DNA of 64,000 bases, taken from the NCBI RefSeq assembly GCF_017656155.1, contig NZ_JACDOH010000004.1, positions 1 to 64,000 of the forward strand, read 5' to 3'. Positions 1 to 64,000 of the stretch are shown here, piece after piece. Within the stretch, counting starts at the first letter, position 1; each line of letters starts with the position of its first letter. The notes below the pieces were generated by a model. That model was given only the letters and a program-made list of their open reading frames with translations. It searched no databases and had not been told where the DNA came from. Made by a program: the position numbers and the translations under genes. This stretch comes from Thermosyntropha sp. (GTDB lineage: Bacteria > Bacillota > Syntrophomonadia > Syntrophomonadales > Syntrophomonadaceae).

Positions 1-105
1 TATTCGACCCAATGCTTTTTATTTTCCTCCTACCCCAACATTTATTGTAGAACCTATTTTTTCTTCTTTCTTTATGGTATTTTTATAAAAACCCACAAAA
101 AACAA

Positions 106-134
106 AAAATCAGGGCACTTTCTACCCTGATTTT
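106..134 (-). terminator. Terminator of tRNA-Leu(GAG)
   Basis: A 10-bp stem (106-115 with 125-134) and 9-nt loop lie just downstream of the minus-strand tRNA. On that strand the stem ends in a U-rich run. This is a typical intrinsic terminator. Bases 1-105 show nothing else I can support. Confidence 0.75.
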
Positions 135-146
135 AAATTCCAATCA

Positions 147-230
147 TGGTGTCGGAGGCGGGACTTGAACCCGCACCCTTAACGGATACGCCCCTCAAAC
201 GTACGTGTCTGCCCATTCCACCACTCCGAC
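147..230 (-). tRNA. tRNA-Leu, anticodon GAG
   Basis: Read on the minus strand, a 7-bp acceptor stem (GTCGGAG/CTCCGAC) starts at 230, followed by TG and the D-arm. The 7-nt anticodon loop TTGAGGG has GAG in the centre. A long variable arm of the class II type and a TTCAAGT T-loop follow. The discriminator A and an encoded CCA (147-149) end the gene. GAG decodes CUC/CUU leucine codons. Confidence 0.95.
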
Positions 231-308
231 ACATATAAAAATTTAATTACTCCAGCGGAGATTATTATACAATAGCTCATATTTTGTGTCAACACCTATA
301 TTTCAAAT

Positions 309-1925
309 TTAAGTTTTCTCACCAACCGAAGGCTTTAAAAGCTCAACTTCCTCCCAGTTTATCATACCCATAGAATCAAGGGTAAGATTATTTACATCTC
401 TTCCTTTAAGTGCAAAAACTCTTTTTTGAAACAAAAACAGGCAAGCTGCATCATCAGTTATTATTTCTTCAGCTCTTTTAAGCAGTTTTATCCTTTCCTG
501 ATAACTTCGGGTTTCTGCCCTCGAAGCATCAAGCAGTTTATCTACCTGGGGATTGTAATATCCTGAATAGTTAGTAATTCCCATCATTTTACCGTGAAAC
601 AAACTGTATAAAAAACTGTCGGCGTCTGGATAGTCTGCGGACCACCCTAAACGGAAAAAGGTCAAATCCATTTTTTCCAGCTGTTTTTTAAAATATTCCC
701 ACTCTAAAGGCTGAAGCTGAACTTCAATACCCAGCATCCCCAACTGCTGGGCAATGGTCTGGGCCACTACCCGATGTCCTTCGTCCTGGTTATAGCTAAG
801 CACCAGGGGTTTAAGCCCCTGTCCCATCGGATATCCGGCTTCTTCTAAAAGTTTTTTAGCTTTTTCCGGATCATATGAGTATCCCAGCATATCACTCTTA
901 TATCCGGATATCCCGGAAGGAATAATCCCTTTCAGAGGCTTGGACAATCCACCAAAAACATTTTGTATTATAGCTTCCCGATCTATCGCATAATTTAGTG
1001 CTCTTCTAAGCTGATAATTTCCGGCAAAAGGCTCTTTATGCAGATTGAATCCATAAACATAAATCTCGGAAAGATTTTTTTCAATATAAAGATTTTTATA
1101 CTCATCGCTGGACTTAAAATTTTTTACCTCTTTTAACGGCACCTGCCCAAGATAATCAATTTTTCCAGCCTTATACTCATTTAAAGCTGTATATGGATCA
1201 TTGAACAATTTTACATTTATTGCGGAAATACATGGTTTTCCCCGATGATACTTTTCGTTTTTCACTAAAATTATAGTCTCATCCTTATATTCCTTAAATA
1301 TAAAAGGTCCGGTTCCCGGAAAAACCGCAACTTTATCATCTACATCATATATCCAGAAAATTGGATTGGTAAGCATATAAATAAATGCTGCATTAGGTTC
1401 TTTAAAGTTTACCTTAACCGTGTATTTGTTCAAAACTTCAATCCCCTTTATCTCTGCGGCTTTTCCTTCCAACCTTTCCCTGCTGCCAACAATTGTCAAA
1501 AACAGGCTCAGATCCGACATCTGCTTAGTCTCTGTAAAATTTTTTTCCCAAGACTTTTTTACATCATAAGCTGTAAACAATTTGCCATTATGAAATCGAA
1601 CATTAGGCTTTAAGCTCAAAATCAAACTTTTACCATCAGATGAATATTTCCAATTTACTGCCAGATTAGGTTTTACACTCCGGCTGTTCTCGTCATAGTC
1701 CACCAAACCTTCATACATGGCAGATGCAATAAGTTTTTCTTCCTGTTTTTCAAGATTAAAAGGAGATAATTGTTCTAATTCACCTACAACTGCAATATTA
1801 AAAGGACGCGAATCCAGACTCGATACTGATATTATCTTATTTTGGGCATATATAATCCCCACTATTAATATGGCCAGTCCAATCCATGAAGTAATCACTG
1901 CTGCACGACGAAATGTAAGATACAC
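309..1925 (-). CDS. ABC transporter substrate-binding protein, family 5 (OppA/DppA-like)
   Basis: This 538-residue protein has the order typical of solute-binding family 5 (SBP_bac_5), which delivers oligopeptides, dipeptides or nickel to an ABC importer. An N-terminal hydrophobic segment (about residues 8-28) acts as a signal or membrane anchor; no lipobox cysteine is seen. Family hallmarks are the DVKKSWE and RRALNYAIDREAI segments and a C-terminal half with LGWSADYPDAD. The start codon is GTG at 1925, preceded by a run of seven G that can serve as the ribosome-binding site. No permease or ATPase gene is beside it, so it may be an orphan receptor or serve a transporter elsewhere. The ligand cannot be told from sequence. 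Confidence 0.85.
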   Translation of the reverse strand: MYLTFRRAAVITSWIGLAILIVGIIYAQNKIISVSSLDSRPFNIAVVGELEQLSPFNLEKQEEKLIASAMYEGLVDYDENSRSVKPNLAVNWKYSSDGKSLILSLKPNVRFHNGKLFTAYDVKKSWEKNFTETKQMSDLSLFLTIVGSRERLEGKAAEIKGIEVLNKYTVKVNFKEPNAAFIYMLTNPIFWIYDVDDKVAVFPGTGPFIFKEYKDETIILVKNEKYHRGKPCISAINVKLFNDPYTALNEYKAGKIDYLGQVPLKEVKNFKSSDEYKNLYIEKNLSEIYVYGFNLHKEPFAGNYQLRRALNYAIDREAIIQNVFGGLSKPLKGIIPSGISGYKSDMLGYSYDPEKAKKLLEEAGYPMGQGLKPLVLSYNQDEGHRVVAQTIAQQLGMLGIEVQLQPLEWEYFKKQLEKMDLTFFRLGWSADYPDADSFLYSLFHGKMMGITNYSGYYNPQVDKLLDASRAETRSYQERIKLLKRAEEIITDDAACLFLFQKRVFALKGRDVNNLTLDSMGMINWEEVELLKPSVGEKT

Positions 1926-2007
1926 AGATACCCCCCCATTACAACAAACCTTATAACAATATATTAACTATTGAGTAAATATATTCCTTGTATGTTTAAA
2001 AAAATAT

Positions 2008-2023
2008 CCGGGATAATCCCCGG
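2008..2023 (-). terminator. Terminator downstream of the lytic transglycosylase gene
   Basis: A 5-bp GC-only stem (CCGGG/CCCGG, loop of six) lies just past the stop codon of the minus-strand gene ending at 2030. On that strand it is followed by ATA and seven T residues. Confidence 0.7.
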
Positions 2024-2029
2024 TTTCCT

Positions 2030-2596
2030 TTACTCTTCATATATAGCTTTATACGCTTCATAAGACTTTAGAACATTACTTAAATACTCTCTGGTTTCAG
2101 GAAAAGGTATCTTATCAATTTCCTCAATATCCCCATCCCATATGCCCTGGTTCACCCACTCTCTAACATTACCCCTTCCTGCATTGTAGGCGGCTATAAC
2201 TAAAGGGACATTTCCATCATATTCCCGATAAAGATCGGCAAGATACCAACAACCTAAGCTTATATTTACTTCAGGATCGTGTAAAGAATCTACAGTGAAA
2301 TTCTCTATCCCCTTTTTACTCGCTATCCAGGAAGCAGTATCCGGCATAATCTGCATAAGTCCTTTTGCTCCAGCAGAAGAAACCGCTGAAGTTTGGTATT
2401 TACTCTCTGTTCTGATTATAGCAAAAACCAGGTAGGGATCTATATCATTCTTATAAGCTTCGGCAAATACCAGTTCACTATGGGGCTTAGGATAAAAAAC
2501 GGTAATCCATTTGGGAAAGGTCAAAACTACCGCCATAAAAATCAGAATAAAAACCCAAATCAAAATAGAAAGATTAATAGACTTTTTCTTTCTCAA
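2030..2596 (-). CDS. Membrane-anchored lytic transglycosylase (SLT domain)
   Basis: This 188-residue protein cleaves the glycan strands of peptidoglycan. A charged N-terminus is followed by one hydrophobic segment (about residues 8-28), an uncleaved anchor or signal peptide. The rest is a compact SLT fold: catalytic Glu in RTES (Glu64), then the family motifs GLMQIMP and AAYNAGRGNV. Its length matches short SLT proteins found next to coaE in clostridia, and coaE lies immediately upstream (63-nt gap). It may act in envelope turnover or sporulation; the latter is inference. Confidence 0.9.
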   Translation of the reverse strand: MRKKKSINLSILIWVFILIFMAVVLTFPKWITVFYPKPHSELVFAEAYKNDIDPYLVFAIIRTESKYQTSAVSSAGAKGLMQIMPDTASWIASKKGIENFTVDSLHDPEVNISLGCWYLADLYREYDGNVPLVIAAYNAGRGNVREWVNQGIWDGDIEEIDKIPFPETREYLSNVLKSYEAYKAIYEE

Positions 2597-2658
2597 TATA
2601 TAAAACCTCCAGTAAAATAGATATATATACTGTTACTTTAAATAATATATTGGCGAAT

Positions 2659-3252
2659 TTAGCTTATTTCATTGAAATATTTAACCGCATTAGCTATTGT
2701 TTCCTTTATATCTTTGCGATTATCTATAACTACCTTTGCCCTTCTTGCTTTTTCATCTAACGACATCTGAGCTTCAATTCGCTTTAAAGCATCTTCCTCA
2801 CTTATATTATCCCGTTTGCAGAGTCTTTCTATCTGAGTTTCACGGTCTACCCATACCACCCATACCTCATCACATATACGATCCATATGGGTTTCATACA
2901 AAAGCGGCACCTCAAATACTATAACCGCATCAGGCTTTTCAACCTTAAGTCTCTGCAATTCCTTTTTGAAAAACTCCATAATTCGTGGATGGGTAATACT
3001 ATTTAACCTTTGTAAAAGTTCCGGATCATTAAATACTATTTCCCCTAACTTTTCCCGATTTATAGTCTTATCTTCATTCAGAACCTCTTCTCCAAATTCC
3101 TCGACAATGTCATACCAAGCAGGCTTATAAGGTTCTATAATCATATGTGCAACTTTATCGGCATCGATAACATAAGCCCCAAGTTCAGCTAGGGTTTTAG
3201 CAACTGTGCTCTTACCGCTGGCAATACCTCCGGTCAAGCCTATTATCCGCAT
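2659..3252 (-). CDS. coaE: Dephospho-CoA kinase
   Basis: This 197-residue protein phosphorylates the 3'-hydroxyl of dephospho-CoA, the last step of coenzyme A synthesis. The P-loop GLTGGIASGKST is at residues 5-16, followed by the DADK motif and VPLLYE, both characteristic of CoaE. The length is the usual one. It is the third gene downstream of polA in a polA-mutM-ytaF-coaE run that matches Bacillus gene order. CoA supply fits the acyl-CoA metabolism encoded elsewhere in the window. Confidence 0.95.
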   Translation of the reverse strand: MRIIGLTGGIASGKSTVAKTLAELGAYVIDADKVAHMIIEPYKPAWYDIVEEFGEEVLNEDKTINREKLGEIVFNDPELLQRLNSITHPRIMEFFKKELQRLKVEKPDAVIVFEVPLLYETHMDRICDEVWVVWVDRETQIERLCKRDNISEEDALKRIEAQMSLDEKARRAKVVIDNRKDIKETIANAVKYFNEIS

Positions 3253-3267
3253 ATTATCACCATCTTT

Positions 3268-3900
3268 TTAAAAAAATTCGCTCATTCCAATAGTTATAAA
3301 AATAAATCCCGAAGCTAAAGCTGACAAATACTTATACTTCTGGCTTTTTACCAGACCTCCAACAAAAAAACCTGTCTTTATTAAAATAAATTTTAACATA
3401 CCTACCAATGTAGCAGTAAATAAAATATTAAATCCCGTCATAGCTGCCCCTAAACCAGCCCCAAAAGCATCCATAGCCAAAGCGATCCCCAGAAAAAAAG
3501 CTTCTTTGCTGCTTATTACTCCTGAAGCATCAAAGTCAGCTTTATCCGGTTCTTTTAATATCTGCACAATTATTCCTAGTGATTTTATATTAAAACTAAC
3601 TATAGTTTTCTTTTCTTCCGGCAAAGTTGATATTTTTTCACGACAGGCACAGATAAAAAAATATATGCCCACCAGAATAAGCATTACTGCCCCGCTTCCG
3701 CGCGCAAGGACTGGTGAAAGGAAAAAAGCCAATCCCTGTCCGCACAACATAGAAAAGGTAACAGCCAAAGCTGAAGCAGCAGAGATGATAATAAGGGAAA
3801 ACCATGGTAAACTTATTCTTTTAAGACCGTAAGCAATCCCCACCATAAATCCATCTGCACTAACCGCCAAAGCAAATAACAAAATCTTTAATAACTCCAC
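3268..3900 (-). CDS. ytaF: Sporulation membrane protein YtaF (MntP-like fold)
   Basis: This 210-residue polytopic membrane protein has about six hydrophobic segments and the duplicated motif of the MntP/YtaF family, seen as ALAVSADGF near the N-terminus and ALAMDAFGAGL in the second half, with acidic residues inside the membrane. The position between mutM and coaE is the same as in Bacillus, which supports the name. It is annotated as a sporulation membrane protein in Bacillus; its molecular role, possibly cation export as for MntP, is not established. Confidence 0.85.
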   Translation of the reverse strand: MELLKILLFALAVSADGFMVGIAYGLKRISLPWFSLIIISAASALAVTFSMLCGQGLAFFLSPVLARGSGAVMLILVGIYFFICACREKISTLPEEKKTIVSFNIKSLGIIVQILKEPDKADFDASGVISSKEAFFLGIALAMDAFGAGLGAAMTGFNILFTATLVGMLKFILIKTGFFVGGLVKSQKYKYLSALASGFIFITIGMSEFF

Positions 3901-3970
3901 TTTCAGCCACTCCTATCCATTAACAACTTTATATCTACTATATGGATAGAAGTAATAAAGTGTGATAATA

Positions 3971-4780
3971 TCAATCCTGGCAATTGGGGCAGAAGAAACT
4001 GCTACGTCCCCCTATCTTTTTCCTTACTATTCCGGTTCCACACCGTCTGCAAGGCATTCCTTCCCGCCCATAAACATTAAGGAAATTCTGGAAGTTCCCT
4101 TCTCTGCCATATCCATCTCTATAATCCCTGAAAGTAGTTCCTCTTTCCTCTATTCCACGTTTTAAAACTTCTTTTACTGCTTCACATAAAACCTCCAATT
4201 CCCTGTCTTTAAAAGAATAAGCTTTTCTATCTGGTCTTATGCCGGCTGCAAACAAGGCTTCATCCGCATATATATTCCCTATACCGGCAATAAGGCTTTG
4301 ATCGAGCAGCAAATTCTTAACTGCCGTTTTGCGGTTTTTAAAAATTTTCTTCAAATATTCCGGAGTAAATTCTTCAGTCAAAGGCTCTTTTCCCATCCGA
4401 ACAAAAAAATTATCTAGATCTTTGGCAAACCATATGCCCCCAAAACGGCGCGGATCTTTAAAAATAAGCTTTTTGCCGTTATCTAAATAAAATGTCCCGT
4501 GAATATGCGGTTCATCAAGTCCTACCCCCTCTTCCACGATAAAAAAGCGTCCGCTCATGCCCAGATGCAAAATTATATTGTAATTATCCTCCAGTTTTAA
4601 AATCAAAAATTTCCCCCGCCGGCCAACTTCAACTATTTTCCTTTCCAAGGCTTCTTCCGGATTATAATGATTAAGCCTTACAACATCTTCCCGTTTTATT
4701 TCTATATGCTTAATCTCAGCCCCTGTAATCAAACTCTTCAGAGAATTTTTTATAGTCTCTAATTCTGGCAGTTCTGGCAA
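3971..4780 (-). CDS. mutM: Formamidopyrimidine-DNA glycosylase (Fpg/MutM)
   Basis: This base-excision enzyme removes 8-oxoguanine and formamidopyrimidines and nicks the abasic site. I place the start at the TTG codon at 4780, not at the upstream ATG at 4804. An AGGAGG ribosome-binding site sits 7 nt before the TTG, and only this start gives the mature N-terminus Pro-Glu-Leu, in which the N-terminal proline is the catalytic nucleophile. The protein is then 269 residues, the family norm. A helix-two-turn-helix region and a C-terminal zinc finger (CRRCG ... CPNC) are present. It lies directly downstream of polA. Confidence 0.95.
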   Translation of the reverse strand: MPELPELETIKNSLKSLITGAEIKHIEIKREDVVRLNHYNPEEALERKIVEVGRRGKFLILKLEDNYNIILHLGMSGRFFIVEEGVGLDEPHIHGTFYLDNGKKLIFKDPRRFGGIWFAKDLDNFFVRMGKEPLTEEFTPEYLKKIFKNRKTAVKNLLLDQSLIAGIGNIYADEALFAAGIRPDRKAYSFKDRELEVLCEAVKEVLKRGIEERGTTFRDYRDGYGREGNFQNFLNVYGREGMPCRRCGTGIVRKKIGGRSSFFCPNCQD

Positions 4781-4804
4781 GTTTTTACCTCCTGTTCCTG
4801 TCAT

Positions 4805-7423
4805 TTATTCTTTCCATGGCTCCATTTCATACCAGTTAGACCCAAACTTAATCGATACTTCCAGAGGAACTTTAAGCTCTATGGCATTTTCCATACAAAA
4901 ACGCAAAACCTCAACCGTTTCTTCCAGTTCAGAGCGAGGAACCTCTAAAATCAGATCATCATGCACCTGCAAAAGCAGCCTGCCATTAAGTTTCTTCTTT
5001 TTAAATTCTTCATCAACTTTTATCATCGCCAGTTTTATAATATCAGCAGAAGTTCCCTGTATCGGGGTATTTAATGCCATACGCCGGGCAAAAGACTGCA
5101 GCATTTTATTTCTAGAGTTAAGTTCAGGAAGATATCTCCTTCGTTTTAAGATAGTCTCCACATACCCGTATTTTTTGCCGTATTCAACTATATCCTGCAT
5201 ATATTTTTTTACCCCTGGATAGCTGTTAAGGTAGCTTTCTATATACCTCTTGGCCTCTTTCCTGCTTACCCCCGTGTCCCTGGCCAATCCAAAATCGCTT
5301 ATTCCATAAATAATGCCAAAATTAACCGCTTTGGCCCGGCGGCGCAGATCTTCATCAACCTTATCTAGAGGAACACCAAAGATCTCACTTGCTGTCCGTT
5401 TATGTATATCTATCCCCCGGGCAAAAGTATCAATAAGAACCTCATCTCCACTGATATGAGCCAAAGAACGCAAATCTATCTGAGAATAATCAGCCGATAC
5501 CAGTACATATTCGCTGTCTTTAGCTACAAAGGCCTTCCTTATCCTTCTTCCTTCCTCCATTTTCACCGGTATATTCTGAAGATTAGGCTCCACACTTGAT
5601 AACCTGCCCGTTAGCGTCTGGGCCTGTTTAAAAATGGTATGTACCCGACCCGTTACCGGATGAATAAGGTTGATAAGGGCATCAGTATAGGTAGATTTAA
5701 GTTTAGCAAGCTGGCGGTAGCCTAATATATATGGAATTATTTCATGTTCATCGTACAGTTCTTCCAAGACTTCACTCCCTGTGGCATACCCGGTTTTAGT
5801 CTTTTTAACTACCCTTAAGCCTAAATCTTCAAATAATACCTGTCCTAACTGTTTGGGTGAATTAACATTAAACTCTTTTCCTGCCAGTTCAAAAATCTTA
5901 TCTTCATACTGCCTGATCCGGACCGCAAAATCTTCCGCCAAACCCTTTAAAACTTCGGCATCTACCTTTATTCCCATGAGTTCCATTCGGGCAAGAATAT
6001 CTGACATAGGCATTTCAACATTATCTAAAAGGGTTATAAGTTCGGAAGGAGTATCTTCATAAATAGCATGGTAAAGCTCAGGCAACATAAAGGTTAACAA
6101 AGGGAAATCATCTTTTTGAACCTCTTTATTCAAAAATTTGCGAAAAAGAATACATATATCATCAGCTTCCAAAGACGGATCATTCACATAAGCCAAAAGA
6201 AGCGTATCCCCTTTTATACCTTGCAGCTCTATGCCGTAGCGTGCCAAAAGAACCTGCATAAATTTAGCATTATGCACAATCTTTTTCATTTCTTTTTCTT
6301 CCAGGAGCGGCTTTAACCACTGTAATCTTTTTTCATCTTCCTTTAAATCAAGACAGTAAACTTCCTCAGAAACCGCCAAAAACACCTTTTTAAGATTGGC
6401 CCACATAGGGTGATGATAATCAGCTTCCAACTCTAACGCTATTTCTTTTGCCTTTTGAACCTTTTTCCATAATTTTGCCACATCGCCTTCACTATCTATA
6501 TAGATAACATCTTTACAAAGCCCCTTTTCCAAATTTTTCTCTGTACTTTCACCCTCTTCCGGCCTAAACTCCTTCAAAAAACTGTTAAATCCCAAATGCT
6601 GGTATAAAGGAATAAGCCTTTTTAAATCAGGCTCCCTTCGTTCAAATCTCTCCCAATCACATTCTATATCCAGATTTCGCTTAATGGTAGCCAATGTGCG
6701 ACTTAAAAAGGCGATTTCCTTTTGTTTTTTTAAATTTTCCGATATTTTCCTGCCTTTTATTTCATCCAAATGTTCATACAGATTTTCAAGAGTTCCGTAT
6801 TCCTTAATCAGTTTCACCGCCGTTTTAGGGCCAATTCCAGCAATCCCGGGAATATTGTCAGATGAATCCCCCATTAAAGCCTTAATTTCAACAAGCTTTT
6901 CCGGGGGAACTTCCCATTTTTTCATTACTTCATCTACATCATATACTACAATATCACTTATTCCTTTTTTACTCATCAAAACTTTTACCTTTTCAGAAAC
7001 CAATTGGAGGGCGTCTCCATCACCTGTTACAATAATTGTCCATATGCCGGCTTCTTCTGCCTTTTTACTCAATGTCCCTATTATATCATCTGCTTCATAA
7101 CCTTCTTTTTCTATATAAGTTATGTTAAGGGCGTCCAAGACCTCGCGTATAAGCTGAAACTGGACAGCAAGCTCTTCCGGTACAGAAATCCGGTTTGCCT
7201 TATAGCCCTCATATATTTCTTTTCGGAAAGTTTTTTTATCTTTATCAAAAGCTACTACGACATGAGTAGGTTTTTCATTTTCTATAACTTTATTAAACAT
7301 AGATAAAAAACCATAAACTGCATTGGTAAAAATTCCTTCTCGGTTACTTAGAAGAGGCAGGGCATAAAAAGCCTTAAAAAGCAGACTGTTTCCATCAATA
7401 AGCATAAGTTTCCGATGACTCAT
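4805..7423 (-). CDS. polA: DNA polymerase I
   Basis: This 872-residue family A polymerase is used for repair and Okazaki-fragment processing. Residues 1 to about 290 form the 5'-3' exonuclease. The next roughly 190 residues are a degenerate 3'-5' exonuclease domain: the usual DTET box reads ELEA, and the Asp of the KYD box is Met (KFMQV), so proofreading should be lost, as in Bacillus and Thermus. The polymerase domain (about 490-872) has the O-helix KAVNFGIIYG. Two active-site positions that are normally Glu are Asp here: motif A is DYSQID (Asp650, E. coli Glu710) and motif C is HDD (Asp823, E. coli Glu883). It is first in the polA-mutM-ytaF-coaE run. Confidence 0.97.
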   Translation of the reverse strand: MSHRKLMLIDGNSLLFKAFYALPLLSNREGIFTNAVYGFLSMFNKVIENEKPTHVVVAFDKDKKTFRKEIYEGYKANRISVPEELAVQFQLIREVLDALNITYIEKEGYEADDIIGTLSKKAEEAGIWTIIVTGDGDALQLVSEKVKVLMSKKGISDIVVYDVDEVMKKWEVPPEKLVEIKALMGDSSDNIPGIAGIGPKTAVKLIKEYGTLENLYEHLDEIKGRKISENLKKQKEIAFLSRTLATIKRNLDIECDWERFERREPDLKRLIPLYQHLGFNSFLKEFRPEEGESTEKNLEKGLCKDVIYIDSEGDVAKLWKKVQKAKEIALELEADYHHPMWANLKKVFLAVSEEVYCLDLKEDEKRLQWLKPLLEEKEMKKIVHNAKFMQVLLARYGIELQGIKGDTLLLAYVNDPSLEADDICILFRKFLNKEVQKDDFPLLTFMLPELYHAIYEDTPSELITLLDNVEMPMSDILARMELMGIKVDAEVLKGLAEDFAVRIRQYEDKIFELAGKEFNVNSPKQLGQVLFEDLGLRVVKKTKTGYATGSEVLEELYDEHEIIPYILGYRQLAKLKSTYTDALINLIHPVTGRVHTIFKQAQTLTGRLSSVEPNLQNIPVKMEEGRRIRKAFVAKDSEYVLVSADYSQIDLRSLAHISGDEVLIDTFARGIDIHKRTASEIFGVPLDKVDEDLRRRAKAVNFGIIYGISDFGLARDTGVSRKEAKRYIESYLNSYPGVKKYMQDIVEYGKKYGYVETILKRRRYLPELNSRNKMLQSFARRMALNTPIQGTSADIIKLAMIKVDEEFKKKKLNGRLLLQVHDDLILEVPRSELEETVEVLRFCMENAIELKVPLEVSIKFGSNWYEMEPWKE

Positions 7424-7512
7424 TACTACTCACTCCCAATAGGCTTATTCTTGTTTATTATAACCTCTCTTTTTCTCCTTTAGGCTAAAAAATAACAAAA
7501 AAGCAGAAACAT

Positions 7513-7549
7513 AAAAACACAAGGAGACTTTTTATCTCCTTGTGTTTTT
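7513..7549 (-). terminator. Terminator of the sigma/anti-sigma operon
   Basis: A perfect 15-bp hairpin (7513-7527 with 7535-7549, 7-nt loop) lies 3' of the anti-sigma gene. A-rich and T-rich arm ends make it usable on either strand, but only the minus-strand gene ends here. Confidence 0.85.
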
Positions 7550-7572
7550 AATATCCATATTCCTTTTTTTAA

Positions 7573-8658
7573 TTAATGTGTAACTTCCTCCACCAGATAA
7601 ACTTTCAAAGTAACCTTATTCATCTGACTTTCGAGCTCATTTTTTGCTGCATTCAATTCTTTAAGTTTTTCTTCAAGTTCAGCCGTTTTTGCTTCATTCT
7701 CTTCGTCCCTAGCCTGGTTTAACTCTTCAGTAACTGCTGCAATCTCAGCCTCTATCTTATTATATTCCTGGGTTAATTCCACCTGGCTCCTGGAAGTTTC
7801 TTTTACTTCTCCAATATAACTCAACTGCTGTAAAACCACTTCAGCTTCATTTTTTTCGACTGTAATTTCTATTTCTCTAACTGCATTCCCGGACATAGCC
7901 TGCATATTGCCGCTGCTTATTTTATATTCAGCTCCGCTGGCCTGAGCAATTTTAATAACATCACCCACCGACTTATTTAAATCATCTACTTTAATTCGGG
8001 CTGCTGTCTGCTCTGCTAATTTAGGTGTGCTGTCATGTGATCTAACATCAATGTTTTCATCATCTGACTTAACATCAAGTTTTTTATTTCCGCTCGAACT
8101 CATAGAACTGTCAGACTGGCCAACATCTGAAGGTTCAGTTTTTTCTACATGACTTATATTATTTGCTTTATTTTTATCTGCATCAGCAACAAATTTTGCA
8201 TCATCATTTTCATAAAATCCGGTAGCTTTTATTATCCGGTCGAAAGGTTCCTTATCAATCACGGCTACTTTTTTATCCTCTTCAGCCTTCTTATCCTGCC
8301 ATGAAACAACTATATTACCTAAAGGCAAAACACTGCTGGCATACATACCTATCATAAGGGCAAATCCAGCAACAACAGCTGCAATCCAGCCCCGTCTTTT
8401 AGGCCGGTGAGCCTCCCGCAAAGAAAAAACCTTGCTTTTTTCTTCCAAAAGCCTCCTGCGCACATCATGAGCCAATTCCTCGGGACAAGGCGGAACTTCC
8501 AGCTTATTAAGGCATGAAGCTATAACCCTCATCCTTTCTAATTCTTCACGGCAACTTTGACATCCGACAAGATGAGATTCTACAAGCCTATTTTCTTTTT
8601 CATTTGTCATATCATCCATATAAGGTGATAATAAATCCCTTATCTGTTCACATCTCAT
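7573..8658 (-). CDS. Anti-sigma factor with zinc-finger (ZAS/zf-HC2) domain
   Basis: This 361-residue protein should hold the co-encoded ECF sigma factor inactive at the membrane. The N-terminus has the ZAS signature His29-x3-Cys33-x2-Cys36. One transmembrane helix follows at about residues 89-111, then a long, charged, low-complexity extracellular stretch and a C-terminal region with heptad-like Glu/Lys-rich coiled coil (about 290-345), similar in style to DUF4349 domains. It is the second gene of a two-gene operon with the sigma factor. Its ribosome-binding site sits in a hairpin (separate entry). The signal that triggers release is unknown. Confidence 0.88.
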   Translation of the reverse strand: MRCEQIRDLLSPYMDDMTNEKENRLVESHLVGCQSCREELERMRVIASCLNKLEVPPCPEELAHDVRRRLLEEKSKVFSLREAHRPKRRGWIAAVVAGFALMIGMYASSVLPLGNIVVSWQDKKAEEDKKVAVIDKEPFDRIIKATGFYENDDAKFVADADKNKANNISHVEKTEPSDVGQSDSSMSSSGNKKLDVKSDDENIDVRSHDSTPKLAEQTAARIKVDDLNKSVGDVIKIAQASGAEYKISSGNMQAMSGNAVREIEITVEKNEAEVVLQQLSYIGEVKETSRSQVELTQEYNKIEAEIAAVTEELNQARDEENEAKTAELEEKLKELNAAKNELESQMNKVTLKVYLVEEVTH

Positions 8659-8668
8659 GTCAATTTCC

Positions 8669-8690
8669 TCCTCGTTTTTTTAGACGAGGA
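8669..8690 (-). promoter_or_regulatory. Hairpin covering the anti-sigma ribosome-binding site
   Basis: In the 34-nt gap between the two genes, a perfect 7-bp hairpin forms (TCCTCGT/ACGAGGA, 8-nt loop). Its 3' arm on the transcript is part of the GAGGAGG ribosome-binding site of the anti-sigma gene. The stem begins 2 nt after the sigma stop codon, so ribosomes finishing the sigma gene would melt it. Translational coupling is inferred. Confidence 0.6.
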
Positions 8691-8692
8691 AT

Positions 8693-9274
8693 CTAAAATA
8701 AAAGTTCCTTCTCTTCTATTTTCTTTCGCAAAATATTTCTAGCCCGGCTTATGCGCGACTTAACAGTCCCCACTGAACAATTTAATATCTGTGCAATTTC
8801 TTCATAACTCAACTCCATCATATCACGCAAAACTATAACCGCCTTATGTTCCGGTTTCATCTGATGTAAAAAAGACAATATGTATTCGGCAAACTCCTTA
8901 CTCTCGTACAATATATCAGCCGTAGGATTAGGATCAACTATTTCCTTTTCTACTTCATCACCATCTCTAGTAGCTAAAGGTTCATCTAAAGATAAAGGGA
9001 CAATGCGGCGCTTTCGCCGTCTCAACTCATCTAAACAGACATTTGTAACCAGCCGGTAAAGCCAGGTGCTGAAACTTGAATTGCCTTTAAAAGTTCTTAA
9101 AGACCTGAACGCTTTCAAAAATGCTTCCTGAGTCATATCATAGGCATCTTCTTCATTTCCCATATATCTATAAGCTAAAGCATATACCTTATTCTGATAT
9201 CTCAAAACCAATTCATCAAAGGCTTCAACATCTCCCTGCAAGCTCTTTTTAACTAACTGCTCGTCTGAGTGCAT
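8693..9274 (-). CDS. ECF RNA polymerase sigma factor (SigW/RpoE-like)
   Basis: This 193-residue group IV sigma factor has a region 2 with the -10-recognition segment (DAYDMTQEAFLKAFRSL) and a C-terminal region 4 helix-turn-helix (LSYEEIAQILNCSVGTVKSRI). The length and spacing are typical. Translation starts at ATG 9274 after AAGGGG. It is encoded just upstream of its probable anti-sigma factor, the standard arrangement for envelope-stress regulation. The 265 bases up to the divergent tRNA contain no convincing gene and probably hold its promoter. Confidence 0.93.
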   Translation of the reverse strand: MHSDEQLVKKSLQGDVEAFDELVLRYQNKVYALAYRYMGNEEDAYDMTQEAFLKAFRSLRTFKGNSSFSTWLYRLVTNVCLDELRRRKRRIVPLSLDEPLATRDGDEVEKEIVDPNPTADILYESKEFAEYILSFLHQMKPEHKAVIVLRDMMELSYEEIAQILNCSVGTVKSRISRARNILRKKIEEKELLF

Positions 9275-9539
9275 AGCATTATTCCCCTTCAGTGTAATCT
9301 CACTTATAAATAGCCTTACCTATCTCCTTCCCCATAGGATTCGGCAAAACAAACTAAAATCCTTTTTGAACTTAATTCCTCATAATGTAATGCATGGATA
9401 AAATCTTGGCGATATTTTATGGACAACAGCATAAGCAATATAAAATGTTTCTCACCATATTTTATTCTCATTTTATATATCTTGACAACAGATTCATTGG
9501 TCATTATAATAATATTTGCGTCTTAAGTAAATAGTAAGG

Positions 9540-9623
9540 GCCAGAGTGTCGGAATTGGCAGACGAGCGCGACTCAAAATCGTGTGCCTTTGGCGTGTGGG
9601 TTCGAATCCCACCTCTGGCACCA
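9540..9623 (+). tRNA. tRNA-Leu, anticodon CAA
   Basis: The acceptor stem is GCCAGAG/CTCTGGC and the D-arm has GGCAGAC. The anticodon stem CGCGA/TCGTG carries the loop CTCAAAA, giving anticodon CAA (UUG codons). A long class II variable arm, a GGTTCGAATCC T-arm, discriminator A and an encoded CCA (9621-9623) complete it. Confidence 0.96.
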
Positions 9624-9633
9624 TAGGGATTAT

Positions 9634-9658
9634 AAAGCAGTTTATAACTGCTTTTTTT
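9634..9658 (+). terminator. Terminator of tRNA-Leu(CAA)
   Basis: An 8-9 bp stem (AAAGCAGTT/AACTGCTTT) starts 10 nt after the encoded CCA and runs straight into seven T residues. Confidence 0.85.
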
Positions 9659-9753
9659 ATTACCAGCTAATAAATATTGATATTGTCAAATTATTCTCAA
9701 CATTTTAAAATTTGATTATGGATGATAACTTTCATTAAATTAAAAAGGAGAAA

Positions 9754-10266
9754 ATGGCAATGCGGAAAGAATATGTACTGTTTTTTTCCCTGATATTAGC
9801 CGCAGCTATTATAAGCGGAACCACCCTAAGTATGGCAGCCAATGCCGATGTCATAATAAAAAACAGCCAGCTTAAGCAAAGCCAAAATTTGTCCTCAAAC
9901 ATAAACAAGAAACAAGAAGAAAATATACAGGAAAAAATTGAAAAAAACACACAAAATCAAACTAATACTGCTGATACCAGCGAGCTCATAAACACACCCA
10001 GCCGTAAATCCTTTCGTTACATCTATATCTCCGATACCGGAAAACAGTTACCTCTAACCGAAGAAGAAAAAGCACAGGTTATATCTATGCTTAAAGAACT
10101 CGGTATGTCAGATGAAGATGAATACAGCCAATTCTTGAAGGATTTCCAAGAAAAACATAATCTTCCTCCTACCGGAATCTTAGATTCCCTAACCTTAGAA
10201 TTAATAATAAATCAAGTGCAAATCAATCGAACCTTCGAACAGATTAAAGCTACCCATCGCGGCTAG
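9754..10266 (+). CDS. Secreted protein with peptidoglycan-binding-like domain
   Basis: This 170-residue protein starts with a clear signal peptide (charged MAMRKE, hydrophobic core, likely cleavage near residues 28-30 after AANA). The middle (about 30-80) is Gln/Asn/Lys-rich and disordered. The last roughly 80 residues resemble a PG_binding_1 three-helix repeat, with the typical FQEKHNLPPTGILDSLTLELI pattern split around residues 126-148. A good AAGGAG site precedes the ATG. The stop codon lies inside its own terminator hairpin. It is a likely cell-wall or spore-cortex binding protein; the exact role is unknown. Confidence 0.75.
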   Translation: MAMRKEYVLFFSLILAAAIISGTTLSMAANADVIIKNSQLKQSQNLSSNINKKQEENIQEKIEKNTQNQTNTADTSELINTPSRKSFRYIYISDTGKQLPLTEEEKAQVISMLKELGMSDEDEYSQFLKDFQEKHNLPPTGILDSLTLELIINQVQINRTFEQIKATHRG

Positions 10267-10285
10267 AAGAGCCGCGATTTTTTTT
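10256..10285 (+). terminator. Terminator overlapping the end of the peptidoglycan-binding-like gene
   Basis: A perfect 9-bp stem (ATCGCGGCT/AGCCGCGAT) with a 5-nt loop is followed by eight T residues. The TAG stop codon lies at the stem-loop boundary. Confidence 0.9.
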
Positions 10286-10627
10286 GAATATTTCTTTTTT
10301 TTCTTTTTCATAAAAATCATCAAAATCATATAACCTTTTCTTTGATAAATATGGTATTATTATTTTGTGGAGAGTGGAATGAATAACCCTTTCATTTTTC
10401 CCCATTGTATATACCCTTATAAAGGAATAATTTGTTAATATCTATTAATAAAATATAAACGGACAATCTCAGAAGCTTTTTATCATACTCTTTTTTAAAG
10501 GGTATGATAATTGGTCATAATGGTTTTTCCAGATCCAGCCTAGGGGGGTGGTGTAAAAAAACAAGCAGCTTAGTAGCCTGCTATTATTTGAACTTACATT
10601 TATTTTAAAAAATTTTGAGGGGGTTAT
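10286..10627 (+). other. Non-coding region upstream of hbd, with an inverted repeat
   Basis: There is no gene in these 342 bases. They contain a perfect 9-bp inverted repeat (TTATCATAC at 10480-10488, GTATGATAA at 10502-10510, 13-nt loop) and an imperfect TTGTTAA/TTAATAA pair at 10432-10451. Either could bind a regulator of hbd-crt, or the first could be an RNA hairpin in its leader. The GAGGGGG ribosome-binding site of hbd ends the region. No promoter stands out clearly. Confidence 0.45.
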
Positions 10628-11491
10628 ATGATGGCTATTGAAAAAGTTGGCGTATTAGGTGCCGGAACTATGGGAATGGGTATCGCCTGGGCATTTGCTG
10701 GTGCAGGCAAGAAGGTAGTTTTATATGATATCAAACAGGAAATAGTTGACGGCTGTATTGCAAAAATCAGCAAAGGGCTGGCTAAAGCCGAAGAAAAAGG
10801 ACAAGCTCCTGCTGGTGCTAAAGACTTTGTATTAGGCAATATCACTGGAACCGTTAATCTAGAAGATATGGCTAATGTAGACTTCGTCGTCGAATCTGTA
10901 GTTGAAAACATAGACATAAAAAAAGAAGTCTACAAGAAGCTTTCTGATATAGTTAAACCTGAAGTGGTAGTAGCAACCAATACTTCTTCACTGTCTATCA
11001 CCGAAATAGCCGCTACTTATGCTAGACCGGAAAAAGTAGCCGGTATGCACTTCTTCAACCCTGCTATGGTTATGGCTTTAATCGAAGTTATCCCTGCTCT
11101 GCAGACCTCTGAAGAAACTGTTGAAACTATAATAGCTCTTTCCAAAGAAATCGGCAAAAAACCTATAAAAGTAAAAGAAGGTCCTGGCTTTGTTGTTAAC
11201 AGAATACTCATCCCTGGAATGAATGAAGCTGCTTTCATCCTTATGGAAGGTTTAGCTACAATTGAAGACATTGACAAAGCTATGAAGTTAGGTGCTGGCT
11301 GGCCGATGGGTCCGTTCACACTGGCTGACATGGTTGGATTGGATATAGCCTTAGAAGTCGGCAATGTTCTCTTCAGAGAAACCGGAGATCCCAAATACCG
11401 TCCTGCTCCAATTATCAAACAATATGTCCGTGCTGGATGGCTCGGCAGAAAGACTGGTCGCGGCTTCTATGACTACAGCCAGAAGAAATAG
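10628..11491 (+). CDS. hbd: 3-hydroxybutyryl-CoA dehydrogenase
   Basis: This 287-residue enzyme interconverts acetoacetyl-CoA and (S)-3-hydroxybutyryl-CoA with NAD(P)H, a step shared by butyrate formation and butyrate oxidation. The Rossmann motif GVLGAGTMG is at the N-terminus. The catalytic HFFNP box and the C-terminal [11 protein letters not shown] motif are intact, and the length is standard. ATG 10628 or 10631 can start; GAGGGGG precedes both. It is followed after 33 nt by crt in the same operon. In clostridia hbd is often transcribed with crt-bcd-etfBA-thl; here bcd, etf and thl are not adjacent. Confidence 0.96.
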
Positions 11492-11524
11492 CTTTTAAGC
11501 GGGGGAATTAGAAGGAGGTTAATT

Positions 11525-12322
11525 ATGTCATATCGCGAAAAACAATATGAAACGATTCTTGTCAGAATGGAAGATCCTGGCATATGTATAATACAGCTCA
11601 ACCGCCCCAAAGCATTCAATGCTGTGAATGTTAAAGTTTTAGACGAAGCTTATGAAATTTTAACCGGGGCTAACGATGATCCCGAAGTCAAAGTAATAAT
11701 ACTAACCGGTAATGAAAACGCATTTGCCGCCGGTGCTGACCTGAAGGCAGTTAAAGATTATAATGCTTTCCAGGCCAGAGACTTCCTGGATAAAGTGCAC
11801 AGAACTATCTTTGCTATTGAAGATAACCACAAACCAGTAATTGCTGCAGTAAACGGCCTAGCATTAGGCGGTGGATTAGAAATGGTTTTGGCATCTGACA
11901 TCCGTATCGTAGCAGATAATGCTACTTTAGGGCTTCCGGAAATCAACCTTGGTATATTCCCTGGAGCTGGAGGAACTCAAAGATTTCCGCGTTCCGCATC
12001 CATCTGCATAGCCAAACAGTATATATACACTGGAGATTTCTTTGATGCCGCTACTGCAGAAAAGATAGGCCTTGTTAACATGGTAGTTCCTGCAGCTGAA
12101 GTTATGGACACTGCTATTAAATTTGCTAAAAAGCTGTGCAAGAAATCACCTTTAGCCATTAGAGAAGCCAAAAATGCTGTAAATATGTCAATGAATACCG
12201 ACATTAAGACCGGAAGCCGTTTAGAACAGTTAGGCTGGTCTATTCTCTTCTCTTCTGAAGATCAGAAAGAAGGCATGTCAGCTTTCTTAGAAAACAGAAA
12301 AGCTGAATTCAAAGGCAGATAA
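11525..12322 (+). CDS. crt: Crotonase / short-chain enoyl-CoA hydratase
   Basis: This 265-residue enoyl-CoA hydratase interconverts 3-hydroxybutyryl-CoA and crotonyl-CoA. The oxyanion-hole segments AFAAGADLKAV and GLALGGGLEM are present. Both catalytic glutamates are in place (GGGLE and LPEINLG), followed by FPGAGGTQRFPR. An AAGGAGG site lies 7 nt before the ATG. It forms a two-gene unit with hbd. A decayed second crotonase lies at 34.3 kb. Confidence 0.95.
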   Translation: MSYREKQYETILVRMEDPGICIIQLNRPKAFNAVNVKVLDEAYEILTGANDDPEVKVIILTGNENAFAAGADLKAVKDYNAFQARDFLDKVHRTIFAIEDNHKPVIAAVNGLALGGGLEMVLASDIRIVADNATLGLPEINLGIFPGAGGTQRFPRSASICIAKQYIYTGDFFDAATAEKIGLVNMVVPAAEVMDTAIKFAKKLCKKSPLAIREAKNAVNMSMNTDIKTGSRLEQLGWSILFSSEDQKEGMSAFLENRKAEFKGR

Positions 12323-12337
12323 TATTTATTAACTAGG

Positions 12338-12418
12338 AAAGTTGTATGGCCTTAAGCTTAAACCACTCTTTTAATAAATTCGGTCTGCACTGTTTAAATG
12401 CTTAAGCCATAAAACTTT
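12338..12418 (+). other. Long imperfect hairpin 3' of crt
   Basis: Three helical blocks pair in order: AAAGTT/AACTTT, ATGG/CCAT and CTTAAGC/GCTTAAG, separated by small bulges and closing a loop of about 42 nt. It lies between the crt stop codon and the shared terminator. It is too bulged and lacks a U-run, so it is not an ordinary terminator. Confidence 0.4.
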
Positions 12419-12428
12419 AAAACGTAAA

Positions 12429-12458
12429 AAAAGGGGCTACCTAAAGGTATCCCCTTTT
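12429..12458. terminator. Bidirectional terminator between crt and pyk
   Basis: The stem is AAAAGGGG/CCCCTTTT plus inner TACCT/AGGTA with one mismatch between the blocks. It is A-rich on the left and T-rich on the right, so it can end the converging hbd-crt and pyk transcripts. Confidence 0.85.
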
Positions 12459-12464
12459 ATATTT

Positions 12465-14210
12465 CTATTTAACCTTAGCTAAACCGCGGTAAACCTTGCC
12501 TCTGGGCGTATCCATAGTTATCATCATATTATCCTTTAAAATACGGGTAGCATTATGAGCTCCCACAATAACCGGCAGATTATAATTAAGCCCCATAATG
12601 GCTGCATTGGAAGTAAGTCCTCCTTCTTCGGCAATCAAACCTGAAATCCTATCTAAAAACGGAGCCAACATTTCATCTGCACCGGTTGTAACAACTATGT
12701 CTCCCGGCTCAATTTTAGCCACATCCTTCGGATAAACAACAATTTTAACCTTGCCGTTTACAGTTTCTCCTATACCCATTCCTTCTAGTAAAATTTCTCC
12801 GACTATGTGCACTTTCAAGAGATTAGTCCCTCCTGAAACACTGGTTTTAGCTCCTGCCGTCAGGACTACTAAATCCCCATGTTTAACATATCCATACTCC
12901 AACGCCCTGCTGATAGATTCCTGAAAAAGAGCATCGCTTCCTTCGGTTTCATTAATCAAAACTGGATATACTCCCCATACCAATGCTAATTTGTTAAAAG
13001 TCTGCATATCAGGAGTAGCCGCAATAATCGGCGCCTGAGGTCTGTATTTAGCTGCAATTTTTGCTGTGTGTCCGCTGCGGGTAGCCGTAATTATAGCTGA
13101 AGCATCAAGATTAGAAGCAGTCGCACAGGTAGCATAACTTATAGCATCCGTAACCGATTTAGTGCGATTCAAACCTTTTTTTCGCAAAATATCTTCATAT
13201 GGCAAATCCTCTTCAGCTTTTTTCGCAATTTTGGCCATAGTCTCTACTACAATAACCGGATATTTGCCAGCCGCTGTCTCTCCAGAAAGCATTACGGCAT
13301 CAGCACCCTCAAATATAGCGTTGGCCACATCAGATACCTCCGCCCGGGTTGGACGCGGATTATTTATCATGGACTCAAGCATCTGGGTAGCTATAATAAC
13401 CATTTTCCCGGCTTGATTACACTTTTCAACTATTCTCTTCTGAACCAGAGGAACTTCTTCTGCCGGTATCTCTACTCCTAAATCGCCTCGGGCTACCATG
13501 ATCCCATCTGCTACCCTGATTATATCATCCAGGTTATTAACCGCTTCCTGGCTTTCTATTTTAGCAATTATATCAATATCAGCACTCTTACTCTCCAGTA
13601 TACGCCTTATCTGCAGGACATCATCAGCTGTTCTAACAAAAGAAGCCGCAATATAATCCACATTATTTTTAATACCAAAAAGTATATCTTCTCTATCCTT
13701 TTCGCTTATAAAAGGCAGGTTAATAGACACTCCCGGAATATTTACTCCCTTTTTCTCTCCCAGTTCCCCTCCATCAACTACCTGGCAGATTATTTCTGTT
13801 CCTTTAATATCCTCCACCATAAGGGTTATAAGGCCGTCAGATAATAATATTAAGGTTCCTTTTTCAACTTCCTCAGGTAAATGCGGATAATTTACATGAA
13901 CTTCGTTCTGATTCCCAATAATATCCCGAGTAGTCAAAATAAATCTTTGCCCGCTTTCCAATTTAACTTTACCTTTTTCTAGCTTTCCAGTCCTTATTTC
14001 CGGCCCTCTTGTATCAAGCATTATTGCCAGAGGTTCTTTTTTCCCCTCTGTTAACCTGCGTAAGTTGTCAATCCTTCTTTGATGTTCTTCATAAGTGCCG
14101 TGGGAAAAGTTAAGCCGGGCAATATTCATCCCTGCAGCAAACATCTGTTCAAGTATTTCCATTTTTTCACTAGCAGGACCAATAGTACATATTATTTTAG
14201 TTTTTCTCAT
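12465..14210 (-). CDS. pyk: Pyruvate kinase with C-terminal PEP-utilising-type domain
   Basis: This 581-residue enzyme converts phosphoenolpyruvate and ADP to pyruvate and ATP. The N-terminal signature RKTKIICTIGPAS, the active-site IAKIESQEAVNN stretch (Lys-x-Glu) and MVARGDLGVEIP are intact. The last roughly 100 residues are the extra mobile-domain extension (GLTSNAAIMG region) found in Bacillus-type pyruvate kinases of about 585 residues. It lies downstream of dnaE and mtrB on the same strand; no pfkA gene is between them, unlike many Firmicutes. Confidence 0.96.
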   Translation of the reverse strand: MRKTKIICTIGPASEKMEILEQMFAAGMNIARLNFSHGTYEEHQRRIDNLRRLTEGKKEPLAIMLDTRGPEIRTGKLEKGKVKLESGQRFILTTRDIIGNQNEVHVNYPHLPEEVEKGTLILLSDGLITLMVEDIKGTEIICQVVDGGELGEKKGVNIPGVSINLPFISEKDREDILFGIKNNVDYIAASFVRTADDVLQIRRILESKSADIDIIAKIESQEAVNNLDDIIRVADGIMVARGDLGVEIPAEEVPLVQKRIVEKCNQAGKMVIIATQMLESMINNPRPTRAEVSDVANAIFEGADAVMLSGETAAGKYPVIVVETMAKIAKKAEEDLPYEDILRKKGLNRTKSVTDAISYATCATASNLDASAIITATRSGHTAKIAAKYRPQAPIIAATPDMQTFNKLALVWGVYPVLINETEGSDALFQESISRALEYGYVKHGDLVVLTAGAKTSVSGGTNLLKVHIVGEILLEGMGIGETVNGKVKIVVYPKDVAKIEPGDIVVTTGADEMLAPFLDRISGLIAEEGGLTSNAAIMGLNYNLPVIVGAHNATRILKDNMMITMDTPRGKVYRGLAKVK

Positions 14211-14344
14211 CTTTTCACCTCATAATACTTAATGTAAAATATCAACTCTATCTTTCAAATTCCCTCATCTGCCCCCAAATTACATCTCTTCCCACTCATT
14301 CAAAACCTGCCCCTTTTATATAAACTTCCCTTTTATCCTTATCT

Positions 14345-14602
14345 TCAAAGGTTCTTTCCTGGTTGACTGCTTTCACTCATAATCAATCCATAGCGGGTAT
14401 AAATTTCTGCCTGTCCCCTTATTTTCATAGCAGAAGTATGTTCAGTAAACTGCAAAACCATAATCTCTCCTTTGTCCAACTTTTCCGTATGATGAAACTT
14501 GGTATCTTTTCCTCTGGTGAGTCCAATAATCGTAACTCCGTTTTCCAAGGCTTTAACAACAATGTAGTCTGCCTCCGCACAATTGACACAATTATGTTCC
14601 AT
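14345..14602 (-). CDS. mtrB: Trp RNA-binding attenuation protein (TRAP)
   Basis: This 85-residue protein is a clear homologue of Bacillus MtrB, which forms an 11-subunit ring. With tryptophan bound, the ring wraps G/UAG repeats in trp leader RNAs. The core contains [19 protein letters not shown] and FTEHTSA, and the three RNA-binding residues of the Bacillus protein (Lys37, Lys56, Arg58) align with Lys41, Lys60 and Arg62. Compared with Bacillus, the N-terminus carries a Cys5-x2-Cys8 pair. It sits 21 nt downstream of dnaE. No trp genes are in the window, and I found no run of G/UAG triplets that would be an obvious target. Confidence 0.93.
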
Positions 14603-14623
14603 AAAATCCCCTCCTTATGTTCT

Positions 14624-17600
14624 TCAATTAAACCATATATTCCCCTTTCCACATATGCTCTCCAGTTCCTGCTTTAGCTTTATATTGGCCTCAACATTAT
14701 ACTTATCATCTAACATTAAAGGCCTTAATCCCTGACGATATAAAATAATCTTAACCTTTCCTCTGTGCTGTGAAAACAAGGTTAAAAGTTTATTTTTAAT
14801 ATCCCTTTCCTCTTCTCCTTCCGCTTTTTTAACTTCAGGAAGGCGGATATGAAGCTCTCTGATTTCCCTGGGGATACTTTTTATCCTTCTTACCGCCAGT
14901 TTAGGTTCATCATCCTGTGCACTGTAAAAACCTTCTACTATCACTGGCATATCATACTTTATGTTAGCTATATTTTCCCGGTAAGATGAAGGAAAAAGAA
15001 ACATTTCAAGCCTTCCACTTAAATCCTCTAAAAAAAACCGGGCATAGCTTTCCCCCTTGCGGCTTACCCTCTTTTTTAAATCAGTAACCATTCCCGCAAC
15101 TCTGGCATAAACTTCCTCATCGGAAACAGCCAATTCGCTTAAGCTGTGAGTGGTGATCAGCGGTAAAGCGGACCGGTATTTTTCCAGAGGATTACACGAA
15201 ACATAAAATCCTAGAACCCCCTTTTCTTTTTGTAATAATTCCTCTATCGGAAATTCCTTTATGTCGGGAACAGGAGGTTCTTCAAGCATGACTTTGGCCT
15301 CACCAAAAAGTGACATCTGGCTGCTGTCTTCACTTTGCCTTATCTTAACCGCTAAATCCATATACTCTTCCATAACCTTCAGAGCACCTTGACGGGTAAT
15401 CCCTAAAGAATCAAAACAACCGGCAGCAATAAGATTTTCCAGCATCCTCTTATTTATAATCCCTAAATCTACCCGTAAACAAAAATCGAAAAAAGAAGTA
15501 AATCTTCTCTCCTTTCGCGTCTCCACAATATTTTTAACTGCATTAATTCCAACATTTTTTATCGCCCCAAGCCCAAACCTTATCCCATCATTTACCACGG
15601 TAAAATTTTCAAAACTTTCATTAATATCCGGAGGCAAAACCTTTATGCCCAGCCTTTGACATTCTTTTAGATAAAAAACTACTTTATCCTGGTTATCAAT
15701 AACACTGCTTAAAAAAGCACACATGTATTCTAATGGATAATGGGCTTTAAGATAAGCAGTCTGATAAGAAATCATAGCATAAGCTGCAGAATGGCTCTTG
15801 TTAAAGCCGTAACCAGCAAAACTTTCCATAATGTCAAAAAGCCGTCCGGCTATCTCTTCGTTTATACCATTTTCAAGTGCACCTTTTATAAACTTATCCC
15901 GTTGCGCCTTCAGCTCTTCCGGCTTTTTCTTGCCCATCGCCCGTCTTAAAACATCTGCTTCACCGGGAGTGAAATTAGCGAGATTTATTGCTACCTGCAT
16001 CACCTGTTCCTGATAAAGGATAACCCCGTAAGTCTCTTTTAAAATAGGTTCAAGCAAAGGATGCAGATATTCAACAGCAGCTTTCTCATGTTTGCGGTTT
16101 ATAAAATCCTCCACCATACCGCTTCCTAAAGGTCCGGGGCGGTACAAAGCTATAACTGCAATTATATCTTCAAATCGGTTAGGCTTCATCTCAGATAGTA
16201 TGCGCCTCAAGCCATCGCTTTCCAGCTGGAATACACCTATAGTATCTCCTCGGGATAAAAGTTCATAAACTTTCGGGTCATCTAAAGAAATATTTTCTAT
16301 ATCCAGCTTTATCCCCCGCACCTTTTCAATTATATTTATCGCCCGATCTATAACCGTAAGGGTTCTTAAACCTAATATATCCATTTTCAAAAGACCAATT
16401 TCTTCTACGGCTTCCTTAGCAAACTGGGTTACTATATGCCCTTCCGCCGTTTTCTGCAGTGGAAGTATAGAAGTAAGCTTTTCCCGTCCAATAACCACCC
16501 CTGCTGCATGTATAGAGGCATGACGGGGCATACCTTCAAGTGCGCGGGAAATATCTATTATTCTACGGGTTGTATAGTCACTGGTATAAGCGTTTACCAG
16601 TTCAGGTGAGATTTCTAAAGCCCTATCTATAGTTACCCCTAACTCAGCGGGAATCATTTTAGCAATCTTATCGACTTCTGTATAAGGAACATTCAGCGCC
16701 CGACCCACATCTCTAACTGCCGCCCTTGCCGCCATAGTTCCGAAAGTAATAATCTGCGCCACCTTATCTGCTCCATATTTGCTTATTATATATTCAATAA
16801 CCTTATCCCGTTTTTCAAAGCAAAAATCAATATCAATATCCGGCATGCTTATCCTTTCTGGATTCAAAAACCTCTCGAAAAGTAAACCGTATTTAATCGG
16901 ATCTATCGTAGTAATGCCCAAAACATAAGAAACCAAACTACCTGCTGCCGAACCTCTTCCCGGTCCCACCGGGATTTTATTAGCTTTAGACCAATTAACC
17001 AAGTCCTGTACAATCAAAAAATAAGCAGCAAATCCCATTTTATTTATTATTTCCAGTTCGTAGCGGAGTCTATCCTCCAGTTCCTTAGACGGGCAGGGAT
17101 ATTTTTCTTTAAACTTTTTCCATACCAGTTCAGTCAGATAAGACTCATCTGTCCATCCATCCGGAATATCAAAATGGGGCAAATGAAACTGCCCAAACTT
17201 AAAATCGAGGTTACATCTTTCCGCAATTTCTAAGGTGTTGCGGGTTGCTCCTTTATAAAGTTCAAATAACCCCTCCATTTCTTCCGCCGACTTCAGATAA
17301 AACTGAGATCCTGGAAATCTAAGGCGCCTCTCGTCATCGATACTTGATCCGGTTTGAATGCAAAGTAAAACATCATGAACTGCAGCATCGTTCTGATTAA
17401 TATAATGCACATCATTCGTAGCCACCATAGGTATTCCCGTAGCCTCGCTTATTTTTTTCAACTGTTGGCATACCTTCTTTTCTTCTTCAAGTCCGTGATC
17501 CTGCAGTTCTAAATAAAAATTGCCATGTCCAAAAACCTCATCATAATATTTCGCCGTTTCTAAAGCCTCATCATATTTTCCCCTCAAAAGAAGGCGCGGA

Positions 17601-18037
17601 ATTTCTCCCGCCACACATCCCGATAAAGCTATAAGCCCTTTGCTGTATTTTTCTAAGAGCTCCCTGTCTACCCGGGGTTTATAGTAAAATCCCTCTATGT
17701 AAGCTTTGCTTACCATTTCAGTTAAGTTTTGATATCCAATTTCATTTTCACACAGCAAAACTAAATGATATTGATCATCATCTATCCGCGGTTCTTTATC
17801 AAAACGGCTGCGCAAAGCTACATAAACTTCACAGCCGATTATTGGCTTAATTCCATGCTTTTTAGCTTCTTTATAAAAATCAATTACTCCATAAAGGACT
17901 CCATGGTCAGTAATAGCTATCGCTGGCATCTCCATTTCTGCAGCCTTTTTTACCAGTTCTTTAATCCGGCATGCACCATCTAAAAGGCTGTATTCTGTAT
18001 GATTATGTAGATGCACAAAATCTGAGCCCATAACCAT
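14624..18037 (-). CDS. dnaE: DNA polymerase III alpha subunit (DnaE)
   Basis: This replicative polymerase subunit is 1137 residues as read from ATG 18037, or 1135 from ATG 18031, which is better spaced (9 nt) from GGGGAG. The N-terminal PHP domain has its metal-binding residues (HLHNHTEYSLLDGA, ITDHG), so it may have intrinsic 3'-5' exonuclease activity, as in many non-proteobacterial DnaE proteins. The catalytic PDIDIDF motif, the SHSAAYA helix, tandem HhH and a C-terminal OB-fold follow. In Firmicutes a PolC-type enzyme usually shares the fork; none is seen here. mtrB follows directly. Confidence 0.97.
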   Translation of the reverse strand: MVMGSDFVHLHNHTEYSLLDGACRIKELVKKAAEMEMPAIAITDHGVLYGVIDFYKEAKKHGIKPIIGCEVYVALRSRFDKEPRIDDDQYHLVLLCENEIGYQNLTEMVSKAYIEGFYYKPRVDRELLEKYSKGLIALSGCVAGEIPRLLLRGKYDEALETAKYYDEVFGHGNFYLELQDHGLEEEKKVCQQLKKISEATGIPMVATNDVHYINQNDAAVHDVLLCIQTGSSIDDERRLRFPGSQFYLKSAEEMEGLFELYKGATRNTLEIAERCNLDFKFGQFHLPHFDIPDGWTDESYLTELVWKKFKEKYPCPSKELEDRLRYELEIINKMGFAAYFLIVQDLVNWSKANKIPVGPGRGSAAGSLVSYVLGITTIDPIKYGLLFERFLNPERISMPDIDIDFCFEKRDKVIEYIISKYGADKVAQIITFGTMAARAAVRDVGRALNVPYTEVDKIAKMIPAELGVTIDRALEISPELVNAYTSDYTTRRIIDISRALEGMPRHASIHAAGVVIGREKLTSILPLQKTAEGHIVTQFAKEAVEEIGLLKMDILGLRTLTVIDRAINIIEKVRGIKLDIENISLDDPKVYELLSRGDTIGVFQLESDGLRRILSEMKPNRFEDIIAVIALYRPGPLGSGMVEDFINRKHEKAAVEYLHPLLEPILKETYGVILYQEQVMQVAINLANFTPGEADVLRRAMGKKKPEELKAQRDKFIKGALENGINEEIAGRLFDIMESFAGYGFNKSHSAAYAMISYQTAYLKAHYPLEYMCAFLSSVIDNQDKVVFYLKECQRLGIKVLPPDINESFENFTVVNDGIRFGLGAIKNVGINAVKNIVETRKERRFTSFFDFCLRVDLGIINKRMLENLIAAGCFDSLGITRQGALKVMEEYMDLAVKIRQSEDSSQMSLFGEAKVMLEEPPVPDIKEFPIEELLQKEKGVLGFYVSCNPLEKYRSALPLITTHSLSELAVSDEEVYARVAGMVTDLKKRVSRKGESYARFFLEDLSGRLEMFLFPSSYRENIANIKYDMPVIVEGFYSAQDDEPKLAVRRIKSIPREIRELHIRLPEVKKAEGEEERDIKNKLLTLFSQHRGKVKIILYRQGLRPLMLDDKYNVEANIKLKQELESICGKGNIWFN

Positions 18038-18109
18038 TCTCTCCCCAAAAAATGTCTTTAAATTTTATATTAATTTATTATACCGCAAAAAAGCACCTTG
18101 TTAATTAAA

Positions 18110-18130
18110 AAAAAAACCCCTCAAAGGGTT
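18110..18130 (-). terminator. Terminator of the SASP gene
   Basis: On the minus strand AACCC-TTTGAG-GGGTT is followed by a T-run of about nine. It lies just past the stop codon of the spore protein gene. Confidence 0.75.
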
Positions 18131-18142
18131 CTCTTTTATAAG

Positions 18143-18343
18143 TTAAGCTTTTTCTTTTCTTGTCTGTCGCAGCCGCTTGCTCATAATTCCTCCAATTCTT
18201 CCACAGGCCGCATTACTGAGCGAATCCCAGCCTTCTCTTTCAATCTGCTCCCATAAACCTAATTCTTTTGCTATCTCCACCTTAAGCCGATCTTTCTCCG
18301 TTAAAATTTTGGTCTTCTTACTATTCTTTTTGTTAATAGCCAT
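18143..18343 (-). CDS. Small acid-soluble spore protein, alpha/beta type
   Basis: This roughly 66-residue DNA-binding protein should saturate and protect spore DNA. It has the two conserved segments of the family: LKVEIAKELGL, and the C-terminal helix around RIGGIMSKRLRQ. It is atypical in the first motif spacing (LWEQIEREGWDSLSNAACG), resembling the SspF-like branch. I start it at ATG 18343, 8 nt after AAGGA; a GTG one codon upstream is also possible. Its presence shows that the organism forms endospores. Confidence 0.88.
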   Translation of the reverse strand: MAINKKNSKKTKILTEKDRLKVEIAKELGLWEQIEREGWDSLSNAACGRIGGIMSKRLRQTRKEKA

Positions 18344-18431
18344 CACCCCTGTCCTTATAATTTTTAATCTGGTTTATTCTTATATTTCCCTCAAGTAATG
18401 GCTATTTTGCTGGCAAATTTAAGAAATAAAT

Positions 18432-18731
18432 TTATTCAAAGGCTGATAAAGATGTTTTTATAACATCCATCCCGCTTACAAAATAAGCCAATCTTACAAC
18501 TTCTCTTATTTCCTGTTCCGTAACTCCATGCTCGCGTGCCTTCTTAGATAAGATCTTTACTCCTTCAGCAGCTCCTTTGCTTACATCTAAAGCCAAAACA
18601 ATAAGATACTTTGTCTTCTCATCCAATGCGGAAGGCGTCATGGCACATTCTATTACTTGCTTTAAATAATCAAAAAACTCCGGATCTTTCTCCTTCAAAT
18701 CTTTAACAAACCAGGGCAAATCACCATGCAT
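18432..18731 (-). CDS. Carboxymuconolactone decarboxylase-family protein lacking CxxC
   Basis: This 99-residue all-helical protein fits the CMD/AhpD family, with the helix-turn EHGVTEQEIREVVRLAYFVSG typical of the C-terminal half (about residues 68-90). AhpD members carry a redox CxxC in the middle helix; here that stretch reads SKGAAEG, without cysteines, so peroxidase or disulfide chemistry is unlikely. A good AGGAGG site precedes the start. The function is unknown. Confidence 0.75.
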   Translation of the reverse strand: MHGDLPWFVKDLKEKDPEFFDYLKQVIECAMTPSALDEKTKYLIVLALDVSKGAAEGVKILSKKAREHGVTEQEIREVVRLAYFVSGMDVIKTSLSAFE

Positions 18732-18856
18732 AAAAATTCCTCCTTTTTTATAAAAAATTTCAAAAAATTAATTTTATAAAAAGGGATTTTAAGGAAAATA
18801 TAGAAAATAGTTGTTATTGTATGTAGTATTTACAGCAGGATTAAGGAGGATGAAAG

Positions 18857-20002
18857 ATGTTTTTTACTTTTTTAAACAAGGAAAATCCTGATTCCCTTGA
18901 TTTCTCGGTCTTAGACCGTTATTCTCCAGATAAAGTATTATTCTATTATTATAATTCAAGCCTTAAAATACCAGTACAATATTACATCAGCCTGACTGAA
19001 GAAAACCCTTCAGAATCCCCGCAAAAAGAATGGATTTCCTTTTTTGAAGAAGAGCTTAAAATAATAGAAGATGTAGAAGCATTTTTAGACAACGAATATC
19101 TCGAAATCATAGGTCCGTATTATTATCCCACGACCAATACCTGCTTTTACTTTACCAAAAGCAAAGCATCTGAAGTAATTACGGCTGAAGATTTAGACAT
19201 TCTAGAAAGGCTGCACCAAAGCCCAGATATTGAAAAAGAGGTATACACCTACTATAAAGCCCGTAAAAACAGCAAAAAATCTTGTAAAAACAAAGAAGAA
19301 CTTTTAAAAGATATAAACATGTGTATAACCAGTCTTAAAGAAATCGAAATATTAAACCGGCACATAAATTATCTTAATAAATTCATGGAGAATCGTTCTT
19401 CTATATTAGAACAGGAGGACCTGATGCCTCCTGAACCGGACAATCTGCCACCCAAGCCTCATAAGCCGGAAGATACAGCTCAAAGTAAAGATAATATCAT
19501 CTTTTTCAATTTCAGCAAAAAAAATAAAGCTAAAAATTCTGAAATATACCATAAGGAACGGAAAATTTACTATATACGCTACCGGGAATACGAAAAATCC
19601 TGCGATAGATATAAAGAAGTCCTTAAAAACTGGGAAAACTTTAAACATGAATTTTTAAAAAAATGTCTGAACGAAGTGCAGGAAGCAGAACTTAGAGCCA
19701 AAAATGCTTCCAGGGCTTTAGATATTTACAATACTATCATTGAAAAATCATTTGTTCATTCTGATTATCAGGAAGTCAAAACCTTAGAAACATTCAAACA
19801 TTATCTGGAAACTGGCCGGGCTGACAATCTGCAGGACTGCATGAACCTGTTCGAAGAAGAAAAATACTGGCAGGAAATAAGAGCCAGCCAAACCCGTATT
19901 GAAAATACCATCTACTTTTTGCAAAATGCCAGCTCAAGCGAATATTTAGAAGAAGATTTTAAAAATCTTAATACCTTAACGGACAAAAAACTTGGAAATT
20001 AA
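18857..20002 (+). CDS. Unrecognised 381-residue protein, coiled-coil rich
   Basis: I do not recognise this family. The N-terminal roughly 110 residues are compact and aromatic-rich (YYYNSSLKIPVQYYI, GPYYYPTTN). From about residue 130 the sequence is highly charged and helical, with coiled-coil-like Lys/Glu runs and a proline-rich insert at about 190-210 (MPPEPDNLPPKPHKPED). There is no signal peptide or membrane segment. An AAGGAGG site precedes the ATG. It converges on the 593-residue membrane protein and shares its terminator. It might be a structural or scaffolding protein; that is a guess. Confidence 0.6.
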   Translation: MFFTFLNKENPDSLDFSVLDRYSPDKVLFYYYNSSLKIPVQYYISLTEENPSESPQKEWISFFEEELKIIEDVEAFLDNEYLEIIGPYYYPTTNTCFYFTKSKASEVITAEDLDILERLHQSPDIEKEVYTYYKARKNSKKSCKNKEELLKDINMCITSLKEIEILNRHINYLNKFMENRSSILEQEDLMPPEPDNLPPKPHKPEDTAQSKDNIIFFNFSKKNKAKNSEIYHKERKIYYIRYREYEKSCDRYKEVLKNWENFKHEFLKKCLNEVQEAELRAKNASRALDIYNTIIEKSFVHSDYQEVKTLETFKHYLETGRADNLQDCMNLFEEEKYWQEIRASQTRIENTIYFLQNASSSEYLEEDFKNLNTLTDKKLGN

Positions 20003-20014
20003 ATAAAACTTAAT

Positions 20015-20039
20015 AGACACAGGATCTCCCCCTGTGTCT
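20015..20039. terminator. Bidirectional terminator between two convergent unknown genes
   Basis: A perfect 9-bp stem AGACACAGG/CCTGTGTCT with a 7-nt loop lies between the two stop codons and touches the stop of the minus-strand gene. Confidence 0.8.
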
Positions 20040-21809
20040 TTACATATTTTTAAAACTTACACTGACCACACCATTTATCTCTTTATTAACGATAATTCCT
20101 ACTGCACGATAACAAAGATATCGCATAAAATCAAGCTCATATTCTTTTTTTAGACTTAACGGTTCACTTTTTAGAGGGTCAAGATAACTGTTCCTAAGTT
20201 TATGTCCTATAAGCAAAAGACCAGTTAAAAGATAAATTTCATCATCTTTAACCTCTCCGCCGATCATAAAAATAAATAAAAACCAGGCAGCCAGGTTTAA
20301 ATTATCTGGAATTATTCTTACATAAGGATTATTACAAAAGGCATAAAATAAGCGGGGATAAACATCTTCCAGATAAACTTCTAATTCAGATTTATCTATT
20401 TTTAGCAATTCTTTTATATTATTAAAAAGTTCCCGGTGTTCTCCATCTTTAGCTGCTTTTTTCAAACTTCTTTTTATGCGTAAGCCTTCTTCGCTAAACC
20501 GGATGCTTTGCCTTACTAAATCTTCTAAAACCAGAACAAAAAAAAGCAGAGAATAAACCCCATCAGATATAACATCATTAAGCTTTTTCTCTTTAAAAAC
20601 CTGATAAATAAGCTCTGCTTCTAAAAGCATCTTATACCATAAGGCCTGCTTAGGATTATTGATAAAATAAGAAATTCCTGGTATTTCCTGTTCTATAATC
20701 TGTTTTACACCTTCTAATAATTCTTCGTCTATTTCATTTAATACCTTATATTTTAGAGCTTCCAAATCTTCCTTCTGCTTCTGCCATCTTCTTTCCAATA
20801 AAATATCATGCCATGATAAAGTAAGCATTATTTCTCCAGCTTTCTCCCGCAAAAAAGATACCTGCAGCACTTCCTCATTTAATCTTCTTAATACTAAAAC
20901 ACTTTCATTTTTACCGTTTTCCACCAGCTTATTTAAATTTTCCTCCATTTCATCAAATACATTCATTATCTTTAAAGTATACTTTTGCATTTTCCCTACT
21001 ATATCGGCCGAATAATTTTCTAAATCTTTAGCTATCTCGTCTCTAAATATATTTAAGCGATTCTCTAGAGATTTCTTAAGTACGCCTGTAAACTGATCAG
21101 CTAGTTTATAAACATCAAAATATTGGGCTATATCCTGTTCTTCCCTATAGTCCTTCAATTGCTCAAGCAATAATTTGTGTATATATTCATAAAAAATTTC
21201 TTTTTCAGCGTTTAACGCACTTTTTAATCCGTTTTTTCTATTATCTATAACCCGGGAAAGGTCATCGCTGCTCTTTTCCCGCATATATCTTAATTCTTTA
21301 GTTATATTATAAATAAGCTCGATATCCTCTTTAAGCCTTTCAACCAACTTATATCTTTCATCGGTGGTAGTTCTTACTATTTTTAAAACTGGATCTATCT
21401 CTCCGATAATCTTATCTACTTCATTGGCAAAATCCTGGCCGGTTGCCCAAAGCTGCCCCAAATCTTCTTCAAAATCTTCACATATTTCTTCTGACAGCGG
21501 TTCAACTGCTGCTTTTATTTCTTTTTCAAAAATCTCTTCACATAACGGTTTTATCTCCTGCATAAGCCTATTTATTATTATATGATTATTCACTTCCTTT
21601 AAATCCTGTTCTTCTTCAAAATAAGCCAGAGACTTTATAAACAATATGCCGGCAATTCCTAAAATTAAAAATATAACCAATAAAAAAAGCGAAAAAATCC
21701 CGGCTAAAGCAAGGAAAGCCATGATATTAACCAGAATTAAACACCAGAGCAATATCCATAAATTATTATTGTAATATATATTTCTTTTAAGCCAACCCCA
21801 AAAAGTCAC
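20040..21809 (-). CDS. Unrecognised membrane-anchored coiled-coil protein
   Basis: This roughly 589-residue protein is of no family I recognise. Two hydrophobic segments near the N-terminus (about residues 14-35 and 38-62) form a hairpin anchor. The rest is cytoplasmic-type helical sequence with long heptad-like stretches (about 90-340), then an all-helical C-terminal part. A segment near the middle, LSWHDILLERRWQ, recalls the (F/Y)QDIxRQR helices of chemotaxis phosphatases and receptors, but this is only a resemblance. I use GTG 21809 because it lies 9 nt after a GAGGTG site; an upstream GTG at 21821 is also open. Confidence 0.55.
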   Translation of the reverse strand: MTFWGWLKRNIYYNNNLWILLWCLILVNIMAFLALAGIFSLFLLVIFLILGIAGILFIKSLAYFEEEQDLKEVNNHIIINRLMQEIKPLCEEIFEKEIKAAVEPLSEEICEDFEEDLGQLWATGQDFANEVDKIIGEIDPVLKIVRTTTDERYKLVERLKEDIELIYNITKELRYMREKSSDDLSRVIDNRKNGLKSALNAEKEIFYEYIHKLLLEQLKDYREEQDIAQYFDVYKLADQFTGVLKKSLENRLNIFRDEIAKDLENYSADIVGKMQKYTLKIMNVFDEMEENLNKLVENGKNESVLVLRRLNEEVLQVSFLREKAGEIMLTLSWHDILLERRWQKQKEDLEALKYKVLNEIDEELLEGVKQIIEQEIPGISYFINNPKQALWYKMLLEAELIYQVFKEKKLNDVISDGVYSLLFFVLVLEDLVRQSIRFSEEGLRIKRSLKKAAKDGEHRELFNNIKELLKIDKSELEVYLEDVYPRLFYAFCNNPYVRIIPDNLNLAAWFLFIFMIGGEVKDDEIYLLTGLLLIGHKLRNSYLDPLKSEPLSLKKEYELDFMRYLCYRAVGIIVNKEINGVVSVSFKNM

Positions 21810-21877
21810 AGCAATAATCACCTCATAATATATATATCGTTCCTGATCAATAAAAAATTAATTATTTAGATAAAATC

Positions 21878-22663
21878 CTACAAAAGCATATGCACAAAAG
21901 ACTGTAAATAATCAAAAGCGAGTAAAATAAAGATAATCGTGAAACAGACTTTAAAAAGTTCCGGCCTTATAACATTTGATATTTTTACCCCTATCTGGGC
22001 ACCAATAACCGTTCCCAATCCCATTAAAAATCCAGTTTCAAAATCAACAAAACCCTGCAAGAGTTTTATCATCCCTCCAAATAACGCAATAGGAAGCATA
22101 GCCAGAAGAGTAGTTCCTGCTGCCTTTGCCGGCTTTAAATTAAGCATCCACATCATAGCCGGCACCATAATAAAGCCTCCCCCCAACCCTAAAAGTCCGG
22201 TAAGGGTTCCAGTAAAAATGCCCAGTAAAATCAAATAATAAAAAGGGATCTTCTTTTCTTTAGTTTCATCTGCTTTCTCTCCTTTTTGCCAGCCAGCATA
22301 AACCTCCCATGCCATTTTCGCTGCCATAATTAAAAAAATAATCCCTAAAAGAACTTTTAATAGTTCAACATTAGTCGTCAGATATTGCTTGAATATATAA
22401 GAACCTGCACACACCCCGGTAATTCCACCCAATGCTACCAGAAGCCCGCTTTTTACTTCTACATTTCCCTTACGGTAATGGCCAAAAGCACCTGATACAG
22501 AAGTAAAAATAACCGCAAAAAGAGTAGTTCCTACCGCTACAGGAGAAGAAAGCCCAAGTAAAATTTCGGAAGCAGGAAGCATTACAACTCCTCCGCCAAT
22601 CCCTAAAATAGCCCCTAAAATACCTGCTGTCATTCCCATCAGAAGAACCATCAAAATACTCAT
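21878..22663 (-). CDS. Sulfite/anion exporter, TauE/SafE family permease
   Basis: This 261-residue membrane protein has about eight hydrophobic segments and the two internally repeated glycine motifs of the TauE/SafE (DUF81) family: GAILGIGGGVVMLPA near the N-terminus and GLLGLGGGFIMVPA in the second half. The family moves sulfite, sulfonates or organic acids; the substrate here cannot be assigned. It is a single gene with an AGGTGAGA site, sharing no operon with identifiable sulfur genes. Confidence 0.85.
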   Translation of the reverse strand: MSILMVLLMGMTAGILGAILGIGGGVVMLPASEILLGLSSPVAVGTTLFAVIFTSVSGAFGHYRKGNVEVKSGLLVALGGITGVCAGSYIFKQYLTTNVELLKVLLGIIFLIMAAKMAWEVYAGWQKGEKADETKEKKIPFYYLILLGIFTGTLTGLLGLGGGFIMVPAMMWMLNLKPAKAAGTTLLAMLPIALFGGMIKLLQGFVDFETGFLMGLGTVIGAQIGVKISNVIRPELFKVCFTIIFILLAFDYLQSFVHMLL

Positions 22664-22786
22664 ATTCTCTCACCTTAACAAAAATATATCCGGCCAAGAT
22701 TTACCTTGCCGGAGAATAATCAATATCTAAGTTATTATAACAAAATAATCTGAAAAAAGTTACCGCAAAAAGTTTAATAAACCTTA

Positions 22787-24385
22787 TCAAATCCATAAAA
22801 AATCAGAAGTATTTTCTTTCAAGGCATCAAAAAACAAAGCCCTCCCATCCTCATTGGCAACTGCTAATGACCTTATTGAAAAAGCCCTCAAAGCATCATA
22901 TACTGACAAAGTACCTTCAGCTGAATCTTTGCGTCCGGTAAAAGGAAATTCATCCGGTCCGCGGCGGCACTGGCTGTTTAAATTTACCCGTGATACCTGA
23001 TGTACGAGAATATCTAAGAGCGGTATAGCTTTTGCTGCGCTGGTGCTGAATATACTCGCCTGCTGTCCATAATCAGATGTAAAAAGATAATCCTTAAGTT
23101 CATCTATATCCGCAAATGAGGAAACAGGTATTACGGGGCCAAATTGTTCAACATGATATATCTTCATATCGCTGGTAACCGGATAAAGCACAGTAGGATA
23201 ATAAAGATTGCCGGAACTTTTACCTCCATTTTTATTAATAATCCTAGCTCCTTTGGTTACTGCATCTTCTACCAGCTCTCCTAGCCATTCTACTTTATTC
23301 TTTTCCGGCAAGGGGGTTACAGTTACTCCTTCTTCCCAGGGCATACCGCATTTCAAGCTATCAACTTCATTACAAAAAATCTGTAAAAACTTTTCCGTTA
23401 TTTTTTCATCAACCCATATATGTTTTAAAGCAGTACATCTCTGTCCATTAAACTCTAAAGCTCCTTTAACACATTCTTTGCTTGCTTTTTCAAGATCGGC
23501 ATCACTTAAAATAAAAGCAGGATTTTTTGCTTCCAATCCTAATATAGTTCTAAGCCTGTTGCCATGTGGATGCTGGTTTATCAATAATTTTGCAACCTGA
23601 GTTGAGCCAATAAACCCTAAAGCATTTACCTCTCCCGATTTTATTATAGGCCCTATAATCCCTTCTCCGTCACCATTTATAAAATTGATAGTTCCTTTAG
23701 GAAAAGAACAGGCAAAAGCAGGCATAAAAAGGCTTAAGCAAAGTGCTCCATAACGCGGTGGCTTTACAATCACCGAGTTGCCCATAATAAGAGCAGGAAT
23801 AAGCATAGCAAAGGTTTCATTAAGAGGATAATTGAAAGGGCCCATACAAAGCACAATACCTAAAGGTGTTCTTCTCACCTGTGCTACAAAGTTTTCTACA
23901 CTTATTATTCCACTGCTCTTCTTATCGAGGTTTTGTAAACTGGTTATAGTATCTTCTATATATCTAACTGTCCGATCGAATTCATCTAAACAAGAAGGAT
24001 AAGGCTTGGCTATCTCCCACATCTCTAAAAGGGCAAATTCTTCACGGATATTTTTTATTTTGCTTATAAAATCCTGAACACAGCTTATCCGGTCTCCAAC
24101 CCGCATCTTCGCCCATTCTCCGGTTCCCCCCTTATATGAATCTAAAGCAGCTTTAAGCGAATCTAAAGCCTCCTTTCTAGAAAGTTCCGGATATTCGCCT
24201 ACCATTACCAATTTTATCTTTGATCTTTCTTTTATTCTGAGCGGTGAATAAACCTCAGTTCCTTTATCATAAGTTAAAATTTCGCCATTTAATAAATACT
24301 GCCGATTTAAAGCAAACTTTTTCAATCTAAATTTTTCGGGTATATCTTCTTCTGCATAAAAAGCATTTTCTAAGTCAAAAGGCAT
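22787..24385 (-). CDS. Aldehyde dehydrogenase, GapN-like (non-phosphorylating GAPDH)
   Basis: This 532-residue NAD(P)-dependent aldehyde dehydrogenase has a GapN-like active-site context: FNGQRCTALKH with the catalytic Cys, and the C-terminal CRRGPDEFPFTGRKDS, close to the substrate-phosphate region of GapN enzymes. GapN oxidises glyceraldehyde 3-phosphate to 3-phosphoglycerate, yielding NADPH. The usual ELGGK box with the general-base Glu reads GLEAK here, so the Glu is displaced by two residues; this may mark a separate subfamily. An N-terminal extension of about 40 residues is present. A GGAGGAGA site precedes the ATG. The substrate assignment is tentative. Confidence 0.8.
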   Translation of the reverse strand: MPFDLENAFYAEEDIPEKFRLKKFALNRQYLLNGEILTYDKGTEVYSPLRIKERSKIKLVMVGEYPELSRKEALDSLKAALDSYKGGTGEWAKMRVGDRISCVQDFISKIKNIREEFALLEMWEIAKPYPSCLDEFDRTVRYIEDTITSLQNLDKKSSGIISVENFVAQVRRTPLGIVLCMGPFNYPLNETFAMLIPALIMGNSVIVKPPRYGALCLSLFMPAFACSFPKGTINFINGDGEGIIGPIIKSGEVNALGFIGSTQVAKLLINQHPHGNRLRTILGLEAKNPAFILSDADLEKASKECVKGALEFNGQRCTALKHIWVDEKITEKFLQIFCNEVDSLKCGMPWEEGVTVTPLPEKNKVEWLGELVEDAVTKGARIINKNGGKSSGNLYYPTVLYPVTSDMKIYHVEQFGPVIPVSSFADIDELKDYLFTSDYGQQASIFSTSAAKAIPLLDILVHQVSRVNLNSQCRRGPDEFPFTGRKDSAEGTLSVYDALRAFSIRSLAVANEDGRALFFDALKENTSDFLWI

Positions 24386-24586
24386 CTTCTCTCCTCCTCA
24401 TATTCGCTAATTTATCCATTGTGCTACTAGTTTTAACTGCCAGTCTTATTTCATACTGAAAAAGATTATTTTTTGAAAATTCAGTTATTTTTCTTTGAAA
24501 AAATCGAATTTTAAAAATAATATAAAACAAATATATTTATTTAAAATAAAAAGATTATGGTTTATAATTTTAATATAATCCATGTG
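24386..24586 (+). promoter_or_regulatory. AT-rich promoter region of the hydrogenase operon
   Basis: This very AT-rich stretch lies between divergent gapN-like and hydrogenase genes. Two perfect TATAAT hexamers occur at 24563-24568 and 24574-24579; I see no strong TTGACA-type -35 box. Either -10 box would start transcription close to the leader hairpin at 24587. No protein-coding gene is visible. Confidence 0.5.
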
Positions 24587-24662
24587 GTTGCTAACCAACA
24601 GGTTTTACAAATTTTGTATTTTGTATTACTGTATGCATAGCGTAGGTTAGCAGCTGTTTTTT
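24587..24662 (+). promoter_or_regulatory. Leader hairpin with U-run upstream of the hydrogenase genes
   Basis: The 10-nt arm GTTGCTAACC (24587-24596) can pair with GGTTAGCAGC (24645-24654), one G-U pair included, closing a 48-nt loop. TGTTTTTT follows at once. The layout is that of a leader terminator placed between promoter and first gene, with a long loop that could hold a competing structure. It does not share the core of the two leaders at 28.2 and 28.6 kb. Confidence 0.5.
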
Positions 24663-24697
24663 AAAATCTGAATAAATTCAACGAGGGGGGAAAGTAG

Positions 24698-25144
24698 ATG
24701 AAGGGCTACAAGGAAATCATAGCCAGCTATGCTGATGTACCGGGGGGCATAATCGAAGCATATCATGCCGTTCAAAAAGAATTAAGCTACCTGCCTGAAG
24801 AAGCCATCTTTGAAGCTGCCAAGGTATTTAACATTCCTGTATCTGAAGCCTATGGTGTAGCAACATTCTATTCCATGTTCTCAGTAAAGCCCAGGGGGAA
24901 AAATGTCATTCGTATTTGTGAAAGTGCACCCTGTCACGTTGCTGGAGCTGCCGAAGTAGTAGCAGCACTGGAGAGGGAATTAGGCATCTGCATGGGAGAA
25001 AGCACACCTGACGGTCTTTTTGCCCTTGAATTCACCGAGTGTGTCGGACAGTGCCAAGCTACTCCAGTAATCACCATCAACGGTAAACCTTATCTCAATG
25101 TCAGCCCGGCAAAAGTACCGAAAATCTTAGCAGAATACAAATAA
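24698..25144 (+). CDS. hydC: NADH-linked [FeFe]-hydrogenase, NuoE-like [2Fe-2S] subunit
   Basis: This 148-residue thioredoxin-fold subunit is related to NuoE of complex I. The four cluster ligands Cys74-x4-Cys79 and Cys115-x3-Cys119 (CESAPC ... CVGQC) are intact. It should pass electrons between the FMN subunit and the HydA subunit in the cytoplasm. It is the first gene of a three-gene operon with NuoF-like and HydA genes (gaps of 55 and 28 nt). A GAGGGGGG site precedes the ATG. Gene order and size match the Syntrophomonas wolfei Hyd1 hydrogenase. Confidence 0.95.
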   Translation: MKGYKEIIASYADVPGGIIEAYHAVQKELSYLPEEAIFEAAKVFNIPVSEAYGVATFYSMFSVKPRGKNVIRICESAPCHVAGAAEVVAALERELGICMGESTPDGLFALEFTECVGQCQATPVITINGKPYLNVSPAKVPKILAEYK

Positions 25145-25199
25145 AACCTGTTTCTTATTAAATACGATATGATTCCAATACCTGAAAGGAGGGCAAAAT

Positions 25200-26423
25200 A
25201 TGGCCGAGGAAATGCGCATCGTTCTGCGCAACTACGGCAAAATTGACCCGCTTAAAATTGAAGATTATATAGCCCAGGGCGGGTATAAAGCTTTGGAAAA
25301 AGCCCGTAGTATGGATAGAGAAGCATTAATTGAAGAAGTAAAGAAATCCAAGCTGAGAGGACGTGGAGGAGCTGGATTTAACTGTGGTCAAAAATGGTCT
25401 TTCGCCTATCAGGCACAGGCTGATCAAAAATATGTAGTATGCAACGCTGATGAAGGTGAACCGGGGACATATAAAGACCGCCTTATAATGGAAAATGACC
25501 CGCACACCTTAATTGAAGGCATGGCTATTTGCGCCTATGCTATCGGAGCTACTAAAGGTTATATTTATTGCCGCGGCGAATATCCGCATCTGGTTGATGT
25601 CCTAAATACTGCCATCAAACAGGCAAAAGAAAAAGGTTTCCTTGACGGCTTCGATCTCCAGGTAAGAAGCGGAGCCGGTGCTTATGTATGCGGTGAAGAA
25701 ACTGCCCTTATTGAATCTATTGAAGGACACAGAGGCGAACCGCGCTTTAAACCGCCTTATCCTCCTTCCGAAGGATTATGGGGCAAGCCCACCATAGTAA
25801 ACAATGTCGAAACCTTTGCCAATATTCCGGTTATAGTTGAAAAAGGTGCTGACTGGTATGCTTCTATAGGGGTGCCTTCTTATCCTGGAACTAAAGTCTT
25901 CACTTTAACCGGCGACATAAACAACAAAACTTTCTTCGAAGTCCCTACCAATACCACTATTCGCGAACTCATTTACAAATACGGCGGAGGCATTCCGGGA
26001 GGCAAGAAGTTCAAAGCTGTTCAAATAGGCGGAACTTCTGGAGCGTTCATCCCTGAAGAACTTTTAGACACTCCCGTCGCCTTCGACAATATGGCAGCTA
26101 TTGGAGCTACTTTAGGTTCAGGCGCTGTCTTTGTACTTGATGAAACCCGCAACATTGTTGATGTAGTAACCAGAATCGCCAAATTCTTTGAACACGAATC
26201 CTGCGGTAAATGTGCTCCCTGCCGGGAAGGCACGGCCAGAATGCATGAAATAATGAGCAAGCTCAACAGCGGCAAAGGCTCAGCTAAAGACATTGAAACT
26301 CTCTCCAGACTTGGTCGGGTTATGTCATATTCATGCCTGTGTGGGCTGGGTCAGGCTGCCCCCGCACCAGTACTTACCACTATTCAGCATTTTAAAGCCG
26401 ACTATAATGCTAAATTAGTGTAG
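25200..26423 (+). CDS. hydB: NADH-linked [FeFe]-hydrogenase, NuoF-like flavin subunit
   Basis: This 407-residue flavoprotein takes electrons from NADH. The sequence shows RGRGGAGFNCGQKWSF (NADH/FMN site), GAGAYVCGEETALIESIEG (FMN) and a [4Fe-4S] site Cys335-x2-Cys338-x2-Cys341 ... Cys381. It lacks both the N-terminal thioredoxin-like [2Fe-2S] domain and the C-terminal ferredoxin domain of the roughly 600-residue HydB of bifurcating enzymes such as Thermotoga. This short form is like S. wolfei Hyd1B, an enzyme reported to work with NADH alone; by analogy this hydrogenase is probably not ferredoxin-dependent. Confidence 0.95.
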   Translation: MAEEMRIVLRNYGKIDPLKIEDYIAQGGYKALEKARSMDREALIEEVKKSKLRGRGGAGFNCGQKWSFAYQAQADQKYVVCNADEGEPGTYKDRLIMENDPHTLIEGMAICAYAIGATKGYIYCRGEYPHLVDVLNTAIKQAKEKGFLDGFDLQVRSGAGAYVCGEETALIESIEGHRGEPRFKPPYPPSEGLWGKPTIVNNVETFANIPVIVEKGADWYASIGVPSYPGTKVFTLTGDINNKTFFEVPTNTTIRELIYKYGGGIPGGKKFKAVQIGGTSGAFIPEELLDTPVAFDNMAAIGATLGSGAVFVLDETRNIVDVVTRIAKFFEHESCGKCAPCREGTARMHEIMSKLNSGKGSAKDIETLSRLGRVMSYSCLCGLGQAAPAPVLTTIQHFKADYNAKLV

Positions 26424-26451
26424 GAAAGAAGAGCAAAAAGGAGTGAAATGA

Positions 26452-28176
26452 ATGGTTAATCTTACTATAGACGGAATTAAAGTCTCCGTTCCTGAAGGCT
26501 CAACCATCCTGCAGGCAGCTAAAGAAGTCGGTATTAAAATTCCTACTCTTTGTTATCATCCCGATCAGTCTGTGAAAGCAAACTGTAGGGTATGTGTATG
26601 TGAAGTTGAAGGAAATAGACTTCTGCAGGCAGCCTGTTCAACACCGGTTACCGAAGGAATGGTGGTTAAAACCAGAACCCCCAAGGTTATTGAAGCCAGA
26701 AGAACTATATTAGAACTCATACTTTCCAATCATCCTCAAGATTGTCTTAACTGTCCAAGGAACGGAAATTGCGAACTGCAGACATTAGCTGAAGAATATT
26801 TCATCCGTGATATTCCGTTTGAACATAAAGTCCGCGGTCTAGCTAAAGATACTTCTACTCCTGCAATAGTCCGGGATCCGGACAAATGTATACTTTGCCG
26901 CCGCTGTATCGAAGCGTGCAGCGTAACCCAGTCGGTATACGCTTTAGGCTTAGAAGACCGTGGTCACGAAGCTATGGTTGTTCCTACTATGGGCAAAAGC
27001 TTAATGGACAGCCCATGTGCAATGTGCGGTCAGTGTATCCATGCTTGCCCGGTAGGAGCTATAACTGAAAATGAACAGTTAGACGAACTGTTAGCAGCCA
27101 TAGCTGATCCTGATAAGATAGTAGTAACCCAAATAGCTCCGGCAGTTCGTTTGGCTATTGCTGAAGAAGTCGGCATGAAACCGGGTGAAATGCCGATGGA
27201 TGTATTTGTTGCTGGATTACGCCAAGTAGGCTTTGATTATGTTTTACACACCAACTTTACAGCTGACCTTACCATAATTGAAGAAGGCAACGAACTGTTA
27301 AAGCGCTTGAACGAAGGCGGAGTTCTGCCGATGTTCACCTCATGCAGCCCGGGATGGATTAACTTCTGCGAAACTTATTACCCTGATCTTTTAGATCATC
27401 TTTCTACCTGTAAGTCTCCTCAGCAGATGTTTGGAGCCCTTGTAAAGACTTACTGGGCAGAAAAAATGGGTATTGACCCGGCTAAAATCTATTCTGTTTC
27501 AATAATGCCCTGTACTGCTAAGAAATACGAAGCAACTAGACCGGAAATGCAGGACAGCGGATACCGTGATGTAGATTTGGTTCTGACCACCCGTGAAATC
27601 GGACGCCTCTTTAGAATGAGCGGTATAGACTTTACCAAGCTCGAAGGAGCTCCCTTTGATTCCTGGATGGGCAAATACACCGGTGCCGGAGTTATATTTG
27701 GGGCTACCGGCGGTGTTATGGAAGCAGCCCTCCGTACTGTATATGAAGTAGTAACTAAAGAAGAGCTCAAAGATGTAAACTTTACTGCTGTTCGCGGTAT
27801 GGAAGGCATTAAAGAAGCTGAAGTTGATCTTAAAGGCACAGTGGTGAAAGTTGCAGTTGCTCACGGTTTAAGCAATGCAAGAAAACTCATGGATCAGGTA
27901 AGAGAAGGCAAATCTCCATACCACTTCATCGAAATAATGGCCTGTCCCGGTGGATGTATCGGCGGCGGTGGACAGCCTATAACTAAATCCAATGCTCAGC
28001 GCCAAGTTCGCATAGATGCTATCTATGCTGAAGACGAAAGCTGTGAAATCAGAAAATCACATGAAAATTCCGAAGTAAAAATCCTTTATGATGAGTTCCT
28101 GCATGAGCCGTTAGGACATAAATCGCATGAGCTCCTGCATACTCATTATCATCCGAAAAACAAAAAATATCTTTAA
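26452..28176 (+). CDS. hydA: [FeFe]-hydrogenase catalytic subunit
   Basis: This 574-residue enzyme makes H2. In order: a plant-type [2Fe-2S] domain (Cys34, 45, 48, 62), a His-Cys [4Fe-4S] domain (His94, Cys98, 101, 107), a two-[4Fe-4S] ferredoxin domain (about 138-205), and the H-cluster domain. The three H-cluster signatures are TSCSPGW (about 296-302), MPCTAKKYE (352-360) and EIMACPGGCIGGGGQP (494-509). The first reads TSCSPGW instead of TSCCPGW, a change I recall from other multisubunit NAD-linked enzymes. This is the M3-type modular form. It ends the structural operon. Confidence 0.97.
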   Translation: MVNLTIDGIKVSVPEGSTILQAAKEVGIKIPTLCYHPDQSVKANCRVCVCEVEGNRLLQAACSTPVTEGMVVKTRTPKVIEARRTILELILSNHPQDCLNCPRNGNCELQTLAEEYFIRDIPFEHKVRGLAKDTSTPAIVRDPDKCILCRRCIEACSVTQSVYALGLEDRGHEAMVVPTMGKSLMDSPCAMCGQCIHACPVGAITENEQLDELLAAIADPDKIVVTQIAPAVRLAIAEEVGMKPGEMPMDVFVAGLRQVGFDYVLHTNFTADLTIIEEGNELLKRLNEGGVLPMFTSCSPGWINFCETYYPDLLDHLSTCKSPQQMFGALVKTYWAEKMGIDPAKIYSVSIMPCTAKKYEATRPEMQDSGYRDVDLVLTTREIGRLFRMSGIDFTKLEGAPFDSWMGKYTGAGVIFGATGGVMEAALRTVYEVVTKEELKDVNFTAVRGMEGIKEAEVDLKGTVVKVAVAHGLSNARKLMDQVREGKSPYHFIEIMACPGGCIGGGGQPITKSNAQRQVRIDAIYAEDESCEIRKSHENSEVKILYDEFLHEPLGHKSHELLHTHYHPKNKKYL

Positions 28177-28199
28177 AAATTATCCAACTCATTAAACAA

Positions 28200-28299
28200 T
28201 ATCATTCTTCCTGATAAAAAGGCGTTAAGCTGATTTAGAGGGGGGACAGAAAAGTTTCGGCCGTTTACTCTGTCCTCTCAGAGTAAACGGCCTTCATTT
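28200..28299 (+). ncRNA. Candidate riboswitch-like leader A (before the TM1266-type gene)
   Basis: The core at 28200-28245 is shared with leader B: hairpin TATCA-TTCTTCC-TGATA, then AAAAGG, AAGCTG, TTTAG and a G6 run. The UUCC of the hairpin loop could pair with the G-run to make an H-type pseudoknot. Downstream, the G-run and following ACAG (28240-28249) can pair with 28270-28279 (10 bp, two G-U). That helix excludes a 14-bp hairpin, 28259-28272 with 28279-28292 (loop TCCTCT, then TTCATTT), which looks like a terminator with a weak U-tract. So the G-run would decide between the two folds. The ligand is unknown and the structure was drawn by eye. Confidence 0.6.
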
Positions 28300-28317
28300 A
28301 AGAAAGGGGTTTTTAAA

Positions 28318-28569
28318 ATGCAGAAAACCCGCTTAGGAGTGGTAGGAATAGTCATAGAAAACCGTAATTCTGCTGCAGAAGTAAACAGGATACTAGGCGA
28401 ACATGCACATATAATAATAGGCCGTATGGGCGTTCCTTATAAAGAAAAAGAGGTGTCGGTTATATCGCTGATTGTAGACGGAAATACTGATGAAATTGGA
28501 GCTATGACAGGAAAGCTGGGTAATATTCCTCATGTTACAGTTAAAACCGCTTTAACCAAAAATAAATAA
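28318..28569 (+). CDS. TM1266-family putative hydrogenase-system regulator
   Basis: This 83-residue protein belongs to the small ACT/NikR-C-like family often annotated as iron-only hydrogenase system putative regulator (type member TM1266 of Thermotoga). It spans the whole domain: a first strand (KTRLGVVGIVIE), an alternating helix, the central IIIGRMGVPY and a C-terminal helix-strand unit. It has no DNA-binding domain, so regulation would need a partner or act on RNA or metabolites; its function is unproven. A GAAAGGGG site precedes the ATG. It stands between candidate leader RNAs A and B. Confidence 0.85.
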   Translation: MQKTRLGVVGIVIENRNSAAEVNRILGEHAHIIIGRMGVPYKEKEVSVISLIVDGNTDEIGAMTGKLGNIPHVTVKTALTKNK

Positions 28570-28587
28570 AACTGTAAAATCGAAATC

Positions 28588-28693
28588 TATCATCCCTGAT
28601 AACAAGGTCAAAGCTGCGTTAAAGGGGGGCTTAAATAGATAAAAGCCTTTTCAAGCTTCCGCCTTCCTTATCAGGGCAGGCGGATTTTCTTTT
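28588..28693 (+). ncRNA. Candidate riboswitch-like leader B (before hydG)
   Basis: The core at 28588-28629 repeats that of leader A: hairpin TATCA-TCCC-TGATA, then ACAAGG, AAGCTG, GTTAA and a G6 run. The loop UCCC could pair with the G-run. A strong terminator follows: TCCGCCT (28658-28664) with AGGCGGA (28678-28684), an inner CCT/AGG helix and TTTTCTTTT. Two competing pairings exist: the G-run plus CTT with AAGCC at 28643-28647, and CCCTGATAA (28594-28602) with TTATCAGGG (28668-28676), which lies in the terminator loop. This is the architecture of a transcriptional on/off switch in front of the maturation operon. Confidence 0.65.
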
Positions 28694-28729
28694 AAGAACC
28701 CCTTTAAAGCAAAAAAAGGAGGTTGTATA

Positions 28730-30196
28730 ATGCTTACCAAAAATGAGATCGATAAGTGGATTGAAAGTGTAATAAAACCGGAACAAATTGAAAAATATTT
28801 GGAAAATGGACGCGATTTTATCGATGACCACTTTATATATGAAACCCTTATGGCCAATAAAAATCCAGACAAATCAAGAATAAGAGAAATAATATCTAAA
28901 TCACTGGAACTAAATCGGTTGGAACCTGAAGAAACTGCAGCCCTTCTCAACTGTGAAGACGAAGAATTATGGGAAGAAATGTTCGAAGCTGGTGGTAAAA
29001 TAAAGGAAAAAGTATATGGACGAAGAATAGTATTCTTTGCCCCCCTTTATGTCAGCAACTACTGTGTAAACAGCTGTGTATATTGCGGCTTCCGCACGGA
29101 AAATGAGAAAACAGTTCGCAAACAGCTTACTATGGAAGAAGTAGAAGCAGAAGTAAAAGCTCTAATTTCCAAAGGCCATAAGCGCCTCATTGTAGTATTT
29201 GGCGAACATCCATTATCCGATGTTCATTTTATAGCCAAAACCTTGAATACGGTTTACAACACTAAAGAAGGCAGAGGCGAAATTCGCCGCTGCAATGTTA
29301 ACGCAGCCCCTATGTCCATAGAAGATTTAGAAATACTGCGTGATGTAGGTATAGGAACCTTCCAGGTTTTCCAGGAAACCTACCATCATGAAACTTACAG
29401 GAAACTTCATCCCCGCGGCATAAAAGCCAATTACGGATGGAGGCTTTATGCCCTGCACCGTGCTATGGATGCAGGTGTAGATGATGTAGGTATAGGTGCA
29501 CTTTTCGGCCTTTACGATCCCAAGTTTGAAGTTATGGGACTTCTGATGCATACCATAGACTTAGAAAAAAGGTTTGGGGGGGTAGGTCCTCATACCATAT
29601 CATTCCCCCGTTTGGAACCTGCTTCTAATACTCCATTTACCAGACAAAGCAAATACCTGGTAGATGATAAAACCTTTAAGAAATTAGTAACTGTAATCAG
29701 GCTTTCTGTCCCCTATACCGGCATGATTTTAACTGCTCGCGAAAGGGCCGAAGTCCGAAGGGATGTTATACCGGTAGGAGTAACCCAGATAGATGCCGGA
29801 TCCAACATAGGAATCGGCGCATACAGCACAGATACCGTCGATCATGACCGGCAGCAGTTTATATTAGGAGATACCCGGGGTTTAGATGAAGTCATTCGTG
29901 AAATGGCAGAAAACGGGCGAATAACCTCCTTCTGCACCGCCGGTTACCGCTGCGGCCGAACTGGCGATTACTTTATGGATATTGCCAAAAAAGGGAAAGT
30001 CCATCATCTGTGTATGCCCAACGCTATTCTAACCTTTAAAGAATACCTATTAGACTATGCAAGTGAGGAAACTAAAATGGTCGGTGAAAAATTAATAGAA
30101 AAAGAACTGGAAGCCCTGCCAAGCGAATCTCTTAAGAATACCGTCCGGGAAATGCTTAAGCGAATTGAAAACGGAGAAAGAGATCTTTTCCTGTAA
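28730..30196 (+). CDS. hydG: [FeFe]-hydrogenase maturase HydG (tyrosine lyase)
   Basis: This 488-residue radical-SAM enzyme cleaves tyrosine to supply CO and CN- for the H-cluster. The SAM cluster motif is Cys112-x3-Cys116-x2-Cys119 (CVNSCVYCGFR). The C-terminal auxiliary cluster in known HydG is bound by Cx2Cx22C. Here the sequence is C402-T-A-G405-Y-R-C408, then Cys428: the second ligand position is Gly, and a Cys occurs three residues later. Otherwise the motif context (GRTGDYFM, PNAILTFKEYLLDYAS) is normal. AGGAGG precedes the ATG. It is first of the hydG-orf-hydE-lyase-hydF run. Confidence 0.96.
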   Translation: MLTKNEIDKWIESVIKPEQIEKYLENGRDFIDDHFIYETLMANKNPDKSRIREIISKSLELNRLEPEETAALLNCEDEELWEEMFEAGGKIKEKVYGRRIVFFAPLYVSNYCVNSCVYCGFRTENEKTVRKQLTMEEVEAEVKALISKGHKRLIVVFGEHPLSDVHFIAKTLNTVYNTKEGRGEIRRCNVNAAPMSIEDLEILRDVGIGTFQVFQETYHHETYRKLHPRGIKANYGWRLYALHRAMDAGVDDVGIGALFGLYDPKFEVMGLLMHTIDLEKRFGGVGPHTISFPRLEPASNTPFTRQSKYLVDDKTFKKLVTVIRLSVPYTGMILTARERAEVRRDVIPVGVTQIDAGSNIGIGAYSTDTVDHDRQQFILGDTRGLDEVIREMAENGRITSFCTAGYRCGRTGDYFMDIAKKGKVHHLCMPNAILTFKEYLLDYASEETKMVGEKLIEKELEALPSESLKNTVREMLKRIENGERDLFL

Positions 30197-30207
30197 AGAA
30201 GGTGCAA

Positions 30208-30516
30208 ATGATGTTAAACCTGATTGATTTAATACCAGAAGAAAAAGTTAAAGATGAAGAAGACCTTATAGAAAAATGTCATGAAATCATAAAGCAAATT
30301 TATCCGGATCTTTTGATAAGGTGGGCTAAAATTTACGGCAACCGCTGGTCTTTTATAAGAGGCGATCAAACCGGCTTAAGCCTTGCCATGGAAAAACATC
30401 AACTCACAAAATCTGTTGGAATTTTGCTTGATAATCCTGAAATCCTTACCCCTGAGCAAAAAGAAGAGCTTTTAAACGGGCTCAAGGAGGCTTTTTTGAA
30501 TGCCAAATATGTCTGA
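30208..30516 (+). CDS. Small unrecognised protein encoded between hydG and hydE
   Basis: This protein of about 102 residues is of no family I recognise. The start is probably ATG 30208 (or 30211), 5 nt after GAAGG; a GTG at 30202 is less likely because it overlaps that site. The sequence is soluble and mixed helical, with a Trp/Arg-rich middle (IRWAKIYGNRWSFIRGDQTG) that could be a nucleic-acid or nucleotide contact, and no cysteines for a cluster. It starts 9 nt after the hydG stop and overlaps the start of hydE by 17 nt, so it is translationally linked to maturation genes. A role in H-cluster assembly or its control is inferred from position only. Confidence 0.7.
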   Translation: MMLNLIDLIPEEKVKDEEDLIEKCHEIIKQIYPDLLIRWAKIYGNRWSFIRGDQTGLSLAMEKHQLTKSVGILLDNPEILTPEQKEELLNGLKEAFLNAKYV

Positions 30517-31555
30517 AAAAGAAATCCTTTATTTTTTAGAAAGCAAAGACGCGAATGACCTGATTTACCTTATAAACAAGGCTGGGAGAGTTAGAGAAAA
30601 AAATATCGGCAATGTTGTTTATGCAAGAGGTCTTATTGAGTTTTCCAATATCTGCTCAAAAGACTGTTTTTACTGCGGTCTGCGCAGAAGCAACCGAAAA
30701 GTAAACCGCTATCATCTTTCTAAAGACGAAATACTTCTTCTTGCCAATACCGCTTATAAAAACGGATTTCATTCCATTGCCCTGCAGTCAGGAGAAATAC
30801 CAACTGAATCAGAGGTTGATTTTCTAGCCGATGTGATATATGAAATAAAAAAAACTACCTCCCAAAATAACGATCCTGGGTTAGGAATTACTTTAAGTAT
30901 CGGGGAATTGACCTTTTCCCAGTATAAAAAACTTTATGACGCCGGAGCCCACCGTTACCTTCTGCGCATTGAAACTTCAAACCCCGATCTCTTTGCTCGG
31001 ATGCATCCTCCGGAGCAAAGCTTTCAAAAAAGGCTCGAATGTCTTTATGCCCTTAAAGAAATAGGATACCAGGTAGGAACCGGTGTCATGATCGGGCTTC
31101 CACATCAAAGTTATGAAAACTTGGCATGTGACCTTAAATTTTTTTTAGACTTTGATATTGACATGTTGGGGATGGGGCCTTATATTCCCCATCCTGATAC
31201 CCCGTTAGCTCAGGAAAGCAAGATAAAAATAGACCCTTACATTTCAACTGTTAAAATGATAAGCTTAGCCCGGATATTAATGCCTGATATTAATATAGTA
31301 GCTTCTACTGCCTTGCAGACTATTCATCCGGAAGGTTTAAAAATGGGACTTAAAGCAGGCGCCAATATAGTCATGCCTGTTTTAACTCCGGAAGAAAGAC
31401 GTGAAGATTACAGTCTGTACACAGGCAAAAAATATACTCCATTTAATGATTTATTCAATCAGATACAAAAAGCCGGCTTTGAAATAGTTTTATGGAAATG
31501 GGGAGATCCGCCCCACTGGTATAAACGTCATAACTTAACCTACATTCCTAAATAA
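30500..31555 (+). CDS. hydE: [FeFe]-hydrogenase maturase HydE
   Basis: This 351-residue radical-SAM enzyme acts on the Fe(CO)2CN-cysteine product of HydG on the way to the diiron site. The cluster motif is Cys52-x3-Cys56-x2-Cys59 (CSKDCFYCG). GLPHQSYENLACDLKFF, GPYIPHP and the TALQTIHPEG region are typical of HydE/BioB-like barrels. The length is standard. AAGGAGG lies about 10 nt before the ATG, inside the end of the previous gene. Confidence 0.95.
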   Translation: MPNMSEKEILYFLESKDANDLIYLINKAGRVREKNIGNVVYARGLIEFSNICSKDCFYCGLRRSNRKVNRYHLSKDEILLLANTAYKNGFHSIALQSGEIPTESEVDFLADVIYEIKKTTSQNNDPGLGITLSIGELTFSQYKKLYDAGAHRYLLRIETSNPDLFARMHPPEQSFQKRLECLYALKEIGYQVGTGVMIGLPHQSYENLACDLKFFLDFDIDMLGMGPYIPHPDTPLAQESKIKIDPYISTVKMISLARILMPDINIVASTALQTIHPEGLKMGLKAGANIVMPVLTPEERREDYSLYTGKKYTPFNDLFNQIQKAGFEIVLWKWGDPPHWYKRHNLTYIPK

Positions 31556-31589
31556 ACCAGCAATCACCAATACAGTGAGGTGTTAAAAG

Positions 31590-32972
31590 GTGCGTATAGA
31601 AAAAGATTACCTCGGTGAAGAATCAGTTCCCGAGGATGCTTATTACGGTCTTGCTACAGTCCGCGCCAGCAAAATCTATGATGTTTCCGGCTACCGGTGG
31701 CAGAGGGTTTTCATCAAAAGCATAGCCCAGGTAAAACAGGCTGCCCTCCAAACCATCAAAGACTTAGGATATATGGAAGAAAACAAGGCTGATGCCCTCC
31801 TGCAGGCTACTCAAATATTGGAATCCGGCCAATTGGATCAATATATCATCGTTGATCCCCTGCAGGGAGGAGCAGGAACCGCGACCAATTTTAACATAAA
31901 TGAAGTTTTAGCTAACAAAGCTTTAGAAATATTAGGTTATGAAAAGGGCCGCTATGACATTATTCATCCTATTGATGATGTAAATAAATTCCAATCCACC
32001 AATGATGTATTCCCTACTGCTTCTCGGCTGGCCATTATCTATGCATTAAAAGAACTGGAAGCGGCAGTAGAAAAACTGCAAAGCTCACTGCAAGAAAAAG
32101 AAAAAGAATTTGTCAGCCTGGTAAAAGCAGGACGTACTCAATATCAGGATGCTGTTCCCATCTCCCTTGGTATGGAATTCAGCGCTTTTGCTGAAGCAAT
32201 TGCCCGTGACAGGTGGCGCATATTCAAATCCTTTGAGCGCATAAAAGTTATCAACCTGGGAGGAACAGCAGTAGGAACCGGAATCACTGCCCCCCGCCGC
32301 TACATATTTAAAGTAAGTGAACAGCTGAGAAAAATAACCGGCCTTGGTATCGCCAGGGCTGAAAATATGGTAGAAGCAACTTCCAATGCTGACGTATACT
32401 CTGAAGTAAGCGGAATCATGCGTTCTCATGCAGTAAACCTCATTAAAATCGGCAATGACCTTAGATTTTTATCTTCGAGCCTATGTCGGGAAATCACGTT
32501 AAAACCATTAATACGTGGCTCCTCAATTATGCCTGGTAAAATAAATCCGGTTATACCCGAACTTATGGTGCAAAGCGGGCTAAAGGTTTTGGGAAACGAC
32601 ACTACCATATCTTACGCTACTTCCCAGGGACATTTAGAACTAAACCCGTTCTTACCGCTTATAACTTATACTATGCTAGAGTCATTAGAACTACTGCAAA
32701 AAACTGATTTAAGAGCGGTAGATTACTGTATCCGTGACATAAAAGCCAACCCGGAAAGAATCAGACAAAACCTGTATTCCAGTCAGGCTTTACTTACTGT
32801 CCTGCTGCCTTATCTGGGATGCACCAGAATCGAAGAAATATGGAACTATATGCAAAAAAACCAGTTAGACCTGGTTCAGGCTAACCAGATTCTTAATTTC
32901 ATGCCTCCGGAAAAGCTGGAAGAATTATTAAATCCTTACAATTTGCTTAGATTAGGAGAGGTTGATATATGA
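31590..32972 (+). CDS. Aspartase-like ammonia-lyase in the maturation operon
   Basis: This 460-residue member of the aspartase/fumarase superfamily has the signature GSSIMPGKINPVIPE; PVIPE and the QDAVPISLG segment point to aspartase rather than fumarase or argininosuccinate lyase. The reaction would release ammonia from aspartate. Such genes recur in [FeFe]-hydrogenase maturation operons, where ammonia is proposed to feed the dithiomethylamine bridge. The start is GTG 31590 after GTGAGGTG. The stop overlaps the hydF start (ATGA). A family-typical TH(L/Q) residue set is altered to AGRTQYQDA, so substrate specificity should not be taken for granted. Confidence 0.88.
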   Translation: MRIEKDYLGEESVPEDAYYGLATVRASKIYDVSGYRWQRVFIKSIAQVKQAALQTIKDLGYMEENKADALLQATQILESGQLDQYIIVDPLQGGAGTATNFNINEVLANKALEILGYEKGRYDIIHPIDDVNKFQSTNDVFPTASRLAIIYALKELEAAVEKLQSSLQEKEKEFVSLVKAGRTQYQDAVPISLGMEFSAFAEAIARDRWRIFKSFERIKVINLGGTAVGTGITAPRRYIFKVSEQLRKITGLGIARAENMVEATSNADVYSEVSGIMRSHAVNLIKIGNDLRFLSSSLCREITLKPLIRGSSIMPGKINPVIPELMVQSGLKVLGNDTTISYATSQGHLELNPFLPLITYTMLESLELLQKTDLRAVDYCIRDIKANPERIRQNLYSSQALLTVLLPYLGCTRIEEIWNYMQKNQLDLVQANQILNFMPPEKLEELLNPYNLLRLGEVDI

Positions 32973-34204
32973 ACGATCTTAACCAAACAACTAAAGGTAT
33001 GCGCACCTGCATAGCTTTTCTTGGCCGGCGTAATGCAGGCAAATCTTCTCTTATAAACGCACTGGTAGGCTTTGACCTGGCTATAGTCTCTGATATCGCC
33101 GGAACTACTACTGACCCGGTAGACAAAGCGGTGGAAATAAGCCCTTTAGGTCCCTGTCTGGTAATTGATACGGCAGGGATAGATGATACAGGAGAACTGG
33201 GGCAAATGCGCATAAAAAAGACTGAACAGGTTATAGATGATGCTGATGTAGGCCTTATCATAATCGGTGATGGAAAATGGACAGAATATGAAGAAAAAAT
33301 CCTGAAACTTCTCACCCAAAAAGGCAAACCGGTAATAGCAATTATCAACAAAAAAGACTTAAACCTTCACACAGAATTAGAAAAAACCCTTAAAGCCAAA
33401 AATATCGAATACGTACTTACCTCCGCCTTGAAAAAAGAAGGTATAGATGCACTGAAAGAAAAACTAAGACAGCTTAAAAATATGAGTAAACTAGAGGAAC
33501 CTGCTTTGATAGGGGACATAATTAAAGGTGGGGATCTGGTGGTTTTAGTAGTTCCCATAGATCTGGGAGCTCCCAAAGGTCGACTTATCCTGCCCCAGGT
33601 GCAAACCATACGGGATATAATTGACAATGATGCTGCCGCTCTAGTAGTAAAAGAGCGAGAATTGGCCAGCACCCTGGAAAAAATAAATTACCAGACACGC
33701 TTGGTAATAACCGATTCTCAGGTGGTGCTTAAAGTAGCAGGAGATGTTCCAGACAGCATACCCCTTACCACCTTCTCCATCCTCTTCTCCCGCTTTAAAG
33801 GGGATCTGGACACTATGGTCTTAGGAGCTAAAGCAATCGAGAAACTTGACCACGGAGATAAAGTGCTCATTGCTGAGGCATGTACCCATCACGCCCTGGC
33901 TGATGATATAGGCAGGGTAAAAATACCGCGCTGGCTTACACGTTATACAGGCAAAGAATTGCATTTCGATACGGCTGCCGGTCCTAATTTTCCGGAAAAT
34001 CTTGAAGATTATAAACTTATCATCCAGTGCGGCGGCTGTACTATAACCCGCCGCGCTTATCTGAACCGAATAGAAAAAGCCAGAGCTCATAACATACCTA
34101 TCACTAACTATGGTATTGCCATAAGCTATGTTCAGGGCGTGTTAGAGCGCACCATAAAACCCTTTCCAGAAGTAACCGATATTCTGGAAGACAATGTCCT
34201 GTAG
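32969..34204 (+). CDS. hydF: [FeFe]-hydrogenase maturation GTPase HydF
   Basis: This 411-residue scaffold carries the diiron precursor to HydA. The N-terminal GTPase domain has FLGRRNAGKSS (P-loop), DTAGIDD (G3) and INKKD (G4). The C-terminal cluster domain normally reads CxH-x44-53-HCxxC; here it is Cys305-x-His307 ... Gln353-Cys354-x2-Cys357, so the three cysteines remain but the second histidine is Gln. It is the last gene of the operon, overlapping the lyase by 4 nt and followed by a very strong terminator. Confidence 0.95.
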   Translation: MNDLNQTTKGMRTCIAFLGRRNAGKSSLINALVGFDLAIVSDIAGTTTDPVDKAVEISPLGPCLVIDTAGIDDTGELGQMRIKKTEQVIDDADVGLIIIGDGKWTEYEEKILKLLTQKGKPVIAIINKKDLNLHTELEKTLKAKNIEYVLTSALKKEGIDALKEKLRQLKNMSKLEEPALIGDIIKGGDLVVLVVPIDLGAPKGRLILPQVQTIRDIIDNDAAALVVKERELASTLEKINYQTRLVITDSQVVLKVAGDVPDSIPLTTFSILFSRFKGDLDTMVLGAKAIEKLDHGDKVLIAEACTHHALADDIGRVKIPRWLTRYTGKELHFDTAAGPNFPENLEDYKLIIQCGGCTITRRAYLNRIEKARAHNIPITNYGIAISYVQGVLERTIKPFPEVTDILEDNVL

Positions 34205-34220
34205 ATATATTTCCCGCAAA

Positions 34221-34266
34221 TGCTAAAACCACCTGTCCAGTATTTTGAGGACAGGTGGTTTTAGCA
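34221..34266 (+). terminator. Terminator of the hydrogenase maturation operon
   Basis: A perfect 18-bp inverted repeat (34221-34238 with 34249-34266, 10-nt loop) starts 17 nt after the hydF stop codon. The T-run is inside the 3' arm rather than after it. Confidence 0.8.
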
Positions 34267-34285
34267 ATACACGACACTATTTTCT

Positions 34286-34416
34286 TCACAGCACCTTACT
34301 TGTAAACTGTGATCTATGTTTTTCAGCAAAAGCTCTAGTTCCTTCTTTAAAATCATCTGATGCCCATGCTAAAACTTGATTAAGACTTTCCAGCTCAGCC
34401 CGGACATAAAAATAAA
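34286..34416 (-). pseudogene. C-terminal remnant of an enoyl-CoA hydratase (crotonase)
   Basis: On the minus strand the last roughly 40 codons encode ESLNQVLAWASDDFKEGTRAF (split at residues 14-34 of the fragment) and AEKHRSQF, which matches the C-terminal helix of crotonases: compare SSEDQKEGMSAFLENRKAEF at the end of crt in this window. Upstream coding sequence is missing; the fragment runs directly into the 3' end of tRNA-Pro. The reading frame still ends in a proper TGA. It is therefore a truncated relic, not a gene. The open frame can be extended through the tRNA, which is not meaningful. Confidence 0.75.
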
Positions 34417-34493
34417 TGGTCGGGATGACAGGATTTGAACCTGCGACCTTCTGGTCCCGAACCAGACGCTCTACCAAGCTGAGCCACATCCCG
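34417..34493 (-). tRNA. tRNA-Pro, anticodon CGG
   Basis: Read on the minus strand: acceptor CGGGATG/CATCCCG, D-arm with TCAGCTTGGTAGAGC, anticodon stem TCTGG/CCAGA with loop TTCGGGA (anticodon CGG), T-arm GGTTCAAATCC, discriminator A and encoded CCA (34417-34419). Confidence 0.95.
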
Positions 34494-34590
34494 ACACAAA
34501 AATATTAATTTAAAATCAATGCAAGAATTATTCTACATTAAAAAATGAATAAATTCAAGAAGATATTATACTTTACCCTTTCAAAATATT

Positions 34591-35535
34591 TTATCTGCTT
34601 AAAGCCTCATGGATTTTATCATACAAAACCCGTGTTATTTTGGCATCAAGCTGACCGAAAGAACGATTTCGCAATTCATTTAAAGCAACAGAAAAATCTA
34701 CTGCTGCTGCATAAGGACGATCAGTAGTCATAGCATTAAATATGCTGGAAACCGCTGTCATACGGGCATAAAGGGGTATATCACTTCCTAAAACTCCCTG
34801 GGGGTAGCCTGTTCCATCTAAACGCTCATGATGCATCAAAACTCCTATTATAACCCGGGAAGGCATCCACTCGGTTTTAAGCAGGGTTTTAGCACCCAAA
34901 ATAGGGTGAGTTTTTACCAGCGCCCATTCTTCTGCATCAAGGGGGCCTTTTTTCTGAAGCATTCCTTCCGGTAGCCTGGTTTCTCCTATATCATGTAAAC
35001 ATCCGGTTAAGCCTGCTTCCCATGTTTGATGATTGTTAAGCCTAAGCCAGATACCGAGCAGAATATTTAAAATAGCTGTATTCAGGGCATGATTTTCATA
35101 AGTGTACTCTATTCTGTTTCGTTTAATCTGCAAATAATGGTTCAACGCTGTTTTATCATCATTCATTAAATAACGGGTTAACAGCATTATATCATCCTTT
35201 AAATTTCCCTGCATCGGTTTATTATATTTTCCTCTTAAAGCCGTTCTCCTAACTTCAAACAAAAGGGTATTATATAATTTGGAAAATTCAGCAAAATTGT
35301 TGGCTTTTTCTTTCATTTTTTCCAAATTTTCATTGGAAACCGGAGAAGTACTGGTAGAAGCTCTCCCTTCTGTTTCGATATAGACAAATTCTATGCCTTT
35401 ATTTAAAAGCCCCTGTTTCAATTCAGCAATTAATACTGTTCCACTCTTCAATAAGAGTCTGCCATTTTCATCAAAAATATCCTGAGCCAAACTTTCATTT
35501 ATATTTAAATCGTTAAGTGAAATTTTTCTTTTCAT
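34591..35535 (-). CDS. HD-GYP domain protein (putative c-di-GMP phosphodiesterase)
   Basis: In this 314-residue protein the HD-GYP domain occupies about residues 140-300: HDIGETRLPEGML (HD metal site), HPILGAKTLL, HHERLDGTGYPQGV (HHE and GYP motifs) and TAVSSIFNAMTTDRPY. These residues are those needed for hydrolysis of cyclic di-GMP. The N-terminal roughly 110 residues, with a FDENGRLLLKSGTVL opening, are the kind of small sensory domain seen before such modules. It lies downstream of, and in the same direction as, the PAS histidine kinase, with a terminator between them. Confidence 0.88.
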   Translation of the reverse strand: MKRKISLNDLNINESLAQDIFDENGRLLLKSGTVLIAELKQGLLNKGIEFVYIETEGRASTSTSPVSNENLEKMKEKANNFAEFSKLYNTLLFEVRRTALRGKYNKPMQGNLKDDIMLLTRYLMNDDKTALNHYLQIKRNRIEYTYENHALNTAILNILLGIWLRLNNHQTWEAGLTGCLHDIGETRLPEGMLQKKGPLDAEEWALVKTHPILGAKTLLKTEWMPSRVIIGVLMHHERLDGTGYPQGVLGSDIPLYARMTAVSSIFNAMTTDRPYAAAVDFSVALNELRNRSFGQLDAKITRVLYDKIHEALSR

Positions 35536-35661
35536 ATATCAATCTCCCCATCCACAATAACAGCTTTCATCCCTATTTTAATTTTAGCAAAATTTCATTC
35601 TCTGGTCTTATTTTTTTTGACATTTTATCCAGTCATCTTGCTCAAAATCTCCCAAAATAAA

Positions 35662-35699
35662 AACAAGGTTGATATCTAATACAATCTATCAACCTTGTT
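35662..35699 (-). terminator. Terminator of the histidine kinase gene
   Basis: A perfect 13-bp stem (35662-35674 with 35687-35699) is followed on the minus strand by TTTTTATTTT. Confidence 0.85.
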
Positions 35700-35717
35700 G
35701 CACACCATCTTAAAAAA

Positions 35718-38036
35718 TTAACCTGCACAGGGCAAACAAATCTTTACCCTGGTTCCCTGATTTAGCTTGCTGTCCAATATTATCTCTCCCCCGTGTTCTT
35801 TTATAATCTTATAGCTTATTGACAGGCCAAGACCTGTATTAACATCTTTGGTAGTAAAAAAAGGCTCTATTACCCTTTTTAAATTATCTTCGTCTATTCC
35901 ACGTCCCTCATCGGTAAAAATTATATAAATAAAGTTTTGTTCTCTCCCTGTTTCTACGGTTATCGTACTTCCTGAATCAGAAGCCTCCAAGGCATTGCGC
36001 AGGATATTTATCAAAACCTGTTCTATTTGATCTATGTCAACATAAACCTTACATACATCACCACTGCCTTTTCTCACCAGATTTACTCCCCGCATCATAA
36101 GTTCCCTGCGCATTACGATTAAAGCCTTATCCAAAAGGTGATTTATATCAGTCTCTTTTTTTTCTGTTATGATATCACGGGACAGGCGCAGGAAAGCATG
36201 TATTATATTATCAGCCTTATCTACCTCTTCTATCATCATATTATAAAAATCTTTATTTTTCGGATCATCAACTGCCAGCATCTGAGCCAACCCGCGGACA
36301 GTAGTCATAGGATTACGCACTTCATGGGCAATGCTCTGCGCTATATCACCAATAATAGCAAAACGCTGAAAAAGTTCATTTTGCTCTTTTTCAGCTTCCC
36401 TTCGCATAATCTCCGCCATTTTTTCCCGGTATAGCAAGGTTTCTATGGCAATAGATATTTCTGATACTATTTCGGCTATAATCCAGTTGTTTACATTAAT
36501 TTTATCTTTCTTATATGCCCATTTAAACAAACCTATTTTCCCGTTTACACCTTTAAGGGGCATCTTTACTGCATAATCATATCCAGCCTCCCACAAATGC
36601 CGGTCATCTCTGTTAATCTTTCCACTTAGGTAATATTCAACAAATTGTCTTTCTTCTAAACCCTCAATAATATCGCAAACCTTTTTATCATGTATAGTCG
36701 AAAACCAGTTTTTTCTCTGTCTAATTGTATAAATATTAACTATATCATCATTGTATATATAAATTTCAAAGCTGTAATCCGGAATTTCTTCAGCAAAGCA
36801 TTTTATAATATCAAAAAAAGCTTCATCAGCACATTTGCTTTCGGCAATTATTCTAAATATCCTTTTGACCAGGTCGTTCTTAAGTCTCTTTTCTTCATAA
36901 CTCTCTCCCGAACTTTCTTCAATGTCTAAATCCTTCAATGATACCATAACTGCCGGTTTGTCATTATAAAAAAGGGACACTAATTTTAAAACAGCAGGTA
37001 TTCTTGTCCCATTCTTCGTAACTACATCAGCCGTAAAACTGATTATCTCCTGTTCAACATTCTTACACTTATCTGCTACTACCGCAAAACTGCGTCTGTA
37101 TTCCGGTGCTATCCATTCCCATTTTTTTAATTTTTTTAATTCATCCAGTGTATATCCGGTTATACTGCAGAACTTCCTGTTAGCAAATATGATATTATTC
37201 TCATAAATTATATTTATCGGTTCCGGAGAATTTTCCAGAAGAAACATATATCCAGATTCAAACCTGCACATCATCTGTTTATAATGCTCCATTTCTTCTA
37301 CATTGCGAATATGCAGCTGCACTGCAAACTCTCCTTCATACATCGTAGAAAAATAACTTACTTCACAGTAAATCGGCATCCTATCTTTACGCAGAAAATG
37401 ATGTTTTATCTTTTCTCTTACCAGAAGCTGATGATCAAATAAAACCTCCAGATAATACTCCAGCTTTTTTCTTTCTTCCTCTCTCACAAAATCCAGAGGA
37501 CTTAGTCTTAACACTTCATCCTTATCATAACCAAAAATCTGACAAAAAACTTCATTGGTTGCTAAAAAACCTTCCTTTCCTATAATGCAAATACCCTCTA
37601 ATGCATGCTCCAAAATACTTTTGTATCTTTGTTCTAAAATCAGCAAAGCTTTTTTAGCATCCGGATAACCTTCTGCTTCAATCAAAAAAGAAATACAAAT
37701 ATCCTCATGTTTGAACAATTCCATAAAAAAGGGAAGATAACTTCCATTTTTACTTTTTAAATAAACAATTTCATCTGTTTTAAGACAAACCTCTTCTTCC
37801 AGACTTTCTTCTGCAACAACAATATCAAAAAAATTTTGTCCTAATAACTCATTTCGTTTATATCCTAACAATAAAGCCCCTCTTATATTAACATCCAGAA
37901 TTTTTCCCTTTCGATCATATATCACAACCGGCACACCTAAAAATTCCAGAAGACGCCATTTTCTATATTCATCGCTTCTTTTCCAGCTTTCTATTATTTT
38001 AGAAACACTAATCTCAAAATCATAATTTATGTCCAC
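35718..38036 (-). CDS. Cytoplasmic multi-PAS sensor histidine kinase
   Basis: About 772 residues. I start it at GTG 38036 because AAAGGAGAG lies 7 nt upstream; the longer frame from a TTG at 38111 has no ribosome-binding site. No membrane segment is present. About three PAS domains fill residues 15-370 (for example VVIYDRKGKILDVN), a GAF-like region lies at about 400-530, and the kinase core follows: H-box SIAHEVRNPMTTVRG, N-box LINILRNALEAS, and G-boxes DEGRGID and TGLGLSISYKI. The architecture resembles the sporulation phosphorelay kinases of spore-formers, but no partner regulator is encoded nearby, so the target is unknown. Confidence 0.9.
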   Translation of the reverse strand: MDINYDFEISVSKIIESWKRSDEYRKWRLLEFLGVPVVIYDRKGKILDVNIRGALLLGYKRNELLGQNFFDIVVAEESLEEEVCLKTDEIVYLKSKNGSYLPFFMELFKHEDICISFLIEAEGYPDAKKALLILEQRYKSILEHALEGICIIGKEGFLATNEVFCQIFGYDKDEVLRLSPLDFVREEERKKLEYYLEVLFDHQLLVREKIKHHFLRKDRMPIYCEVSYFSTMYEGEFAVQLHIRNVEEMEHYKQMMCRFESGYMFLLENSPEPINIIYENNIIFANRKFCSITGYTLDELKKLKKWEWIAPEYRRSFAVVADKCKNVEQEIISFTADVVTKNGTRIPAVLKLVSLFYNDKPAVMVSLKDLDIEESSGESYEEKRLKNDLVKRIFRIIAESKCADEAFFDIIKCFAEEIPDYSFEIYIYNDDIVNIYTIRQRKNWFSTIHDKKVCDIIEGLEERQFVEYYLSGKINRDDRHLWEAGYDYAVKMPLKGVNGKIGLFKWAYKKDKINVNNWIIAEIVSEISIAIETLLYREKMAEIMRREAEKEQNELFQRFAIIGDIAQSIAHEVRNPMTTVRGLAQMLAVDDPKNKDFYNMMIEEVDKADNIIHAFLRLSRDIITEKKETDINHLLDKALIVMRRELMMRGVNLVRKGSGDVCKVYVDIDQIEQVLINILRNALEASDSGSTITVETGREQNFIYIIFTDEGRGIDEDNLKRVIEPFFTTKDVNTGLGLSISYKIIKEHGGEIILDSKLNQGTRVKICLPCAG

Positions 38037-38214
38037 TTTTATACTCTCCTTTCTCCACCAGCAAACATATTCGTCCTTTTTTTCTATTTCCCTTGCCAAA
38101 AAAATCGTCAAATTACTGAAAAAGTCCTGAGTTTTTTATTACATAATTGCCATATTAAGGAAAACATTTTTCGCGGGTTATCAATAGAATGTAGTAGAGA
38201 AAGGAGGAAGCAAC

Positions 38215-38835
38215 ATGCAGGCAAGTATCGAAAATATCTGGAATTTTCTTAAACAAACAACCCAGGAAAGTGAACTTTTAATTATTACTAAAACCCTACT
38301 CAAAATAATTGAGATGATAGATATTTGTACCTTTTCACATGTAATTAAAACCACTTTTTATTGCTCAATATTGGCTAATACATTATCTTTATCACCAAAA
38401 GATCGTGAAAAGCTTTATTTTGCCAGCCTACTGCACGATACTGGAAAACTTTTAATAGATAAAGAAATTATATCTAAAAAAACTTTCTTAACTCCTGAAG
38501 AATGGGAGATAATAAAAAAACATCCTGGATACAGCGCAGAACTAATAAACAGTTTAGGCCCTTACCAAGATATTGCTCTTATAATAAAACATCATCATGA
38601 AAGATATGATGGGAATGGCTACCCGGATGGTTTAAAAGGAGAAGAGATACCGGTTTTCTCCCGTATGCTGGCAGTAGCAGACAGTTTCGAAGCTATGACT
38701 GGCAATCGCTCTTATAAAAAGCCTCTATCTATTGAAGAAGCCATATGCGAACTGAAAAGATGTTCCGGAATACAATTTGATCCAATAATAGTAGATTTTT
38801 TTATCCAAAGCCTCAAAAAGGCACTTATTTATTAA
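38215..38835 (+). CDS. Single-domain HD-GYP protein
   Basis: This 206-residue protein consists almost entirely of an HD-GYP domain: HDTGKLLIDKEI (HD site), HPGYSAELI, HHHERYDGNGYPDGLKGEEIP (HHE and GYP, broken here for length) and AVADSFEAMTGNRSYK. It is a likely cyclic di-GMP phosphodiesterase with no sensor domain of its own. An AAAGGAGGAAG site precedes the ATG. It is divergent from the histidine kinase gene, sharing a 178-nt promoter region, so the two may be co-regulated. Confidence 0.88.
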   Translation: MQASIENIWNFLKQTTQESELLIITKTLLKIIEMIDICTFSHVIKTTFYCSILANTLSLSPKDREKLYFASLLHDTGKLLIDKEIISKKTFLTPEEWEIIKKHPGYSAELINSLGPYQDIALIIKHHHERYDGNGYPDGLKGEEIPVFSRMLAVADSFEAMTGNRSYKKPLSIEEAICELKRCSGIQFDPIIVDFFIQSLKKALIY

Positions 38836-38838
38836 AAA

Positions 38839-38892
38839 AACAGGATGGTCTTTATTTCTAATATAAATATTATAAATATAAGCCATCCTGTT
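38839..38892. terminator. Bidirectional terminator between HD-GYP and PPDK-regulator genes
   Basis: A perfect 10-bp stem AACAGGATGG/CCATCCTGTT encloses a 34-nt AT-rich loop. The arms are flanked by A-run and T-rich sequence. Confidence 0.7.
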
Positions 38893-38924
38893 TATTATAT
38901 CCATAAATTCTCACTCATCCTTCA

Positions 38925-39752
38925 TTAAAAACGATGGTGGGTCACCCGCAAGGGCAGATTAAATTTATGGGTTATAGTATTTCCGATTTCTTCTATATCA
39001 TCAGATGTAACATCAATTACCAGGCATTTAAGCTTAGAATAAATTCGGTAAGCGTTATCAAGCTCTTCTGCTACCATTTCATCCAGACTTTCTATATCTT
39101 CAGGAATTTTAAAACTTCTCATTCTTTCACGACGCAGTTTAATTAAGTTTTCCATATCAATAGTAAGCCCTACCATGGGAACCTTACCTTTAAGTTCAAT
39201 AATTTCCTCTGGTATTTCTGTGTTCAGGGTTATGGGATAGTTAGCTACCTTTATACCTAAATTGGCTAAATGCATGGAAAGCGGAGTTTTTGAAGTCTGT
39301 GGAAGGCCTAATATAATAAGATCAGCTTCTTTTATCGTATCTAAATTTTGACCATTATCATGTTCTATTGCAAACTCTATCGCCTGCATGCGGTTAAAAT
39401 ATTGTTCATCCATTTTATGTCTGAGTCCTGTAACATATATAGGCTGAACTCCTGTTTTTTCCTCGATTGCCTGCAGTATAGGATCCATAACATTTATCGC
39501 ATATATATTTTTTTCACGGGCTTTTTCTTCCAGATACCTAGCCAAACTCGGCTTAACAATTGTAAACACAATTATTGCATCTTCTTTTTCTGCCTCCTCG
39601 ATTATTTTTAATACCTGCTCTTCTTTAATTACCCTGGAAAACCTGGTTATACTCCTCTCCATAGGGAATTGAAGCGACGAAGCCACTGCAATCTTTTCAG
39701 CCGTTTCACCCACCGAATCAGAAACCGCAAAAATGTGTAACCTTTTGCCCAT
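38925..39752 (-). CDS. Kinase/pyrophosphorylase regulating PPDK or PEP synthase (DUF299)
   Basis: This 275-residue protein is of the PDRP/PSRP family, which switches pyruvate phosphate dikinase or PEP synthase off and on by ADP-dependent phosphorylation of a Thr and phosphate-dependent removal. The N-terminal FAVSDSVGETAEK motif and VTGLRHKMDEQYFNRM are typical. The phosphate-binding loop, usually GVSRTSKTP, reads GLPQTSKTP, with the Ser-Arg pair replaced by Pro-Gln. The length is standard. The target enzyme is not in the window. With pyruvate kinase present, this would help prevent futile PEP/pyruvate cycling. Confidence 0.9.
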   Translation of the reverse strand: MGKRLHIFAVSDSVGETAEKIAVASSLQFPMERSITRFSRVIKEEQVLKIIEEAEKEDAIIVFTIVKPSLARYLEEKAREKNIYAINVMDPILQAIEEKTGVQPIYVTGLRHKMDEQYFNRMQAIEFAIEHDNGQNLDTIKEADLIILGLPQTSKTPLSMHLANLGIKVANYPITLNTEIPEEIIELKGKVPMVGLTIDMENLIKLRRERMRSFKIPEDIESLDEMVAEELDNAYRIYSKLKCLVIDVTSDDIEEIGNTITHKFNLPLRVTHHRF

Positions 39753-39864
39753 CCTATCATCCCCCTCTCGCTCCTAACAAACTGGCTCTATAATAATATA
39801 TATATTCTGTATACAGGAAGGTTTTCCCTTTTTTCCCTCAACATTTTTTTATTAAAAAAATTAT

Positions 39865-40983
39865 TTAAACCCAAATTTCGACCTCTCCCTTATGTCCTTC
39901 TCCAGAATTATCAGAAGAAATAAAAACAGTTTCTGCCGAAAGCAAACGGGCTATTTCTTCTATCAAAGCCACCGGTTTTTCTCCTTTCATAAAAGGAGCC
40001 ATTTCAAATTCATACTGTTTTTTATTAATAAAATACTTTTTTTCTCCTATTTTTATCCTCACAGCTTTTCCTCCATCAATATTGAAACTGAACAATCCAT
40101 AACCGTAAGAAAAATCAAAACCCGCCTCACCTAAATCTATCGCCTGATAGTGCAAAAGTTCCTTGATATATTGAGGAACAGGATAATGTTCAAAACGCAG
40201 CATATACCTGGAATAAATCAGAGCCACAGCCCCTGCAATATGAGGTGCAGCCATAGAGGTGCCTGACAATTTTACATATCTTCCCTTTGGATAAGTAGAA
40301 TAGGTATCAATACCCGGAGCCACAATATCGACACGAGGATTCGAATTGCTGAAAGATGCTATGCCGGAATATAAATCTACTGCACCTACCGCTAAAGTTT
40401 CTGAATAAAAAGCCGGATAAGATATTTCTATCGTATCAGGCTTACTATCGCCTTCGTTTCCTGCAGCACAAACTATGGTAATCCCATCATTTACTGCTTT
40501 TATTATCTCCTTGTGCAAAGCGGCATAAGGCAACATACTGCCTAAACTCATATTAATTACATTTACCTTTTCCCCTTTCTGGCCCTTCCACTTACGGGCC
40601 CAGGTCAAACCTTGAACCACAGCATTTAGACTGCCTGCTCCATACTTATTCAATACCTTTATCGCCAAAATTTTAGTTTCGGGGGCTACACCCAAAATTT
40701 TGCCATTAGCTGCAATAGTCCCGGCTACATGAGTTCCATGTCCATTTTCATCCATATAATCTTTTTCCCTAGGGACAAAACTCATACCTCCGACTACATT
40801 CGACTTTAAATCAGGATGAGTATAATCAATTCCTGTGTCTATAACAGCAACCACCGTTTTCTCTCCTCTAGTTACCGGCCACATCCTTTGCGCAGCAATA
40901 AGTGCTACCCCCGGAGGTATCCAAGGCTTATCACTCAAAGTGGTTCTATATATTCCCTTAATATCAGAATTAACCATGCGCAT
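39865..40983 (-). CDS. Subtilisin-like serine protease (S8), intracellular type
   Basis: This 372-residue protein has the complete catalytic triad: Asp in VAVIDTGIDYTHPDL, His in NGHGTHVAGT and Ser in GTSMAAPHIAGAVAL, with the oxyanion Asn in CAAGNEGD. There is no signal peptide; the N-terminus has only a short extension before the catalytic domain, as in Bacillus intracellular subtilisins. The C-terminal roughly 70 residues form a small extra domain. A GGGAGGGG site precedes the start. It may serve in protein turnover during sporulation; that role is inferred. Confidence 0.9.
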   Translation of the reverse strand: MRMVNSDIKGIYRTTLSDKPWIPPGVALIAAQRMWPVTRGEKTVVAVIDTGIDYTHPDLKSNVVGGMSFVPREKDYMDENGHGTHVAGTIAANGKILGVAPETKILAIKVLNKYGAGSLNAVVQGLTWARKWKGQKGEKVNVINMSLGSMLPYAALHKEIIKAVNDGITIVCAAGNEGDSKPDTIEISYPAFYSETLAVGAVDLYSGIASFSNSNPRVDIVAPGIDTYSTYPKGRYVKLSGTSMAAPHIAGAVALIYSRYMLRFEHYPVPQYIKELLHYQAIDLGEAGFDFSYGYGLFSFNIDGGKAVRIKIGEKKYFINKKQYEFEMAPFMKGEKPVALIEEIARLLSAETVFISSDNSGEGHKGEVEIWV

Positions 40984-41130
40984 TTTTTACCCCTCCCCTC
41001 TTATCTTAAGACGGAAAGACTCAATCGGTTACTGATTAAATTTTCAGATAAGTTTTTTATTTTCCCTTTATATCCTTTTTACGTAACCAGCATGTTATTA
41101 TATTTAGTAGTGTTTGATAGAGGTGATATC

Positions 41131-41256
41131 ATGACCGATGCCGAAACTACTGCCCTTATCATACTGCTTCTTCTATTAGGAGGAGGAATTTTGGCAGCAA
41201 TCATTGGTGTATTCATATTCAGCGACCGCGATTATTGGAAAGACCTTTTTAAGTAA
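41131..41256 (+). CDS. Small single-pass membrane protein, 41 residues
   Basis: ATG 41131 follows AGAGGTGAT by 3-5 nt, and the frame ends at TAA 41254-41256. The product has a short acidic N-terminus (MTDAETT), one strongly hydrophobic helix (about residues 8-30, Leu/Ile/Gly-rich) and a charged tail (SDRDYWKDLFK). This layout and the good ribosome-binding site suggest a real small protein. It is divergent from the subtilisin gene and 77 nt upstream of the DUF763 gene. The function is unknown. Confidence 0.6.
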   Translation: MTDAETTALIILLLLLGGGILAAIIGVFIFSDRDYWKDLFK

Positions 41257-41333
41257 AAAATCAACAAACATATGTTCTTAAAAGCCTCTTTATAGTATAA
41301 TGAAATCATATCTAACATTGGAGGATTTATCGG

Positions 41334-42479
41334 ATGAAAACAGGTTCAGCTGATTTGCCCCTGCATAGCGGCAAATGCCCATCCTGGCTTTTTGAACATA
41401 TGAAAAAGCTTAGTACAGCTATAATTGAAGTAATATTAGAAGAAAGCGGAAGCTCAGAGGTTCTGCGCCGTTTATCAGACCCCTACTGGTTTCAATCCTT
41501 AGGATGTGTAGCAGGCTTCGACTGGCATTCTTCTGGACTTACTACTACTGTTTGTGGAGCTATCAAGGAAGGTTTATCCTCTTTAAACACCGGTATTTTC
41601 TTTGCCGGCGGCAAAGGAAAAACTGCCCTCAATACCCCTAAAGAAATAGAACAAATAGCCGATAAAATTCCTTTGCAAACCTCTCCATCCTCTCTTATTT
41701 ATGCCAGCAAAATGGCAGCCAAAGTTGATAATGCCGCAGTTCAGGACGGCTATCAAATATATCATCATTTTTTTGTGTTCACTGCAAGCGGAGAATGGGC
41801 AGTAATTCAGCAGGGCATGAATGAAAGGCTAAAACAGGCACGCAGGTATCACTGGTTGAGTCTTAATTTAAATAGCTTTACCGAAGAACCTCATACTGCT
41901 ATATGTTGTGATAAAAAAGGAGAAACTTTAAACCTAGTTTCACATAAAAACTCAGATTTGCGCAGTTTAAGCATTCAAATAGCTGAGTTAAAACCTGAAA
42001 AAATATTGCACGAACTTAACCTTATATCCCATTTAAAAATGCCTCCACATCACACTATCCCTAATACAAAATACCTTGACAAATCATTAAGGGCACTCTA
42101 TGAAAACAGACCTGAAGATTTTGAAAAGCTTCTTTCCATTAAAGGAGTCGGTCCCAGAACCCTCAGAGCACTGTGCCTAGTAGCTGAAGTAGCTTATGGA
42201 GCAAAACCTAGTTTTGAAGACCCCGTGCGCTATTCCTTCGCCCATGGAGGCAAAGACGGCTTTCCTTTTCCGGTAAATGAAAAAGATATTGAAAACTCTT
42301 ACCAAACCTTAAGAAGGGCTCTTAAAAAAGCTAAAGCCGGCCATGCCGAAAGTCTGAGGACATTAAAAAGGCTTGCTGAATGGCATTCTAAAACGGTAAA
42401 TATCAGGGCAACCCCTGAACTTTTTGAAGAAAAAACCAATTTTAACCATCAAATAATAACTCAATCTACTCTGTTTTAA
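41334..42479 (+). CDS. DUF763 domain protein
   Basis: This 381-residue protein matches the conserved DUF763 family found in archaea and some thermophilic or anaerobic bacteria: the N-terminal KTGSADLPLHSGKCPSWLF and a Gly-rich middle. A helix-hairpin-helix (LLSIKGVGPRTLRAL) near residues 260-280 suggests DNA contact. The family function is unknown. A GGAGG site precedes the ATG. It stands alone, ended by a bidirectional terminator. Confidence 0.85.
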   Translation: MKTGSADLPLHSGKCPSWLFEHMKKLSTAIIEVILEESGSSEVLRRLSDPYWFQSLGCVAGFDWHSSGLTTTVCGAIKEGLSSLNTGIFFAGGKGKTALNTPKEIEQIADKIPLQTSPSSLIYASKMAAKVDNAAVQDGYQIYHHFFVFTASGEWAVIQQGMNERLKQARRYHWLSLNLNSFTEEPHTAICCDKKGETLNLVSHKNSDLRSLSIQIAELKPEKILHELNLISHLKMPPHHTIPNTKYLDKSLRALYENRPEDFEKLLSIKGVGPRTLRALCLVAEVAYGAKPSFEDPVRYSFAHGGKDGFPFPVNEKDIENSYQTLRRALKKAKAGHAESLRTLKRLAEWHSKTVNIRATPELFEEKTNFNHQIITQSTLF

Positions 42480-42494
42480 CCTGACACAAAAAAT

Positions 42495-42520
42495 AAAGCG
42501 GGGGAACAATCCCTCGCTTT
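42495..42520. terminator. Bidirectional terminator between DUF763 and acyl-CoA dehydrogenase genes
   Basis: A 10-bp stem (AAAGCGGGGG/CCCTCGCTTT with one G-T pair) and 6-nt loop, A-rich on one side and T-rich on the other. Confidence 0.8.
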
Positions 42521-42532
42521 TATCAAATTTTT

Positions 42533-44233
42533 TTACGGATTCATTTCATAGGCTCCTACTAATGACAAAACATGGTCATTCCATACCTTGTCTGTATTAT
42601 CGCTGTTTACCGGCAGTTTGATAATTTTCATGAGATTAGCTATTTGCGCTTCACTGTTGCGATGATTTGATACCATCTGTAAAGCATACTGCGAAGTATC
42701 CCTAACAATAAAGTTGAAAATTTCATCTACGATTTCCTGTGGTATATTGTAAATCTTGGCATTTTCAAGAATAAGCTGTGCATAAGGAATCATGGTGAAT
42801 ATTTCTCCCAAAGCCAGCATATAATCCTTGTTATCTGCCTGTTCTTTGTCAGGAGGAGTATCAGACAGAAATGCGCGCAAAAGCTCAATCTGGTCTTTAA
42901 ATACTTCGATATTCGGAGTAGATATTCCGGCATAAGGCCGCTTATAATCCGGGAACTTAACTGCTTTAAGGCTTCCTGCCTTCTGATTCAAAATATAGTC
43001 ATCATTTGCTATATCATCTCTCAGCGGAATTTCCGGCAGGTCTATATTATTGAACAGGTAATTTCCCATAAACCGAACTACCAATCCCATATTAACATGA
43101 GTAGTTCCTTCTAATCTCGGAATCATGCCAATATCTCTTACAGCCATTTCAAAATAGGTATCCTGTTCAAAACCTTTTGCTGCAATAGCATCCAAAAGCA
43201 TATCAATAATCTTCATGCCTTCGGTAGTAACTTTCATCTTCTGAATCGGGTTGTATAAGAGATAGCGCCGGTCATTATCATTGGCAGAACGGAAATAGTC
43301 AATTGCCCGCATAGCAAAGAGACGCATAGCCACAAGGCGTACAAAAGACTCGGTAAAGAGTTTCTTGATATGCGGGAAATCAGTTACCCGGTGTCCATAG
43401 AGCCAACGGTTATAGGCATGATTTATAGCTTCATAAAGTGCATGGGTGCAAATACCGACAGAACAAAAGCCAAGCTGGAATTTCCCTACATTGATGGTAT
43501 TGAGAGCTGAATCCCATGCCCTTTGCCCGCTGGATAAAATCTCACTCCGAGTTATAGGATAATCATGCAATGAATATGCAGCAACATAAGCAGGGCGATT
43601 TCCTGAAGTGTTGATTTTTTTCACACATTCATAATTGGGATGAGTTGTTTCAACTACAAAAAATACAAAATCATTGGTATCAGCATAACGACCGAAAGTT
43701 GACACTAAAGCAGCTTTATTTCCATTTCCTATGTAGTATTTGTCCCCTCTTGCCAGATAAGTTCCATCTCCTCTGGGATAAAGCTTCATCTCATTGGCAT
43801 ATAAATCTGCTCCGTGTTCCTTTTCTGAAAGCCCGAAAGCAAAAATACCGCCTTCTTTAAGAAGCTGTCCGGTTTTCTTTTTAACTTCCTCATTATCTCC
43901 CATCCAAATAGGGCCTAATCCCAATATACTTACCTGATAACAATATTGATAAGACAAACCGTAAAAACCAAGCAGTTCATTATACTGGGCAATCCGGTAC
44001 ATATCAAACCGGGCATCGGGATCGCCATATCCAGCAGGGGTCAAAAGGGTTGCATAAGCCTGAGTTTCTTTCAGCATATTAATATAATCATCATACCATC
44101 TTATATCCTGGTCATCTTCCTTTATACTAGCCAACCCCTTGTTTTCAAAAAAATCGATGGTCTTTTGAAAAATATCGTTTGTTTTTTCATCTTTAAAAGG
44201 CCTATGGTATTTTTTCGGGTTAAGTAAAAACAT
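42533..44233 (-). CDS. Acyl-CoA dehydrogenase (large form)
   Basis: This roughly 566-residue flavoprotein is longer than the classical 380-residue enzymes. I start it at ATG 44233, 7 nt after GGAGGG; the upstream frame has no such site. The acyl/FAD-binding segment FGLSEKEHGADLYANEMKL, the K-Y-Y-I-G-N-G-N flavin motif and the catalytic-base region RLEGTTHVNMGL (Glu in EGT) are present. A C-terminal extension follows the ACAD fold. It should oxidise an acyl-CoA with an electron-transfer flavoprotein as partner; no etf genes are here. The substrate is unknown. Confidence 0.88.
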   Translation of the reverse strand: MFLLNPKKYHRPFKDEKTNDIFQKTIDFFENKGLASIKEDDQDIRWYDDYINMLKETQAYATLLTPAGYGDPDARFDMYRIAQYNELLGFYGLSYQYCYQVSILGLGPIWMGDNEEVKKKTGQLLKEGGIFAFGLSEKEHGADLYANEMKLYPRGDGTYLARGDKYYIGNGNKAALVSTFGRYADTNDFVFFVVETTHPNYECVKKINTSGNRPAYVAAYSLHDYPITRSEILSSGQRAWDSALNTINVGKFQLGFCSVGICTHALYEAINHAYNRWLYGHRVTDFPHIKKLFTESFVRLVAMRLFAMRAIDYFRSANDNDRRYLLYNPIQKMKVTTEGMKIIDMLLDAIAAKGFEQDTYFEMAVRDIGMIPRLEGTTHVNMGLVVRFMGNYLFNNIDLPEIPLRDDIANDDYILNQKAGSLKAVKFPDYKRPYAGISTPNIEVFKDQIELLRAFLSDTPPDKEQADNKDYMLALGEIFTMIPYAQLILENAKIYNIPQEIVDEIFNFIVRDTSQYALQMVSNHRNSEAQIANLMKIIKLPVNSDNTDKVWNDHVLSLVGAYEMNP

Positions 44234-44428
44234 CCACATTCCCTCCAGCACGTATATTATTTTATTAAATATTATGTCACATTGTATTAAAAGCGTCAAA
44301 TATATAATTGCAAAGAATTATTTGTTTTGTTTTAATTTTACGACTATTTATCCAGGATCATAAATATTTTCAGTGAAGTCCATAAAATTTGATTTTGTGA
44401 AAAAAAGGACAAAAAGGCTTGTATTTAT

Positions 44429-44446
44429 TTGTGAAAGATATTACAA
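44429..44446. promoter_or_regulatory. Possible Rex-type operator
   Basis: TTGTGAAAGATATTACAA agrees with the inverted-repeat consensus TTGTGAA-N4-TTCACAA at 12 of the 14 defined positions. Rex senses NADH/NAD+ and often controls hydrogenase and C4 acyl-CoA genes in clostridia. It lies between the divergent acyl-CoA dehydrogenase and the 199-residue protein gene. No rex gene is in the window. Confidence 0.35.
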
Positions 44447-44504
44447 TCACATTAGAAGGATTAATTGTCTTTTAAAAGGCAAAACTTTTAAGGAGGTTAC
44501 AATT

Positions 44505-45104
44505 ATGGCTGCTACTGCCCTCTTTATTCAAAACCAAATAACAAAAGAGACAGAAAAGATCAAATTCAAAGTTCCAACAACAGCCAGCGAAGCATATACA
44601 CTAGGAATCACTATGTCAAGCTTATTCCTGCATATTTTAACTATTTTATCTTCACAATGCAAAAGCGAAAAGGGACGTGAAATTTTAAATCTCTTTGCTG
44701 CCCAGGAAGAAAAAGAAATAAAAACTTTTTCATCCGATTTTAAATTTGCGCTTAACTGTGAAATCACCCGTTTTTATCAATCGGGAGGAACTATCATCCC
44801 CTTGGATATTTCAAAAGAACAGATCGCGGAAACTAAACTTTTAATAACCAGAAACTTAGAAAACTTTTTCAACTGGATGCAGGAAATTGAAAACAGTTTT
44901 GCAAACAACCCTTCTCCTGATGCAAGCAAATATTTCAACACCAAAAACGTCGAAGATGTTTTTGCAACCTGTATGAAAGCACGCATGAGTATTATTGGAC
45001 TGTACAGGCGGCTTGCTAAACTTTATCCAAAAGGAAACATCAGCAAAGCATTTGAAGAAATGGCTCTTACCCTGGAAAAAGGAAATGAAAACCTGTTAAT
45101 CTAA
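44505..45104 (+). CDS. Unrecognised helical protein, possibly ferritin-like
   Basis: This protein is 199 residues from ATG 44505, which follows AAGGAGG by 8 nt; the longer open frame starting at 44373 has no such signal. It is all-helical, with an EEKE segment around residue 70 and regularly spaced acidic residues that recall four-helix rubrerythrin/ferritin-like proteins, but the metal-ligand pattern is incomplete, so this is only a suggestion. It is divergent from the acyl-CoA dehydrogenase gene, sharing a 271-nt promoter region with a Rex-like site. Confidence 0.6.
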   Translation: MAATALFIQNQITKETEKIKFKVPTTASEAYTLGITMSSLFLHILTILSSQCKSEKGREILNLFAAQEEKEIKTFSSDFKFALNCEITRFYQSGGTIIPLDISKEQIAETKLLITRNLENFFNWMQEIENSFANNPSPDASKYFNTKNVEDVFATCMKARMSIIGLYRRLAKLYPKGNISKAFEEMALTLEKGNENLLI

Positions 45105-45189
45105 AATAATGCATACTATCAAGAATATTTATTAGCAAAAATATTTCGTTCACATTATTATAATTTAATGACATCGAAAGGAGGGAAAC

Positions 45190-45351
45190 ATGATGCAGGA
45201 AAGAGATAAGGAATTTGCTAAAGCTGTTGATGAAATAGTTAAAGGAATTGACGAAAATTTTCCCAGAATATTTTCAAAGTCTAAATCCCCTTCTAAACCG
45301 CGGAAAACTTTAACCCGTATGGTCATAAATTTATTAAATATCTCTAAATAA
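45190..45351 (+). CDS. Small basic/acidic protein, 53 residues
   Basis: ATG 45190 follows GAAAGGAGGG by 4 nt. The product has an acidic helical N-terminal half (MMQERDKEFAKAVDE) and a Lys/Arg/Ser-rich middle (SKSKSPSKPRKTLTR) and ends in a hydrophobic tail. The good ribosome-binding site and the position 85 nt downstream of the previous gene support it. The opposite-strand open frame across the same bases has no such signal. The function is unknown. Confidence 0.5.
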   Translation: MMQERDKEFAKAVDEIVKGIDENFPRIFSKSKSPSKPRKTLTRMVINLLNISK

Positions 45352-45455
45352 ATTTTTATAATCTTTAGAGTATTGCAAAAAATCATTTTACATGTAATAA
45401 TAAAGATACCTTCACCCCCCAAGTATAAATATAAATTCCATCACATTCCCTCTCC

Positions 45456-45480
45456 ACATGAGCCCGTAAAGGGCTCATGT
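45456..45480 (+). terminator. Terminator upstream of the min genes
   Basis: A perfect 10-bp stem ACATGAGCCC/GGGCTCATGT with a 5-nt loop, followed by AGTTTT. It closes the transcript of the two preceding small genes. Confidence 0.8.
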
Positions 45481-45631
45481 AGTTTTCTGCACATTTTTTA
45501 TTTTCTTCGTCCCGGTTCATTCATTTTCCATAAATAGCAGTTTATTCTGAGAAAAATATCATTTAAAATTAATATATATGTAGAATCTTTATTTCATTTA
45601 TTATCAATGTCTTCAGGGAGGGCCATCTAAT

Positions 45632-46444
45632 ATGAACAACAATGAAAATAATAGTCAGGTTATAGTAGTCACTTCAGGTAAAGGTGGAGTAGGCAAAACT
45701 ACCACTGTAGCCAATGTAAGCTGTGCACTTGCCCGTATGGGACATAAAGTAGCAGTTATGGATCTTGATATTGGCCTTAAAAAACTTGACTTAATATTAG
45801 GACTGGAGAATCGTGTAATATATGACATCGTTCAAGTCATTGAAGGGGAATGCACTTTAAAACAGGCCTTGGTAAAAGATAAACGTTTTGGTCATCTTTA
45901 TATGCTTCCTGCAGCCCAGACCCGTAATAAAGATGATATAACCCCTGAACAGGTAAAAAAAATATGTGACGAAATGCGCAAAGATTTTGATTATATCTTT
46001 ATAGACTGCCCTGCGGGAATTGAACAAGGATTCAGAAATGCTATTGCTGCTGCTGATAAAGCCATAGTTGTAACTAATCCTGAAGTATCCGCCGTCCGAG
46101 ATGCAGATCGGATAATCGGCATGCTCGAATCCGCCCAGTTTAAGGATATAAAACTTATAATTAACCGTCTCCGCATAGATATGGTCAAAACCGGCAATAT
46201 GCTAAGCATTGACGATTTACTCGAACACCTATGTATTGACCTTTTAGGAGTAGTTCCGGAAGACAAAAATGTAGTAATTTCAACCAATAAAGGCGAACCT
46301 ATAATTTTAAACGAACGTTCAGCGGCAGCCACTGCTTTTAATAATATTGCCCGGCGCATCACCGGTGAAAAAGTTGATATACAGGATTTTGAGGAAAATC
46401 CGTCATTCTGGTCAAAAATAAAAACTCTTTTCGCTGGAAAATAA
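45632..46444 (+). CDS. minD: Septum site-determining ATPase MinD
   Basis: This 270-residue ParA/MinD-family ATPase binds the membrane and recruits MinC. The deviant Walker A SGKGGVGKTT is at about residues 15-24, DLDIGLKKLD (switch I) follows, and DCPAGIEQGF is Walker B. The C-terminal amphipathic membrane-targeting helix FWSKIKTLF is present. AGGGAGG precedes the ATG. It is first in a minD-minE-minC operon; the common order is minC-minD-minE. Confidence 0.96.
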   Translation: MNNNENNSQVIVVTSGKGGVGKTTTVANVSCALARMGHKVAVMDLDIGLKKLDLILGLENRVIYDIVQVIEGECTLKQALVKDKRFGHLYMLPAAQTRNKDDITPEQVKKICDEMRKDFDYIFIDCPAGIEQGFRNAIAAADKAIVVTNPEVSAVRDADRIIGMLESAQFKDIKLIINRLRIDMVKTGNMLSIDDLLEHLCIDLLGVVPEDKNVVISTNKGEPIILNERSAAATAFNNIARRITGEKVDIQDFEENPSFWSKIKTLFAGK

Positions 46445-46459
46445 AAGGGGGATCTAGCA

Positions 46460-46711
46460 ATGATAGAATTCCTTAAAAAAATTTATTCCCGAGAAAACAA
46501 TTCAAGCCGGGCACAGGCTAATGAAAGGCTGCGCATTGTTTTGGCTCATGATAGAGCCGGAACTTCAAATCAGCTCATGGAAACCTTAAAAGAAGAGATC
46601 ATCCAGGTTATCGCCAAACATGTCGAAATTGCTGGCACGCCTGAAGTAACCATCATTCATGAAGGAAGGCAGTCGGCACTCGACATCAATATTCCGCTAA
46701 AAGGCAGGTAA
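46460..46711 (+). CDS. minE: Cell division topological specificity factor MinE
   Basis: This 83-residue protein has an N-terminal MinD-binding helix ([13 protein letters not shown]) and a C-terminal dimerisation domain ([21 protein letters not shown], split here). The length is typical. It stimulates MinD ATPase to set up pole-to-pole oscillation, so this organism uses the MinE rather than the DivIVA system. AAAGGGGG precedes the start, 15 nt after minD. Confidence 0.93.
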
Positions 46712-46721
46712 ATGGCAGGCT

Positions 46722-47327
46722 ATGATAAGCATAAAAGGAATAAATGGGAATCTGGTATTCACCTTCAGCAAAGGCAGCTTTAATGAATACATAGATTTTC
46801 TACGTCAAAAATTTTCAGCTAATCCTAATCTCTTTGCCGGTTCTAAAGTCATTTTCCGCGGGGAAGGTTTAGAAAATCTTTCCCATCAGCAAATAGCTGA
46901 AATACAAAAGCTATGCCTTGAATACGGCGTGATACTTAATAATACAATATTTACCCCTGAAAAATCTTCAGGCAATGATGTCATAGTATACCGCAATGTT
47001 CGGAGCGGGCAAAAAATTCGTTCTGAAGGTTCAGTAATAGTATGGGGCAATGTGCATGAAAGTGCCGAAATAATAGCTGCCCATGATATAATTGTTCTTG
47101 GCAAGTTAGAAGGTATAGTACATGCCGGCTTTTATGGGGATAAAAACAGTATTATCTTTGCCCTCCAAATGGCACCAGGGCAAATTCGCATTGCTGACAA
47201 ATTTTCCCGTTCCCCATCCGGGCATACTGCGAAAGACTATCCAGAAATCGCCTATCTTGAGGAAGATAATATCTGTGTAAGCCGCTACATCCCACAGGAA
47301 AATTTAGCGCGGTTAAACATAATATGA
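46722..47327 (+). CDS. minC: Septum site-determining protein MinC
   Basis: This 201-residue inhibitor of FtsZ assembly has an N-terminal FtsZ-binding domain (about residues 1-90) and, after a linker, the C-terminal beta-helix that binds MinD: RNVRSGQKIRSEGSVIVWGN and DIIVLGKLEGIVHAG, both family hallmarks. It lies last in the operon, which is unusual. Its stop codon lies between the two arms of the hairpin shared with the convergent feoB gene. Confidence 0.92.
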   Translation: MISIKGINGNLVFTFSKGSFNEYIDFLRQKFSANPNLFAGSKVIFRGEGLENLSHQQIAEIQKLCLEYGVILNNTIFTPEKSSGNDVIVYRNVRSGQKIRSEGSVIVWGNVHESAEIIAAHDIIVLGKLEGIVHAGFYGDKNSIIFALQMAPGQIRIADKFSRSPSGHTAKDYPEIAYLEEDNICVSRYIPQENLARLNII

Positions 47328-47344
47328 GGTTTAGCCGCGCTAAA
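47303..47344. terminator. Hairpin joining the minC and feoB 3' ends
   Basis: A 16-bp stem (47303-47318 with 47329-47344; one G-U) has its left arm inside the minC coding end and its right arm touching the stop codon of the convergent feoB membrane gene. It probably ends both transcripts, though U-runs are poor. Confidence 0.6.
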
Positions 47345-48725
47345 CCAGCCATCTTAATGTTTGGGCTCCTATAAAACACACCGCCCCAGCAACAAGAAGA
47401 GGAATTATAAATGCTAAAAAGCTCCATTTTAAGCTGTTAGTTTCCCGCTTAATCGTAAGTAATGTAGTTGCACAAGGATAATGCAAAAGAGAAAAAAGCA
47501 TAACACATAGCGCCGTAATCCAGGTCCAGCCACACTGTTCTATCAAAATAGAGCGCAAACTTTCTAAACTTTCAACCTCGATCATAACTCCCGTAGAAAG
47601 ATAACCCATTATCATCAAAGGCAGCACTATTTCGTTAGCCGGCAGCCCTAAAATAAAAGCAGTTAAAATAACCCCATCAAGCCCTATGAGCCTGCCAATC
47701 GGCTCTAAAAAACTCGTCATATACTGTAAAAGGCTGCAGTCTCCTACCACAGTATTAGCCATAATCCATATTATCCCTCCAGCCGGAGCAGCTACAATTA
47801 TAGCACGCATTAAAACAAATATTGTTCTGTCGAATATCGATCTTACTATTACCTGCCCTATAAGAGGCCGACGATAAGGGGGAAGTTCCAAAACAAAATT
47901 CGATGGAATACCCTTCAACAAAGTCTTTGATAAAACGTAAGATATAAACAAAGTCATTAAAACACCAATCAAAACTAGGCCTGCAACTATCCCTGCAGCT
48001 ATAATCCCCTTATAAGCCGCTGTTCCACCAAAAAAAATCATAGATAATGCAATAACTAGAGGAAATCTTCCATTGCAAGGCACAAAATTATTCGTTAATA
48101 TAGCTATCAAGCGTTCACGGGGAGAATCAATAATACGGCATGAAGTTACTCCTGCTGCATTGCATCCAAACCCCATACACATGGTAAGAGCCTGTTTTCC
48201 ACAAGTCCCTGCTTTCTGGAAAATACTATCCAGATTAAAAGCTACCCTCGGCAGATATCCGGCATCTTCAAGCAAAGTAAACAAAGGAAAGAATATAGCC
48301 ATAGGAGGCAGCATAACTGAAACTACCCAGGCCACCGAATGGTAAACCCCTGATACAAAAAAACCTTGTATAAAGTCAGACCAGCCTGCTGCAACAAAAA
48401 GCTGCGTAATCTTCTCTTCAATAGCAAAAAAAGCCGCTGCCAACAATTCTGAGGGATAATTAGCCCCAATAATGGTAATAAAAAATACCAGCCCGAGCAA
48501 TGCTAGCATAATAGGAATTCCCAAATACCTGGAAGTTACTATATCATCTATAATAGTATCAATATCAACCTTATTATCTCCTTTTATTACTACCTTTTGA
48601 GCTATACTTTCTGCCTGACAGTAAATACTCTTAAGAATAGTTTCGCTGTAATCTTTATGATTTTTTTGCAATTCCTGGCTTAAATTTGATAAATCAGTCT
48701 TAACAAAAATATTATTTGCATTCAT
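47340..48725 (-). CDS. feoB: Ferrous iron transporter FeoB, membrane part (split gene)
   Basis: This 461-residue protein is the membrane portion of FeoB without the GTPase. The duplicated gate-type segments (GIPIMLALLGLVFF, LPPMAIFFPLFTLLEDAGYLP, GFGCNAAGV, LGLPANEIVLP) and about eight membrane helices are present. Normally this is continuous with the G domain. Here its ATG overlaps the stop of the upstream G-domain gene by 4 nt, with no clear ribosome-binding site, so translation is probably by reinitiation. Confidence 0.92.
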   Translation of the reverse strand: MNANNIFVKTDLSNLSQELQKNHKDYSETILKSIYCQAESIAQKVVIKGDNKVDIDTIIDDIVTSRYLGIPIMLALLGLVFFITIIGANYPSELLAAAFFAIEEKITQLFVAAGWSDFIQGFFVSGVYHSVAWVVSVMLPPMAIFFPLFTLLEDAGYLPRVAFNLDSIFQKAGTCGKQALTMCMGFGCNAAGVTSCRIIDSPRERLIAILTNNFVPCNGRFPLVIALSMIFFGGTAAYKGIIAAGIVAGLVLIGVLMTLFISYVLSKTLLKGIPSNFVLELPPYRRPLIGQVIVRSIFDRTIFVLMRAIIVAAPAGGIIWIMANTVVGDCSLLQYMTSFLEPIGRLIGLDGVILTAFILGLPANEIVLPLMIMGYLSTGVMIEVESLESLRSILIEQCGWTWITALCVMLFSLLHYPCATTLLTIKRETNSLKWSFLAFIIPLLVAGAVCFIGAQTLRWLV

Positions 48726-49477
48726 AAGATCACACTGCTTTCTTCAGTCCAGTATTGGTTTATCCCTTCCCATAAACCTTTATCTCCATCTATAATGCGC
48801 AAAGCAACCCAACGGGGATTTATAAATCTACTTACAGGAAGCTGCATAAGCTGAGATTGTATTTTTTCTACTAATAATTCTATTTCAGTATCATATCTGA
48901 CTAAACAGGGAAAAGTTTTAATTCTACCCTCCACCATATCCTTTATCAGGATTTTAAGTTCATCAAGCCCTTTTTTAGCCCTGGCTGCCGTTGCTAACAC
49001 CGGAACTCCCAGCTCACAGGATAACCTTCTGGTATCAACATACAGTGATTTTCTCTTTGCTTCATCGATGAGATTTACACAAACAATAACCTTATCCGTT
49101 ATTTCTAATATCTGTAAAACTAAATTGAGATTCCTCTCTAAACAGGTTCCATCTGTTACCACCACCGTCACATCAGGACAACCAAAACAAATAAAGTCCC
49201 GCGCTACCTGTTCATCGGAAGAATTAGCAAAAAGAGAATAAGTCCCCGGTAAATCTATAAGTTTATATCTGCGGCCTTCAAAAATAAACTCACCCTGAGC
49301 CTGAACTACTGTTTTACCTGGCCAATTACCAGTATGCTGCTTCATTCCAGTCAAATTATTGAATATGGTGCTCTTCCCTGTATTAGGGTTACCGGCTAAG
49401 GCCACCACCACCTCATCAGGTGAAGATATTTCAACATTAAACTTTTTTCTCACCTTAACTAACTCTTCAAAATTCAT
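48722..49477 (-). CDS. feoB: Ferrous iron transporter FeoB, GTPase part (split gene)
   Basis: This 251-residue G domain of FeoB has G1 AGNPNTGKST, the switch I region MKQHTGNWPGKTV, G3 DLPGTYSL and G4 NLID. The helical spacer domain follows and the frame stops at TGA within ATGA at 48722-48725. In most bacteria the reading continues into the membrane part. Both halves look intact, so the pair is probably functional as two polypeptides. Confidence 0.92.
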   Translation of the reverse strand: MNFEELVKVRKKFNVEISSPDEVVVALAGNPNTGKSTIFNNLTGMKQHTGNWPGKTVVQAQGEFIFEGRRYKLIDLPGTYSLFANSSDEQVARDFICFGCPDVTVVVTDGTCLERNLNLVLQILEITDKVIVCVNLIDEAKRKSLYVDTRRLSCELGVPVLATAARAKKGLDELKILIKDMVEGRIKTFPCLVRYDTEIELLVEKIQSQLMQLPVSRFINPRWVALRIIDGDKGLWEGINQYWTEESSVIL

Positions 49478-49504
49478 CCTTAAACCTCCACCATACTTTA
49501 TATT

Positions 49505-49729
49505 TTATTTAGTTTCAACAAATATCTGATAAGCCTCCTTCTTGCGCAGGGCAATTAATGTATCCCTTAATTCGAAAACTATGGGACTACCTGCCGGACT
49601 TTTACGCACACTCTTAATCTCAGTCCCCGGCACAAAACCTAAATCTAAAAGCCTTCTTTTAATAGAACCATCCAGATCAACAAGATCGATAATACCCTTC
49701 TGCCCTACTTTCAAATCTGAAAGCCGCAT
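49505..49729 (-). CDS. feoA: FeoA, SH3-like iron-transport accessory protein
   Basis: This 74-residue protein has the FeoA fold: LSDLKVGQKGIIDLVDLDG, split across its first half, then RRLLDLGFVPGTEIKSVRKSPAGSP, also split, and IALRKKEA. It is first of feoA-feoB(G)-feoB(M). Its upstream region holds an imperfect TGTCAG/CTGACA hairpin directly before an AGGGGG ribosome-binding site, which might regulate it; no Fur box was evident. Confidence 0.92.
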   Translation of the reverse strand: MRLSDLKVGQKGIIDLVDLDGSIKRRLLDLGFVPGTEIKSVRKSPAGSPIVFELRDTLIALRKKEAYQIFVETK

Positions 49730-49829
49730 ACAAAGGAACCCCCTGTCAGTCTAAACTTAATATTCTCTGACAATTTATAATAAGCAATCAGTAAACAAAA
49801 GGTTACTTTATATAATTGTTTTATCCATA

Positions 49830-49872
49830 AAAAATGCCCTTCTCAAGCAACCAGCTCAAGAAGGGCATTTTT
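49830..49872 (-). terminator. Terminator of the flavodoxin-fold reductase gene
   Basis: A perfect 14-bp stem AAAAATGCCCTTCT/AGAAGGGCATTTTT with a 15-nt loop lies beyond the stop codon of the minus-strand gene. Confidence 0.85.
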
Positions 49873-49891
49873 AATCTTTTTATCTTCAAAC

Positions 49892-50473
49892 TCAAGCAAA
49901 ATTTTGAATAAGATTTCTGACCTCACTGAGCATATTTCTACGTTCCTCATCACTTACCATAGGAACCGCATAAAAAATCTTGCTCTTATATTCAGAAAAA
50001 CCGCAAAAACCAAAGAGAGCCTGAGCTATTCCCATATCTACGACTTTATCCAATCCGGTTTCTTTGGCAGTTTTTTCATCAGCTCCTGCAGTAGTAATAA
50101 TAAGCCCTTTTTTCCCATTCAACAAACCTCTAGGACCAGACTCAGTATATTCATAAGCAAAGCCTATGCTAAACACCCGATCCATATAACCTTTCATAAT
50201 CGCAGGAACCGAATACCACCAAATAGGGGCTACCATAACTATAATATCAGCATTTCTTACATCTTCCTGTTCAGCTTTAATATCAGCTGGAACATTACCG
50301 GTATGTGTACCTTCAAGATCGGCTTTAGAAAGCACCGGATTAAAATTCATAGCATAAAGGTCTTTTACCTTTACTTCAATACCTTTTTTCTCAAGCTCTT
50401 CTTTTACTGTGGCAGCAATAGCAGCATTAAAACTTAAAGGATTGGGATGAGCATAAACTAACAATGCTTTCAT
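49892..50473 (-). CDS. Flavodoxin-fold NAD(P)H:quinone oxidoreductase-like protein
   Basis: This protein is 193 residues from ATG 50473, which lies 8 nt after AGGAGG (the frame is open further upstream without a signal). The N-terminal KALLVYAHPNPLSFNAA phosphate loop, PIWWYSVPAIMKGYMDRVF and KKGLIITTAGA motifs place it in the NQO1/MdaB/KefF family, FMN- or FAD-dependent two-electron reductases. The substrate is unknown. The 250 bases upstream show nothing definite. Confidence 0.87.
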   Translation of the reverse strand: MKALLVYAHPNPLSFNAAIAATVKEELEKKGIEVKVKDLYAMNFNPVLSKADLEGTHTGNVPADIKAEQEDVRNADIIVMVAPIWWYSVPAIMKGYMDRVFSIGFAYEYTESGPRGLLNGKKGLIITTAGADEKTAKETGLDKVVDMGIAQALFGFCGFSEYKSKIFYAVPMVSDEERRNMLSEVRNLIQNFA

Positions 50474-50723
50474 TATATCAACACCTCCTATAACAAACTT
50501 ATTATATGCAAGAAGTTTCTGATAATTCAAGTATCATACCTGACTTTTTTTTATTTTCTGATCACAAACACCTATAAATTCTGGCAGAAATTAAACAATA
50601 AAAAAACAATTTCTCTTATTCAAATCTGTCTGAATAAACTTCTTCTGGAAAGTGCACAGTTCTACAAAATTCCCTCTGTAAAAACTCTTAAGGACATCTA
50701 TATAAGGATCCTTGTTCAATATT

Positions 50724-51371
50724 TCATTTATCTTCCTCAAGTAATTTCTTATAATAAGAATTTACCGTGTAAAGAGCTGCTGTCGGATTATGGGCGAGCA
50801 CTCTATCCTTAGTTATAAGAGTGGTTACAGGAGCTTTAGAATATTTATTAAATAAAATATCATGCCCTACACAAAGACCTATAACTACATTTAATTCAGT
50901 ATTTTCACGGTTCAGGGCTTCTGCTTGTAAAATCGGATTACAGGCAGCCTCAAATTGATATGGCTTTAATTTCATCTCCTCTTGTAAACCAAAATCACAT
51001 TTATCAACACTTCCTACTTTACAAACTACACAGTAGGGATTAAGTCCTTTAGCCCTTACAATGCGTGCAAAAATCCTTGCTTCATTGATTAAACCTATGC
51101 ATGCGGCTATACCTATTTTATTCATTCCCATTTTCCTAGCAAATTTAATAGTTTCTTCAACCCGGGTAAGTTGCCCATAATATTTCCCTTCAATAAAAGC
51201 AGCTGTCTGCATTATTCTCCGGTTCTCTTCATCTGCATAGATCTGCCTTACCTTTTTTATCTCTTCTTCCGACAGATTTACAGTAAGACAGAAATCTGGA
51301 TATTTACCGTCACGCCGGTAACAATTATTCCCTTTACATTCAGTACATGATAATACGGGTTCACTCTTCAT
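50724..51371 (-). CDS. DUF1847 putative metal-binding protein
   Basis: This roughly 215-residue cytoplasmic protein has an N-terminal Cys cluster (CTECKGNNC at about residues 8-16, then DFC) and further conserved Cys residues (CIGL, CVVCKVG, CDFG, CNP, CVGHD), the pattern of the DUF1847 family. The cysteines suggest a metal or FeS site, which is unproven. The start is ATG 51371, 7 nt after GGAGG; a GTG one codon upstream is possible. Next to it is a broken ABC transporter operon. Confidence 0.85.
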   Translation of the reverse strand: MKSEPVLSCTECKGNNCYRRDGKYPDFCLTVNLSEEEIKKVRQIYADEENRRIMQTAAFIEGKYYGQLTRVEETIKFARKMGMNKIGIAACIGLINEARIFARIVRAKGLNPYCVVCKVGSVDKCDFGLQEEMKLKPYQFEAACNPILQAEALNRENTELNVVIGLCVGHDILFNKYSKAPVTTLITKDRVLAHNPTAALYTVNSYYKKLLEEDK

Positions 51372-51395
51372 CACAAAACCTCCAGAACAAATTGT

Positions 51396-51756
51396 CTAAC
51401 TCTGTCTTAACACTTCTTCTTCCAGCATGTCAAGTATGCAGGTGGAAAGCTCACCGTAAAGCGGATGGGCACGGCTGCGGGGACGCGGCATATCCACTTC
51501 AATTACCTTTTTTATACGTGCCGGCCGTGTACTCATTACCACAATTTTATCTGCCAAATATATAGCTTCATCAACACTGTGGGTTACAAAAACTATAGTT
51601 TTGCGATTCGTCTGCCAAATCCGCAAAAGCTCTTTTTGCAAAAGAATGCGGGCACTATTAACCCCAATCCTTTTGTTGAACACAAAACAAAGGCTCCATG
51701 CCATCAGCATAAAGCAGTTGGCAGGAACCTCAAAAAAACTTAAATTTTATTCCTGT
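51396..51756 (-). pseudogene. Truncated ABC transporter ATPase (SsuB/TauB-like)
   Basis: Only the C-terminal third is left. From about 51640 down, the frame reads LLQKELLRIWQTNRKTIVFV, THSVDEAIYLADKIVVMSTR, the H-loop region of nitrate/sulfonate/taurine-type ATPases, and continues to a normal end. Walker A, the signature motif and most of Walker B are gone; DNA near 51680 still resembles a broken LLMDEP box. It begins directly after the binding-protein gene, and no permease gene exists. A deletion that removed the permease and two thirds of the ATPase explains this. Confidence 0.8.
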
Positions 51757-52884
51757 TTATCTGAGAAAACTGAAATCAAACAATATATCTTTAACTTCTT
51801 CCAATTTTTTATCCTTCAGTTCACCGTTCAATTTTCCCATTTGATTCAGGCTATCTAAGAAAGTTTCAATTCCCCGCATCCAATCAGCATTAGGATCTGT
51901 ACTGTAAACAATCACAGAATTTTCAGCCGCTTCCGGCGGGACTCCTATCCACTCGGCAGTAATATCAGCCGCTTCTTTCGCATTATCATTACACCATTTG
52001 GAAACATTACTCATAAGTTTAACCATAGCCTTTACTACGGCAGGATTATCAGCCATTACCTCATCCCGAGCCCCCATTACACAGCAGGGAACATTAACCC
52101 AGCGTCCTTCAGGAGGCATATCTGCAATCTGGAATGCAATTTTGCCCACCCCTTGAACTTCTGCGACATTGGGGAAAGGTGCAGGAGCCACTACCCCATC
52201 AACCTGTTTGCTGTTCATAGCCGGAATAAAATTAGAAGTCCCTTTCAAATCCACCAACAAAACATCAGCCGTACTGTCATTAGGATCTTCTGTAACCTTC
52301 AAGCCCTGACTTTTAAGAGCAGCCTCAAATACAATTTTAGGTGCACTAGTTGGGGAATGATAACCTATTTTTACGGGATTTGGGGACTCAGCTAAATAAC
52401 CAGCAAAAGCATCCCAGTCCTTTATGTTACTCTTTTGAGGAAACACCACTGCTATCCCTTCAGCTTGAAGAGGACTTATAACCTTAACCTCAGTTCCCTT
52501 ATCTATCCCTGTCATAAAAGCAGTAACTGAACTCAGAGCTATATCCAGATTACCCTGAGCAAACAAGGTGGCAGTCTCCGACCCACTCTTGGTAACTACT
52601 ACATTTACATCTGCTACTTTCTTTCCATCCTCTATAAGCTCATATTTTTCTTTGGGAACCACTTCCTTAAGATAAGTTCCCATCTCTTTAAAATCCTCCC
52701 CTTTGGCCATGGCCACAATAAAAGGAGCATGATGGGTAGTGAATATGTATCCCATGTTAATAACAGGTACCTGCTCCGCCCGGGAGGCCGCATCCTTCCC
52801 TCCTTGCTGCCCACATCCGCTTACAAGCAGAGCAAACATCAAAATCAAACATAACACAAAACCCAACCTCTTACCTTTTTTCAT
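51757..52884 (-). CDS. ABC substrate-binding lipoprotein (nitrate/sulfonate/taurine type)
   Basis: This 375-residue protein has a lipoprotein signal peptide: a Lys/Arg-rich start, a hydrophobic core and the lipobox VSGC (Cys24). The mature part is of the SsuA/TauA/NMT1-like class (INMGYIFTTHHAPFIVAMAKG, GNLDIALSSVTAFMTG). It may bind a sulfonate, nitrate or pyrimidine-like ligand. Its transporter is broken: the adjoining ATPase is truncated and the permease missing, so it may be useless or work with another system. Confidence 0.85.
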   Translation of the reverse strand: MKKGKRLGFVLCLILMFALLVSGCGQQGGKDAASRAEQVPVINMGYIFTTHHAPFIVAMAKGEDFKEMGTYLKEVVPKEKYELIEDGKKVADVNVVVTKSGSETATLFAQGNLDIALSSVTAFMTGIDKGTEVKVISPLQAEGIAVVFPQKSNIKDWDAFAGYLAESPNPVKIGYHSPTSAPKIVFEAALKSQGLKVTEDPNDSTADVLLVDLKGTSNFIPAMNSKQVDGVVAPAPFPNVAEVQGVGKIAFQIADMPPEGRWVNVPCCVMGARDEVMADNPAVVKAMVKLMSNVSKWCNDNAKEAADITAEWIGVPPEAAENSVIVYSTDPNADWMRGIETFLDSLNQMGKLNGELKDKKLEEVKDILFDFSFLR

Positions 52885-53100
52885 TCTTTCTCTCCTCTCA
52901 TCATTTTTTCGAAATAGTGCACCTAATTTTAGCCTGTCACAGGCGACTAATTATTACTTTTATTTATTATAATAATTCAAAAAATTCATCCTTCACAATT
53001 CTACTACCATCGACCGCAATTGTCAATCCATATGTTTCCAAGAGACAAGCCGAGGTAGAGGCCCTCTCTCCCCCTGTCTTTTGGGAACAGTCATGTCAGC
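52885..53100. other. Non-coding region with a long hairpin
   Basis: Upstream of the lipoprotein gene. An imperfect 10-bp stem (CCAAGAGACA at 53038-53047 with TGTCTTTTGG at 53075-53084, one G-T) encloses an inner GAGG/CCTC-type pairing. It could be the terminator of a lost gene. No coding region is supported. Confidence 0.4.
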
Positions 53101-53395
53101 ATTCTTATCTTATCTTCCCTTCCCCTCAGCTGACACAAATCTCACTTTCCCTGTCCACCAGGTTAAATTTACGCAAACTCTTTTTTTACAAGCTGCACCC
53201 TAAAAAATACCGTTTAAGTTCAAAATCCTGCCATTTATTCCATTAATATTGACTTATTATTTTCTTGGCGTATTATGGTATCAATAGCAATTTATAGATA
53301 CAGCAGTTAAGCCGATCAGCTGTCCCCACTAGGCTAAAGCGGGCAAAAATCAGCAAATAATAGGATTTGTCCCGAACCAAGGCGTATAAATACTT
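53101..53395 (+). repeat. Promoter-leader cassette, copy 1 (short)
   Basis: This is the first of four related non-coding segments. It shares with copies 2-4 the stretch from TCAGCTGACACAAA through the TTGACT/TATTAT promoter to about CCAAGGCGT. Beyond 53395 similarity fades, though a TTGAG ... AAACTTAACC trace is still visible at 53416-53457. It reads into the exported 112-residue protein gene at 53481. Confidence 0.85.
53249..53276 (+). promoter_or_regulatory. Sigma-A-type promoter in cassette copy 1
   Basis: TTGACT (53249-53254), 16-nt spacer, TATTAT (53271-53276). The predicted start is near 53283, about 200 nt before the downstream GTG. The hexamers and spacer are conserved in all copies. 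Confidence 0.7.
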
Positions 53396-53480
53396 AAGTG
53401 TAACTCCTGCTGAAATTGAGCATCGAGAACCAAAAACCTTAAAAAGAAACTTAACCTCATATGTTCAGGGAGGTATAAAC

Positions 53481-53819
53481 GTGAAGTTATCAAAAAAAGT
53501 TAGTAATATTATCATATTCTGCATGTTGATGCTATTTATTTGTGCTGCTTTCGTGGCTGGTGGAGATTACAATTATAAAGGTACTCCTATATCTAAAGAA
53601 AAAAAAGAAAAATTTAAACAATATGAAAATGAACGTCTTAACTCTGAATTTATAGAACAGGATCAGAGCCAAATACCGGTTAAAATTTACGATGAAAACG
53701 GAGTCTTGCTCTTAGAAACAAATTCAGAATTTTATATTAAGCACCAGGAGGAAATAGATGTATTATATGAAGCCTATAAACAAGGGAAATGTTCTATTCC
53801 ATTACCAATTAATGATTAA
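53481..53819 (+). CDS. Small exported protein, 112 residues
   Basis: The start is GTG 53481, 7 nt after AGGGAGG; the open frame extends upstream to 53367, but that part lies at the end of the repeated leader. A signal peptide or anchor is clear (KLSKKVSNIIIFCMLMLFIC, residues 2-21, then AAFVAGG). The rest is charged, with Tyr/Lys/Glu-rich segments; no domain is recognised. It is the gene served by cassette copy 1. Confidence 0.65.
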   Translation: MKLSKKVSNIIIFCMLMLFICAAFVAGGDYNYKGTPISKEKKEKFKQYENERLNSEFIEQDQSQIPVKIYDENGVLLLETNSEFYIKHQEEIDVLYEAYKQGKCSIPLPIND

Positions 53820-54229
53820 GTTAGGAGTATTATAAGAAGCTGTCTGTAATGGGAGCAGCATAGACTTCAGATTTATTTTTATTTCCTTTGAAGATGCCGA
53901 ATTTTCCAGATATGTTTTTGCGATACGTGGATGGAGAAGGCCGGACTTCTTGTTTCCTTTTTTTGATTTTTAGATGATGGATTTAATGAACCTGTTTGCT
54001 TATTTTTTATGTTCAGGTGCGAATGTTATCAGGAATTCCTCCCTGTTTTTATGTTTTCATTTTATCACTTAAATGCTTTTTCTCCGATCTGGTCAGGGGA
54101 CTATACAATTATGATGAGTTAAGGAAGTTTGCCGCCCAAGAACTATAGATGTTTGATTCCTAGAGGTGATATCTTGTTTTTTGCAGATTAAGCGGACCAA
54201 AATGCAGTGGTATTTGTGGGGGGCTAACA
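53820..54229 (+). other. Non-coding or decayed region
   Basis: There is no gene I can support in these 410 bases. Short open stretches exist but lack ribosome-binding sites. It may be the remains of an element. The last 20 bases provide a GGGGGG ribosome-binding site for the next gene. Confidence 0.4.
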
Positions 54230-54544
54230 ATGAGAAATAAAATCTTAGGCTGTTTATTCATTCTCATCTTTGTTTTTGGCATTGTTATAGGAGAAATAGC
54301 ATATACCCAAAAAATTATGAATAGTCCATTGATATTTTTGGGGATGCAACCTTATTATTCCATAGGACCACGTAAAGTTATTACAGCAGGTTTATTCTTC
54401 TTAGCTTTGGTTATCATAGGATTTTTGGGGGCAAGGCATTTTTTAAAAGATGTTTATCCTCAAATTACAAATAATTTAATATTCATATTAATATTATTTG
54501 TGTTACTATTCCCCATGATAAAAAACATATATTTATATAAATAA
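54230..54544 (+). CDS. Small membrane protein, three predicted helices
   Basis: This 104-residue protein of no recognised family has hydrophobic segments at about residues 6-24, 49-68 and 83-100, with a short basic end. A GTGGGGGG site lies 7-8 nt before the ATG. Neighbours are also small membrane or exported proteins of the accessory region. Confidence 0.6.
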   Translation: MRNKILGCLFILIFVFGIVIGEIAYTQKIMNSPLIFLGMQPYYSIGPRKVITAGLFFLALVIIGFLGARHFLKDVYPQITNNLIFILILFVLLFPMIKNIYLYK

Positions 54545-54659
54545 TACAGACACCATTAATTTGTAGATCTCAACTGGTTACTGACCTTTAAAAGCACAAT
54601 ATATTTTACACTACTCGATTTTGAGTACTTACAAATATCATATTAAAAGGTGATATATA

Positions 54660-54920
54660 ATGATCAGTTTTGAACTCATTAAAATAATTATTGGAGTAAT
54701 AGCACTAGCTTATTATTTATATTTATCATCATCTTCAAAACAATATTTGCGTATACGAGATCTTTTAATAATAGGATTGATTCTTTGGATCAGCCCTATT
54801 ATCAGCGAGATGATTTGGCAAAATGAATTGCATCCCATGCAGATTTCAGGAGTTTTAGTATTCATATATGCCTGGGGAATTTTTATAGTAGAAAAATTTT
54901 TTGAAGGTTTAAAATCGTAA
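54660..54920 (+). CDS. Small membrane protein, about three helices
   Basis: This 86-residue protein of no recognised family is hydrophobic at about residues 5-22, 33-50 and 59-78. AAAGGTGAT precedes the ATG. It follows the previous small membrane protein gene by 115 nt in the same direction, so the two may be co-transcribed. Confidence 0.6.
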   Translation: MISFELIKIIIGVIALAYYLYLSSSSKQYLRIRDLLIIGLILWISPIISEMIWQNELHPMQISGVLVFIYAWGIFIVEKFFEGLKS

Positions 54921-55051
54921 GTATCATAAAGACAATACCTATTATAATATGGCTATCCCCTAATATTAGGTAATGTTTACTAATTTCACGAAAAATGGTT
55001 ATAAGAAATTGGCGATTACAGCAATAAAATAATAATAAGAGCCTATAAGAA

Positions 55052-55142
55052 CCCTAACGGAAATGTAGAGATTAGGGGTTGCCTTAAAAGAGGCAAAAAA
55101 ACCATGGGAACACACCGCGTGAACAGTTTTTCTTGCCTTTTT
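55052..55142 (+). promoter_or_regulatory. Attenuator-like set of competing hairpins
   Basis: In order: CCCTAA (55052-55057) with TTAGGG (55072-55077); TTGCCT (55079-55084) with AGGCAA (55091-55096); or AGGCAA-AAAAA (55091-55101) with TTTTT-C-TTGCCT (55127-55138), which ends in TTTT. The middle arm AGGCAA can pair with either flank, so the second and third helices exclude each other. No gene follows closely, so it may only be the end of the preceding transcript. Confidence 0.4.
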
Positions 55143-55410
55143 CTAAACCTTCTTGGAAAGACCACAAAAGGTTCTGCATAATCCACATTCCTTTTACAAT
55201 ACAATTTTAACTATTATCCTTCTGCTTACCCCAGTCAGCTCGGTTTATACACATTCTCTCCTCAGCACTTTTATGGGGCATTCCTTATAATTCCCCAAAA
55301 TTTAAGCGTTTCATTTCTCGCTTGAAGATCGGCAGAATTATCCTTAATCATTCCTGATATCTCAGCCGACAAAAAGCAAAACCCCGCTCATACAGTAAAA
55401 ATGCCAATTT
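55143..55410. other. Non-coding spacer before cassette copy 2
   Basis: AT-rich, no supported gene or strong hairpin. Cassette similarity begins near 55411. Confidence 0.4.
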
Positions 55411-55980
55411 CTATCCTCCCTTCCCCTCAGCTGACACAAAATTCACTTTCCCTGTCCACCAGGTTAAATTTACGCAAACTCTCTTTTTAAAGGCTGCACC
55501 CTAAAAAATACCGTTTAAGTTCAAAACCCTTCCATTTATTCCATTAATATTGACTTATTATTTTCTTGGCGTATTATGGTATCAATAGCAATTTATAGAT
55601 ACAGCAGTTAAGCCGATCAGCTGTCCCCACTAGGCTAAAGCGGGCAAAAACCAGCAAATAATAGGATTTGTCCCGAGCCAAGGTGTAATAAAATAAATAC
55701 TCAAATATGACCTCTGATGAATTTGAGTAAAGAAAAGCAAAAAACTTAACCAGCATCGAAAGCTGACTAATACAGTATCCCGGCATACCCGTATTCAAAT
55801 ATCAGATCAGCTGCAGGAAAAAAGATAGATGGAGGTGTTGGCAAAAGAAGAATCAGAATTTGTGTCAAACTGATGTGAAAGGAGTGTGGTATCCCCCGGG
55901 CTAAACGCATATATTATTTTGAAGAGCAGATATAATGTCCCTTCGTATTCAGGTGAATATAAAATCTGCTCGGCTGATAA
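55411..55980 (+). repeat. Promoter-leader cassette, copy 2 (full length)
   Basis: About 570 bp, very close to copy 3. In order: TCAGCTGACACAAA region, promoter, a hairpin ACAGC/GCTGT (55601-55605 with 55620-55624), AGGCTAAAGCGGGCAAA, a hairpin CAGC-ATCGAAA-GCTG, a GGAGGTGTTGGCAAAAGAAGA segment and a 3' hairpin GAGCAGAT/ATCTGCTC (55924-55931 with 55964-55971) with an inner TATTC/GAATA. It reads into the C39-like peptidase gene. Open frames on both strands lack coding signals. Confidence 0.88.
55550..55577 (+). promoter_or_regulatory. Sigma-A-type promoter in cassette copy 2
   Basis: TTGACT (55550-55555), 16-nt spacer, TATTAT (55572-55577), then GGTATCAATAGCAATTTATA. It would make a leader of about 530 nt. 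Confidence 0.7.
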
Positions 55981-56160
55981 AATGTTATATTGTTCCATGA
56001 ATAAGCATATTAGGCTATTCATGGAAAATGGTTGTCTTTTGTAAAATAAAAAACTGCGTTATCAAGAAATAAAAGCAGATAGTAATCAAAATATTGAAAT
56101 AGGAGGAATAAAAATGAATAGGAATTTAAAAGAATAATCTACACTGCTTTAAGTACTCTT

Positions 56161-57075
56161 ATGTGTTTAATAATTTTACCCGGAATAGTGTTTGCTGATA
56201 ATATCGATAATTTAGAGGATCCCAAACATAGTATCGTAGCGCCTATAATTCAGGATTATAATGCAACAAACAGTGGTATCGGAAATATATCATCTGATGA
56301 AAAAAAAGCAGCCAAAGAAAAATCGGATATGGCACAAAAAGTAATGAAAATAAGAGACAAATCTCTTATTAGTCCGAAATCAATAACAAAAAACGATCTT
56401 GAAATTGTTCAAAAATTTATTGATAAATACTTTGCGGGAACCTCTGTTAGTAATTTTATCTCTACTAATATTATAGACAAGACTTCTAATAGCAATGTAT
56501 CAATTAAAACAAATCCTGGTGATTATCAAGCAATGAATCTATGGTTACCAGGTAAAGTTCAAGAAAAAGATTATTGGTGTGCTCCAGCATCAGGTTATGC
56601 TGTTTTACGCGGGAGGGGAATAAGTGTTACCCAGTCAGAATTGGCAAATAAGATGAAAACTACTACAAACGGCACACTTTTAGGCAATGTTGCACCAGCG
56701 CTTAATCAATATAATGGCAGGAACGGCAATCGGTTCAGATATGTTTTGCTCATGGGACCGGGTTACACTGCACCCGATTGGCCGGTTAAATTTACTAATA
56801 GCGCAATATCTACGCTCCTAGGTGGTTATGGAGTCATATATGATGTTCATCAAATAAAAGGTAGCAAATATCACTTACAAGGATATGAAACTATGAAAAA
56901 TAATCACATTTATCATTATGTTGCAGGAGAAGGGTTTAATAGCTATGATCCTTCAAAAAGAATTTGTTATTACTATGATTCAAATAATCAAAAACATAAT
57001 TTGGGCGATAGGCACATGGAAGTTACTTTTTATTGTATAGCTGTCTTGTGTAATGATAGGGGCCTGATTTTTTAG
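56161..57075 (+). CDS. Exported C39-like cysteine peptidase, start frameshifted
   Basis: 304 residues as read from ATG 56161. About 130 residues of variable N-terminal region precede a papain/C39-type domain: KDYWCAPASGYAVL with the probable nucleophile Cys, HIYHYVAGEGF with His, and SYDP with Asp. A good site, AGGAGGAATAAAA, and ATG lie at 56101-56116, but that frame (MNRNLKE) stops at once. Adding one base in the AAAA at 56128-56131 would join it to a full signal peptide ending in GIVFA. As it stands the export signal is cut short: a frameshift, a sequencing error or a switch. Confidence 0.7.
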   Translation: MCLIILPGIVFADNIDNLEDPKHSIVAPIIQDYNATNSGIGNISSDEKKAAKEKSDMAQKVMKIRDKSLISPKSITKNDLEIVQKFIDKYFAGTSVSNFISTNIIDKTSNSNVSIKTNPGDYQAMNLWLPGKVQEKDYWCAPASGYAVLRGRGISVTQSELANKMKTTTNGTLLGNVAPALNQYNGRNGNRFRYVLLMGPGYTAPDWPVKFTNSAISTLLGGYGVIYDVHQIKGSKYHLQGYETMKNNHIYHYVAGEGFNSYDPSKRICYYYDSNNQKHNLGDRHMEVTFYCIAVLCNDRGLIF

Positions 57076-57097
57076 GTTTTGAGATTTAAGCTGGTTA

Positions 57098-57129
57098 CCT
57101 CTGGCCTTGTCGTCGTACAAAGCCAGAGG
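57098..57129 (+). terminator. Hairpin after the peptidase gene
   Basis: A perfect 8-bp stem CCTCTGGC/GCCAGAGG with a 16-nt loop, followed by ATTTAATAT. It is a weak terminator candidate. Confidence 0.45.
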
Positions 57130-57182
57130 ATTTAATATACAACTGGGTTGTATGGCAAATAAATGAAGGAGATGTAAATTAA

Positions 57183-58472
57183 ATGAAAAAAAGAATACTT
57201 TTGTTAGTTGTTTTGACATTAACTATGTTAACCTTAACTTCTTGTATCCAAAATAAAAATCAGGAATCCATATCCAGCAATTCTTCTGTCAGCAATAATG
57301 CTGAAATCCAACCGAAAAGTATTGAATTAGTAACGAAGAAGAATTACAAAATCAATGACGAGATTCCTACAGGCAATAATGCTGATATCATTGCAAAACA
57401 GGGTGAACTTACGGCTAAAGCCTTTGACCGCCCTGAGGCTACTTTACTTGGAACAGATAGAAAAGGCAACATTATTATCTTTAATTCCGATACGGAAGAT
57501 ATAGAAAGGGTAGATTTAGACGGAAATATTTCAATTGTGATGAATATTATGCAGGGGCGCAAGAACCATGTTTATACTATAAAAAAGCGGGGCGATATAG
57601 TTGCCTGGTCTGAATGTCCTCATGCCGATCAAGATCCCGCAACCGATCTCACCAACGGAGCAGATTGGGCTTTGTATTATGCCAACCTTAAAACCAAAAC
57701 CATAACCAAAGTTGATGAATACAGACCCGGAACAGTAGTTCCGGAAAACGCCCAATATCGATACCTATGTCCCAACCAAATCAGTATAGCATCGGATTAC
57801 ATAACCTATTGCTCTTGGGAACATAATCCGGATGGTGAAGTAACCAGTGTGATCAAACTGTATACCATGTCTACCGGTAAACTGGAAATCCTTGACTACC
57901 TCAATGAGGATCTCACCAATCATGCCTTCGGCAACCCTAATGTTTCCGGTAACAAAGTGGTCTGGTGCAAGGCTGTGGTAAATCCTGACGGGACATACAC
58001 TGGCTACTCATATCTATACGACATAAAAAGCAAGGTCAAAGCAAAACTGGTTACCGATGAAAATATAATTAATCCCCGAATTAGCGGCAACTATATATAC
58101 GCGGAAGGGCAACCCAACAAAACTTTTTATGATGCCGAAGTGTGTATTTATGATATTGACAAGAATGAATGGATTTATAAAATAAACAACGGTTATTCGG
58201 TGTATAAGCCGCGTGAAGATTATTATCTAACGGATTTACAAGAATACGGAAGCTATCTGCTATGGAGTTCGGGCATTCCTTGGGGAATAACAATATTTAA
58301 TCAGAAGGATAACAAGTTATATAATCTCATTCCACCTCCAGATGGAGTAAAAGTGGACGAAATTAAATATCCGCATCTCCTGGATGGAGGATTGTTGGTT
58401 TGGTATGATCAAAAATATGGAGAAATCGTTGGTAAAGATAAATTTACTTTTAGATACATCCTGTTGAAATAA
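57183..58472 (+). CDS. Lipoprotein with predicted beta-propeller
   Basis: This 429-residue protein has a lipoprotein signal MKKRILLLVV ... LTLTSC (Cys21). After a Ser/Asn-rich linker, repeated units of the type G(N/D)KVVWCKA, YITYCSWEH, YLLWSSGI and LLVWYDQK, each after a short strand, look like blades of a TolB/WD40-like beta-propeller facing the outside. An AAGGAG site lies ahead of the ATG. It is downstream of the peptidase in the same direction. The function is unknown. Confidence 0.7.
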   Translation: MKKRILLLVVLTLTMLTLTSCIQNKNQESISSNSSVSNNAEIQPKSIELVTKKNYKINDEIPTGNNADIIAKQGELTAKAFDRPEATLLGTDRKGNIIIFNSDTEDIERVDLDGNISIVMNIMQGRKNHVYTIKKRGDIVAWSECPHADQDPATDLTNGADWALYYANLKTKTITKVDEYRPGTVVPENAQYRYLCPNQISIASDYITYCSWEHNPDGEVTSVIKLYTMSTGKLEILDYLNEDLTNHAFGNPNVSGNKVVWCKAVVNPDGTYTGYSYLYDIKSKVKAKLVTDENIINPRISGNYIYAEGQPNKTFYDAEVCIYDIDKNEWIYKINNGYSVYKPREDYYLTDLQEYGSYLLWSSGIPWGITIFNQKDNKLYNLIPPPDGVKVDEIKYPHLLDGGLLVWYDQKYGEIVGKDKFTFRYILLK

Positions 58473-58558
58473 TGGGACTTACCCTTATGTTTTTTGCAAA
58501 ACCCCGAAAGAATTTGCTAGGTGTGTAAAATATAATGTAATATTTTGAGAACATGAAA

Positions 58559-58594
58559 TTTAGACAAATTTTCTCCATCAATAAGGGGACAAGG
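58559..58594. mobile_element. Isolated insertion-sequence end
   Basis: TTTAGACAAATTTTCTC, followed by AATAAGGGGACAAGG, closely matches the right end of the IS3-family remnant at 61.1 kb, where TTTAGACAGATTTTTTAC is followed by AATAAGGGGCCAAGG. No transposase is attached, so this is a leftover end. Confidence 0.55.
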
Positions 58595-58699
58595 CGTCCC
58601 CTGCAGGACCATGTTTTCGAACTAAGAATAAATTACGACAGGAGGAACAAAACACTATAAAACAGGGCTTAAATTCCGAGCTCTCCTTATGAAAATTTT

Positions 58700-59231
58700 T
58701 CTGCCTTTCCCAAGCCCACCAGGTTAAATTTACGCAAACTCTCTTTTTAAAGGCTGCACCCTAAAAAATACCGTTTAAGTTCAAAACCCTTCCATTTATT
58801 CCATTAATATTGACTTATTATTTTCTTGGCGTATTATGGTATCAATAGCAATTTATAGATACAGCAGTTAAGCCGATCAGCTGTCCCCACCAGGCTAAAG
58901 CGGGCAAAAAACAGCAAATAATAGGATTTGTCCCGAACCAAGGCGTATAAATACTTGAATATGAATCCTAATGAATTTGAGTAAAGAAAAGTAAAAAACT
59001 TAACCAGCATCGAAAGCTGACTAATACAGTATCCAAATACGCCCGTATCCAAGTATCAGTCCGGCTGCAGGAAATAAGATGAACGGAGGTGTTGGCAAAA
59101 GAAGATTCAGAATTTGTGTCAAACTGATATGAAAGGAGTGTGGTATCCCCCGGGCTAAACGCATATATTATTTTGAAGAGCAGATATAATGTCCCTTCGT
59201 ATTCAGGTGAATATAAAATCTGCTCGGCTAA
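58700..59231 (+). repeat. Promoter-leader cassette, copy 3
   Basis: About 530 bp, nearly identical to copy 2 from CACCAGGTTAAATTTACG to TCTGCTCGGCT; it lacks the first TCAGCTGACACAAA part. All elements listed for copy 2 are present, including the 3' hairpin GAGCAGAT/ATCTGCTC. It reads into the exported protein gene at 59.3 kb. Confidence 0.88.
58810..58837 (+). promoter_or_regulatory. Sigma-A-type promoter in cassette copy 3
   Basis: TTGACT (58810-58815), 16-nt spacer, TATTAT (58832-58837), identical to copies 1 and 2. It predicts a leader of about 440 nt. Confidence 0.7.
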
Positions 59232-59301
59232 CAAACTGTTAAATATGAAAAGGAGGAATATTACTAATAAAAAATGTGTCAGTCAGTAAGAAAATAAAAA
59301 A

Positions 59302-59955
59302 ATGTTTGTTTTTTTATTGGCCTCTATGATGATACTATCTACACCATTTTCAGCATTAGCAACAGAAATGGATAATAATTTAATCAATGAAAATAAAATT
59401 ATAGAGAACATGAATTATTTAGGTATAGAAAAAACTGCTCAAAGTAGTTTAATTGATAAGATAAGAAATGGCGAGTTGCCAGACAGTGATAATCCCGAAA
59501 AAGTCAAGCAGATTTCCTCCCTTTTAAATGTTTCAGAAAATAATCCGAAAGTTGAATATACTTTTGCCGATGGGTCAAAAATTCGTCTAGAAATAGTCGA
59601 AATTGGGAATAACGAAGTCGCTCCCTGTGGCACCCGTATTACGAAAGAAATAAAAGTAAAAGAGAGTACTACATTTACAACCGGCGAATTTAAAGCAAAG
59701 GTGTTATATGACTGGGATTATCCAAGATCAGAAATACTTAGGGTGTGGGATGAAAGAGTCACAGTAGTGGCTGGTGATTACTGGGATCCAAAGCTTAGAA
59801 TTATTCAAAGAGTGCAAACGGACTCTGATCCCGCTCATGCAAGATTGTCTTTTAAATATCAGTACCAAATTAAAGGACGACCAATTGTAACAGGAACTGC
59901 TTGGATAGATTTGTTTGTTGACCAGCATAATCATTGGACTGACATAACCACATAA
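59302..59955 (+). CDS. Exported protein of unknown function, unusual start
   Basis: 217 residues as read from ATG 59302: a hydrophobic segment and a likely cleavage at SALA give an exported product, but the usual basic N-terminus and ribosome-binding site are missing at this ATG. AGGAGG lies at 59251-59256. A GTG at 59276 opens MSVSKKIKK, one base out of frame; one more A in the A7 run at 59296-59302 would fuse it to a perfect signal peptide. The mature part has a beta-rich C-terminal half (YDWDYPRSEILRVWDERV, YQYQIKGRPIVTGTAWIDL). No family is recognised. It follows cassette copy 3. Confidence 0.6.
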   Translation: MFVFLLASMMILSTPFSALATEMDNNLINENKIIENMNYLGIEKTAQSSLIDKIRNGELPDSDNPEKVKQISSLLNVSENNPKVEYTFADGSKIRLEIVEIGNNEVAPCGTRITKEIKVKESTTFTTGEFKAKVLYDWDYPRSEILRVWDERVTVVAGDYWDPKLRIIQRVQTDSDPAHARLSFKYQYQIKGRPIVTGTAWIDLFVDQHNHWTDITT

Positions 59956-59975
59956 GTTATTGGAGGGCAAATATC

Positions 59976-60143
59976 ATGGAAATGCAAAAATTTGGTGTAG
60001 TTTTGGCTCTGCTAGTTCCAATTATTAGCTTAGCAGTCCCAATTATTATTTTAATTGTTCTATTAAACACAAATAAGCTCTTAATAAAAATACTAAAACA
60101 ACTTGAAACACCTCTACAGAAAAATAAAGATAATTACAAATAG
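59976..60143 (+). CDS. Small single-pass membrane protein, 55 residues
   Basis: ATG 59976 lies 9 nt after GGAGGG and 20 nt after the preceding stop, so the two genes are probably co-transcribed. One long hydrophobic segment (about residues 6-30, rich in Leu/Ile/Val/Pro) is followed by a basic tail (NKLLIKILKQLETPLQKNKD). This resembles a small membrane-anchored or holin-like peptide; the function is unknown. Confidence 0.6.
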   Translation: MEMQKFGVVLALLVPIISLAVPIIILIVLLNTNKLLIKILKQLETPLQKNKDNYK

Positions 60144-60194
60144 CTCAGTATTTTTTTCCTTCGTTCAGTCATTTTGGCAGCCGATTATATAAGT

Positions 60195-60229
60195 TGAGTA
60201 GGAGGGGCTTAATTACCCCCTCCTACTCA
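60195..60229 (+). terminator. Terminator of the exported-protein/small-protein unit
   Basis: A perfect 13-bp GC-rich stem TGAGTAGGAGGGG/CCCCTCCTACTCA with a 9-nt loop. No long U-run follows. Confidence 0.65.
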
Positions 60230-60454
60230 GTTGAGCTCTAATTAATTGTTAACGCTCTTTCAAACATGCTTTTTAACAATATTAAAGTACAATGTTGACA
60301 AGTTTTATAAAAATTTACGTGATTGCCCTTTTGCTATCAAACATCTTAGCAATCAGTAAAATTATTATTCATATCCACATCCTATCTATTTAGCCCCCTA
60401 AAATATTTAGAGAAAATCTGTCTAATATGATAATCTTTAAACAAATGGGGGTAG

Positions 60455-60775
60455 ATATTAATAAGCAGTAAAAAACAGTACAGTGATGAACTAAAAGAAC
60501 AAATTATTAAAGAATGTAGGGAAACTGGTAATGTAGCTATTGTAGCCCGGCGCTATAATATTTCATCCAACACTATTCATACCTGGCTAAAAAAATATCG
60601 CAAAACCGGGTCTGTAAAAACTTTGCCTAAAGCTGGGAAGGATAGAAATAAAACCTTAGAAAAACAGCTTCAACAAATAAGTGTTGAAAACGATAGATTA
60701 AAAAGATTACTTGCTGAAAAAGAATTAGAAATTGCTATCTTGAGAGAGTTGACTAATAATAAAAACCCTCGTTAA
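60455..60775 (+). pseudogene. IS3-type OrfA without a standard start codon
   Basis: About 106 codons encode a helix-turn-helix (ELKEQIIKECRETGNVAIVA, RRYNISSNTIHTWLKKYRK) and a leucine-zipper coiled coil (LEKQLQQISVENDRLKRLLA), the standard OrfA plan. The frame opens after TAG at 60452 with ATA-TTA-ATA; no ATG, GTG or TTG lies before the first conserved residues. It is probably inactive. Confidence 0.7.
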
Positions 60776-60783
60776 CCGACAGG

Positions 60784-61030
60784 GTTAATATAGCCAGAAG
60801 GTGGATAGAAAAAGGATGTAAAACCTGTAAAGTTCTTAACTCTTTGGAAGAAGAATGCTATACCTGCAATGAATTTTTAAATTTCAGGGAAGCGTATGAA
60901 ATTATAAGCCAGTATATAGAGTATTATAACAACCGGAGAATACATGGAAGTCTTGGATACTATATACTCCTGCTGATTATTATGAAATTCACAGAGATAA
61001 AAATATTTTGGTACAGGTTGCTTAACAGAG
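60784..61030 (+). pseudogene. Internally deleted and frameshifted IS3 OrfB
   Basis: The frame begins like OrfB (RVNIARRWIEKGCKTCKVLN), then jumps at about 60840 to the far C-terminus (FREAYEIISQYIEYYNNRRIHGSLGYY). A shift at about 60960 is needed to continue with YTPADYYEIHRDKNILVQVA. The roughly 200 codons between, with the DDE residues, are missing. Confidence 0.75.
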
Positions 61031-61222
61031 TTTTTTATAAGTATTTTGAAAACTTATTTCTCTAGTAGTCTAATTTTATGTAATTTTTAAAGAGCATTAG
61101 ATTTAGACAGATTTTTTACATAAATAAGGGGCCAAGGCGCAATTCAACAAATCGGAGGCAAACTCCTACACTCAAAGGCTCTTTTCTTTCTCCGATTCGG
61201 TTAGGGACTAGATAGACATAAT

Positions 61223-61978
61223 TTAAGCAGATTTGCCGGATTTATAAAAAAAGAACAATACAACAGATAACATAGAAAAAGCAAACCAGATTATTAGTAA
61301 TTCACAAGTCATAACTGTAACATTTAGTATCGTTCCAAGGTTTTCTGAAGGCATTAGGAATTCTCTTGATATTAGACCCAATCCTATTAACAAAGCATTT
61401 ATTACAACAAAATAACCTATTATAACAGCTAAAATTTGAGCTCTTTTTCCTTTCGATAAATCAGCACTGATTGCAAATGATTTTAAAATCCCCTGCTTCT
61501 CTATTACTACCACAGGCAATATTAGTCCATAACGCCAGGGGATAAAAAAATACATAAATAAGGCCCATACCTGTCCTATTAATAATAATAAGGAATTTCT
61601 AACAGCCATATTTAGTAATAGCAAGCCATATACCACAAACCCTATAATGATAGCAGTTGCAATAAGCTTAGGCCAATTATATAATCCCGCAATGATTATT
61701 TTCTTATACGATAAGTCTTTTGTTGGTGAATTTTCAAGGTAATACAGTAAAGCCCCCATACATAGCAAAGCAAAACAAACATCAACTACATACCAAACAG
61801 GGAAAAAATATCGTATAGTATGAGCGCCAATACCTAAAAAATTATCCCCTTCTACTATAAATATTTGAGATAAAATTGACTTAACTATGACAGCCATTAC
61901 CAAAGCCGGCGCCAAAATTGCACAAACCATTCGAATATTTTTTACCCACCAAATAATAGCATCCTTTATGATGGTCAT
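61223..61978 (-). CDS. Polytopic membrane protein of unknown function
   Basis: This 251-residue protein has about six hydrophobic segments, with an amphipathic N-terminus (MTIIKDAIIWWVKNIRM) and an interfacial IEKQGILKSFAISADLSKGK loop near residue 165, which recalls the DUF975/YciC-like or GDPD-membrane-domain proteins. No catalytic motif is seen. AGAAGGG precedes the ATG. It lies 86 nt downstream of the exported-protein gene on the same strand and may be co-transcribed. Confidence 0.6.
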   Translation of the reverse strand: MTIIKDAIIWWVKNIRMVCAILAPALVMAVIVKSILSQIFIVEGDNFLGIGAHTIRYFFPVWYVVDVCFALLCMGALLYYLENSPTKDLSYKKIIIAGLYNWPKLIATAIIIGFVVYGLLLLNMAVRNSLLLLIGQVWALFMYFFIPWRYGLILPVVVIEKQGILKSFAISADLSKGKRAQILAVIIGYFVVINALLIGLGLISREFLMPSENLGTILNVTVMTCELLIIWFAFSMLSVVLFFFYKSGKSA

Positions 61979-62021
61979 TGTAGCCCTTCTTTCTAAATAT
62001 AGAATTATTTATTAAGCATGG

Positions 62022-62051
62022 TTAAGTGGAAACCCAATTGTTTCCACTTAA
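62022..62051 (-). terminator. Hairpin between two accessory minus-strand genes
   Basis: A perfect 12-bp stem TTAAGTGGAAAC/GTTTCCACTTAA with a 6-nt loop lies just past the stop of the upstream gene. It lacks a T-run on the minus strand, so it may be a processing or partial termination signal. Confidence 0.45.
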
Positions 62052-62064
62052 TCTCTTTTTAATT

Positions 62065-63042
62065 TTAACGCCACGTTATTTTAATATAATTATAGTCTAC
62101 TCCATCATCTCCTGCCCCAGGATTATCCCCATAATTTATTAGGTCGGCATAACATGAACCGGCTCCTGAACAATATGCTTCCACTCCTAGTTTCAGGGTG
62201 TAAACATGATCATCCTCTAATTCAAGATCAATATATTCGTTAAACGAATCTTCGTACATAGACGGGATTGGCAATGGGTTTTGTTGTTTATGTATAACTT
62301 TACGTTTCTTTTCTACTCCATCCGTAAGGTCGTAAATTACTGCAACAATAGTTCCAACTGATAAAGCCATAGGTGCAGTACCATTCCCTATCAAACTGTA
62401 ACCGTATTCTCCATTAAAATAAATACGTGCGTTTCCAGTACCATTAACTTTAATTTTCTTGCCTACTGTTGCCCACGTAGTTGCAGTATGTGTAAATAAT
62501 GCAGGATTGATTGTAGGATTATACGATGTTAGAGCATCAGCCCATCCTCCGGAATCGCATCCCCAATCATGTTTGAATTTACCACCAACAGTATCACCAT
62601 GCTCACCTGAACTACCACAATCTGCTTGGTTAAACGTATAAGTAGAACCTTTATTAACAATGGAAATAGACTTTACACTTAGATTGTTCACATCCTGTAG
62701 CTCAGCATTAAGCATTTCTTTATGAACTTTTTTCATTGTTTCTTCATATTGCTTTTCCATTTCTCTTAATATTTTGGGACTTGGTTTTAAATCCTCTCCA
62801 GTTCTAGCTGATTCATAAACAAGGCGTTCCATTTCTTTCATATATTCGGAACTAGGCAATCCTTCCCCCTTTCCTTTATCTAATGCATTTTCATAAAATG
62901 TTTTATACTGTTCCCATTGCTGTAGGATTTCTGGATTCTTTAACATACTTTCGGATATTCCTGAATTTGCAGCAAAAGCAATACCTGTATTAGTGAACAG
63001 GAATACAAATACCAAACAGAAGAATATAATTAAACGATTCAT
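62065..63042 (-). CDS. Exported protein of unknown function
   Basis: 325 residues from ATG 63042, which lies 11 nt after AGGAGG; an upstream TTG at 63066 overlaps that site and is rejected. A signal peptide ends near GIAFA (about residue 24). Residues 30-120 are helical and charged; from about 125 the chain is beta-rich with paired Cys (DCGSSGEHGD, DWGCDSGG, YCSGAGSCYAD) that may form disulfides outside the cell. No family is recognised. Cassette copy 4 lies about 310 nt upstream and reads into it. Confidence 0.65.
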   Translation of the reverse strand: MNRLIIFFCLVFVFLFTNTGIAFAANSGISESMLKNPEILQQWEQYKTFYENALDKGKGEGLPSSEYMKEMERLVYESARTGEDLKPSPKILREMEKQYEETMKKVHKEMLNAELQDVNNLSVKSISIVNKGSTYTFNQADCGSSGEHGDTVGGKFKHDWGCDSGGWADALTSYNPTINPALFTHTATTWATVGKKIKVNGTGNARIYFNGEYGYSLIGNGTAPMALSVGTIVAVIYDLTDGVEKKRKVIHKQQNPLPIPSMYEDSFNEYIDLELEDDHVYTLKLGVEAYCSGAGSCYADLINYGDNPGAGDDGVDYNYIKITWR

Positions 63043-63355
63043 ATGTTGTAATTCCTCCTTTTTCAATATATAAATTAGTAATAGTTATATTCTCATATCG
63101 AGTCAACTACTTTGATTTTGATTAGTTTTTAGCTTTGTTTTTAGTAATCAATTACCAGTTCATCAACGCGAATAACTGTTATAATAAGATAAATACCCAA
63201 AGTCTAATTAGCAAGTTTGTTTCCATATATATGATTATCTGTTTATTAATTCTAATTTTTCTTTTTCACCCCCTCTTTTAAAGGAATGACTCTTCTGTTC
63301 GACAATCACTTTAATGCCTTGGACATTTCAAACTAATCGTTTTGCCATTAAGTAT
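63043..63355 (-). other. AT-rich leader between cassette copy 4 and its gene
   Basis: No gene or strong hairpin is visible. If the promoter in copy 4 is used, this stretch is the last part of an untranslated leader of about 630 nt. Confidence 0.4.
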
Positions 63356-63850
63356 TTCCTTTCATATCAGTTTGACACAAATTCTGAATCTTTTTTTGTC
63401 AACACCTCCATCTATCTTTTTTCCTGCAGCCGGCCTGATTCTTGGAAACGGATATATCCGGATACTATACTAGTCAGCTTTCGATGCTGGTTAAGTTTTT
63501 TTAAAGTTTTTTGCTTTTCTTTACTCAAATTCATCAGAGGTTATATCTATATTTGAGTATTTATTTTATTGCACCCTGGTTAGGCGCAAATCCCCTTATT
63601 TGCTGGTTTCTGCCCGCTTTAGCCTGATGGGAACAGCTAATTAGACTGATTGTTATGCCTACAAATTGCTATTGATACCAGAATACGCCAAAAAAAATAA
63701 TAAGTCAATATTAATGGAATAAATGGAAGGTTTTTGAACCTGAATGGTATTTTTTGGGGTGCAGCTTGTAAAAAAAAGTTTGCATAATTTAACCTAGTGA
63801 AAAGGGAAAATGAAATTTGTGTCAGCTGAGGGAAAGAAAGGATAAGAATC
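63356..63850 (-). repeat. Promoter-leader cassette, copy 4 (inverted)
   Basis: This copy reads in the opposite direction to copies 1-3 and is the most diverged. It keeps TCAGCTGACACAAA, the promoter, AGGCTAAAGCGGGC, CCAGCATCGAAAGCTGACT and the GGAGGTGTTG ... GTGTCAAACTGATATGAAAGG block, but lacks the 3' GAGCAGAT hairpin region. An open frame on the plus strand across it mirrors antisense frames over copies 2 and 3 and has no coding signals. Confidence 0.85.
63680..63708 (-). promoter_or_regulatory. Sigma-A-type promoter in cassette copy 4
   Basis: On the minus strand: TTGACT (63708-63703) and TATTCT (63685-63680) with a 17-nt spacer in place of 16; the -10 hexamer differs from the other copies at one base. 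Confidence 0.6.
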
Positions 63851-64000
63851 TGTACTATTTGAGCTGCCTTTTCTCCACTAATCCCATAAGAAGCCTCATC
63901 AACAGGAATATTAAACGAAGTTAGGGTTCCATTTCTTGAGCTTCATTGTCATTCCGTAAGGTACCACCCCCACTCTCTCCAATTATTTCCATGATATAAA
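63851..64000. other. Window end, no supported feature
   Basis: Short open frames exist on the minus strand but none has a ribosome-binding site or recognisable product. A gene or relic may continue beyond the window. Confidence 0.3.

Follow-up and report, generated by a model that had tools for sequence, protein, structure and literature searches.

The [FeFe]-hydrogenase locus of Thermosyntropha sp. carries the same short sequence element ahead of two of its genes, which raises the questions of what kind of element this is, how it could act on the genes behind it, and what could act on it in turn. The window (the whole stretch of DNA analysed, 64 kb) contains in this locus hydC/hydB/hydA, a TM1266-family gene (28318–28569, + strand; TIGR03959, 119.6 bits against a cut-off of 60.8; Pfam PF21699), hydG (28730–30196, + strand; TIGR03955, 515.9 bits), a 104-amino acid ORF, hydE, an aspartase gene and hydF. 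The aspartase association has been published (PMC11736057). The 104-amino acid ORF, at 30202–30516 between hydG and hydE, has no Pfam or NCBIfam match, and a similar small ORF (RW..I.G.RW) lies between hydG and hydE in many Syntrophomonas loci (e.g. L122, L123, L126, L132, L141 and L144); its product may be an H-cluster-linked protein of no known family.

Two hairpin copies in the hydrogenase locus

The first-pass annotation reported a core shared by positions 28200–28245 and 28588–28629, and a count against shuffled sequence bears this out, with the pattern TGATAAMAAGG-N{2,8}-AAGCTG occurring twice in the 64 kb where 0.00 occurrences are expected. Relatives were collected with three covariance models, R1, R2 and R3, built from 4, 53 and 82 sequences respectively. 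Both copies have the same fold, as judged from R3, RNAfold and covariation in the family, with three short stems, P1, P2 (4 bp) and P3 (3 bp), 2x2 loops between them, and an apical loop.

Copy 1, in the leader of the TM1266 gene, spans 28208–28243 on the + strand (R3 46.0 bits, E 1e-9 in the window). Its P1 pairs 28209–28212 with 28240–28243 (extendable to 28206–28212 with 28240–28246), followed inwards by module 1 (28213–28214/28238–28239), P2 (28215–28218 with 28234–28237), module 2 (28219–28220/28232–28233) and P3 (28221–28223 with 28229–28231). Copy 2, in the hydG leader, spans 28593–28627 on the same strand (46.6 bits, E 7.5e-10 in the window), with P1 at 28594–28597 and 28624–28627, P2 at 28600–28603 (UAAC) and 28618–28621 (GUUA), and P3 at 28606–28608 and 28613–28615. 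The nested hairpins have RNAfold energies of -15.7 kcal/mol (z -3.5) for copy 1 and -11.5 kcal/mol (z -0.95) for copy 2.

The family consensus is (A)CCCUG[A/C]-P2-RAGG-loop-CUGA-P2'-RAGGGG. Because the 5' side reads CUGA-stem-RAGG and the 3' side CUGA-stem'-RAGG, the two internal loops are one and the same module, CUGA/RAGG, related to each other by a pseudo-dyad; its pairs are C-G, U.G, G.A and A.R. This fold replaces the one proposed at first, a TATCA/TGATA stem within an H-type pseudoknot. In 2 of the 82 members the TGATA-equivalent has a 5-nt partner on its upstream side, with 1.7 expected from shuffling, the pseudoknot is not conserved across the 82 members, and RNAfold prefers the nested hairpin. 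The proposed pairing of a pyrimidine loop with the G-run is itself real, and the part that fails is its assignment to a pseudoknot: the GGGG run pairs with UUCCU or CCCU as P1 of the nested hairpin.

Departures from this arrangement are seen in some leaders. Modules seemingly split across two hairpins (CCUGN...RAGGG), or a single module beside a Shine-Dalgarno sequence, occur in L098, L103, L106, L111, L113, L115, L168 and L170 and in the hydG leaders L258–L261, which suggests that a single module is the basic unit, of which the two-module hairpin represents one arrangement. Four leaders carry tandem hairpins back to back (L004 727–812, L016 1826–1909, L039 1451–1535 and L053 292–379), and the upstream copy in L039 and L053 is a variant with a G-C pair replacing the outer G.A mismatch.

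Covariation among relatives

A complete swap at the inner P2 pair was already present in two relatives found by pattern before R1 was built. In the alignment A5, 94.8% of cells are paired and seven of the 11 pairs vary on both sides. Its covariation score of 0.408 was reached in 0 of 500 shuffles, which give 0.126, and sliding the register yields no more than 0.11. Because A5 had been fitted to the structure, the test was repeated on a structure-blind MAFFT alignment. Here the four highest values of APC-corrected mutual information among all column pairs (0.62–1.02, with a background standard deviation of 0.107) all belong to P2 and P3 pairs; the next two are a further P3 pair and the A.G mismatch of the second module. 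The P2 sequence is exchanged wholesale between families, from UAAN/NUUA to CUUA/UAAG (L101, L105, L109), UUGC/GCAA (L094, L095) and GACG/CGUC (L153), and further exchanges are found outside the training set, namely CGC/GCG (hydG leaders, e.g. L249, L254 and L255), GCAC/GUGC (L296) and GAA/UUC (L290). Read from these alignments, the secondary structure is conserved with covariation, as is expected of a cis-regulatory leader RNA.

Distribution and downstream genes

The core recurs in related genomes in both the R1 and the R3 searches. At E<=0.5 the element is recovered by R1 from 32 of 54 family members' genomes; nearly all strong matches are on contigs with TM1266 or hydG, and there are often two per locus. 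R3 has matches at E<=0.001 in 39 of 398 genomes of the phylum, and in at least 38 when G289, where the match lies inside an ORF, is set aside. Weak matches outside the hyd loci were deemed false, lying inside ORFs or having no terminator (G000:C5, G289, G299, G037/G112, G277, G051:C16 and the low-complexity matches of G182 and G237:C9). A pattern scan of GTDB genomes names as carriers, among others, Syntrophomonas wolfei subsp. methylbutyratica, S. palmitatica, Gelria sp., Peptococcaceae UBA2264 and Desulfosporosinus sp. Tol-M, and the hairpin family recurs among anaerobic Firmicutes.

The two copies had been placed in leaders of functionally linked H-cluster genes, and the wider set agrees. 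TM1266 is the commonest gene behind the hairpin, with hydG, TM1266-hydE-hydG, hydE-hydG, aspartase-hydF and hydE-hydF as the other arrangements. Almost all matches in TM1266 leaders are upstream of the gene and on its strand; placement is thus consistently upstream of related genes and in their orientation, as in leader RNAs. Together, the hairpin structure and its regulon are well supported.

Two kinds of importer are also found behind the hairpin. First, in the metagenome-assembled genome Ch109 (G205) the target is an SsuABC-like ABC transporter (L084 2834–5385). Its substrate-binding protein shares 47% identity with a protein of G082 that is encoded within a TM1266-hydE-hydF operon (L304 3264–5980); the importers of these two genomes are orthologous, and link the transporter to the H-cluster. 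Secondly, in family f39 the target is the S component of an ECF transporter adjoining trpS in several genomes, and the G-run of the hairpin is the likely Shine-Dalgarno sequence, about 10 nt ahead of the start codon (L276, L277, L278, L273, L274 and L282, at about 1501–1535); it is conceivable that the substrate of this component is an aromatic compound.

Two further genomes, G342 (L297, L312) and G081 (L313), encode a full-length [FeFe] HydA with no HydG match and no HydF above the cut-off, and G342 has an operon in which the hairpin is followed by TM1266 and an SsuABC-like ABC importer. Both are draft genomes, so the absence of HydG and HydF is unproven; possible explanations are maturation without the usual maturases and incomplete assemblies. 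We also note a TwoAYGGAY RNA (RF01731, 46 bits) at L111 1841–1906, a little 3' of a TM1266 gene.

Terminators, Shine-Dalgarno sequences and the direction of control

Each copy had been said to precede a terminator, and terminator-like hairpins are indeed located at 28259–28292 and 28658–28684. The hairpin after copy 1 (+ strand) has 14 bp and a T-poor tail, TTCATTT. A possible weak antiterminator (28244–28275, + strand) can be read from the sequence, with GGACAGA (28244–28250) facing TCTGTCC (28269–28275), and its 7 bp are not energetically competitive with the 14-bp terminator; the terminator is too strong to be displaced thermodynamically, and switching at this copy would therefore be kinetic or weak. 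After copy 2, the terminator at 28658–28693 on the + strand consists of TCCGCC ... GGCGGA and then TTTTCTTTT, as identified from the sequence and by a terminator finder (on L007:1764). The corresponding antiterminator (28594–28676, + strand) joins CCCTGATAA at 28594–28602 to TTATCAGGG at 28668–28676 in a perfect 9-bp helix, and is part of the minimum free energy structure of the whole leader, at -36.0 kcal/mol compared to -32.4 kcal/mol with the sensor hairpin enforced (a difference of 3.6 kcal/mol).

Similar arrangements are general in the family. A strong terminator lies within 120 nt of the hairpin in 69 of 80 leaders, compared to 1 of 80 shuffled ones. Among 73 non-redundant leaders, the 3' strand of the hairpin and its flank pair better with the 5' arm of their own terminator (-11.0 kcal/mol) than with swapped ones (-9.2 kcal/mol; p<0.0002). 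Complementarity between the 5' strand and the terminator's loop and 3' arm is weaker, being marginal for all leaders taken together (p=0.036), and covaries visibly in single cases, e.g. CCCTAATA with TATTAGGG in L053 and CTCCTGACTT with AAGTCAGGAG in L105. The two states are less than 5 kcal/mol apart in half of the leaders. A terminator or a Shine-Dalgarno sequence under predicted mutually exclusive pairing is therefore present, again as in leader RNAs, with copy 1 a weak instance. Taken together, the terminator and Shine-Dalgarno arrangements point to an OFF element, in which the gene would be off when the hairpin is held.

Such an element could work as follows. The sensor would be the hairpin of about 35 nt, in which two inverted CUGA/RAGG modules flank a 3–4 bp stem of free sequence. 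When held, its strands would be kept from the terminator arms, so that the terminator forms and transcription stops; when free, its 3' strand and flank, and in several leaders the 5' strand too, would pair with the terminator arms, giving antitermination and allowing the gene to be read. Where the Shine-Dalgarno sequence is inside the hairpin, holding would block translation instead.

Candidate binders of the hairpin

Our main reading, to which we assign a probability of about 0.5, is that both copies are cis-acting leader RNAs that switch off H-cluster genes and that the likeliest holder of the hairpin is TM1266, which would then repress its own synthesis together with that of HydG, HydE and the associated importers. 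Several observations lead us to favour TM1266 over a small-molecule ligand. Its gene is directly behind most copies of the hairpin, and the TM1266 proteins are small and mostly of pI 8–10. The Thermotoga maritima TM1266 homologue is a homotetramer in crystal 2NZC (PMC12626770), and a protein of this symmetry would suit a pseudo-dyad RNA. TM1266 is present in 38 of 38 motif genomes, a count inflated by relatedness (about 17 families), and 0 of 40 genomes with HydG and without TM1266 have a match at E<=0.01, nothing beyond chance; as TM1266 leaders were among the training sequences of R3 and the counts are confounded by phylogeny, this co-occurrence is only suggestive. Against TM1266, only 2 of 32 genomes that have it and lie outside the training set have a match at E<=0.01, many TM1266 genes have no recognisable hairpin, and a regulon with importers is what metabolite riboswitches typically have. 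No report of TM1266 binding RNA and no description of its mechanism were found in the literature searched, the annotation being only that of a putative iron-only hydrogenase regulator. Binding of TM1266 to the hairpin, and any signal that it may sense, are inferred from these sequence comparisons.

The strongest competitor to TM1266 is a metabolite riboswitch, in which one or both CUGA/RAGG loops would bind a small molecule or ion linked to the H-cluster, thereby stabilising the hairpin and turning the genes off, with TM1266 merely co-regulated. This is possible, and we regard it as the less probable of the two. Two kinds of importer (SsuABC-like and ECF S component) accompany biosynthetic genes in the regulon, a combination typical of riboswitches; in addition, the loops contain many invariant nucleotides, some leaders have tandem copies, and both terminator and Shine-Dalgarno platforms are used. 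However, every motif genome sampled has TM1266, a lone hairpin of about 35 nt without tertiary contacts would be a very small aptamer, and an oligomeric protein would match the pseudo-dyad at least equally well. The importers are equally compatible with a riboswitch for a metabolite and with metabolite sensing by TM1266. A more specific proposal, which we consider rather unlikely, is that a new riboswitch class, or TM1266 as an RNA-binding sensor, measures a building block of the H-cluster and controls its dedicated importers too; in the two draft genomes where HydG and HydF were not detected, hydrogenase maturation may draw on imported material.

Proteins commonly bind small hairpins that have tandem-mismatch loops, and the hairpin described here could be the site of another protein encoded outside the locus, e.g. 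a general antiterminator or a ribosomal factor. The frequency of TM1266 in genomes with no detectable motif would agree with this, but the regulon is confined to H-cluster-linked genes and TM1266, which indicates a dedicated regulator, and we give such a protein little credence. Least probable is a DNA element, i.e. an imperfect palindrome for a transcription factor with base pairing as a by-product. The core does read as an imperfect inverted repeat (CCCTGATAA ... TTAGAGGGG), but the P2 sequence is replaced completely with pairing preserved, which a sequence-specific DNA site would forbid, the conserved positions are the unpaired, non-palindromic ones, the apical loop varies in length, and a terminator with complementary arms follows the hairpin.

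Relation to known RNA elements and significance

The first-pass annotation matched the element to none of the known RNA classes with which it was compared, and this survives a run against Rfam 15 (4227 families), which gives no match at the motif in the window, at the gathering threshold or at E<=10, and leaves the motif unmatched in 33 related loci as well; PyrR and mir-3121 were rejected as relatives, having only sub-threshold chance matches. The closest parallels are the protein-dependent attenuators, i.e. the PyrR binding loop, the TRAP/trpP leader, the LicT/GlcT RAT and the ANTAR hairpins, which are likewise short hairpins with conserved internal loops, located before a terminator or Shine-Dalgarno sequence in the leaders of their targets; these targets are often transporters and, in some cases, the regulator's own gene. 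The present hairpin differs from these in having no Rfam match, a different candidate regulator (TM1266/PF21699) and two identical modules per hairpin. Guanidine-II (mini-ykkC) and other minimal riboswitches are also small and symmetric, with a repeated module and with transporters among the genes whose leaders carry them. The guanidine-II modules are apical loops, whereas those described here are internal loops, again with no Rfam match. The Moco/Wco riboswitch (RF01055) is met in one leader of Desulfosporosinus sp. Tol-M (L135 4356–4956), where two tandem copies (78.5 bits each) lie between the hairpin and a hydrogenase-like gene with cytochrome b; its 135-position model is unrelated, and the motif does not match it.

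No description of the hairpin family was found in the literature searched, which lay outside supplementary tables and most subscription papers, so that an earlier report is possible; supplementary tables aside, the RNA discovery papers of 2019 and 2024 make no mention of hydrogenase, and neither does the premature-terminator survey. The family thus appears to be an undescribed one of cis-regulatory leader RNAs, which we do not class as a riboswitch.

We likewise found no prior description of RNA-level control of H-cluster biosynthesis. With a conserved, covarying leader that is not in Rfam found across anaerobic Firmicutes, synthesis of this cofactor is probably tuned through RNA, by TM1266 or by a metabolite. 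The hairpin provides a concrete, testable target for TM1266, and its regulon nominates new H-cluster genes, namely those for two importers and for the 104-amino acid protein. For syntrophic and fermentative anaerobes, it also provides a genetic handle on hydrogen production.
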